Below, piece after piece: positions 1 through 43,881 of a DNA stretch of 43,881 bases. The position numbers were made by a program, and so were the translations under genes. The notes beneath the pieces are model-generated. The model was not told the DNA's origin. It saw only the letters and a list, made by a program, of their open reading frames with translations, and searched no databases. Source of the stretch: Candidatus Avamphibacillus intestinigallinarum (GTDB taxonomy: Bacteria; Bacillota; Bacilli; Bacillales; Amphibacillaceae); the NCBI GenBank assembly GCA_018711205.1, contig DVIO01000151.1, forward strand, positions 1 through 43,881, written 5' to 3'. How positions within the stretch are numbered: position 1 is the first letter of the stretch; each line of letters opens with the position of its first letter.

Positions 1-346
1 CAATTTGTTTACGAAACACTGATTTTTGCACGTCTTTCGGTGACTTATCCCAGTGATAGTCATGCCCCATTTCTCCAAGCGCCACAACTTTAGGGTGATC
101 AAGCAACGACTCAATCCAAGCTAAATCCTCATCCGTCATGTCAACCGCATCAACTGGATGCCAGCCAATTGCGACATACACATTGTCATATGCCTCTGCA
201 ATTTCAAAAGCAAGTGGGATCGTTTCTCTGTCAAAGCCGACAATCGTCATATATTTCACGCCGGCCGCAAAAGCACGTTCTGCGGTTTCTCTCCAGTCAT
301 CCTTAAATTGTTCTGCGTTCAAATGCATATGTGTATCAAATAACAT
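1..346 (-). CDS. tatD: TatD-family metal-dependent deoxyribonuclease, N-terminal part
   Basis: The first ~115 residues of a TatD/YabD-type hydrolase; the rest lies beyond the left edge. TatD enzymes use a TIM-barrel metal site to degrade DNA 3'-5' and have been linked to DNA repair and tRNA/D-amino-acid quality control. Visible are the HxH metal motif right after the start (FDTHMH), the VGFDRETI and IGWHPVDA blocks, and the glutamate of GEMG. The ATG at 346 follows AAAGGAGG with 6 nt spacing; an in-frame ATG at 352 abuts the Shine-Dalgarno and is unlikely. It lies downstream of metS, as yabD does in B. subtilis. Oddity: the family block GE-x-GLDYH reads GEMGHDYH here, His in place of the usual Leu. 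Family assignment is firm; substrate is not determined. Confidence 0.93.
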   Translation of the reverse strand, partial: MLFDTHMHLNAEQFKDDWRETAERAFAAGVKYMTIVGFDRETIPLAFEIAEAYDNVYVAIGWHPVDAVDMTDEDLAWIESLLDHPKVVALGEMGHDYHWDKSPKDVQKSVFRKQI

Positions 347-412
347 CGTCATCCTCCTTTATAGATCACAATAACTCTTCATATCATAAGCCAGTCTCAC
401 AACACCAATGGC

Positions 413-449
413 AAAAAGGCCCACCTATCGTTAAGAGACAGGTGAGACC
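413..449 (-). terminator. Intrinsic terminator after metS
   Basis: On the minus strand an imperfect stem (GGTCTCACCTGTC against GATAGGTGGGCC, with small bulges) is followed by TTTTTG. It lies 16 nt past the metS stop and before tatD, so the two are probably only partly co-transcribed. Confidence 0.6.
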
Positions 450-464
450 TTAAAACAAGTACGA

Positions 465-2444
<1,980 letters not shown>

Positions 2445-2468
2445 TTATCGACTTTTTATATAATATAT

Positions 2469-2498
2469 ATTGTATAGATTTCTTAAACGAATTTCCAA
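2469..2498 (-). promoter_or_regulatory. Candidate sigma-A promoter for metG
   Basis: TTGGAA (2493-2498) and TACAAT (2469-2474), 18 bp apart on the minus strand, about 43 nt before the metG ATG. Inferred from consensus only. The gap 2427-2789 otherwise holds only this promoter and the abrB promoter; the rest is AT-rich with nothing I recognise. Confidence 0.5.
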
Positions 2499-2642
2499 TA
2501 TTGAAGTAGTTACAAAAAATTTTCCATTTTTTGCGTATAATGACCCAATAAAAAGTCATTGTTTACGTATTACTATAATGTAACATATTTTTATTTTTTG
2601 AAGATGTGTTACAAAATTGTCACGGTTTGACGGCAAAACTAA

Positions 2643-2671
2643 TAGACAGCCCTAGAAATGCCTGGTACTAT
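2643..2671 (+). promoter_or_regulatory. Candidate abrB promoter (extended -10)
   Basis: TAGACA (2643-2648) and TACTAT (2666-2671), 17 bp apart, with a TGG extended -10 element directly before TACTAT. It would give a leader of about 110 nt. B. subtilis abrB has two promoters and is repressed by Spo0A~P; I did not find a convincing pair of 0A boxes by eye. Confidence 0.45.
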
Positions 2672-2789
2672 GTTACTAGAATAAAGTTGAACGATGACGT
2701 ATATTTATACAACCATCTTCAATAACAAATTGAGTGAATCAGTGACCGAATCTTTAATATAAATTTACACGGGGAGAGAAGATATCATA

Positions 2790-3068
2790 ATGAAATCTAC
2801 AGGTATTGTACGTAAAGTCGACGAACTTGGTCGTGTCGTAATTCCAGTTGAACTTCGTCGCACGTTAGATGTACACGAGAAAGATGCAATGGAAATCTTT
2901 ATCGACAATGATAAAATCATTTTCAAAAAATATAAACCAAATATGGCTTGCCAAATTACTGGTGACATTACAGATCAAAATGTTTCACTTGCAGATGGCA
3001 AGCTCATTTTAAGCCCAGAAGGCGCATCAGAACTAGTCAACGAAATTAATCAAAAAATGAATCTATAA
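2790..3068 (+). CDS. abrB: Transition-state regulator AbrB
   Basis: DNA-binding repressor that holds back post-exponential genes (sporulation, antibiotics, biofilm) during growth and is itself shut off by Spo0A~P. The 92 residues match the family length of 94-96. The N-terminal swapped-hairpin beta-barrel (about 1-50) begins MKSTGIVRKVDELGRVVIP with the conserved basic residues R8, K9, R15, R23 and R24. The conserved cysteine C54 lies in the linker NMACQITG, and the C-terminal multimerisation half follows. It is divergent from metG and convergent with rsmI, the same context as B. subtilis. The best ribosome-binding stretch (GGGGAG) sits 13 nt upstream, farther than usual. Paralogues (Abh, SpoVT) exist, but this location and the start sequence favour AbrB. 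Confidence 0.97.
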   Translation: MKSTGIVRKVDELGRVVIPVELRRTLDVHEKDAMEIFIDNDKIIFKKYKPNMACQITGDITDQNVSLADGKLILSPEGASELVNEINQKMNL

Positions 3069-3121
3069 AAAGAAACCATCATGTTATGAAGGCTCGCTGA
3101 TTCGCTCTTCGATTCGTATAT

Positions 3122-3161
3122 AAAAGGCAAGCTAACTGCACACTACGGTAGCTTGCCTTTT
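3122..3161. terminator. Bidirectional terminator between abrB and rsmI
   Basis: A perfect 13-bp stem (3122-3134 with 3149-3161, AAAAGGCAAGCTA) and a 14-nt loop. A-rich and T-rich arm ends serve both convergent genes. Confidence 0.85.
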
Positions 3162-3165
3162 AGAT

Positions 3166-4044
3166 TCAATTTATATGATACGCCTGGTAAACCTCTCGCT
3201 TTGGAAGATTTCGTTCGGTCGCAACGCGTTTAATCGCTTCTTTAGAGGAGATATTGTCCTCTTCCATTAATTGCTCAACATGATCCTCTATCGATAAGGC
3301 TTTCCACCATACACTGACTTCATCCTCAGCGATAAGCTCATCAGATGCACCTTCAACAATGACGACAAACTCTCCTTTTAATGACGTTGTCTCTACCCAG
3401 TGCAAAATCTCTTCAACCGAACCACGTGCATACTCTTCAAATTTTTTCGTTAATTCTCTCGCTAACGCAATCCGGCGGTTCCCTAACACTTCAGATAGTG
3501 CGAATAGCATTTCCTTTAACCTGTGAGGAGATTCGTAAAAGATTAACGTAGCCCGCTCTTTTCGTAAACCTTCTAATTCGTGTTTTCGTTCTTTTTTCTT
3601 TCTCGGCAAAAATCCGTAAAATAAAAAACGATTCGTATCTAAGCCTGAACCAACGACTGCACATAACGCCGCACTCGCTCCAGGTAAGACGACGACTGGC
3701 AAATCTTCTGCAATCGCTGCTGCGACAATTCGGGAACCTGGATCTGATATAGCTGGCATGCCGGCATCACTTACAATCGCTACTTGTTCACCAGCCTGGA
3801 GTCTGTTAACGATTTCTGTATCACGTGTCATCTCACTATATTCATGGTAACTGATGAGAGGGACATGGATATCGAAGTAATTTAATAGCTTTTTCGTATT
3901 ACGTGTATCTTCAGCTGCAATCACATGTGATGACTTCAAAATGGATAAAGCTCGGTACGTGATGTCTTCCAAATTTCCAATCGGTGTCGGCACAATATAT
4001 AATGTGCCCACCTCACGGGATTCAAAGCTCTTCTGAATTTGCAT
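3166..4044 (-). CDS. rsmI: 16S rRNA (cytidine1402-2'-O)-methyltransferase RsmI
   Basis: SAM-dependent enzyme that 2'-O-methylates C1402 in the decoding centre of 16S rRNA (yabC in B. subtilis). It belongs to the tetrapyrrole methylase fold: N-terminal YIVPTPIGNLEDIT, then EDTRNT and the glycine-rich SDAGMPAISDPG loop, FYESPHRL in the middle, and a C-terminal helical tail. Its 292 residues are the usual length. The start at 4044 overlaps the end of yazA by 23 nt, so translation is probably coupled. It is the last gene of the yabA-trmN6-yazA-rsmI string and ends at a shared terminator with abrB. Assignment is firm. Confidence 0.97.
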   Translation of the reverse strand: MQIQKSFESREVGTLYIVPTPIGNLEDITYRALSILKSSHVIAAEDTRNTKKLLNYFDIHVPLISYHEYSEMTRDTEIVNRLQAGEQVAIVSDAGMPAISDPGSRIVAAAIAEDLPVVVLPGASAALCAVVGSGLDTNRFLFYGFLPRKKKERKHELEGLRKERATLIFYESPHRLKEMLFALSEVLGNRRIALARELTKKFEEYARGSVEEILHWVETTSLKGEFVVIVEGASDELIAEDEVSVWWKALSIEDHVEQLMEEDNISSKEAIKRVATERNLPKREVYQAYHIN

Positions 4045-4315
4045 ACGTCATCACTTCTTTCAGTTGTGCTTGAATGAGGGCGATCTTCTCTTTACGAGAC
4101 AATTGTTTAATTTCGTACTCACGTTGCATCGCTTGTTGCTTCGTCGGATGCTCTTCAATAAATACGGCTTTACATGGCCCACGTCCACGCGTATATTTAG
4201 CACCTTTGCCATTATTATGTGCTTCTAACCGCTTCAAGAAGTCATTCGTATAGCCTGTATAAAATGTGCCATCTTTACATTTCAAGATATAAACGACATG
4301 CTTTTCAGTTTCCAT
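4022..4315 (-). CDS. yazA: GIY-YIG domain protein YazA
   Basis: Small protein (97 residues from the chosen start) that is essentially one GIY-YIG nuclease-fold domain of the UPF0213/YhbQ type. The signature is split as VVYILKC and [16 protein letters not shown], with the conserved downstream Arg and the Glu in REYEIK. I chose the ATG at 4315 because GAGGAG lies 7 nt upstream; a longer frame to 4360 would run deep into trmN6. It overlaps trmN6 by 11 nt and rsmI by 23 nt. Neighbouring tRNA and rRNA methyltransferases suggest nucleic-acid work, but the true role of this family is not established. Confidence 0.92.
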
Positions 4316-5045
4316 AAATGATCTCCTCAGCTTCCTTTGTATAAGTTCCGTCCTTGTCATAAATAAATAAGGGCGGCAATATTTTTAAACCTGGCTTACC
4401 ATCCCGTATCGCCTCAATGAGCAACATATTCGCTTCTTTATGTTGCTTTGGATAAACGAGCTGCATACGCTTAGGCTCCAAATGATGCGCCCGGCATAAT
4501 TCTAATATATCTACGAGACGTTCTGGTCGGTGCACGAGCGCTACCTTACCACCTGGCTTTACATAACGTTTGCACGCTTGAATAACGTCTAATAATGTAC
4601 ACTTCACTTCATGACGCGCAATGGTTAAATGCTCATTCACGTTATGCTCTGTCGCTTTAGGTGTTTTAAAATAAGGCGGGTTACATGTCACTGTATCGTA
4701 TGAGCTTTGTGGCAAGATATCCTTCATCTCTTTTAAATCACCGTGAATGAACGAGATTTGTGCCTCCAGCTCATTATATTGCACACTTCGCTTCGCCATA
4801 TGATACAGCCGTTCTTGAATCTCTACACCTGTCACATGTGCTTTTGTCCGTTTAGACAACAGCATTGGAATGACGCCATTGCCAGAGCAGAGATCAAGGA
4901 TATTCCCACGCTGAATCGGAATCGATGCAAAGCGTGCCAATAATACCGCATCTAATGAAAAAGCAAATACCGTCTTACTTTGAATAATCCGCAAATGCTC
5001 GTCTGCTAATAAATAATCGAGTCGTTCGTCTCCGATAAGCTCCAT
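4305..5045 (-). CDS. trmN6: tRNA1(Val) (adenine37-N6)-methyltransferase-like protein
   Basis: Rossmann-type SAM methyltransferase of 246 residues (yabB in B. subtilis, TrmN6/YfiC family). Motif I reads [14 protein letters not shown] (about residues 50-63), followed by the acidic GVEIQ. The catalytic NPPYF motif of N6-adenine methyltransferases is at about residue 122, and the C-terminal beta hairpin and LLIEAIRDG block follow. E. coli TrmN6 modifies A37 of tRNA1Val; that exact target is inferred here from family membership. It is separated from yabA by a terminator-like hairpin and overlaps yazA. Confidence 0.9.
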
Positions 5046-5115
5046 CTTGCTTTGTTCCCTTCTATCGCTTCAATATATTTCCTTTAATGCTAACATACAT
5101 TTTGCCAAATCAAAC

Positions 5116-5150
5116 ACAAAAACTGCCCCGTCCATGTCAACATGTTCGGG
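5116..5150 (-). terminator. Terminator-like hairpin after yabA
   Basis: On the minus strand CCCGAACATGT pairs with ACATGGACGGG around a 2-nt loop. A short GCAG gap separates it from TTTTTGTGTTT. It lies between yabA and trmN6, so read-through may be partial. Confidence 0.6.
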
Positions 5151-5163
5151 ACAGCTCATATGA

Positions 5164-5520
5164 TTATTTCGTTTTATTCAAAAATTCTAAACAAAACAGG
5201 CAGTCTTCTTTCCCTCTAGGTGTACCAAACTGCATGTTACAAATATGGAAGCCTTCTTCATACAATCTTGCTAAATTATCATAGCCTTCGCCGGGAATCG
5301 GGAGGTTTTTAGTAATTTCATGTTGCGCCCCCGTCTTTTCATCTGATTCCCCATGTTTCTCATTAAGTCGTTGATGTAAAAAATCATTTTCTAGCGCAAG
5401 GCGATGTTTATCTTCTATTAACTCACCGAGTTGTTGTTTCAAATCACCGAGTTGTTCATAAAGCGCTCCAATTTGCATTTCCATGTCTGTTACTTGATCA
5501 AATATTTGCTTTTTGTTCAC
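5164..5520 (-). CDS. yabA: Replication initiation control protein YabA
   Basis: Negative regulator of initiation that binds DnaA and DnaN and limits cooperative DnaA loading at oriC. The 118 residues match the family. An N-terminal leucine-rich coiled coil (about 1-60, heptads in MEMQIGALYEQLGDLKQQL) tetramerises. A charged linker follows, and the C-terminal zinc domain carries HICNMQFG and CLFCLEF, giving the Cys/His ligands. It lies just downstream of ricT and upstream of trmN6, the canonical order. DnaA and DnaN, its two partners, are encoded at the far end of this window. Confidence 0.96.
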   Translation of the reverse strand: MNKKQIFDQVTDMEMQIGALYEQLGDLKQQLGELIEDKHRLALENDFLHQRLNEKHGESDEKTGAQHEITKNLPIPGEGYDNLARLYEEGFHICNMQFGTPRGKEDCLFCLEFLNKTK

Positions 5521-5534
5521 GCCTACTCACTCCA

Positions 5535-6374
5535 TTATTCTGTGACCTGCGCCTGAATGATTCCTTCTTGGACGAGTTCTTCTAATGAATATTCAATCAC
5601 CCGTTCATTTTCTTCTGAAATCTCAATTTGGACGACTTTGTCTAAAATATTCATCCCAACGACTTTCCCACTTCCAAATGGTGTATGAATCACTCTACCG
5701 ATATCGGGTAGTTCACGTTTGGCTTCTTCATATTGATCGTTCTCATATTTCAAGCAGCACATGAGTCTACCACATAAGCCAGATATTTTCGCAGGATTTA
5801 AAGAAAGATTTTGATCTTTGGCCATCTTAATCGATACCGGTTCAAAGTCCCCAAGGAACGTTGAACAACATAGCATCCTACCACATGGCCCGATACCACC
5901 GAGCATTTTTGCTTCATCTCTTACACCGATTTGTCGCAACTCAATTCTCGTCTTAAACTCTGCTGCTAAATCTTTTACAAGATTACGGAAATCAATCCGA
6001 CCTTCTGCTGTAAAGAAGAAAATAATTTTATTACGATCAAATGTATATTCAACCTCTACTAGGTTCATGTCTAAGTCATGCTCTTGAATTTTTTCGACAC
6101 AGGCATGAAAGGCTTCTGTTGCCAATTCCTTATTTTCTAATGCCTTCTGTTTATCTTCTTCTGTTGCAATGCGTAACACTTTTTTAAGAGGAAGGACAAC
6201 ATCCTCCTCATCGACAACTTTATTGACGATTTCTACTTTACCGAGCTCTATGCCACGTACTGTTTCAACGACGACATAGTCAGAAATTGTAATCTCATCC
6301 GCACCAGGATCGAAATAATAAATTTTCCCAGCTTTTTTAAAGCGTACTCCAATTACTTCTATCAATCCTATCAC
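5535..6374 (-). CDS. ricT: RicT (YaaT), PSP1-domain subunit of the Ric/Y complex
   Basis: Member of the RicA-RicF-RicT complex, which in B. subtilis carries Fe-S clusters and directs RNase Y maturation of operon mRNAs; mutants are defective in sporulation, competence and biofilm. The 279-residue protein has the PSP1 core. A conserved cysteine series appears as GPCGRMLCCSTFL and GLCGRLMCCLKYE (about residues 160-205). The start ATG lies 1 nt past the holB stop at 6376, so translation is probably coupled. Upstream holB and downstream yabA are the usual neighbours. Identification is firm; the complex role is from the family. Confidence 0.96.
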   Translation of the reverse strand: MIGLIEVIGVRFKKAGKIYYFDPGADEITISDYVVVETVRGIELGKVEIVNKVVDEEDVVLPLKKVLRIATEEDKQKALENKELATEAFHACVEKIQEHDLDMNLVEVEYTFDRNKIIFFFTAEGRIDFRNLVKDLAAEFKTRIELRQIGVRDEAKMLGGIGPCGRMLCCSTFLGDFEPVSIKMAKDQNLSLNPAKISGLCGRLMCCLKYENDQYEEAKRELPDIGRVIHTPFGSGKVVGMNILDKVVQIEISEENERVIEYSLEELVQEGIIQAQVTE

Positions 6375-6375
6375 C

Positions 6376-7365
6376 TTATCTCTTCACTTGAAGTACTAAT
6401 TTTTCCATGATGAGCGTTGGTTGAATATTTTGTTTAACCTCTCTTTTAGCCCGCATAACCGCTTGCACATTAGAGAGAAGTGCCTCTTTACTAAAGCGTA
6501 AAGCTGCCTCTTGGAGACGTTCGTCCGTTTTCGTCAACATCACCATTCGCTCATCATCACCAATATGGTGGTATAGTATATCCGAAAATACACGTAATAA
6601 AAGGTCTAAACCTTGTTCTATATCCGTACGTTCTTTAAAATGTGTGAACCAATGTTGATGAATGAACAAGTAGGCATCATCAGGATTCGTTGCAAGAATG
6701 CCAATCAATTGTAACACCAGTTTTCGCGCTTGGGCAAATGCTTCAGATTTAGAAAGCTCCAATGCTTCATCTACATTGTTCGTTAATGAACTAATGATAC
6801 GGGCAAGGGATGCCTGAATCCCTTCTTCAAGCAATTGTTGTTCAAACATAGCTCGTGGCAGTGGTTGTAAATCAAGCAACTGACAACGTGAGCGAATGGT
6901 TGGTAGCATCGCTTGGCCATTTTCGGTTAACATCATCGCTGTCGTCGCCCGGCTCGGTTCTTCTAAAAATTTCAAGATCCGGTTCGCTGCATTCACCGTT
7001 AAGGTTTCTGCTCCTTCGATGATATAAATTTTCTGATTTGACTCCATACCTGAGTAGGTGAATTCTTTTTGTAACTGGCGAATTTGTTCGATTTTGATGG
7101 ACTGACCATCCGGCTTAATCATATGTACATCGGGGTGATTCCCCGATTCAATTCGCTGACAAGCGTTACAGGTTAAACATGGATTAGGTCCATTGGGCTG
7201 TTCACAGAACAATGCCTTTGCAAATAAGGTAGCAATGGCTTTTTTACCTGTACCTCTGGCACCCTGAATGAGATAAGCATGAGACACACGTGATTTATTA
7301 ATACTATTTTGAATAATATGTGCTACAACAGGTTGAACCTTTGCAACTTCTTCCCATGTATTCAT
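6376..7365 (-). CDS. holB: DNA polymerase III delta' subunit
   Basis: Clamp-loader subunit that with tau/gamma and delta loads the DnaN ring. The 329 residues fit. The AAA+ module has a P-loop-like GARGTGKKAIA (about 34-44), a four-cysteine zinc module (CEQPNGPNPCLTCNAC) and the FLEEPS and TIRSRCQ blocks, the last being the SRC arginine-finger motif. The C-terminal helical domain forms the collar. The usual Walker threonine is Lys here (GKK); delta' is normally a poor ATP binder. It forms a tight string with yaaR upstream and ricT downstream. Confidence 0.96.
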   Translation of the reverse strand: MNTWEEVAKVQPVVAHIIQNSINKSRVSHAYLIQGARGTGKKAIATLFAKALFCEQPNGPNPCLTCNACQRIESGNHPDVHMIKPDGQSIKIEQIRQLQKEFTYSGMESNQKIYIIEGAETLTVNAANRILKFLEEPSRATTAMMLTENGQAMLPTIRSRCQLLDLQPLPRAMFEQQLLEEGIQASLARIISSLTNNVDEALELSKSEAFAQARKLVLQLIGILATNPDDAYLFIHQHWFTHFKERTDIEQGLDLLLRVFSDILYHHIGDDERMVMLTKTDERLQEAALRFSKEALLSNVQAVMRAKREVKQNIQPTLIMEKLVLQVKR

Positions 7366-7385
7366 GCCGCTTCATCCTCTAATGT

Positions 7386-7820
7386 TTACGTATATATATT
7401 AACGAGTAACCCTTTAATTTCGCCAATTAGACCGAGAAGATCGACCGTTTTCTTCTCATGATCCATGACTTGTTCGGTTAATTCAACTAGTTTTTGATCG
7501 ACTTCTTTCACGAGTGCAAGTGTACTATGCGTACCGTCAAATCCAAATGAGGAGGATTTAGACAAATCTAATCCTTTGGAAACCGTGTCTTCTAGAAAAC
7601 CTTTTACCATCCGTTTGAATTTCGTTAATTCACGAAACGTACGATAACGTGATAGCTTCTCACCTTGAGCTTCAATATCTTGAATCAATTTATCTAAACC
7701 ATCTTGTCGTACTTTTAAGGTTTCTGAGTGTACCAATTGGCCAAAGGATTGCTTGCTTTCCACAGGCGTACGAGCTTGTTTCGCTTCTACATTCGCACGC
7801 ATATCCTGTGTAATTTTCAT
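7386..7820 (-). CDS. yaaR: YaaR family protein (DUF327)
   Basis: Uncharacterised conserved Firmicutes protein of 144 residues, mostly alpha-helical, with the family block YRTFRELTKFKRMVKGFL in the middle and a C-terminal helix ending LLGLIGEIKGLLVNIY. No signal peptide or membrane segment. It sits between darA and holB as in B. subtilis, so it probably shares the tmk-holB transcript. I do not know its function and see no catalytic motif. Confidence 0.9.
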   Translation of the reverse strand: MKITQDMRANVEAKQARTPVESKQSFGQLVHSETLKVRQDGLDKLIQDIEAQGEKLSRYRTFRELTKFKRMVKGFLEDTVSKGLDLSKSSSFGFDGTHSTLALVKEVDQKLVELTEQVMDHEKKTVDLLGLIGEIKGLLVNIYT

Positions 7821-7850
7821 ACGGGTTGGCCCCTTTCAGAATAAAATAAT

Positions 7851-8219
<369 letters not shown>

Positions 8220-8231
8220 TTATGAATTCCG

Positions 8232-8858
8232 TCATAAAATATGCTTCATTATAAGAGATAGACAATCTGATACTACCGTGTCTATATCTTTTGTTGCATC
8301 TACATGCTGAATTCTATCTTTGTAACGGTCACTCACGAGTTCATACCCTTTGGCCACTCGCTTATGAAAGTCGAGCGTCTCTAAATCTAGTCGATTCACT
8401 TCTCGTGCTGTGTTTGCTTCAATACGAGCAAGTCCTGCTTCAGGTGTAATATCAAATAAAATCGTCAAATCTGGCATGGCCTGTTGGATAGCGAATTGAT
8501 TGATGTTAAATACTTCCTCAATTCCTAAACCTCTTGCATAGCCTTGATACGCTAAACTTGAATCAATAAAACGATCGCAGAGTACGATTTGGTTTGCTTC
8601 CAGGGCAGGGAGTACCTTCTCAACAAGATGTTGGCGCCTTGCCGCAGCATACAATAATGCCTCTGTATGAGCATCCATCTCTGTATGAGCTGGATCCAAA
8701 ATGAGTTTCCGAATCTGTTCTGCAATTGGAATACCGCCTGGCTCACGAGTTGTCAGCACATTGCGGCCTTCTTTTGCGAATTGCTGGGCTAACGCACGAA
8801 TGACAGACGTTTTGCCTGCACCTTCCACACCTTCAAATGTTATAAAATAACCACTCAC
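8232..8858 (-). CDS. tmk: Thymidylate kinase
   Basis: Phosphorylates dTMP to dTDP for DNA synthesis. The 208 residues are standard. The P-loop is GVEGAGKTS (about 10-18), the DR(F/Y) motif is [13 protein letters not shown] (about 94-106), and TREPGG (about 37-42) belongs to the dTMP-binding face. The LID region around [12 protein letters not shown] follows. It heads the tmk-darA-yaaR-holB-ricT-yabA string. In B. subtilis xpaC-yaaN-yaaO precede it; here a separate ridA/allantoinase insert does. Confidence 0.98.
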
Positions 8859-8981
8859 ATCGATTACTCCTTACCCGTTCTGGACCAAATAGTCACTTGC
8901 TGCTAAAACTATATATAAATGGATTATGCTTATTTATGCACTGCTTGCGAGTACGTATATAAACCATACGGACTCTCTTCT

Positions 8982-9010
8982 ATTGTAGCACGAGTCAGCA
9001 GATTTTTTAA
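8982..9010 (-). promoter_or_regulatory. Candidate promoter for the tmk operon
   Basis: TTAAAA (9005-9010) and TACAAT (8982-8987), 17 bp apart, with a TGC extended -10 element. It would give a leader of about 115 nt. I see no riboswitch in that leader. Confidence 0.5.
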
Positions 9011-9040
9011 TGATTATCCATCGGCGGCGAAGGATTTTTT

Positions 9041-9076
9041 CAAAAAAGAAAACCATCTGCGTTTTCTAGCAGATGG
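9041..9076 (-). terminator. Intrinsic terminator after ridA
   Basis: An 8-bp perfect stem (CCATCTGC 9053-9060 with 9069-9076). On the minus strand it runs into TTTTCTTTTTT. Confidence 0.85.
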
Positions 9077-9101
9077 CTTGGCTCTTTAGGATTCTCTTAC
9101 A

Positions 9102-9494
9102 TTATTTGGTGCGTGCTTTAGCAATCATTTCGATTTCGATGTTTGCACCAAGTGGTAGCGCTAATACAGCAATACAAGTACGTGCTGGATGTGGCGCACT
9201 AAATTGTTTTTCATAAACGGCATTCACTGCTTCAAAATCGTTCATATCTGTTAAATAGACATTTACTTTCACGACATCCGCTTCTGTTAAATCCGTTTCT
9301 TCCATAACATCAAACAAATTTTTGAAGCATTGCTCCGTTTGTGCAGCAATATCATCTTGAATTTCTTTTGCATCATCTTTTGATAATGTATTCATTGCCG
9401 TTTGACCTGAGAAGAAAATATAGTCTCCCCCATCAATGGCATGGGAATACGGTCCAGATACAAAAGCATTTTTTGCATTATACGCTTTTCTCAT
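9102..9494 (-). CDS. ridA: RidA-family enamine/imine deaminase
   Basis: RidA (YjgF/UK114) proteins are small trimers that hydrolyse reactive 2-aminoacrylate and related imines. The 130 residues fit. The family signature near the end, RTCIAVLALPLGANIEIE, contains the substrate-carboxylate Arg; GPYSHAID and FFSGQTAMN lie near the N-terminus. It follows the allantoinase gene, with a terminator between them. It may serve general imine clean-up (the B. subtilis yabJ role) or the adjacent catabolic pathway, since some RidA homologues act on ureido/aminoacrylate intermediates. Family firm, specific substrate open. Confidence 0.9.
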   Translation of the reverse strand: MRKAYNAKNAFVSGPYSHAIDGGDYIFFSGQTAMNTLSKDDAKEIQDDIAAQTEQCFKNLFDVMEETDLTEADVVKVNVYLTDMNDFEAVNAVYEKQFSAPHPARTCIAVLALPLGANIEIEMIAKARTK

Positions 9495-9562
9495 TTTAAG
9501 GCTCCTCTCGGTAGTAGCTGATATTTAGCATATTTAAACATGCTCTTCCCTTTTATCGTAGA

Positions 9563-9598
9563 CAAAAACCTCTAACTACGATGAGTCAGAGGTTTTTG
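9563..9598 (-). terminator. Intrinsic terminator after the allantoinase gene
   Basis: A perfect 11-bp stem (9563-9573 with 9588-9598, core AAAAACCTCT). On the minus strand the T-rich 3' arm TTTTTG provides the tract. A competing TCGTAG/CTACGA pairing interleaves with it (see findings). Confidence 0.8.
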
Positions 9599-9617
9599 AA
9601 TAATACATCATGCTCCA

Positions 9618-10946
9618 TTATTTACCAGCGACAATTTCGCCGTCTTCATAGACAACTTCGCCGCTTACGATTGTTGTTTTCACATTCCCTTTATATTCAT
9701 TACCTACATATGGTGAATGTTGGTGACGGTAAAGTAGATCGTCTTTTTCAAGTACGAAGCTCTCGTCTAAGTCAACAATTGTAATGTCGGCATCATAACC
9801 TTCTTTAATATCACCTTTATTTTCAATTTTGAAGATTTTTGCTGGGTTTGTTGCAGCAACTTGAACAATTTTCTCAAGTGGTACATTACGTTTGAAATGT
9901 CCCTCTGTTAATAAAATGTTCAATGTAGATTGTGCACCTGAAATACCGCCCCAACCTTCAAAGAAGTTATCTGTAATTGTTTTCATGTCTGCTGGAGCTG
10001 GTGAATGGTCAGAACCAACTGTATCAATTTCGCCAGCTTTTAGTGCTTCCCAAAGATCTTCTAGCTCATCTTGGTTACGAAGTGGTGGCATACATTTTGC
10101 AACGCCACCTTGTTCAGCTAAGTCATCTACAGTAAGCGCTAGGTAATGCGGGCATGTTTCCACTGTAATATCTACACCGCGGTCTTTTGCTTCTTGAATG
10201 ATGTTTACAACTTTACGGCTACTTGCATGCACGATATGCAGTTTACAGCCTGTAGCTTCTGCAAATGATAGCACGCGACGAACCGCTTCGATTTCTGAAA
10301 TAATCGGACGTGATTCAACGAAATCGTATGCAGATGTTTTGCCGGCTTCTAGTTTTTCTTTTGCAAGTTCTTCACAAATCACTGTACTCTCAGCATGAAC
10401 GGCAACTAATGAGCCAAGTGACGCGATTTTTTCCATCCCTTTAAATAATGTCGTGTCATCTGCATTGTGGAAGTCATCGATCCCACTTGGTGACATAAAT
10501 GCTTTAAAACCGATTGCCCCGTTTTCATGCAGTTCTTTAAGATTATCAAGGTTCTCTGGAACAAGTCCACCCCAGCAATATGCATGAACGACTGATTTAT
10601 CTTTTGCTAGGTTCTTTTTAATGTCGAGATTTTTCTTGTCGACGACAGGTGGTGTAGAGTTTAGTGGCATATCAAAGAATGCTGTTGCCCCACCTTTTGC
10701 AAGACTTTTACTACCTGTTTCAAGTCCTTCCCATTCTGCACGTCCTGGCTCGTTAAAGTGAACGTGTGCATCAATCATACCTGGGAAAACGTGTTTACCT
10801 TTGGCATCGATTACACGATCTGCTGAATCATCTAGATTCGGAGCGAATTTGGCAATTTTGCCATCTTTTACAGCGACATCTGCTTCAAGTGTTTGCTCAG
10901 ATGTTACAACTGTACCGTTTTTAATAATTAAATCATAAGTTGCCAT
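9618..10946 (-). CDS. allB: Allantoinase (cyclic amidohydrolase)
   Basis: Opens the hydantoin ring of allantoin to allantoate in purine catabolism. The 442 residues fit AllB/PucH. Metal ligands of the amidohydrolase superfamily are in order: DAHVHF (about 59-64), the carboxylated lysine in GFKAFMSPSG (about 147), the HAE and HAS histidines (about 184 and 240), and the aspartate in SDHSPAP (about 315). The FMSPSG and DHSPAP wording is that of allantoinase rather than dihydropyrimidinase or dihydroorotase. A 181-nt gap separates it from the permease gene upstream. No allantoate amidohydrolase or ureidoglycolate gene is nearby, so a hydantoinase role is not excluded. Confidence 0.88.
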   Translation of the reverse strand: MATYDLIIKNGTVVTSEQTLEADVAVKDGKIAKFAPNLDDSADRVIDAKGKHVFPGMIDAHVHFNEPGRAEWEGLETGSKSLAKGGATAFFDMPLNSTPPVVDKKNLDIKKNLAKDKSVVHAYCWGGLVPENLDNLKELHENGAIGFKAFMSPSGIDDFHNADDTTLFKGMEKIASLGSLVAVHAESTVICEELAKEKLEAGKTSAYDFVESRPIISEIEAVRRVLSFAEATGCKLHIVHASSRKVVNIIQEAKDRGVDITVETCPHYLALTVDDLAEQGGVAKCMPPLRNQDELEDLWEALKAGEIDTVGSDHSPAPADMKTITDNFFEGWGGISGAQSTLNILLTEGHFKRNVPLEKIVQVAATNPAKIFKIENKGDIKEGYDADITIVDLDESFVLEKDDLLYRHQHSPYVGNEYKGNVKTTIVSGEVVYEDGEIVAGK

Positions 10947-11056
10947 GTTGCGAACCCTCCAATATAATTTTTACGCTATGACGAATAGGCCAAATGATTT
11001 TTTTGGCATTACTCTTATTTATTTTCCCTTAAGACGAGAAATAAAATCCTATCTTT

Positions 11057-11085
11057 AATATAATCCTTCTTTTTTTCAGTGTCTA
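11057..11085 (-). promoter_or_regulatory. Candidate promoter for allB
   Basis: TAGACA (11080-11085) and TATATT (11057-11062), 17 bp apart on the minus strand, about 110 nt before the allB start. It suggests the enzyme can be expressed apart from the permease. Confidence 0.45.
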
Positions 11086-11127
11086 ATATTTACAATCAAA
11101 ATAGTGATCTTTTTGTAAATGTTTACA

Positions 11128-12522
11128 TTATTTCAGCTCATACTTCGTCCCTTTTTTGAAACTAGAATGCTTAAATCCAAATTTCGATAGTAGCAGATAC
11201 GCAAGACCCCCTACGAAGAATCCAATGATCCAAGCAAGGTCAACGTTAATAAACGCAAAGCCTGCTCCGACAAAGAGGGCAATCATCGCTGCTGGGTTGT
11301 AACCCGCAAACGGCCCTTTTTCTTCATAAAGATCTTTTAATTCAATCCGTTGTTTACGCATCACGTAATAATCTACTAAAAGAATCGCAACAATTGGACC
11401 TAAGAATGCTGAATAAATCAGAATGAACATATCCAAGCCTTTTGAGCTTTGCTCTTGAACGAGTAACCATGGGAATGCACCCATTGCTAGTAAACCTGTG
11501 ATGGTAACAGCCACTTTGTAATTCACTTTTGTCAGTAGTGAAATCACATAAGTTGGCGGAATGATATTGGCCACCATATTCGTTGCAATCGTCGCAATCA
11601 CAATAAAGACAGAGACACCAAGGGTTACATAAGAGTTATCAATGACAACAGCAAGTGCACTTGGTGGGTTGTTGATCCCTGTCACACTTGCCACCATCGC
11701 ACCAATCATCAACACAAAGCCATATGCGATGAAAATAGGTGAAAAGTACATCATGCCTCGTTTTGTATCACTAATCCCCGACTCTAATTCACGTGAATAG
11801 TCCGACGCATTTAAGAAGATGGCTGCATAATTTCCAAGGAAAATCATAATAAATCCAAAGAATGGCAGTCCCCAAGTGCCTTCAACATGAATCCATTTGT
11901 CAGCAATTTCACCACTATAAGAAGTCATCAATATCCAAAAGACGTAAACCAATGCAAGCATGATGACAACAGAAGCCAACGTCTCTACCCATTTAATCGC
12001 TTGGAAGCCAAACAATGAGAGTACAATTTGGACAGCTTGTAACGCGATAAAACAAACCACAACGTTATCAAATGAACCGCTCGTCAAAATCTTAATCACT
12101 TCGTTTAATGCTGTACCCCCAATCCAACTCTGGATTCCGTACCAAATAATCGCGGGAATCGCACGCATTAAAGAAGAAATCACGGTCCCTTTAAAACCAA
12201 AGGACATACGTAACTGGACAACATAGGGCACACCATCTCGGTAACCCATACGGTCGTTTAACGCAAAGATTGCCGAAATAATTAAGATCGCAATAAAGGC
12301 CGCTGCAATCGTCTGAAAAATATTCAGCGTTGCCACACCAGCTACAACAACACTAGCCCCTAGTGTCATATTCCCCATATTGACGCCATCGCCAACCCAC
12401 ATAAACATATAGGGCACTTTACCAACCGTCCGGTCATTCGGACCATTCGGTTTAAGCGACTTATCCTCATTAGCAATTGCTGCTGCATCTTTAATTTCTG
12501 CTTGATTTACACCTTCAGACAT
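11128..12522 (-). CDS. NCS1-family permease (allantoin/hydantoin/nucleobase)
   Basis: Nucleobase:cation symporter-1 transporter of 464 residues with about 12 hydrophobic segments. Family marks include GPNDRTVGKVPYMFMWVGDG at the N-terminus, the loop LRMSFGFKGTVISSLMRAIPA, WYGIQSWIGGTALN in TM3, and NASDYSRELESG in the mid loop. The C-terminal part has ILLVDYYVMRKQRIELKDLY, typical of these permeases. It is divergent in detail from B. subtilis PucI as I remember it, so I leave the symbol empty. The next gene on the same strand is allantoinase, which makes allantoin the best guess; cytosine or hydantoin are alternatives. Confidence 0.88.
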   Translation of the reverse strand: MSEGVNQAEIKDAAAIANEDKSLKPNGPNDRTVGKVPYMFMWVGDGVNMGNMTLGASVVVAGVATLNIFQTIAAAFIAILIISAIFALNDRMGYRDGVPYVVQLRMSFGFKGTVISSLMRAIPAIIWYGIQSWIGGTALNEVIKILTSGSFDNVVVCFIALQAVQIVLSLFGFQAIKWVETLASVVIMLALVYVFWILMTSYSGEIADKWIHVEGTWGLPFFGFIMIFLGNYAAIFLNASDYSRELESGISDTKRGMMYFSPIFIAYGFVLMIGAMVASVTGINNPPSALAVVIDNSYVTLGVSVFIVIATIATNMVANIIPPTYVISLLTKVNYKVAVTITGLLAMGAFPWLLVQEQSSKGLDMFILIYSAFLGPIVAILLVDYYVMRKQRIELKDLYEEKGPFAGYNPAAMIALFVGAGFAFINVDLAWIIGFFVGGLAYLLLSKFGFKHSSFKKGTKYELK

Positions 12523-12653
12523 TTTTATTCACTCCTCGTGTATGCTTTCATACTCTAGCGTTCAATGAAACAAAAAATGAATCCATGTGTAACAACAGGC
12601 GATTGAATTTAAAATGACCTCCTTTTTAATGTTCTGATTCTATCGATTACCTA

Positions 12654-12681
12654 ACTATAACTGTTGATTACCCCCTTTCAA
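12654..12681 (-). promoter_or_regulatory. Candidate promoter for the NCS1 permease gene
   Basis: TTGAAA (12676-12681) and TATAGT (12654-12659), 16 bp apart. The leader of about 125 nt carries an AGGAGG with no proper start codon after it and a GTATG/CATAC mini-hairpin just before the true ribosome-binding site. Confidence 0.5.
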
Positions 12682-12764
12682 ATAGAGACAAACCATATAC
12701 ACGTTATGCCAGAGATGACGTAGGTCGTATATCGGGTAGGCAGGATGAATGATTATAAATGCAC

Positions 12765-12803
12765 AAAAAAGCTGGGACATGGTGATACGCACCACGTCCC
12801 AGC
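12765..12803 (-). terminator. Intrinsic terminator after csfB
   Basis: A long stem: 12771-12784 with 12790-12803 (GCTGGGACATGGTG against CACCACGTCCCAGC, one mismatch), followed on the minus strand by TTTTTT. It isolates csfB from the permease gene. Confidence 0.9.
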
Positions 12804-12815
12804 TTTATATTGAAT

Positions 12816-13001
12816 TTAAGAATATAAGGTTTCTGTTCTGACACCTCGTAATCGTTTAACAAATTGCTGATAGATGTCTTGTTCTGGTTCTGCCTGAACG
12901 ATTTGTCTTTCACATTCCAAACAAATATACAGCTGATACAAGTAAAATCCGCTTTCCTTCTCCTCGTCACAAATTCCACAGCATGCTTTCGTTTGTATCA
13001 T
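12816..13001 (-). CDS. csfB: Anti-sigma-G/E factor Gin (CsfB)
   Basis: Sporulation zinc protein that in B. subtilis keeps sigma-G inactive early in the forespore and blocks sigma-E there. I chose the ATG at 13001 (61 residues) because GGGGG lies 8 nt upstream; the longer frame begins at GTG 13016. Two CxxC pairs (C8-C11 and C27-C30) flank EEKESGFYLYQLYI, matching the treble-clef of Gin. The C-terminal FVKRLRGVRTETLYS resembles the B. subtilis protein, which also ends LYS. It follows bofA as in B. subtilis but without an intervening rRNA operon. A sigma-F/G-like promoter lies upstream. Confidence 0.92.
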   Translation of the reverse strand: MIQTKACCGICDEEKESGFYLYQLYICLECERQIVQAEPEQDIYQQFVKRLRGVRTETLYS

Positions 13002-13070
13002 CGTCACAACCCCCACGTTTTTTTCACTTCGTATTCTAAGTATCTACCAAACTGTGAAAAAATATACACG

Positions 13071-13099
13071 ATGTTTTCAAATCTTTTGATAACCTATGC
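13071..13099 (-). promoter_or_regulatory. Candidate sigma-F/sigma-G promoter for csfB
   Basis: GCATA (13095-13099) and TGAAAACAT (13071-13079), 15 bp apart, match the forespore consensus GYATA-N15-GGHRARHTX at most positions. B. subtilis csfB is a sigma-F/G gene. The exact match was made by eye. Confidence 0.5.
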
Positions 13100-13145
13100 A
13101 AGCGCATCTCGTCTCGTGTACTGTGGGAGATTGATTTTTAAAAAA

Positions 13146-13194
13146 GACAGCAAAAAACGAACAGATTGTACATTTGCTGTCATCTGTTCGTTTT
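13146..13194 (-). terminator. Terminator after bofA with two interleaved stems
   Basis: On the minus strand, AAAACGAACAGAT pairs with ATCTGTTCGTTTT (13182-13194 with 13154-13166, 13 bp). GACAGCAAA pairs with TTTGCTGTC (13173-13181 with 13146-13154, 9 bp). TTTTTT follows the second stem. The arms run a-b-a'-b'. Confidence 0.8.
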
Positions 13195-13199
13195 GGAAT

Positions 13200-13460
13200 T
13201 TAGACAAATATTTGAATCGCTGCCAGTGCAGCAACTCCAAAGATTCCAAGAAACCCAGAAATGGCAGTCGTAAATAGATTAATGGGGATATTCAGTCCAA
13301 TGGAACCACCAAACACATTAAAGAAAAATAAAAACAATACACCGATTCCTAGCTTCGCCATCGTTTGTCCAACAAAACGCACAGGGCGAATCGGCGCGCC
13401 AACAAATAGCAACACAACAATAAAAACAAGCATCAGCGATATCACAACTGTAGAATTCAC
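13200..13460 (-). CDS. bofA: Pro-sigma-K processing inhibitor BofA
   Basis: Integral membrane protein of the outer forespore membrane that holds the SpoIVFB protease inactive until SpoIVB signals. The 86 residues are the usual length, with hydrophobic segments at about 4-22 and 35-50 and a hydrophobic C-terminal end (about 60-86). The family block NVFGGSIGLNIPINLFTTAISGFLG is present, including the conserved NxxxG-type loop needed for inhibition. It lies between yaaL and csfB. With csfB it shows the organism makes, or descends from makers of, endospores. Confidence 0.95.
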   Translation of the reverse strand: MNSTVVISLMLVFIVVLLFVGAPIRPVRFVGQTMAKLGIGVLFLFFFNVFGGSIGLNIPINLFTTAISGFLGIFGVAALAAIQIFV

Positions 13461-13545
13461 AGCAAAAAACGCCCTCCTTTTTACACTACTTCAAATATAT
13501 GCACGAAATCTTGTAAAAAGAACGATGCTTGTCTATACGACTGTG

Positions 13546-13764
13546 TTAACGTTCGTAGCGAACCGCACTAATGTTGCGATGTCTCGCCTCACGTAATAAA
13601 TATAAATATTTTTCACGTGCAAGCTTTTCATAGATTGAGCTAAAATCAGTTGGATCAATACTCTTAGCTGCAATAGATTGAATATGTTTCCAATCCCGTT
13701 CAATGACAAAGATTGAATTCAGCAACGCTTGATCAACGTCTTGTTTTTTTATTTTTCTAGCCAT
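13546..13764 (-). CDS. yaaL: YaaL family protein (DUF2508)
   Basis: A 72-residue conserved Firmicutes protein of unknown function, charged and predicted helical, with family features EKLAREKYLYLLREARHRN near the C-terminus. I placed the start at ATG 13764 (MARKIKKQDV) with GGTGG 5 nt upstream; the frame extends to a GTG at 13773. It sits between recR and bofA, as in B. subtilis. Confidence 0.88.
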   Translation of the reverse strand: MARKIKKQDVDQALLNSIFVIERDWKHIQSIAAKSIDPTDFSSIYEKLAREKYLYLLREARHRNISAVRYER

Positions 13765-13783
13765 TGTAACCACCCATTCTCTT

Positions 13784-14380
13784 TTACAATTCCCTTCTAC
13801 CCTCTAACGCCTTAGATAATGTCACTTCATCGGCATATTCTAAATCTCCACCGACAGGTAAGCCATGTGCAATCCGCGTAATGCGCACGCCAGCGGGTTT
13901 GACGAGCTTGGAAATATACATTGCAGTGGCTTCACCTTCAATATTAGGGTTCGTCGCCAATATTAATTCTTTGACATCCTCTTCCTTCAAACGGTGAATC
14001 AGCGATGGAACGTTAATATCTTCAGGACCAATGCCATCCATCGGTGAAATCGCGCCATTTAACACATGATATTTGCCTTGGAACTCTTTCATTTTCTCCA
14101 TTGCAATCACATCTTTTGGATCTTCCACGACACAGATTAACGAGCCATCTCGTGATGTATCCTGACAAATTTGGCACGGATCTGTATCTGTAATATGCCC
14201 ACAAATGCTACAATGCGTTAATTCACGCTTTGCATTCACAAGAGCTTGTGCAAATTCTAGCACGTCATCTTCTTTCATATTTAAAACGTAAAAGGCCAGG
14301 CGGGATGCCGTTTTCGGCCCGATACCTGGCAATTTCGTAAAACTATCAATCAGCTTAGAAATTGGTGCTGGATAATACAT
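13784..14380 (-). CDS. recR: Recombination mediator RecR
   Basis: Acts with RecF/RecO to load RecA at gaps. The 198 residues match. N-terminal helix-hairpin-helix [17 protein letters not shown] (about 17-33); C4 zinc finger [16 protein letters not shown] (about 57-72); Toprim domain from [14 protein letters not shown], with the acidic [10 protein letters not shown] motif; and the C-terminal Walker-B-like [16 protein letters not shown]. It follows ebfC by 12 nt. The dnaX-ebfC-recR trio is conserved across bacteria. Confidence 0.98.
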
Positions 14381-14392
14381 CTCTTTTGCCTC

Positions 14393-14710
14393 CTAGAACA
14401 TGCCACCGCCGCCAGGCAATCCTTTCGTGAACTGTCCCATTGTTTCAGCTGTTTTCTCATCAATTTGGTTCAATACGTCATTTGTCGCCGCGATGATTAA
14501 ATCTTGTAGCATTTCGATATCATCAGGATCGACAACTTCTTCACTAATCGCAACATCTGTAATTTCTTTTTTACCATTTGCATGAACGGTTACCATGCCA
14601 CCGCCAGCTGCTGCTTCAAATGTCATCTCATGTAATTCTTCTTGAGCCTTCGCCATTTTCTTTTGCATCTTTTGCATTTGCTTCATCATATTACCCATAT
14701 TACCTTTCAT
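14393..14710 (-). CDS. ebfC: Nucleoid-associated protein EbfC/YaaK
   Basis: YbaB/EbfC family DNA-binding dimer of 105 residues. Methionine- and lysine-rich N-terminal helix ([20 protein letters not shown]), the central beta element [20 protein letters not shown], and a glycine-rich tail ending GGGGMF. The ATG at 14710 has AGGAGG 8 nt upstream. It lies between dnaX and recR; in other bacteria members coat or bend DNA, but the exact role here is unknown. Confidence 0.95.
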
Positions 14711-14774
14711 CAAAAACGCCTCCTAAAAATTAGTATCATCAAATATATATGATTCAAAATGAATGCGCAATGGA

Positions 14775-16469
14775 TTATTCATCATGAATATCTAATAAAT
14801 CATCACCGACAAGCTTCCTCGCTTCTTCAATAAACGAATCGGGTTCGTCAGTCTCTTTTGATTCCTGTTGCCCTTGTTTTTCTACGTATTCATTACGCAA
14901 CTCTTGCCAAGCCGCCTCAGGTATTGGAATCATTTCTAGCTTCTTACCTGTAATCTGTTCTAAAATACTTTCGGCAAGCTCCTTATTATCTAAGAATAAG
15001 GAACAATGAATCTCATATTTAAACGCCACGACAAGTGCTGTACTTGAAGCCGCTGCCGGTTTCGAGTCAACAATCTTGGCATGTGCGGGGGCACTTGTAT
15101 TTTTTAATTGTGTTAAGAATGTTGCCCATTTCGTCGTCGTATCTTGTAATGCCGAACGTTCTGCCTCAGCTAGAACCGTTCTAATTTTTTCGTATGGAAT
15201 CTTGAACGTACTCTTCGCCGGACGTTGCGACGGCTGCCTTGTTTCGCGTCGTGGTGGCGCTGTGCGCTCTGGGTTATTCTTCAGCTGTCCGAGTTCTTTT
15301 TCTAAACGGGCCAATTTATCCGTCAATTGATGGATCACATTTGTATCAACGCCTGCCCCGTCTCCAGCGTGAGCTGTTTGCCCGCTCGTAAACTCAGCGA
15401 TTTGAAGCAACGCAATTTCAATGAACACCTTTGGACTATTCGTCCATTTCATCTCTTGCTGACAATGGTTCAATTCTAGAATCGCTCGCTGAATCCACTT
15501 CACATCTATCGTTTCACTTAGCTTAGAAAACGTCTCATTTACACGTGCACGTTCAAGCATATCTGCTAAGTCTGCACTGCTTTTATAAAGTAATATATCC
15601 CGTAAGAAATAAATCAAATCAAATACGAATCGTCCGGGATCCTTTCCACCTTCAAGCATTTCGTCTAAATGTGTTAAGGCTTGTTCACTGCTTCCATCAT
15701 ACAGGCTTTTTGTAATATTTTCTAATAAGTCTTGCCCAACACTTCCCGTAACAGCAAGCACATCGTCTAATGTCACATCGTCACTACTATACGAAATCGC
15801 CTGATCTAAAATACTTAACGCATCACGCATACCACCTTCAGCCGCTAGAGCGACTGTTTCAAGTGCTGCTTGATCAACTTGAACATGTTCACCTGTAATG
15901 ATTTCCTCCATCCGGTTTACAATCGCCTGGTTGGAAATCGGACGAAAATCAAAACGTTGACAGCGTGAAATAATCGTCAGAGGAATTTTATGTGGTTCAG
16001 TTGTAGCCAGTATAAACACAACATGCTTTGGAGGTTCTTCAAGCGTTTTTAGAAGTGCGTTAAAAGCATTCACTGAAATCATATGCACCTCATCAATGAT
16101 ATACACCTTATATGGTACAACACTTGATGCATATTTAACTTTATCGCGAATCTCACGAATGTCATCGACACTCGTATTCGAAGCAGCGTCAATTTCAATC
16201 ACGTCTGAAATGGATCCGTCTTGAATCCCGAGACAAGCCGCACATTCGTTACACGGCTCTTTCGCCGGTCCGTTTTCGCAGTTGATTGTTTTAGCAAAAA
16301 TCTTTGCAGCACTCGTTTTCCCAGTTCCACGAGGTCCTGAGAATAAATAGGCGTGCGTAAACTTCTCCTCAACAATGGCGTTTTGCAAGGTCCGTGTAAT
16401 ATGCTCTTGTCCGACTACATCATGAAACGTCTGGGGACGCCAAGTTCGGTATAGTGCTTGATAGCTCAT
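14775..16469 (-). CDS. dnaX: DNA polymerase III subunits tau/gamma
   Basis: Clamp-loader ATPase that also tethers polymerase to helicase. 564 residues, close to B. subtilis DnaX. AAA+ domain with Walker A GPRGTGKTSAAK (about 45-56), zinc module CENGPAKEPCNECAAC, Walker B IIDEVHMIS, and SRC motif ISRCQRF. The collar follows, then a Pro/Arg-rich linker (about 385-415) and the tau-specific C-terminal region ending in an acidic tail. I did not see an obvious slippery run that would demand a programmed frameshift to gamma. Starts with ATG 16469 behind AGGAGG. Confidence 0.98.
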   Translation of the reverse strand: MSYQALYRTWRPQTFHDVVGQEHITRTLQNAIVEEKFTHAYLFSGPRGTGKTSAAKIFAKTINCENGPAKEPCNECAACLGIQDGSISDVIEIDAASNTSVDDIREIRDKVKYASSVVPYKVYIIDEVHMISVNAFNALLKTLEEPPKHVVFILATTEPHKIPLTIISRCQRFDFRPISNQAIVNRMEEIITGEHVQVDQAALETVALAAEGGMRDALSILDQAISYSSDDVTLDDVLAVTGSVGQDLLENITKSLYDGSSEQALTHLDEMLEGGKDPGRFVFDLIYFLRDILLYKSSADLADMLERARVNETFSKLSETIDVKWIQRAILELNHCQQEMKWTNSPKVFIEIALLQIAEFTSGQTAHAGDGAGVDTNVIHQLTDKLARLEKELGQLKNNPERTAPPRRETRQPSQRPAKSTFKIPYEKIRTVLAEAERSALQDTTTKWATFLTQLKNTSAPAHAKIVDSKPAAASSTALVVAFKYEIHCSLFLDNKELAESILEQITGKKLEMIPIPEAAWQELRNEYVEKQGQQESKETDEPDSFIEEARKLVGDDLLDIHDE

Positions 16470-16498
16470 AACGTGCTTCCTCCTATTATATCTCTACA

Positions 16499-16504
16499 AT
16501 TATA
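16499..16504 (-). promoter_or_regulatory. Candidate -10 element for dnaX
   Basis: TATAAT with a TGA extended element on the minus strand, about 30 nt before the dnaX ATG. No good -35 is visible. Confidence 0.35.
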
Positions 16505-16606
16505 TCAAATTTATATAGGAAAGCCTACAAGTTTGAATCTTTCTTCAAGGTAATTTTAGCGAGCAAATCCGTCATATTTTTGTCGAAAATTTTCTACAAT
16601 TACCAT

Positions 16607-16635
16607 TTGCATTGCTTTTCGAAAACACGTATAAT
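16607..16635 (+). promoter_or_regulatory. Strong sigma-A promoter for the SRP RNA gene
   Basis: TTGCAT (16607-16612) and perfect TATAAT (16630-16635), 17 bp apart, placing the start about 7 nt before the first RNA helix. Confidence 0.75.
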
Positions 16636-16642
16636 AAACAAT

Positions 16643-16910
16643 ACCGCACTAAGTGGGGAGCTAGCGGCACCCTGTACTCGCAATCCGCTACAGCGAGACT
16701 GACCGCCGTCTTCGGCATGGCGGTTGCAAGGTCTGCCTTAAGGAATTGGTGTTGACATTTGAGTCCTGCGCAACAGAAACCTACGAACCCTGTCAGGTCC
16801 GGAAGGAAGCAGCAGTAAGTAGTCATTTCCGTGTGCCGCGGGGAAGCTCAGATTGAGCCATGAACTTAAGTAACGCTTGGGACTGCCATGACAATGACGG
16901 TGTGCGGCTT
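16643..16910 (+). ncRNA. ffs: Signal recognition particle RNA (scRNA, long Bacillus type)
   Basis: The S-domain signature GTCAGGTCCGGAAGGAAGCA lies at about 16793-16812 in the plus orientation, followed by the GTGTGCC strand of the symmetric loop. The ends pair: CCGCAC (16644-16649) with GTGCGG (16902-16907). About 268 nt is the long form with an Alu domain, as in B. subtilis scr (~270 nt). It binds Ffh and targets membrane and secreted proteins. Its own promoter lies upstream and a terminator downstream, both plus-strand. It lies between tadA and dnaX as in B. subtilis, but both neighbours are on the minus strand. Ends are approximate. Confidence 0.95.
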
Positions 16911-16925
16911 ACATAGCGCATATCC

Positions 16926-16961
16926 AGCATGTTCATTTATGACAAATGAGCATGCTTTTTT
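16926..16961 (+). terminator. Terminator of the SRP RNA gene
   Basis: A 13-bp stem (16926-16938 with 16944-16956, one G-T pair) followed by TTTTT on the plus strand. It confirms the SRP RNA orientation. Confidence 0.85.
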
Positions 16962-16967
16962 ATATGC

Positions 16968-17545
<578 letters not shown>

Positions 17546-17566
17546 TTATTTTTATGGGAGGCTCTC

Positions 17567-18103
17567 ATGTCTAATGCTTATGATCGTCATGCGTTAATTT
17601 TAATAGATCTTATCAATCCTTTTGATTTTAACGGAGGTACGGACTTATATCAGCATACGCTAGAAATTGTACCACATCTCAACCGTTTAAAAGATTTTGC
17701 CCGGACTCATGACATTCCGATTATTTATGTCAATGACCATTATGAGATTTGGCAATCCAGTCCCGAGCCGATTATTCAGTATTGTCAAAACGAACAAAGT
17801 GAGCAGATTATAAACGAACTTCGCCCACATGAAGACGATTATTTTCTCATTAAACCGTTTCATTCTGCTTTCCACCAGACGCCACTGCGAGCGCTCTTGG
17901 AGAGCTTACAAAAAACAACCTTAATCCTTGCTGGGATTGCAGGAGATATTTGTATTTTATTTACTGCCCAAGATGCATATATGTATGGCGATTATAAATT
18001 ATGGGTACCCAAAAATTGCCTCGCCTCAGAAACAAAAGAGGGCAATAATCATGCACTCGCCCTCCTTCATTCCGTCACAAAAGCGAGCATCACTCCGATT
18101 TGA
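17567..18103 (+). CDS. yaaI: Isochorismatase-family cysteine hydrolase (YaaI-like)
   Basis: Isochorismatase-like hydrolase of 178 residues. The nucleophile/acid/lysine triad is visible: D14 in LILIDLINPF, K96 in LIKPFHSAF, and C129 in GIAGDICILFTA. The ATG at 17567 follows GGGAGG. B. subtilis yaaI, of the same superfamily, sits beside tadA in the opposite direction, and the position here agrees. Substrates of relatives include nicotinamide, N-carbamoyl amines and isochorismate; none can be assigned. An N-carbamoyl-amide activity would suit purine or hydantoin breakdown, but that is speculation. Confidence 0.85.
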   Translation: MSNAYDRHALILIDLINPFDFNGGTDLYQHTLEIVPHLNRLKDFARTHDIPIIYVNDHYEIWQSSPEPIIQYCQNEQSEQIINELRPHEDDYFLIKPFHSAFHQTPLRALLESLQKTTLILAGIAGDICILFTAQDAYMYGDYKLWVPKNCLASETKEGNNHALALLHSVTKASITPI

Positions 18104-18124
18104 TGCTCATCCTCTCACATAGAA

Positions 18125-18156
18125 AAACCCGTGTGAAACAGCATTCACACGGGTTT
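18125..18156. terminator. Bidirectional terminator
   Basis: A perfect 13-bp stem (18125-18137 with 18144-18156, AAACCCGTGTGAA), shared by convergent genes. On the minus strand it runs into TTTTTCT. Confidence 0.85.
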
Positions 18157-18173
18157 CCCATTCATGCATATTT

Positions 18174-18689
18174 TTATGTCAATACGTTAAGAGACTCTCG
18201 GTTAAAGGCTGGCAAATCTTTCGGCGTACGACTTGTCACAAGTTGGTTTTGGCAAACGACAACTTCTTCATCACGATAGTTCGCACCAGCATTTTCAAGA
18301 TCCACTTTAATCGATGTGAAACCTGTAACATCGCGACCTTTTAAAGTTTTCGCATTAATCAACAGTTGCGGACCATGACAAATCGCCATCACAGGTTTCT
18401 TTTCATTCATGAATGTTTTAGCGAATTCAACAAACCGTTCATCCGCGCGTAACACATCTGGTGAGAAACCTCCTGGGATGAAAAGTGCATCAAATTGTGA
18501 CGCATCAACATCATCAATGCCCTCTTCAATCATGACGGTCGTTTCACCTTGCTTGCCAGTTACTTTTTCGCCTTTTTCTGAACCAATCGTCACCACTTCA
18601 TGACCATTTTTTACAAACTCGTCTCTTGGACTCGTAAACTCGATATCTTCAAATAAATCGGTTATGACACAAGCAATTCTTTTACCCAT
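18174..18689 (-). CDS. DJ-1/PfpI family protein
   Basis: 171-residue member of the DJ-1/PfpI glutamine-amidotransferase-like superfamily, close to the YfkM/general stress protein 18 type. The nucleophilic elbow is AICHGPQLL with C104 and H105; an acidic residue in LFEDIEF (E14 or E17) would complete the site. Relatives act as glyoxalase/deglycase or peptidase and are often stress-induced. It sits downstream of nsrR on the same strand with a 60-nt gap, so a stress role fits the neighbourhood, but no specific reaction is shown by the sequence. Confidence 0.85.
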   Translation of the reverse strand: MGKRIACVITDLFEDIEFTSPRDEFVKNGHEVVTIGSEKGEKVTGKQGETTVMIEEGIDDVDASQFDALFIPGGFSPDVLRADERFVEFAKTFMNEKKPVMAICHGPQLLINAKTLKGRDVTGFTSIKVDLENAGANYRDEEVVVCQNQLVTSRTPKDLPAFNRESLNVLT

Positions 18690-18748
18690 TTGTCATCCGC
18701 TCCTTTCTTACATCTATATATTTTCCCCGTTCAAAATGGGTTTAAACG

Positions 18749-19201
18749 TTACGTATCTGTTTCGTTACCAAGCCCCATCAATTCAAGCAGTTCCGCTTCA
18801 TTTACAACTAAATCCGCCAATGTATATTGATCCAACACATCTAAAAACGCTCGTAGCGCCGCATTCAGGGCATGTTTTAATTTACATGCTGGCGAAATGA
18901 CACAATGATTCGCTCCTTGATCAAAGCATTCTAAGAGGACAAAATCATTTTCCATTTCTCTGACAACCGTTCCTACATTAATATCCTCAGCAGGTTTCGC
19001 TAAGCATATACCACCATTACGACCACGAATCGTTTCTAAATAACCAAGTTTATTCAGCTCGAACACAATCTTACCTAAATGATGTGTCGAGATTTTATAA
19101 ATATAAGAGATTTCTTTAATGTTCGCTCGTTCGCCTTCTTTTTTCATCGCTGTAAATATTAAAACGCGCAATGCGTAATCTGTATATTTTTTTAAATTCA
19201 T
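18749..19201 (-). CDS. nsrR: Nitric-oxide-sensing repressor NsrR (Rrf2 family)
   Basis: Rrf2-type winged-helix repressor that binds DNA with an intact [4Fe-4S] cluster and releases on nitrosylation. 150 residues. The winged helix begins MNLKKYTDYALRVL, the recognition region is ISTHHLGKIVFELNKLGYL, and the wing is GRNGGICLAKP. The three cluster cysteines fall at C92, C100 and C106, the positions I recall for B. subtilis NsrR. It is divergent from hmp, its classic target, and an excellent operator lies between them. Confidence 0.95.
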   Translation of the reverse strand: MNLKKYTDYALRVLIFTAMKKEGERANIKEISYIYKISTHHLGKIVFELNKLGYLETIRGRNGGICLAKPAEDINVGTVVREMENDFVLLECFDQGANHCVISPACKLKHALNAALRAFLDVLDQYTLADLVVNEAELLELMGLGNETDT

Positions 19202-19265
19202 TTAAGCTCTCCACCTTTGTTGTGCATTACTTCACAATATTGTAACACATTTTGCAAAAACAGCC

Positions 19266-19294
19266 TTGAAACGGGATTCTACGAGGATTACAAT
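19266..19294 (+). promoter_or_regulatory. hmp promoter
   Basis: TTGAAA (19266-19271) and TACAAT (19289-19294), 17 bp apart. The NsrR operator begins 5 bp downstream and covers the expected start site. Confidence 0.7.
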
Positions 19295-19295
19295 A

Positions 19296-19318
19296 AAGAT
19301 GTATTCAGAATACATGTT
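19296..19318. promoter_or_regulatory. NsrR operator
   Basis: The perfect palindrome ATGTATTCAGAATACAT (19299-19315) lies inside AAG...TT flanks. This is the known NsrR box layout (two ATGTATT-type half sites). Its position over the hmp start site predicts repression until NO damages the cluster. Confidence 0.85.
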
Positions 19319-19397
19319 TAAGAAACTTCACGATGTGCATAGTAAAAAGAACTGCAAGATGACCAAAAATGTAAAACAATTTTAAGGAGTGGTTCAT

Positions 19398-20624
19398 ATG
19401 TCAGCACCTCTTAGCCAAGAAACAATGGATATTGTAAAAGCAACTGTACCTGTTTTAGAACAACATGGTAATGCGATTACAAAACGATTCTACGAAAGAA
19501 TGCTTTCTGAAGTACCAGAATTAAACAATATCTTTAACCAAACAAACCAGAAAAAAGGTGGCCAACCGAAAGCCCTAGCAAATACGGTGTATGCGGCTGC
19601 AGCGAATATTGATAACCTCGGTGCGATTTTACCGGTTGTGAAACAAATCTCAGAAAAACATAAAAGCTTAATGATTAAACCAGAACATTATCCTATCGTT
19701 GGAAAATATTTATTACTAGCGATGAAAGATGTCTTACAAGATGCGGCAACAGACGAAATCCTGAACGCTTGGGAGCAAGCATATGGCGTGATTGCTGATG
19801 TATTCATCAATGTTGAAAAAGAAATGTATGAGCATGACAAAGAAACAACAGGTGGCTGGAATGGCTTCCGCGATTTCAAAGTCGTCGATAAAGTACGCGA
19901 ATCTGAAGTCGTGACGTCATTTTATTTAGCACCTGTTGATGGTGGACCGATTGCAACACATAAACCGGGACAATATATTTCCATTCAAGCAGATATTCCT
20001 GGTGAAAAATATACACATCTACGTCAATACAGCTTGTCTTGTAAACCTGGTGCAGATATGTATCGCATTAGCGTGAAACGTGAAGCTGCAAAAGGCGATC
20101 ACCCAGACGGTATCGTATCTGTATATTTACACGATCAAGTTGAAAAAGGTGACGTCTTAAAATTATCTGCTCCATCAGGTGATTTCGTCTTAAATACAGA
20201 AGACACACGTCCACTTGTTTTACTTAGCCGTGGTGTCGGATTAACCCCTGTCATGAGTATGTTAGAGCATGCGATTGCGACTCAGCCTGAGCGTGAGATT
20301 CACTTCGTATATGCAACTTATTCATCAGCGTTCCATCCGATGAAAGAACGTATGCAACAAATCGCAAAAGATCATCCAAATGTGAAAATGCACTTCGTCT
20401 ATAACCGACCAGACGCAGAAGATGTAGACACATTTGATTATGAAGGATATGTAGATGAAGCATTGTTACGTTCAATCTTACCTACACCTGATGCTGCATA
20501 TTACTACTGTGGCTTCGAAGACTTCATGCGCACAGTTGCTCAATCTCTGAAAGCATACGGCGTAAAAGACGAAGACAGCCAATACGAATACTTTGGCCCA
20601 CAACTTGGTATGGCTATTGCCTAA
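19398..20624 (+). CDS. hmp: Flavohemoglobin (nitric oxide dioxygenase)
   Basis: Oxidises NO to nitrate using O2 and NAD(P)H. 408 residues from the ATG at 19398 (AAGGAG 8 nt upstream; a GTG at 19389 is also in frame). The globin domain spans about 1-145 with the B10 tyrosine in RFYERML (Y32) and proximal His in EKHKSL (H88). FAD-binding barrel about 155-260 with RQYSLS. NAD domain with LLSRGVGLTPVMSML, and the C-terminal YYCGFEDFM and EYFGPQ blocks. Regulated by NsrR through the operator at the promoter. Complete and intact. Confidence 0.97.
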   Translation: MSAPLSQETMDIVKATVPVLEQHGNAITKRFYERMLSEVPELNNIFNQTNQKKGGQPKALANTVYAAAANIDNLGAILPVVKQISEKHKSLMIKPEHYPIVGKYLLLAMKDVLQDAATDEILNAWEQAYGVIADVFINVEKEMYEHDKETTGGWNGFRDFKVVDKVRESEVVTSFYLAPVDGGPIATHKPGQYISIQADIPGEKYTHLRQYSLSCKPGADMYRISVKREAAKGDHPDGIVSVYLHDQVEKGDVLKLSAPSGDFVLNTEDTRPLVLLSRGVGLTPVMSMLEHAIATQPEREIHFVYATYSSAFHPMKERMQQIAKDHPNVKMHFVYNRPDAEDVDTFDYEGYVDEALLRSILPTPDAAYYYCGFEDFMRTVAQSLKAYGVKDEDSQYEYFGPQLGMAIA

Positions 20625-20646
20625 TTGCTTAATATATACAGACAAA

Positions 20647-20677
20647 AAACTTCTCCAAACTAGGAGAAGTTTTTTTA
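20647..20677 (+). terminator. hmp terminator
   Basis: A 10-bp stem (AAACTTCTCC with GGAGAAGTTT) and 6-nt loop, with a T run on the plus strand. Confidence 0.85.
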
Positions 20678-20689
20678 TTCTTTACATAT

Positions 20690-20736
20690 CATAAAAAAAG
20701 TAAGCCTTCTCAATCCAACTAGATTAAGAAGGCTTA
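20690..20736 (-). terminator. tRNA-Arg terminator
   Basis: A perfect 10-bp stem (20701-20710 with 20727-20736, TAAGCCTTCT), followed on the minus strand by ACTTTTTTT. Confidence 0.8.
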
Positions 20737-20756
20737 TGAATACCTTTAAAATAGAA

Positions 20757-20828
20757 CGCCCTCGGTAGGAGTCGAACCTACGCACATAGCTTAGGAGGCT
20801 ACTGCTCTATCCACTGAGCTACGAGGGC
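20757..20828 (-). tRNA. tRNA-Arg (anticodon CCU)
   Basis: A full 72-nt cloverleaf on the minus strand: acceptor GCCCTCG/CGAGGGC, D arm GCTC...GAGC, anticodon stem GTAGC/GCTAT around CTCCTAA (anticodon CCU, reads AGG), and T arm GTAGG-TTCGACT-CCTAC. Discriminator G; CCA is not encoded. Reads a rare Arg codon. It is a single tRNA gene with its own promoter and terminator; such genes are common integration sites, but I see no direct repeat of the 3' end nearby. Confidence 0.97.
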
Positions 20829-20846
20829 CTGTATCGCCAAGACACT

Positions 20847-20876
20847 ATAATATGAAACGATAGCATTATTATACAA
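20847..20876 (-). promoter_or_regulatory. Candidate tRNA-Arg promoter
   Basis: TTGTAT (20871-20876) and TATTAT (20847-20852), 18 bp apart, about 18 nt before the tRNA. Confidence 0.4.
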
Positions 20877-20918
20877 AAATCATGACAGCTTGAAAAGTGA
20901 AGCTTTTTTCCAGCCCGT

Positions 20919-20962
20919 AAAACAAAAGCGATGCACGATCCATCTTTCATATCGTCCATCGC
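20919..20962 (-). terminator. Terminator of the GGDEF gene
   Basis: A 12-position stem (GCGATGGACGAT with ATCGTGCATCGC, one mismatch), running into TTTTGTTTT on the minus strand. Confidence 0.75.
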
Positions 20963-20988
20963 ATCATAAAAAGCTCATCATTACGCTC

Positions 20989-22362
20989 CTAAAACAACAT
21001 GCGCTCCACAAGCCGTTTCATACGCGACAGCACCTCTGGTATTTTGAAGGGCTTTAACATATAGTCATCCGCTCCTTCCTCTAATGCTTGCACAATCGAC
21101 GTTTCACACGAGCGAGCTGACAACATAGAAATGACAATATTCTCCTCTGGATAGTCCTTACGAATTTGTGCCAGCACATCTTTCCCGTCCATTTCTGGCA
21201 TCATCCCATCAAGTAATATGATATATTTTTCGCCTGGTACATACCAATCTGAATTCAAGAAGGTTACCCCATCTGTATACGTATGGACATGCGTCTTTAT
21301 ACTAGAATCGACTGTCCATTGTAAGAAGCTCTGCTCTAACATCGTACGGATCAAACGATTATCATCAATAATGACGACATGCAAATGGGATACAACAGTT
21401 TGATCAATCCGTTTCGAATACATACGAATCTGATTTCTACCTGATGCCTTACTTTGATACAATGCTTGATCCGCTTGATAAATCAATTGTTCTTGGGATA
21501 GATTTGACTCATGCCCAACGACAATCCCAGCCGAGAAGGTCACTTTAAATGATTCTCCATCCGCTTCAAACGTCTTCTGAGCAAACGCCTCACGAATCCG
21601 TTCCACTAACAACAGAGCCCCTTCTTCATTTGTCCGTGGCAAAATAAGCTGAAATTCTTCGCCACCATAACGACAAACATCATCTGTTTTGCGTTTATGC
21701 AATTGAATCGTCTGCACCAGCTCACGTAAAATAAGATCTCCAATCAAGTGACCATATGTATCATTGATATGTTTAAAATGATCCAAATCAATCATCACAA
21801 TCGAGAACGTATCCCCATGTCGCTCATAATCGGCAATCAATTCGTCTAATATATGTGTCATATATTTCCGGTTATAAGCCCCTGTTAATTCATCAACCAA
21901 TACCTTTTGCTGATGCATGAGACGTGTTTTTAAATAAGGTACAAACCAATCTGGTGAAAATATTTTCTTAGCGACATAATCTGTTGCCCCCATTTCATAA
22001 GCGAGTACGCGTCCTTCTAGTGACGTTTCTTCACTCACAAAAGCAATCGGTGTATGACTCAGATTAACCGCCTTTGTAAACCCTTCGAGGTCTTCTATCG
22101 TGACTTCGTGAATATCAATATTCATTAAAACAAAATTCGGTTTCATGGCATAAAACAGCTCAAAGCCCTTATATAAATGTAAGGCCATGATCACATGGTA
22201 GCCTTCTCCTTCTAAGCGATTTTTAATATTTGTCAAAAAATCAATTTGATCATCTATTAATAACACAACGGGTTGCTCGATTCGTGCTGTATGTCCTTCT
22301 ATAGGTGCTTCATGAATATCTCGACTCAACGTTACAATCGTATCTTTCGCTTTGTTTACCAA
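20989..22362 (-). CDS. REC-GGDEF-REC diguanylate cyclase response regulator
   Basis: Makes c-di-GMP from two GTP. From the TTG start at 22362 (behind AAAGGAGAGG, 6 nt spacing) it has 457 residues. The open frame runs to 22551, but the extra residues look non-coding and would overlap the divergent EAL gene. Receiver 1 (about 31-148) keeps the D37/D38 pair but has N81 where the phospho-Asp belongs (FVLMNID). GGDEF domain (about 155-318) has active GGEEF at 233-237 and an I-site RKTD at 224-227. Receiver 2 (about 327-455) is canonical: D334/D335, D385 in LLDGMMP, K437 in LKPF. No membrane segment or adjacent histidine kinase is visible. Confidence 0.92.
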   Translation of the reverse strand: MVNKAKDTIVTLSRDIHEAPIEGHTARIEQPVVLLIDDQIDFLTNIKNRLEGEGYHVIMALHLYKGFELFYAMKPNFVLMNIDIHEVTIEDLEGFTKAVNLSHTPIAFVSEETSLEGRVLAYEMGATDYVAKKIFSPDWFVPYLKTRLMHQQKVLVDELTGAYNRKYMTHILDELIADYERHGDTFSIVMIDLDHFKHINDTYGHLIGDLILRELVQTIQLHKRKTDDVCRYGGEEFQLILPRTNEEGALLLVERIREAFAQKTFEADGESFKVTFSAGIVVGHESNLSQEQLIYQADQALYQSKASGRNQIRMYSKRIDQTVVSHLHVVIIDDNRLIRTMLEQSFLQWTVDSSIKTHVHTYTDGVTFLNSDWYVPGEKYIILLDGMMPEMDGKDVLAQIRKDYPEENIVISMLSARSCETSIVQALEEGADDYMLKPFKIPEVLSRMKRLVERMLF

Positions 22363-22544
22363 GAGTAGCCTCTCCTTTATGACTTGCTTACTATAATATT
22401 GATAACGCTTACATAGGAATAAATACTTAATAAAATCGCTAATCAGATTGATTTCTGAATTTTCATATGGTACTATATATTCATTATACATATCTATTTT
22501 CAAAAATATAGTCCAAAAATCACAAATTATAGGAGTCGTTTGTT

Positions 22545-23300
22545 GTGGCACAAACTGAAATGAAGCAATTTGAAAAAATCATTGACGAAAGTTTATATTT
22601 CCATCACTTTCAACCGATTTTTGCAGTTGATGAGCTCAAAGCCTGCGGGTATGAGGGCTTATTGCGTTCTCAGTATATCAAGAACCCTCAACATTTATTT
22701 GATGTTGCTACAAAAACAGAACGTTTAGCTCAATTAGATTGGGGCTCATTTACCAAAGCAATGGATCATCTTAACGAACATTTCAATTATTTTGCTAGAG
22801 ATAGCGAATTCTTCTTTAACGTCTATCCATCTACACTTGTTTCAGATCGCTTTCTCTCAGAATTTACAGCATACCTAGAAACGACATCCATTCCAGCGAA
22901 CCATCTCATCTTAGAATTAAATGAATCTGAATTCATTGAAGACTTCAGCCAACTGTATACTGTCGTAAAAGAACTACAAAAGCTTGGCATACGTGTTGCC
23001 CTAGATGATATCGGACGAGGGTTATCTCCATTTACACGTGCACTTGAATTGTATCCAGATATGATTAAACTGGATAAATATTTTTCTGATAATCTAGCGA
23101 AACAACCGGCGAAGCAAAATGTTCTCAAAACCATCGTTAACTATTGCCACGATACGAAGGTTACCGCCATTTTAGAAGGAGTAGAGGAAAGAAAAGATTT
23201 TGAAGTTGCCAAAGATTTAGGGGTTGAATACGTTCAAGGCTTTTTATTAGGAAAGCCTGATACATTAGCAAACCATTTCTCGATGATTCAACATCATTAA
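22545..23300 (+). CDS. EAL-domain cyclic-di-GMP phosphodiesterase
   Basis: A 251-residue stand-alone EAL protein. Catalytic residues are all present: the EGLLR form of the EAL motif (E37, R41), N92 in FNVYP, E124 in LELNES, D154-D155 in ALDDIGRG, K175 in IKLDK, E211 and E214 in EGVE, and Q231 in VQGFLLGKP. Loop 6 differs from DDFGTG, so activity is likely but not certain. It starts at GTG 22545 with AGGAG 9 nt upstream. It is divergent from the REC-GGDEF-REC gene, making a synthase/hydrolase pair. Cytoplasmic, no sensor domain. Confidence 0.92.
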   Translation: MAQTEMKQFEKIIDESLYFHHFQPIFAVDELKACGYEGLLRSQYIKNPQHLFDVATKTERLAQLDWGSFTKAMDHLNEHFNYFARDSEFFFNVYPSTLVSDRFLSEFTAYLETTSIPANHLILELNESEFIEDFSQLYTVVKELQKLGIRVALDDIGRGLSPFTRALELYPDMIKLDKYFSDNLAKQPAKQNVLKTIVNYCHDTKVTAILEGVEERKDFEVAKDLGVEYVQGFLLGKPDTLANHFSMIQHH

Positions 23301-23308
23301 GCGTAAAC

Positions 23309-23350
23309 AAAAAGCAGATGTCACTTTTCTAGTAGTGACATCTGCTTTTT
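23309..23350. terminator. Bidirectional terminator
   Basis: A perfect 16-bp stem (23309-23324 with 23335-23350, AAAAAGCAGATGTCAC), shared by the convergent EAL and peptidase genes. Confidence 0.9.
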
Positions 23351-23352
23351 AT

Positions 23353-24108
23353 TTATTGTAAAAGACTAAGATACCAATCTATTAAGCCATCCCCATAAAA
23401 ATATGTATATAAAGCAGCGAGGACAAGATATGGGCCAAAGGGAATTGGCTGTTTTTTCTCTAGTTTATTCCAGCCTTTCAGCAGCATACCAACAATCGCT
23501 CCCACGAGACAGGCAAGGAAAAAGGTCACCAGTACTTTAGCTAAACCGAGCACAATCCCTAGGACGCCTAATAACTTCATGTCACCAGCTCCCATCCCGC
23601 CACGACTGACTAAAATTATCATCATCACGAGCAAGAAACCACCGACAGCCCCAGTAATACTCGACCACCATGGATCAAGGGGATGAATGATGCGTAGCAC
23701 AATAAATAAGGGCAGAAAGCTTAATAAAATATGATTTGGAATAAGCATATAGCGAACGTCTGATACAATCAAAATCATCGCCAATGAAATGAGTAATAAC
23801 ACCGTGATAAGCTCCCATGTAAAACCAAGCTGCATATACGCAAACGTAAATAATAATCCTGTGCCGAGTTCAATAATTGGATACATCAATCCAATCGGAG
23901 CAGCACAATGACGACATTTACCTTTTTGAAGTAGAAAAGAGAAAAGAGGTATTAACTCAATCGCTGATAGTTGCTGCTCACAATGTGGACACCGTGAACG
24001 ATCGTTCGTAAACACTTCTCCGAGTGGCACTCGCAAACCGACTACATTAAAAAATGAACCAAATACAATCCCAAATATAAAAAATGTTATCCCTATCGCA
24101 AGCTCCAT
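23353..24108 (-). CDS. comC: Prepilin peptidase (type IV leader peptidase, A24)
   Basis: Membrane aspartyl protease of 251 residues that cleaves and N-methylates type IV-like prepilins such as ComGC; B. subtilis ComC has about 248. An N-terminal membrane segment is followed by the cytoplasmic zinc loop CPHCEQQ...CRHC (about 41-67). The two catalytic aspartates lie in IVSDVRYMLIPN (about 117) and GMGAGDMKLL (about 176). About seven further hydrophobic segments. The comG pilin genes are not in the window, so this is an orphan locus. Symbol by similarity and size. Confidence 0.9.
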   Translation of the reverse strand: MELAIGITFFIFGIVFGSFFNVVGLRVPLGEVFTNDRSRCPHCEQQLSAIELIPLFSFLLQKGKCRHCAAPIGLMYPIIELGTGLLFTFAYMQLGFTWELITVLLLISLAMILIVSDVRYMLIPNHILLSFLPLFIVLRIIHPLDPWWSSITGAVGGFLLVMMIILVSRGGMGAGDMKLLGVLGIVLGLAKVLVTFFLACLVGAIVGMLLKGWNKLEKKQPIPFGPYLVLAALYTYFYGDGLIDWYLSLLQ

Positions 24109-24213
24109 GACGAGAACTCCTTTTATATATAATCGACTTCAGTAGTTATTTAAGACTATACATGATTAGTTGGAATTATACTATAGCTAAAGAAGAGATT
24201 TTCCCTTACATAT

Positions 24214-24246
24214 AAAAAGCCGCTTCAAGGCAAACCCTCGAAGCGG
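24214..24246 (-). terminator. proC terminator
   Basis: A 7-bp GC-rich stem (CCGCTTC with GAAGCGG), running into CTTTTTA on the minus strand. Confidence 0.75.
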
Positions 24247-24262
24247 ATCAATGTATTAATAT

Positions 24263-25081
24263 TTACTTTTCTTTGCTCATTTCAATCGAACGGTTATATG
24301 CTGCTTGAACACCTTGCTTTACAATATGTTGGAAATCAAGCTCACCTAGTTTTGTAATCGCAGCATTCGTCGTACCACCTGGACTCGTAATATTTTTACG
24401 CAATGTCCCAGCTGGTTCACCAGTTTCTTCAAGCATTCGACCTGCTCCAAGAATGGTCTGTCTAACGAGTGCTTTCGCAGTTTCTTCATCCAATCCAACG
24501 TCCACAGCCGCTTCTTCCATCGCTTCCACCATATAATAGAAGTAAGCTGGGCCACTACCAGAAATCCCTGTCACGCCATGTAGTTTTTCTTCAGGCACGA
24601 CAACTGTTGTCCCAATCGTTTGGAAAAGTCTCTCGGCTTGTTGTACATGTGTATCTGTCGCATATTTCCCTTGTGCAATGCCCGTAGCAGATGCACCAAT
24701 CATCGCTGATGTATTAGGCATCGTACGAATAATCGGGATATTTTTGCCAATTAATGCACGAATATGTGCTTCCTCGATTCCTGCAATCACCGAAATGATC
24801 AATTGACCGGGTACCAAATATGGAATAATCTCATCTAGTGCACTTTGTAAATCTTTCGGTTTCATGGATAAAACAATAACCTCTGCATCTGTGACGACTT
24901 CCTGTTTATCAACAATCGGGGTCACTTCATATTTATCATGCAATTCTTGCAAACGCACTTCATTTACTTTGTTCGTGACGATAATGTCCTCTGGTTGTAT
25001 CAATTCTGGTGCTTTGACAAGTCCAGAAACAATCGCTTCAGCCATCGAACCTGCTCCGATAAAGGCTATTTTTTGAAACAT
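24263..25081 (-). CDS. proC: Pyrroline-5-carboxylate reductase
   Basis: Last step of proline synthesis: reduces P5C with NAD(P)H. 272 residues. Rossmann motif IAFIGAGSMAEAIVSGL (about 5-21), VLSMKP, and RTMPNTSAMIGASATGI. The C-terminal dimer domain has VTGISGSGPAYFYYMVEAM and ITSPGGTTNAAITKL. Single gene with terminator behind it. B. subtilis has several paralogues (ProG, ProH, ProI), so number in this genome is open. Proline is also a common osmolyte in Bacillaceae. Confidence 0.97.
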   Translation of the reverse strand: MFQKIAFIGAGSMAEAIVSGLVKAPELIQPEDIIVTNKVNEVRLQELHDKYEVTPIVDKQEVVTDAEVIVLSMKPKDLQSALDEIIPYLVPGQLIISVIAGIEEAHIRALIGKNIPIIRTMPNTSAMIGASATGIAQGKYATDTHVQQAERLFQTIGTTVVVPEEKLHGVTGISGSGPAYFYYMVEAMEEAAVDVGLDEETAKALVRQTILGAGRMLEETGEPAGTLRKNITSPGGTTNAAITKLGELDFQHIVKQGVQAAYNRSIEMSKEK

Positions 25082-25132
25082 GCTACATTCCTCCCCAGTT
25101 TGATGTATGACCTATATCACCTATATACATGC

Positions 25133-25183
25133 TTTAAACAAAAATAACCGCTGCCACGTTCGAAACGTATGCAAGCGGTTATT
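25133..25183 (-). terminator. tRNA-Ser terminator
   Basis: A 10-bp stem (25143-25152 with 25174-25183, AATAACCGCT) plus an apical ACGTT/AACGT pairing, running into TTTTG on the minus strand. Confidence 0.8.
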
Positions 25184-25193
25184 CATTAGAAAG

Positions 25194-25283
25194 AGGAGGT
25201 AGAGGGATTCGAACCCCCGCGGGCTTTTACACCCCTGTCGGTTTTCAAGACCGATCCCTTCAGCCGGACTTGGGTATACCTCC
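25194..25283 (-). tRNA. tRNA-Ser (anticodon UGA)
   Basis: A 90-nt class II tRNA on the minus strand: acceptor GGAGGTA/TACCTCC, anticodon stem TCGGT-CTTGAAA-ACCGA (anticodon UGA, reads UCN), long variable arm, and T arm GGGGG-TTCGAAT-CCCTC. The next base after the acceptor is U (25194), where serine tRNAs normally have G73, and CCA is not encoded (UCUUU follows). B. subtilis also has a tRNA-Ser close to serS (trnSL-Ser1). Confidence 0.96.
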
Positions 25284-25301
25284 ATGTGCTGAACATTTAA
25301 T

Positions 25302-25330
25302 AATATACATGATTTTTTTAAGTATGTCAA
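25302..25330 (-). promoter_or_regulatory. tRNA-Ser promoter
   Basis: Perfect TTGACA (25325-25330) and TATATT (25302-25307), 17 bp apart, about 18 nt before the tRNA. Confidence 0.75.
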
Positions 25331-25422
25331 TGGAATTTATATAAATTCTATGATGTTTTTGCACAAAAGCATAAACCCACATATAAACCCCGATTCCCAT
25401 TTTAACCTGTCTAAACTAGCGT

Positions 25423-25450
25423 ACATTTTGTAAAAATGTGGTATACTATA
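25423..25450 (+). promoter_or_regulatory. Palindrome and extended -10 upstream of the CopD-like gene
   Basis: The palindrome ACATTTTGTAAAAATGT (25423-25439; 7-bp arms around GTA) directly abuts TGG-TATACT, an extended -10. The layout suggests a repressor operator over the promoter. No named factor fits well. Confidence 0.4.
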
Positions 25451-25563
25451 TATAGGTATTTATTACTAGTTACTCTATTCCATATAGATAAGACACTTGA
25501 TCATATACCTTTTTAAAAAATATCATATCCTTCACATTTAAATATAAAAAGAGGTGTTGTCGT

Positions 25564-26061
25564 ATGATCTGGCAGATGCATCAATTGTTATTAGTATGTC
25601 ATATCTTTCTAGCAATTACGTGGGTAGGTGGTATATTATTTATTGGCTGGGGCGTGTATCCCGCCTCACAAGCATTGGCACCCCGTACACGACAAACATT
25701 CCTATACACCTTAATGAAGAAAACACATCATTTATTTAGTTTAGCCGGACTCGGTGTCATTCTTACTGGTATTGTGCTCGGCACGTTTTTAGGGCCACTT
25801 CGCAATTGGCACATGATTCTCCACACAACATATGGACATATTTGGCTAACAGCTCTTATCATTGCAAGTTTTACGCTCTTATGGGGCGTATGTGTCGGTT
25901 ATCGTCAATCAATGCGACTCTTCAACAATGACGCACTTTGGCAAGCTGCTGAACGAGGGAATCCTCGTGCCTTACAAAAAGCAATGAAGCAAACCGTTGT
26001 CCTTGAATCTGTGGAGGTACTTGGATTTATTGTGATCATCATTTGTATGGTTTTATTGTAA
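25564..26061 (+). CDS. CopD-like/DUF2269-type four-TM membrane protein
   Basis: 165-residue integral membrane protein with four hydrophobic helices at about 7-30, 56-77, 90-113 and 146-164. Conserved-type histidines sit in the helices and loops: H6, H13 in VCHIFLAITWVGG, the HH pair near 55, and H83, H87, H92. The first helix HxxxAxxWVGG resembles CopD-like and related haem-handling membrane families. I cannot give the function. menA follows 34 nt downstream on the same strand, so they are probably one operon, which hints at quinone or haem membrane chemistry. Confidence 0.75.
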   Translation: MIWQMHQLLLVCHIFLAITWVGGILFIGWGVYPASQALAPRTRQTFLYTLMKKTHHLFSLAGLGVILTGIVLGTFLGPLRNWHMILHTTYGHIWLTALIIASFTLLWGVCVGYRQSMRLFNNDALWQAAERGNPRALQKAMKQTVVLESVEVLGFIVIIICMVLL

Positions 26062-26095
26062 ATGCTCAATACATCACATATTAGAGGTGAGTAAG

Positions 26096-27001
26096 ATGCA
26101 AACACAATATGTTTACCGTGGTTCTTGGGTTACCCTTTTTCGCCCTTTAACACTTTCCGGAACAATCAGTCCTATTCTTGTAGCAACGGCCCTTTCCGCC
26201 ATGACTGGAGAACACGAACTACATCTCGGGCTGTTTATTGGCATGCTCGTTGCCGCCATTTGTGTGCAAATCGCAACGAATATATTTAATGATTATTTTG
26301 ATTTTGCCAATGGACAAGATCAAGATAAATGGACGATACAGAAGAGCACTGAAGATAAGCACGGCCCGCTTTTTAAGCAACTACCCTTTGTGGCGTATGG
26401 CTTTCTGATCATCGCGGCTTTAATCGGTATTTGGCTTGCAATAGAAAGCAGTTTCTTAGTATTGATCCTCGGAGCAGTTTCAATCATCTTTGGTTATTTA
26501 TATTCAGGCGGGCCAAAACCTTTAAATTCGATTGGCTTCGGTGAAGTTGTCGCAGCCGTGTTTCTTGGATTAATGGTGACCCATTTAACCTTTGTTGTCC
26601 AAACCAATACTTTAAATGGAAGCGTCATACTCATTTCCATCATCTTTGCGTTATTAATTTCTACGATGATTTTAACGAATAACATTCGCGATATTCAAAA
26701 AGATCGTGCCTTTCGAGCTACCTTAGCAACGATACTCGGGAAACAGCGAGCCATTCATGTCCTTATCTTGCTCCTCGTAGCAACCTATGGATGGACCTTT
26801 GGGTTAATGATAGTAGGAATCCTGCCTTGGCGGACAAGCATTGTTCTATTGGCGTTACCGTTTGCTTGGCAACTGATTCACTCATTTAGAAAACAAGGAA
26901 TTCGGGAAGACGAGATCCGTAGTATGAAAAGAGCCGCCCTACATCATTGGACATTTGGATTATTATTCGCCTGTAGCCTATGGATCCCGCTTCTTTTTTA
27001 A
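26096..27001 (+). CDS. menA: 1,4-dihydroxy-2-naphthoate polyprenyltransferase MenA
   Basis: UbiA-family membrane enzyme that joins DHNA to a polyprenyl chain, the membrane step of menaquinone synthesis. 301 residues from ATG 26096 (AGAGGTG upstream). First Asp-rich motif NIFNDYFDFANGQDQD (about 61-76); second NNIRDIQKDRAFRATLATILGK (about 195-216). Both resemble MenA rather than haem O or chlorophyll synthases. Eight to nine hydrophobic helices. It is co-directional with the upstream CopD-like gene and convergent with serS. In B. subtilis menA lies elsewhere, so the placement is lineage-specific. Confidence 0.92.
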   Translation: MQTQYVYRGSWVTLFRPLTLSGTISPILVATALSAMTGEHELHLGLFIGMLVAAICVQIATNIFNDYFDFANGQDQDKWTIQKSTEDKHGPLFKQLPFVAYGFLIIAALIGIWLAIESSFLVLILGAVSIIFGYLYSGGPKPLNSIGFGEVVAAVFLGLMVTHLTFVVQTNTLNGSVILISIIFALLISTMILTNNIRDIQKDRAFRATLATILGKQRAIHVLILLLVATYGWTFGLMIVGILPWRTSIVLLALPFAWQLIHSFRKQGIREDEIRSMKRAALHHWTFGLLFACSLWIPLLF

Positions 27002-27009
27002 CAAATGAG

Positions 27010-27053
27010 ATATAAAAAGTCGATGCTGACATGAGAGCACCGACTTTTTATAT
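27010..27053. terminator. Bidirectional terminator between menA and serS
   Basis: A perfect 13-bp stem (27010-27022 with 27041-27053, ATATAAAAAGTCG) with an 18-nt loop. Confidence 0.85.
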
Positions 27054-27055
27054 GT

Positions 27056-28345
<1,290 letters not shown>

Positions 28346-28441
28346 TTAATGATTGGAATGATGGTTATCTTTTATGTGTATGGGAGATATGATGTAAATA
28401 ACACTTTCCCCATTTTCTAATGCTTTCAATCTTTTCGCAAC

Positions 28442-28675
28442 ATAAAAATACTCGTCCCTTTATAAGAAAGGGACGAGTATGATGTAGAATACCCGCGATA
28501 CCACCCATGTTGAGATGTGAGACTGTAATCTGCATCTCCGGCTTTACTGGCAACATAACGGGGCCAATCCGAGTTGATTTACTATCATTTCGATCAACTA
28601 GTTCTAGGATGGATTCCTTACCTGCCTCCATCGATTCACACCAGCCATCGACTCTCTGTTAAGAAGACAAACAAG
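28442..28675 (-). promoter_or_regulatory. Serine T-box riboswitch leader of serS
   Basis: Reads uncharged tRNA-Ser to switch off termination. On the minus strand: stem I with GGTGTGAA and, in the canonical GGAA-NNN-A context, a UCC serine specifier codon at 28613-28611. A stem III GAGATG/CATCTC follows, then the T-box GGGTGGTATCGCG (about 28505-28493). The terminator is a 14-bp stem (28448-28461 with 28467-28480) ahead of TTTTTA. CGTCCCT in the terminator 5' arm can pair with the T-box GGG and GCG, forming the antiterminator. The T-box bulge reads UGGUAUC, not the usual UGGNACC. 28331-28441 is the remaining leader with no other element. Confidence 0.93.
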
Positions 28676-28701
28676 TACTATTTCCTATCATAACTTTATA
28701 C

Positions 28702-29298
28702 TTATAATACCGTTGTGGACTTTTTGCTTTCTTCAACCATTTGAACAAAATAATCTGCGACCCGGTTGTCATCAGTTAGCTCCGGATGGAAGGATGCGCA
28801 TAAGTAATGGTCTTGTTGTGCAACGACAATCTTCCCATCATATTCACATAACACTTCCACATCTCTACCAACGTCAAGTATGTACGGGGCTCGAATAAAT
28901 ACCGCATTCACGTCTTCTGCCATACCTTTAATGTCTAGTTCTGTCTCAAAGCTATCAACTTGGCGACCGAATGCATTGCGCGCTACATTGATGTCCATCA
29001 ATTTTAGGTGCGCTGCGTTCTCATCCCCGTTGATTGCTTTTGCTAACAAGATTAAACCAGCACAAGTACCAAAGATTGGCTTCTTCTGTTCACCAAAGGC
29101 TTGAATAGCTGGAATGAAATCATTCCGATCCATTAAACGACGCATTGCTGTACTTTCTCCGCCTGGTAAAATCAAACCATCAATCTCATCCAGTTGTTCT
29201 ACACGTTTTATTTCAACTGCTGTTACACCGCTAGATTCAACAGCACGCAAATGTTCGCGAACCGCTCCTTGCAATGCAAGTACACCGATTGTTGTCAT
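28702..29298 (-). CDS. pdxT: Pyridoxal 5'-phosphate synthase glutaminase subunit
   Basis: Releases ammonia from glutamine and channels it to PdxS. 198 residues. Class I glutaminase triad: the Cys in [12 protein letters not shown] (about C79), the His in CASFHPELT (about H171), and the following Glu. [10 protein letters not shown] near residue 47 is the family block. 25 nt downstream of pdxS, so one operon. Cytoplasmic, in the 12+12 PLP synthase. Confidence 0.98.
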
Positions 29299-29323
29299 AA
29301 CGTTTCCTTCTTCCTAATTCAAA

Positions 29324-30208
29324 TTATTCGCTACGGTCAGCCATACGATCAAAGCCTGTAATGTTGCTCATTTCAAGACCTTTCATCGCAGTACCTAGAC
29401 CTTTAGATAACTCGATTAAACGTTTGTAATCTTGGTAATGTGTTGTCGCTTCAACGATTGATTTCGCGAATTTTTCAGGGTTGTCTGATTTGAAGATACC
29501 TGAACCAACGAATACACCATCAGCTCCAAGCTCCATCATAAGTGCAGCATCTGCAGGAGTTGCCACCCCACCAGCTGCGAAGTTAACCACTGGTAATTTA
29601 CCTTCTTCACGGATTTGCATTAATAATTCAAATGGTGCACGAATATCTCTTGCAAATACCATTACTTCGTCTGCTGACATAGATTGTAGACGTTTGATTT
29701 CTGATTGTACTTCACGTAAATGACGTACAGCTTCTACGATGTTTCCTGTTCCAGGCTCACCTTTTGTACGTAGCATTGAAGCACCTTCACCAATACGACG
29801 TGTTGCTTCACCTAGGTTACGGCAACCACAAACGAAAGGTACAGTATAATCAGATTTTTTCAAATGAAATACATCGTCTGCTGGCGTAAGTACTTCACTT
29901 TCATCAATATAGTCAACACCCATAGCTTCTAGTAAACGAGCTTCTGAGATATGACCAATACGTGCTTTTGCCATAACTGGAATAGACACAGCATTCATAA
30001 CCTCTTCTGTAATTGAAGGGTCTGCCATACGTGCTACACCACCTGCTGCACGAATATCTGATGGAACGCGTTCTAATGCCATTACTGCAACAGCACCTGC
30101 TGCTTCAGCAATTTTAGCTTGCTCTGCGTTGACAACGTCCATAATCACGCCGCCTTTTTGCATTTCTGCCATGCCGCGTTTAACGCGGTCTGTACCTGTG
30201 TTTGTCAT
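29324..30208 (-). CDS. pdxS: Pyridoxal 5'-phosphate synthase subunit
   Basis: Makes PLP from ribose 5-phosphate, glyceraldehyde 3-phosphate and ammonia. 294 residues; (beta/alpha)8 barrel. Catalytic lysines in VMAKARIGH (about K81) and in the [14 protein letters not shown] region (about K149). [10 protein letters not shown] and the phosphate-binding [22 protein letters not shown] are typical. Directly precedes pdxT and follows dacA with 50 nt and no terminator, so dacA-pdxST read-through is possible. Confidence 0.98.
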
Positions 30209-30258
30209 CTCGTATTCCTCCCATTGCGTCTAAATTAATAGACTTTTCTGTTTATTTT

Positions 30259-31608
30259 TTATCTTACTACAAAGAACCAACCTTTTACAGTCTCAAAAAT
30301 AGTTGAAAAAAGATTCGCAAAAAAGTGTCCAATCGCTTTTAATGTTAGCATAAACCAATTGTCTTTTTCAACAGAGTTCGTCACAACAACGTCTAAGTCG
30401 CCTTTTTTCGACTGTGTAAATATATAACCGGTGTCTTTTCCACCTTTATAAACGATCTCAGCTGTCCCGACTTTTGTTCCCTTTTTAACAGGCGCTTCAA
30501 GCTCGCCATCTTTATTTAATTTATCCTTATCGATGGTTACTTTTAAGCTATAGTCTTTTTCTTCACTTTTTTTAACTGGGAATTCTACATTGTTTTTCAA
30601 GCCAACTTTAGCTGTTTTTTCTTTACCTTTAATAACAGGTAATGTTTTATGACCTTTGACTTGATGACCTTTTTTATATAATTCTTTTGATTCGAATTGT
30701 TTATATCCGTAATCAAGCAATTTCGCTGTATCTTGGAAACGTTCCTTTTCACTACCTGTTTGCATAACAACAGTAATCAAACGTTTGCCATCTCGTTCAG
30801 CTGTACCTGTAAAGCAGTAACCAGCCATGTCCGTGTAACCCGTTTTTAAACCGTCCACACCTTTGTAGTAAAACTGTTTAAAGTTATCCCCTTTATGAGG
30901 TAGCATTCTATTCCAATTATCAATTGTTTCATTTTCAAATTTTGTTTTTGGAATTTTTGAGATTTCTAACGCATCTGGGTAATCATTTACTAAATTGTAC
31001 GCAAGTAGTGCAGCTGATTTCGCTGTAAGCTTGTTCGTATCATTTGCGTTTGTCCCTTTAGGATGTTTACCACCTAAATCTTTATTATCAATACCAGTTG
31101 AGTTTACAAATTCTGAATCTTTCAAGCCCATTTCTTTTGCTTTTTCGTTCATTTTCTTAACGAATTTACTTTCATCACCTGCAATTAATTCTGCAAGTGC
31201 AATCGTTGTTGCATTATCTGAATTAATCGCCATTGCTTCGTACAATTGGCGTACTGTATAATCTTTATTTTGTGTAAGACCTACACCTGAAAAGTCTTTA
31301 TTAGCAGATATACCATATGCATAGTCACTAATTTGAGTCTTGGTGTCCCATTTAATGTCACCTTTGTCAATTGCTTCCCAAACAAGATATTCCGTCATAA
31401 TCTTTGTCATACTTGCCGGTGGAAGTGAGCGATCTGCTTCTTTTGCGTATAAAATTTTACCAGATTCTGCATCTACTAAAATGGCAGAATCAGCATGTAA
31501 ATCTAACGAATCGTCTTCTTTCGCACTTACAGATAGTGCTGGAAAAAGCGCAAACCCTAATAATACAATCATCATCAACGACAAAAGTTTTTGATATGTA
31601 TGTTTCAA
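30259..31608 (-). CDS. dacA: D-alanyl-D-alanine carboxypeptidase (PBP5)
   Basis: Trims the terminal D-Ala of peptidoglycan pentapeptides. I set the start at TTG 31608, 8 nt after GAGGTGGAGG; the frame continues upstream to 31647 without a ribosome site. 449 residues. Signal peptide of about 28 residues (KHTYQKLLSLMMIVLLGFAL...SVSA). Catalytic SxxK in PASMTKIMTEYL, SxN in INSDNATT, KTG in DGLKTGYTD. The C-terminal PBP5 domain is followed by an amphipathic anchor (NWFMLTLKAIGHFFANLF...). Matches B. subtilis DacA at the same place. Confidence 0.96.
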   Translation of the reverse strand: MKHTYQKLLSLMMIVLLGFALFPALSVSAKEDDSLDLHADSAILVDAESGKILYAKEADRSLPPASMTKIMTEYLVWEAIDKGDIKWDTKTQISDYAYGISANKDFSGVGLTQNKDYTVRQLYEAMAINSDNATTIALAELIAGDESKFVKKMNEKAKEMGLKDSEFVNSTGIDNKDLGGKHPKGTNANDTNKLTAKSAALLAYNLVNDYPDALEISKIPKTKFENETIDNWNRMLPHKGDNFKQFYYKGVDGLKTGYTDMAGYCFTGTAERDGKRLITVVMQTGSEKERFQDTAKLLDYGYKQFESKELYKKGHQVKGHKTLPVIKGKEKTAKVGLKNNVEFPVKKSEEKDYSLKVTIDKDKLNKDGELEAPVKKGTKVGTAEIVYKGGKDTGYIFTQSKKGDLDVVVTNSVEKDNWFMLTLKAIGHFFANLFSTIFETVKGWFFVVR

Positions 31609-31645
31609 CGAATTAACCTCCACCTCAATTAAATTACACTCCAAC

Positions 31646-31654
31646 ATTTTACCA
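31646..31654 (-). promoter_or_regulatory. Candidate extended -10 for dacA
   Basis: TGG-TAAAAT on the minus strand, about 40 nt before the TTG start. The -35 is poor. Confidence 0.4.
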
Positions 31655-31778
31655 CAGTTCTACATAAAAAAGTAGCACGTCTTTAGATTTTATAAGATAA
31701 ATAAACGAGATGACAATCGTGTATTTACATGATTTGGTAAGTGATTCAAAAACAGTATAAAGCACCTATTTTTAACAT

Positions 31779-31811
31779 CAAAAAACCTCCAATCGCACAT
31801 GCAATTGGAGG
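31779..31811 (-). terminator. guaB terminator
   Basis: An 8-bp perfect stem (CCTCCAAT with ATTGGAGG), followed by TTTTTT on the minus strand. Confidence 0.85.
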
Positions 31812-31825
31812 CTACATATATCATA

Positions 31826-33316
<1,491 letters not shown>

Positions 33317-33325
33317 TTAAAGATA

Positions 33326-33353
33326 TTTATAAAAATGGTTTAAAATCAACCAA
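33326..33353 (-). promoter_or_regulatory. Candidate guaB promoter
   Basis: TTGGTT (33348-33353) and TATAAA (33326-33331), 16 bp apart. A TGGTT-N7-AACCA inverted repeat overlaps it. No XMP/guanine riboswitch is seen in the short leader. Confidence 0.45.
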
Positions 33354-33412
33354 TTACGCCAAAACTTTATGATAAGTTCAAAACTATTGTTATTTAGAAT
33401 ACGCTATGCAAC

Positions 33413-33428
33413 GCGGTTTTTCAACCGC
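33413..33428. other. Small GC-rich hairpin between guaB and yaaC
   Basis: GCGGTT-TTTC-AACCGC, a 6-bp stem in the divergent region. It lacks a T tract on either strand, so it is not a clear terminator; an operator or leader hairpin is possible. Confidence 0.4.
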
Positions 33429-33491
33429 AGATGATCATGATTCAAAAAGAAAATAGATTATGAATATTCAAACAACGTCTGGAGATATCTT

Positions 33492-34436
33492 ATGGATCCA
33501 AAACAACGTCCTATTCTATTCCTAACATACTTACAGTCACAAGAAAATGCATGTGATTATCTGAAACAATGTTACCAAACAATCGAACCCGCATCGGCTT
33601 TGTCACTCGGGTTTACCAATAGTCAAACATTTGCCTATGAATTACAATATGGCCTTGATTTGTTTCAAGCCGGCAAGTCATTGCCTTTGCAAATGCAGCC
33701 TTTATTGTATTTTTACGGTTTAACCCATTTGCTGAAAGCAGCGATTCGAACGAAGCGACCCCATTATCCAGAAAATACAAAACAACTTGCACATGGCATT
33801 TCTGCTCGTAAGAAGAAAAAACAACAATATCGATTCATTCACGATGAAGTCATGATCCAACTTCATGGCTTGTTTCCTTATTGTGCCACATATCTATTCG
33901 ATTGGGAAGAAAAGACGAGCCAAAAGCTAAAAATGTCTGATTTGTTCACACTCATGCCATCACTACGACCATTAATGCAATTTGCAGCCTTAGATGGTCT
34001 TATCCCTGTTGGCCAGCTCAATCAACCTGTATTAACATTCGATGAAGCGATATTAGATGGCCATTATATGAGCCATAACCGTTTTTTGAAGGAATTAACC
34101 ACGACATTCCCACTTGAATTCATGTATCACGAAAAAAATAAACTGTATGTTAAACATCAATTTCAATTAAAAGATGTCCAACCACCCTTTCGCATTGAAT
34201 CAGGCATGCTATATTATCCTGGTTACACTTCAAGTAGCATATTATTACCCAATTTACTTGTATACTATGCAATTTTATATAATCTCAGCATGCTATCACG
34301 ATACGAAACTGAATGGTGGACTGAATTGATGATTTTAAAACAATCCATTGATTACCCACTCATTCAACAATTTCTCACAAAGGCACCTGAATTGATCATT
34401 CTAGAAATCGCCGATTACCTTTATACCCCATTTTAA
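33492..34436 (+). CDS. yaaC: YaaC-like protein
   Basis: 314-residue conserved protein of unknown function. Its place, orientation (opposite to guaB and gyrA) and length match B. subtilis yaaC. Block FYGLTHLLKAAIRTKRPHYPENTKQLAHGISARKKK is split here: YFYGLTHLLKAAIRTKRPHY and LAHGISARKKKK. Soluble-looking, with aromatic-rich helices and no signal. ATG 33492 follows GGAG by 7 nt. No catalytic motif recognised. Confidence 0.88.
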   Translation: MDPKQRPILFLTYLQSQENACDYLKQCYQTIEPASALSLGFTNSQTFAYELQYGLDLFQAGKSLPLQMQPLLYFYGLTHLLKAAIRTKRPHYPENTKQLAHGISARKKKKQQYRFIHDEVMIQLHGLFPYCATYLFDWEEKTSQKLKMSDLFTLMPSLRPLMQFAALDGLIPVGQLNQPVLTFDEAILDGHYMSHNRFLKELTTTFPLEFMYHEKNKLYVKHQFQLKDVQPPFRIESGMLYYPGYTSSSILLPNLLVYYAILYNLSMLSRYETEWWTELMILKQSIDYPLIQQFLTKAPELIILEIADYLYTPF

Positions 34437-34484
34437 AAATAACGCAAACAAGATGGGTAAACCCACAAGTTTGCGTTATTTTTT
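34435..34484. terminator. Bidirectional terminator between yaaC and gyrA
   Basis: A perfect 15-bp stem (34435-34449 with 34469-34483) with GGGT/ACCC pairing near the loop. Shared by both convergent genes. Confidence 0.9.
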
Positions 34485-37089
34485 ATTCCTCGTCGTCCGA
34501 ATCTTCTTCTGAATCTTCGTCTTCTATGTCAACATCTACTTGTAAATCTTCTTCTTGAACAGTGCCTGCTAACGCCTGCTCATCTTTAGCCGCTTGTAAA
34601 TCCGCTTCAATTTCCTCAGCCGATTCGACCTCTTGCTCTTCAGCTTCTTCTAATTCTTCTTCAGGATCAATTTTAGCGACTGCGGCAACTCTTTCATCTT
34701 CTTGCAGGCGAATCAAACGTACCCCTTGTGTATTTCTACCTGTTTCGGCAATACCTTCAACTGGAATACGAATGATGACACCGTCTACTGTCATCAGCAT
34801 AAGATCCTCTTCACCCGTTACAGCTTTCACTGCGACAACATCGCCTGTATCGTCGTTCAGCTTACATGTGAAGACACCTTTACCACCACGGTTGGTGACA
34901 CGGTATTCGTCTTCTTTTGTACGTTTACCGACACCACGTTCAGTCACATGGAGCACTTGTTTATCTTTTTCCAAGATTTCCATCGACACGACCTGGTCAT
35001 CGTCACGTAATGTAATCCCACGTACACCAGCTGCTGTTCGTCCCATTGAACGCACTTGTTGTTCATCAAAGCGAATGAGATAACCTTTTTCAGTAGCGAG
35101 CATAATATCTTTTGTACCATCTGTCATGCGTACAGAAATCAGCTCATCATCCTCACGTAGTCCAACTGCAATGAGTCCGCCTTTACGAATATTAGCAAAT
35201 TGCGAGAGCTGTGAACGTTTTGAAATACCGTGTTTTGTCGTGAAGAATAAATACCAATCACTCACAAACTCTTTAACCGAAATCACGGCATTGATCCATT
35301 CATCTTTTTCAATTTGCAAAATATTGATGACTGGAATCCCTTTAGCTGTTCGGCTAAATTCAGGAATTTCATAGCCTTTCATTCTGTATACTTTTCCTTT
35401 ATTTGTAAAGAATAGAATCGTATCATGCGTTGTCGTTGAGACGAGCTGTTCCACAAAGTCATCGTCATGTGTTCCCATACCTTGTACACCACGTCCACCA
35501 CGTTTTTGTGTACGGTATGTTGAAGATGGCAAGCGCTTAATATAGCCTTCGCGCGTTAGCGTAATTACGATATTCTCAACTGGAATTAAGTCTTCGTCTT
35601 CAAAGAAGTCCGCGCCTCCAGAGACGATTTCAGTACGACGCTTATCACTAAAGCGCTCTTTAATTTCTATTAATTCCTCGCGAATGATTTCATATACTTT
35701 GTTATCGTCAGCTAGAATCGCTTTCAACTCACCGATGAGTTCTTGCAACTCTTTGTACTCGTTTTCGATTTTTTCACGTTCTAAGCCAGTTAAACGTTGC
35801 AAGCGCATATCTAAAATAGCTTGCGCTTGTTTTTCAGTTAACCCGAAACGTTCAATCAAGCCGGTACGTGCTTCATCTGTTGTTTTAGAACCACGAATGA
35901 GCGCAATTACTTCGTCTAAATGATCCAGCGCAATTCGTAAGCCTTCTAAAATATGCGCACGCGCCTCAGCACGACGTAATTCAAACGCTGTACGACGTTT
36001 AATGATCACTTTTTGATGTTCTAAATAATGTTGTAATGTTTCTTTTAAAGACAGCACTTTCGGTTGGCCATCTACAAGTGCTAGCATATTAATACCAAAT
36101 GTTGTCTGTAAAGCCGTATTTTTATATAAATTATTTAAAACAACGTTCGCATTGGCATCGCGACGTAGTTCCATCACAATACGCATCCCATTACGGTCTG
36201 ACTCATCTCTTAAGTCGGTAATGCCTTCAATGCGTTTATCACGAACCAATTCGGCAATTTTTTCAATCAATTTCGCTTTATTCACTTGATACGGCAATTC
36301 CGTTACTAAAATGGTTGTCTTACCATTTTTTTGTTCTTCAATTTCAACAGCCGCACGTAACGTAATCGAACCTTTACCTGTTTCGTATGCTTTTCGGATC
36401 CCGCTACGACCAAGAATCAACCCGGCAGTTGGAAAATCTGGACCTGGGATATATTCCTCCATCAATTCTTCAGTCGTTATATCTGGGTTCTCCCCAACCG
36501 CAAGTACCGCATCAATCGTCTCACCTAGATGATGGGGTGGAATATTAGTCGCCATCCCAACTGCAATCCCGTGCGTACCATTTACGAGTAAATTCGGAAA
36601 ACGTGATGGGAAAACGACAGGCTCACGCTCTGTTCCGTCATAGTTATCTGCATAATCTATCGTGTCTTTATTAATATCACGTAACAATTCCATTGAAATT
36701 TTCGACATACGTGCTTCTGTATAACGCATCGCAGCTGCTGAGTCCCCGTCAACAGAACCAAAGTTCCCGTGACCATCGACAAGCATGTAACGATGACTAA
36801 AATCTTGCGCCATACGAACCATCGATTCATAAACAGCAAAGTCACCATGTGGGTGATACTTACCAATCACTTCTCCGACAATTCTTGCTGATTTTTTATA
36901 CGCTTTATCTGAATGCATCCCAAGATCATGCATCGCATATAAAATTCTACGGTGTACAGGTTTTAAACCATCTCGCACATCTGGCAATGCACGCGAGACA
37001 ATCACACTCATTGCATAATCTAAAAACGATGTACGCATTTCCTCACTAAGATTGATTTCATGAACATTTGATAATTCTCCGTCTGCCAT
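34483..37089 (-). CDS. gyrA: DNA gyrase subunit A
   Basis: Cleaves and rejoins DNA for ATP-driven negative supercoiling. 868 residues, longer than most (about 820-840). The breakage-reunion domain covers about 30-500 with the catalytic tyrosine in [12 protein letters not shown] (about Y123). The quinolone region [10 protein letters not shown] has F84 where sensitive bacteria have Ser (codon TTT at 36840-36838). The C-terminal six-bladed pinwheel starts with the GyrA box QKRGGRG (about 526). The last ~60 residues (from about 806) are a low-complexity acidic tail ending [11 protein letters not shown]. Follows gyrB by 82 nt holding two hairpins. Confidence 0.98.
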
Positions 37090-37110
37090 AGGTGAATATC
37101 CTCCCTATCT

Positions 37111-37166
37111 AGATTAGGCTCTTCACCTAATCTCTCATCGAACTGTCATAATTACAGAACAGTTCG
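37111..37166 (-). other. Tandem hairpins in the gyrB-gyrA spacer
   Basis: Two perfect 8-bp stems: CGAACTGT/ACAGTTCG (37139-37146 with 37159-37166) and AGATTAGG/CCTAATCT (37111-37118 with 37126-37133). The second ends 13 nt before the gyrA GGGAGG. No T tract follows, so mRNA processing or translation control is more likely than termination. Confidence 0.6.
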
Positions 37167-37171
37167 TTTCT

Positions 37172-39103
<1,932 letters not shown>

Positions 39104-39110
39104 TCACTTC

Positions 39111-39410
39111 TTATTTATTCAGATTCTCTTCATCTTCCAACTCATTTGAATAATCATCCAAACCACTTATCATCGAAATAATACTATCCCGCTTCTTCAA
39201 AGTCGGTATGGCAAGTGGACTATAATAGATGTCCTTTGGTGTGATAACGATTGATTTTGCATCTTTTTTTGAACCGATTAATCTTCTTGATTGTTGATGA
39301 TGTGCAATCATCTCCTCAATAATCGGTGATGAATCGATTACATTCAAATCAATAATCGACACAATATCTTTTGAGCGAATAACGTTTTCATCGCCTATAT
39401 GAATAAACAT
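39111..39410 (-). CDS. remB: Extracellular matrix regulator RemB (YaaB)
   Basis: DUF370 protein of 99 residues, longer than the ~81 of B. subtilis RemB because of an acidic C-terminal extension (about 84-99). Start MFIHIGDENVIRSKDIVSIID; middle KSIVITPKDIYYSPLAIPTLKKR. RemA/RemB proteins promote biofilm matrix genes in B. subtilis. Between recF and gyrB as in B. subtilis. Confidence 0.93.
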   Translation of the reverse strand: MFIHIGDENVIRSKDIVSIIDLNVIDSSPIIEEMIAHHQQSRRLIGSKKDAKSIVITPKDIYYSPLAIPTLKKRDSIISMISGLDDYSNELEDEENLNK

Positions 39411-39477
39411 AACTGTCGCCTCCCGTCTAACACGTTGGCAAATCTATTCATTCCGTCATAGCATCCTTGATTGAGTG

Positions 39478-40596
39478 CTAAGTTTTACGTGTAACCTTTC
39501 CATCTTCTACATAGAAAATATCTGCTGTTTCTAACGTATTGTGATGGATGCCATCAACACTTGTTGTAGATACAAATGTTTGAACACGGCCTTCTATCGT
39601 ATTTAATAAGTGAGACTGCCGGTAATCATCCAGCTCACTTAATACATCATCTAGTAACAGAACGGGATACTCCCCAACTTCGTTATAAATCAGTTCAATC
39701 TCCGCTAATTTAAGCGATAGAGCTGTTGTACGCTGTTGCCCTTGTGAACCAAAGGTTTGTACGTCTTTTCCGTTCACAAAAAATTGCAAATCATCACGAT
39801 GTGGCCCAATGAGTGTTGTGCCACGATCAATTTCCTTATCAGCAATGTCGTTAAATTTTTCCAAGTAAACTGTTTCTATTTTCTCCCTAGGGGTAGATTC
39901 TAATACATCTATCGTCGGCTGATACTGAATCTCTAACGTTTCTAAATGACGACTAATCCCGTAATGAATGGGAATCGCCCATTTTCGTAATAACTCTAAA
40001 AACATAAAACGCCGTTCTAATACATCAGCTGCATGGCTAACCAGTTGTTCCGTTAACACTTCTAGCATCGTTTGATCCGTCTGTTTGCCACGTTGTAATT
40101 GCTTTAATAAATTATTCCGCTGCTTTAACACTTTGCCGTATTGCGTTAAGTGATAGATATAGCGTGGCTGAATCTGACCAAGCTCCATATCGATAAACTT
40201 CCGGCGGGCATTGGGTGCACCTTTTACCAATGTTAAATCCTCAGGGGCAAACATCACGACATTAAATGCACCGATATAATCACTCAGCCGTTGTTGTTCT
40301 AAGTGATTAAGTTTTGCCTTTTTACCTTTGGAAGATATGATGATTTCTAGTGGAAAGCGACTTACATCTTTAGTAATCGTTGCCTCGATCTTGGCAAACT
40401 CTTCATCCCAACGAATTAACTCTTTCTCACGGGAAGTACGATGCGATTTCGTGAAACTAAGAACATAGATAGCCTCCATTAAGTTCGTTTTCCCTTGAGC
40501 ATTTTCCCCAATAATGACATTCACTTTATGATCGAATTCAATATCGAGTTGTTGATAATTGCGGTAATTCTTCAGTTTTAATTGTTCTATATGCAT
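39478..40596 (-). CDS. recF: DNA repair protein RecF
   Basis: SMC-like ATPase acting with RecO/RecR in gap repair. 372 residues. Walker [15 protein letters not shown] (about 30-43), signature [19 protein letters not shown], and Walker [15 protein letters not shown]. Located in the classic dnaN-rlbA-recF-gyrB order. recR is also in the window (13,784-14,380). Confidence 0.98.
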
Positions 40597-40631
40597 AAGG
40601 CAGCCTCTTTTTTCGCAAATGCTCCCGAGCC

Positions 40632-40853
40632 TTACGTTGTCTCGGTGACAATAAATGACCCGGCAACTTCTGTATTGACAATATCTCCAGGATAGAGCTT
40701 ACGACCACGTCTATGCTCTTTTTCGCCATTCACAAAAACACCTTCATCTTGCAAAAATGCTTTGATCATGCCACCTGATTCTAAAATATTGGCAAGTTTT
40801 AGAAATTGACCGAGTGTAATAAATTCAGTCTGAATTTCAATTTCTTCATGCAT
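40632..40853 (-). CDS. rlbA: S4-domain protein RlbA (YaaA)
   Basis: 73-residue S4-type RNA-binding protein between dnaN and recF. The S4 fold is visible: [23 protein letters not shown], then [21 protein letters not shown]. Suggested to act in 50S assembly or related RNA binding; exact role is not settled. ATG with GGTGA upstream; 35 nt ahead of recF. Confidence 0.93.
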
Positions 40854-41062
40854 GCGTTTTTCACCAAATTTTCTATTAAATAATTTTCCGTACTTAAATC
40901 TCTAAGAATATTATAATATACCTTTAAAATGTCCTTATTCCTATTTTACTAAAGTTTTAACATTATTGAAAGGGCGGGACCCTTATTTCTTTCTAAAACG
41001 CTTAAAAAGGCTTATTTTTGTTTTTCTTCATAAGAAATCCGTCATAACTTAATTTTCTACAT

Positions 41063-41107
41063 AAAAAACTGAAGTTCTCACACCTTCTTGTGTCAAAACT
41101 TCAGTTT
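41063..41107 (-). terminator. dnaN terminator
   Basis: An 11-bp perfect stem (AAACTGAAGTT with AACTTCAGTTT) and inner CACA/TGTG pairing, followed by TTTT on the minus strand. The rest of 40,854-41,062 is AT-rich leader of rlbA-recF; a TATAAT at about 40,914 may be its -10. Confidence 0.85.
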
Positions 41108-41114
41108 AGATAAA

Positions 41115-42254
41115 TTAATACGTACGTACCGGTAAAATCAGTTGAATGATCGGTTCGTCATTCGCAGGACGTAATACAAATGGGCGCATCGCTCCGGTAA
41201 AGGCGATTTTCACTTCATCACTTTCAATGGCTTTTAACGCATCCATCATGTATTTCGAACTGAATGAGATTTTTAACTCTTCTCCTGAAATAGAATCTAC
41301 AGCCATTTCTTCCTCTACATGACCGATTTCTGGAGAATTACTCGAAATTTGAATCGCCGTATTTCCTTCTAATGTCGTGAGTCGTACAACATTATTTCGG
41401 TCTTCTTTCGCTAGTAATGATGCACGATCAATAGTATGTAGTAAGTCTCTTGTGTTTACATGCATGACTGTTTTCTCTTCTTCTGGAATCAGTCGCGATG
41501 TTTCTGGATAATTTCCATCTAGTAAACGAGATAAGAAATTTAAATGCTTCGTTCTAAAGAGAATTTGATTATCCGTAACACTAATGTCGATTGATTCTTC
41601 AGTGTCATCTAAGATTTTTGATAGTTCATTTAAGCTTTTCCCTGGGATGACTACACTTGAAAATGATGTATTTGCATCTTCAACAGGAATTTCGCGAGAT
41701 GCAAGTCGATGACTATCTGTCGCTGTAAATTGTAGCTTATGTTCTTCTAATTTCAAATGAACCCCTGTTAAAATCGGGCGTGTTTCCATCGTAGATACCG
41801 CAAATACAGTCTGTTTGATCACGCTTTTAAGTAAATCAATCGGTAATTCAAAGCTATCATCTGTATTTAATTTAGGAAGATGTGGATATTCCTCAGCATC
41901 TTGTCCATTTAAATTAAATTCAGCTTTACCTGAACGGATCGTGACTTGTAATTGTTTATCTACATTGATTTCAATTGTACTTTCTGGTAATTTTCTCACA
42001 ATCTCTGAAAAGTAACGTGCTTGTAAAACGATTTGACCAGGTTCGATATCTTCAACATACACCATGCCATCTTCCTCAGCAGGAATGTGAGATTCAATTG
42101 ATACATCAGAATCACTACCTGTTAAGACAATACCTGTTTCTTTTGCTTCGATTTTCATTCCAGTCAAAATTGGAATGGCCGTTCTTGAAGAAATAGCTTT
42201 CATAACATCTTGTACGCTTGCAAGTAGCTGATTTCTTTGGACTATAAATTTCAT
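41115..42254 (-). CDS. dnaN: DNA polymerase III beta sliding clamp
   Basis: Ring clamp that tethers polymerase. 379 residues, three similar domains. N-terminal MKFIVQRNQLLASVQDVMKA, LTGSDSDVSIE, and a C-terminal hydrophobic cleft and tail MRPFVLRP...ILPVRTY. Follows dnaA across the oriC segment. Also the binding partner of YabA encoded at 5,164-5,520. Confidence 0.99.
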   Translation of the reverse strand: MKFIVQRNQLLASVQDVMKAISSRTAIPILTGMKIEAKETGIVLTGSDSDVSIESHIPAEEDGMVYVEDIEPGQIVLQARYFSEIVRKLPESTIEINVDKQLQVTIRSGKAEFNLNGQDAEEYPHLPKLNTDDSFELPIDLLKSVIKQTVFAVSTMETRPILTGVHLKLEEHKLQFTATDSHRLASREIPVEDANTSFSSVVIPGKSLNELSKILDDTEESIDISVTDNQILFRTKHLNFLSRLLDGNYPETSRLIPEEEKTVMHVNTRDLLHTIDRASLLAKEDRNNVVRLTTLEGNTAIQISSNSPEIGHVEEEMAVDSISGEELKISFSSKYMMDALKAIESDEVKIAFTGAMRPFVLRPANDEPIIQLILPVRTY

Positions 42255-42269
42255 CGAAATAATTCTCCT

Positions 42270-42415
42270 TTAAGCATATATATTCATTATTTATAAATAA
42301 ATTCATAGTTATAGTAATAGGGCCTGTGATTATGTGGATAAGTGACACAAACGAAATAATGACAAGTTGTCCACATGTTCATAAAGTGTGCGCGAGTATG
42401 TATTCGTTATTCACA
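42270..42415. other. oriC segment between dnaA and dnaN
   Basis: Three DnaA boxes: TGTGGATAA (42333-42341, minus orientation), TTGTCCACA (42367-42375) and TTATTCACA (42407-42415). Next to the first box lie a GGCC step and the tract TAGTTATAGTAATAG (42308-42322). Read 3'-5' from GGCC this gives GAT-AAT-GAT-ATT-GAT, the DnaA-trio pattern known from B. subtilis. Beyond it 42270-42307 is very AT-rich, a likely unwinding region. The upstream half of a bipartite origin would lie beyond the right edge. Confidence 0.85.
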
Positions 42416-42434
42416 GTGTCCACAAGTTAAAATT

Positions 42435-43781
42435 TTATAAGTTCTTAAGTTCTTCAGCCAATTCTTCGATTTCACGATTAAACGTCGTATCTTCAGCCAT
42501 CATTTTAGACACCTTATCATAGGCATGTATAACAGTTGTGTGATCACGGCCTCCAAATTCATCACCGATTTTTGGTAATGAGAGATCTGTTAGCTTACGC
42601 GTTAAATACATGGCAATTTGTCTCGGAAAGGCAATTGATTTCGTACGTTTTTTAGCTGGGAAATCTTCTAGCTTCACATTATAACGCTCACCAACGACTT
42701 GCTGCACTGCCTGTGGTGTAATCATCTTCGGTCGATTAGAAGGAATGATGTCTTTCAGCGCATCTGCTGCCAGCTGAGCATCAATATCTTCGTTTACAAG
42801 TGATGAGTAGGCAACGACACGAATCAGCGCACCCTCTAATTCACGGATATTTGTATCAATTTGATTTGCAATATAAATCATCACTTCGTTTGGAATATCT
42901 AATCCTTCAGCTTTCGCCTTTTTACTTAAAATCGCGATTCTTGTTTCCAAATCAGGCGGTGTAATATCGGTAATTAAGCCCCATTCGAAGCGGGAACGTA
43001 AACGATCTTCAAGCGTTGGAATCTCCTTTGGTGGACGATCACTTGAGATGATAATTTGTTTATTTTCTTCATGTAAAGCGTTAAACGTATGGAAAAATTC
43101 CTCTTGAGTTTGTTCTTTTCCAGCTAGGAACTGAATATCATCAATTAATAGGATGTCGACATTACGGTACTTATTGCGGAATTGTGATGTCTTATTGTCC
43201 ATAATTGAATTAATAAACTCATTGGTAAACTTCTCAGATGATAAATAGACGACGTTGGCATCTGGTTTGTGTTCTTTCACAAAATGGCCAATCGCCTGCA
43301 TAAGATGGGTTTTTCCTAGTCCAACGCCACCATAAATAAATAGCGGATTATACGCATGGGCTGGAGCTTCTGCTACAGCTAAAGAAGCCGCATGAGCAAA
43401 GCGATTACCAGCACCGATGACAAACGTATCAAATGTATATTTTGGATTGAGCATCGTCTTTTTCTCTGTATGATTGTCTTTTTGATGTGTATCGCTTGCC
43501 TGGGCTTTTGTCGATTCAGCTGGTTCAGGCTCATGATTTTGAATAATAAATTTAACCTTTAATTCTGAACCGGTTAATTCTTGTAGTAATTCATTTGTTA
43601 TGCTCGTGTAATGGCCTTCAAGCCAATCTTTAACAAAGTCATTTTGTACAGAAACAATAAAATGATCGTCGTCGAAATGCTCAGCCTTCGTATCCCGTAG
43701 CCATGTGTCGAAACTTGGCTTAGATACCTTTTGCTCGATACGCGATAATGTCATTGCCCATAGTTCTTCAATGTTTTCCAT
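42435..43781 (-). CDS. dnaA: Replication initiator DnaA
   Basis: AAA+ initiator that binds oriC. 448 residues. Domain I about 1-85; Glu/Lys/Thr-rich linker about 86-112; AAA+ domain with Walker [17 protein letters not shown] (about 155-170), Walker [12 protein letters not shown], and sensor [10 protein letters not shown]. Domain IV helix-turn-helix has the signature [15 protein letters not shown]. Starts behind AGGGGTGAG. Boxes for its own binding lie in the following spacer. YabA, its regulator, is also in the window. Confidence 0.99.
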
Positions 43782-43840
43782 GCAAACTCACCCCTTTTCT
43801 AAAATAGATTTAAACCTCAACCTTATAATCGTTTAAATGT

Positions 43841-43877
43841 TAAAAAAGGGAGCATACTTGATATAAGTACTTGCTCC
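43841..43877 (-). terminator. Terminator-like hairpin upstream of dnaA
   Basis: On the minus strand GGAGCA pairs with TGCTCC (43872-43877 with 43849-43854), with internal ACTT/AAGT pairing and a CTTTTTT tail. It points into dnaA, 60 nt before its start codon. Confidence 0.6.
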
Positions 43878-43881
43878 AATT

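Follow-up and report, generated by a model that had tools for sequence, protein, structure and literature searches.

A diguanylate cyclase gene near dnaA in Candidatus Avamphibacillus intestinigallinarum probably descends from a phosphorelay output enzyme that was separated from its operon, lost its HPt domain and came to lie beside a gene for an EAL protein. The cyclase would still be controllable through its second receiver domain (REC2), and the two proteins would constitute a small module for c-di-GMP synthesis and degradation. We infer the two enzymatic activities, the phosphorylation and the output of this module from what was observed directly, namely sequence, domains, motifs, gene order, relatives and trees. 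The following features were assigned in the window, by which we mean the whole stretch of 43,881 nucleotides that was analysed.

20989..22362, minus strand: diguanylate cyclase, REC1-GGDEF-REC2, 457 aa, TTG start (Pfam and motifs).
22363..22544, no strand: gap between the cyclase and EAL start codons, 182 bp; minus-strand cyclase frame open throughout, no detectable HPt similarity.
22545..23300, plus strand: predicted stand-alone EAL phosphodiesterase, 251 aa (Pfam EAL, 150.8 bits; active-site positions).
23309..23350, plus strand: terminator-like hairpin with a T-rich tail, 3' of the EAL gene and before a convergent prepilin peptidase gene.

These open reading frames, with their strands, coordinates, divergent orientation and 182-bp spacing, agree with an earlier sequence-only reading of this DNA, with the caveat that the gap may be partly coding because the cyclase frame stays open for 63 codons upstream of the TTG. 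This TTG at 22362 was taken as the best cyclase start since AAGGAG sits 9 nt upstream of it. The upstream open frame (22363..22551, minus strand) reaches as far as position 22551, where a GTG overlaps the start of the EAL gene, and a stop-free run of this length had a probability of ∼0.0026 in a first-order Markov simulation. The 63 codons may be translated as part of the N-terminus, or may be what is left of an eroded domain.

Pfam recognised a GGDEF domain in the cyclase with 155.6 bits (cut-off 23.8), plus two Response_reg stretches. Its GGEEF sequence fits the GG(D/E)EF motif of active diguanylate cyclases and an I-site (RxxD) is present as RKTD, so from its motifs the protein is a predicted-active synthase. 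The REC-GGDEF-REC architecture with intact GGEEF and I-site had been recognised before. Absent from that description was that REC1 carries an Asn in place of the phospho-acceptor Asp; REC2 keeps the acidic pair, the phospho-Asp, the Ser and the Lys. In the EAL protein, the Pfam match begins at profile position 15, and all 10 active-site positions checked are kept (among them the E, N, E, D, D, K, E and Q ligands for metal and substrate and the loop-6 Glu; position names follow RocR numbering), which bears out the claim that this stand-alone EAL protein retains its catalytic residues. The same ten positions are kept in 44 of the 46 stand-alone EAL proteins that were compared, the exceptions being L056 and L057. 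The convergent prepilin peptidase gene occupies positions 23353..24108.

The proximity to dnaA supports the proposed location in the origin region, and the absence of an adjacent histidine kinase was likewise upheld, as none was recognisable by reading among the window ORFs of at least 120 aa. Elsewhere in the window we noted a large SRP RNA (16644..16907, plus strand), an Rrf2-family regulator gene divergent from a flavohaemoglobin gene (18749..20624), and a T-box leader (28466..28700, minus strand) just upstream of a gene named by reading as serine-tRNA-ligase-like. The Rrf2/flavohaemoglobin pair resembles an NsrR-Hmp nitric oxide response pair.

A first search for relatives of the cyclase gave matches in 61 of 61 genomes, which were mostly at the level of the GGDEF domain, with full-length matches in the minority; the 60 relatives that it listed all belong to other genera. 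At E ≤ 1e-90, relatives were found in 4 of 159 genomes of the same taxonomic family, and at E ≤ 1e-75 in 137 of 397 genomes of the order. The window plus 64 further loci were assembled, each with ∼7 kb of flanking sequence in either direction (less at contig ends), and these 65 loci contain 66 family members. These loci were drawn from the full-length hits of the first search, the additional hits at E ≤ 1e-90, one partial hit (L116) and, from the search of the order at E ≤ 1e-75, 37 regions that correspond to 38 of the top matches only. Most members are ∼30-53% identical to the window cyclase over nearly the whole length, and the relatives are HPt-REC-GGDEF-REC proteins of ∼520-580 aa with ∼100 extra residues before REC1. 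GGEEF and REC2 are intact in the family and the I-site usually is; the REC2 phospho-Asp is kept in 65 of 66 members, the window cyclase included. When N-termini alone were compared with Pfam, Hpt was the best family for all eight His-bearing members tested (two above the cut-off, six below) and for neither of the two members without the histidine (L069 and L115). On the basis of gene content, we place this HPt-REC-GGDEF-REC cyclase family in Bacillales. Among open-licence papers, judged by their titles and the beginnings of their abstracts, we found none on this family, its operon or a published name for it.

These cyclases usually share an operon with a hybrid histidine kinase and a small CheY-like response regulator, and in many cases a glycosyltransferase and a HEAT-repeat protein are encoded there too. 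Locus L174 (1761-9080), for example, has the order cyclase, HEAT-repeat protein (just under the Pfam cut-off), glycosyltransferase 2, CheY-like regulator and hybrid kinase. Operons of this type recur at many loci and resemble a phosphorelay-controlled exopolysaccharide system. Among the 53 members with the HPt histidine, 20 have the kinase, the glycosyltransferase and the HEAT-repeat protein within 7 kb, 14 have only the kinase, 4 have the kinase and the glycosyltransferase, 11 have the glycosyltransferase and the HEAT-repeat protein without the kinase, and 4 have none of the three. Eleven of the 13 members lacking this histidine have none of these partner genes within the same distance; the other two are L109, with a glycosyltransferase and a HEAT-repeat protein, and L116, a 316-aa ORF without HPt or REC1, with a kinase. 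Loss of the HPt histidine thus goes with absence of an adjacent hybrid kinase: the kinase is present for 39 of 53 members with the histidine versus 0 of 12 without it (Fisher p 2.4e-6 for 65 members, a value that leaves out L116, uses a slightly different kinase criterion and ignores kinship). Kinase fragments near the locus ends of some members were not counted as kinases. By manual count, the members without the histidine sit in about eight places on the cyclase tree.

The window cyclase falls inside the HPt-REC-GGDEF-REC tree, in a set of six rows with 100/100 support, and its sister is the cyclase of locus L069 in genome G012 (99/91). Its N-terminus gave nothing relevant in Pfam even at E 10, with no N-terminal HPt carrying the histidine, and neither the response regulator nor the hybrid kinase adjoins it. 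An HPt remnant was also sought in the open frame upstream of the TTG and rejected: a profile of the HPt regions of relatives scored -1.6 there, with 843 of 2000 shuffles equal or better, pairwise alignment to three relatives gave shuffle fractions of 0.78, 0.80 and 0.21, and Pfam returned no Hpt match, even at E 10. Because an HPt thus shows no match and scores no better than shuffled sequence, we file the window cyclase as a descendant of the family and not as a full member.

Since REC2 keeps everything needed for phosphorylation, it is doubtful that the locus is a "self-contained" switch, as had been suggested. The cyclase may instead still belong to a phosphorelay in trans, in which a kinase or HPt protein encoded elsewhere specifically phosphorylates REC2, making it a two-component output; we regard this as possible, with the balance somewhat against it. 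The conservation of the REC2 phospho-Asp speaks for such a partner, as do several HisKA/HATPase matches to the kinase query in the genome, which comprises 1,992,963 bases on 181 contigs. A full-length ortholog of the family's hybrid kinase was not found in this genome, however; the strong matches cover the HisKA-HATPase part only and none spans the whole kinase. The family's glycosyltransferase had no match in the genome either, and the same query matched 36 of the 66 member neighbourhoods. A kinase, or a second cyclase, may have been missed because the assembly is 90.9% complete. The in-trans alternative overlaps with the decoupling that we favour, and differs from it only in the specificity of the phosphate donor.

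Next, we considered the pair in other genomes. Genome G012 encodes a cyclase and an EAL protein divergently, 175 nt apart, with 53% and 39% identity, respectively, to those of the window. The HPt histidine of this paired cyclase is replaced by Tyr and its REC1 phosphorylation site is also Asn. A second cyclase paralog in G012, which belongs to the same six-row set, has the HPt histidine, the REC1 Asp, the response regulator and the hybrid kinase. In the EAL tree, the window protein and that of L069 form a group (88/84), whose neighbours are two EAL genes belonging to a different family of the order; the identity of the window protein to these two is slightly higher (43% and 42%) than to the L069 protein (39%). 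No other genome listed had both genes adjacent according to the coordinates read in three relatives searches, in which the E cut-offs could hide distant pairs. A scan of genome contigs that started from a two-row EAL alignment was uninformative, yielding a single distant locus, from Vibrio. Separately, in genome G530 (L212:7449-9437) a different GGDEF gene precedes a relative of the EAL gene by ∼75 nt on the same strand, which is an independent pairing. The divergent pair is a two-genome variant built from known parts: the conservation in Bacillales that the sequence-only reading had proposed to check extends to one other genome and not across the order. What stood of that reading is a synthase and a phosphodiesterase, both predicted to be active, in neighbouring positions near dnaA with no kinase adjoining; shared control through the common intergenic region was not supported. 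At the threshold used, a consensus scan found 4 sigma-70-like sites versus 4.9 expected by chance, with the minus strand having none, and relaxed patterns for four sigma factors yielded nothing better than sites with 2-3 mismatches.

This lack of a promoter signal above chance is what would be expected if the two genes were neighbours by inheritance only, each acting on the cellular c-di-GMP pool without common regulation or interaction. In line with that, an EAL gene lies within ∼7 kb of just 3 of the 12 members without the histidine (the window and L069, as well as L109, where the distance is 4.7 kb), and by their coordinates the two gene families are apart in the other genomes listed. Yet the pair stayed together in the window and G012 despite different flanking genes and divergence to 53% and 39% identity, and we consider mere inheritance rather unlikely.

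Loop 6 of the window EAL protein reads DDIGRGLSPF, which departs from DFG(T/A)GYSS; it departs further in the G012 protein, though in the stand-alone EAL family as a whole it is mostly DDxGKG. The divergence of this loop, which is described as essential for activity in PMC12943098, might suggest that the EAL protein has no catalytic role, binding c-di-GMP for instance, and acts as a regulator of the cyclase. This is improbable given the intact active-site positions of the protein and the hydrolysis of c-di-GMP by purified stand-alone EAL proteins of Listeria, including PdeB (Lmo0131), in PMC4125290.

Counting against a decoupled cyclase in a module with its neighbour are the occurrence of the pair in two genomes only, the 39% identity and moderately supported grouping (88/84) of the EAL proteins, the deviating loop 6, the lack of an evident common promoter, the incompleteness of the genome and the 63 open codons, which could encode a translated N-terminus. 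If decoupling is nevertheless correct, the ancestor would have been an HPt-REC-GGDEF-REC cyclase in an operon with a CheY-like regulator, a hybrid kinase and often an exopolysaccharide-type glycosyltransferase. In a lineage common to the window and G012, the cyclase would have been separated from this operon, with the HPt inactivated in G012 and lost in the window and the REC1 phospho-acceptor lost, and would have ended up divergent beside a stand-alone EAL phosphodiesterase. An unlinked donor may then phosphorylate the intact C-terminal REC2, as the remaining control point, and so set cyclase activity; product inhibition through the I-site would limit the cyclase, and the EAL enzyme would remove c-di-GMP and set the off-rate.

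How much of the c-di-GMP metabolism of this organism the pair accounts for was assessed by a genome-wide inventory. GGDEF had two hits, in the window and on contig C63, and the latter reads SDHGF at the motif by inspection, leaving the window cyclase as the only intact GGDEF protein found in the 90.9%-complete genome. EAL had three hits (the window, C30 and C63), counted as two genes: since the ends of C63 and C30 encode almost the same peptide stretch, these contigs probably carry one broken GGDEF-EAL gene with a degenerate SDHGF, split at the contig ends (L067:8279-9157 and L068:3558-4574). An ORF on C63 was named flagellin-like by reading. A search for c-di-GMP-I riboswitches in the genome was empty, as were its controls. 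One PilZ protein was found, with a YcgR-type N-domain below threshold. In Bacillus subtilis, the YpfA/MotI counterpart of this protein brakes the flagellar motor. By analogy with B. subtilis DgrA/MotI, as presented in PMC7064775, the single YpfA/MotI-like PilZ protein would be the likely reader of c-di-GMP. A still bolder proposal, that the cyclase swapped its HPt and kinase for the divergent phosphodiesterase, is the genome's only synthase and forms with its neighbour a minimal homeostat by which a single PilZ receptor for motility is steered, appears doubtful to us.

Compared with known systems, the window cyclase shares with the HPt-REC-GGDEF-REC family the REC-GGDEF-REC core, an intact REC2, GGEEF and the I-site that is usual there, and differs in that the HPt, the phospho-Asp of REC1 and the operon partners are absent and an EAL gene lies divergently next to it. 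Its best match of solved structure is PleD of Caulobacter (1w25), which likewise has two receivers and one GGDEF domain. PleD has the order REC-REC-GGDEF and is phosphorylated on its first receiver, whereas the intact receiver of the window cyclase is C-terminal; the NCBIfam PleD model gave 217 bits, below its cut-off of 474. Listeria PdeB (4q6j) is also a stand-alone EAL protein of a Gram-positive bacterium and matches the window EAL protein with 62.6 bits over residues 13-239, but is a distant relative and is not known to be encoded beside a REC-GGDEF-REC-type cyclase. None of DgcK, DgcP and DgcW of B. subtilis is known to be a REC-GGDEF-REC protein. The network of that species (these cyclases, PdeH and DgrA/MotI) is likewise small with a PilZ motility receptor, as described in PMC7064775, but has three cyclases versus the one intact cyclase found here.

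The locus offers a traceable decoupling of a multistep phosphorelay output enzyme, for which relatives that have a working HPt can be set against relatives that do not. If the pair is the core c-di-GMP module of the organism, it would constitute a natural network of very small size, whose synthesis, degradation and read-out could each be removed singly. Worth keeping are this decoupling history and the possibility that the window encodes the only cyclase of its genome.
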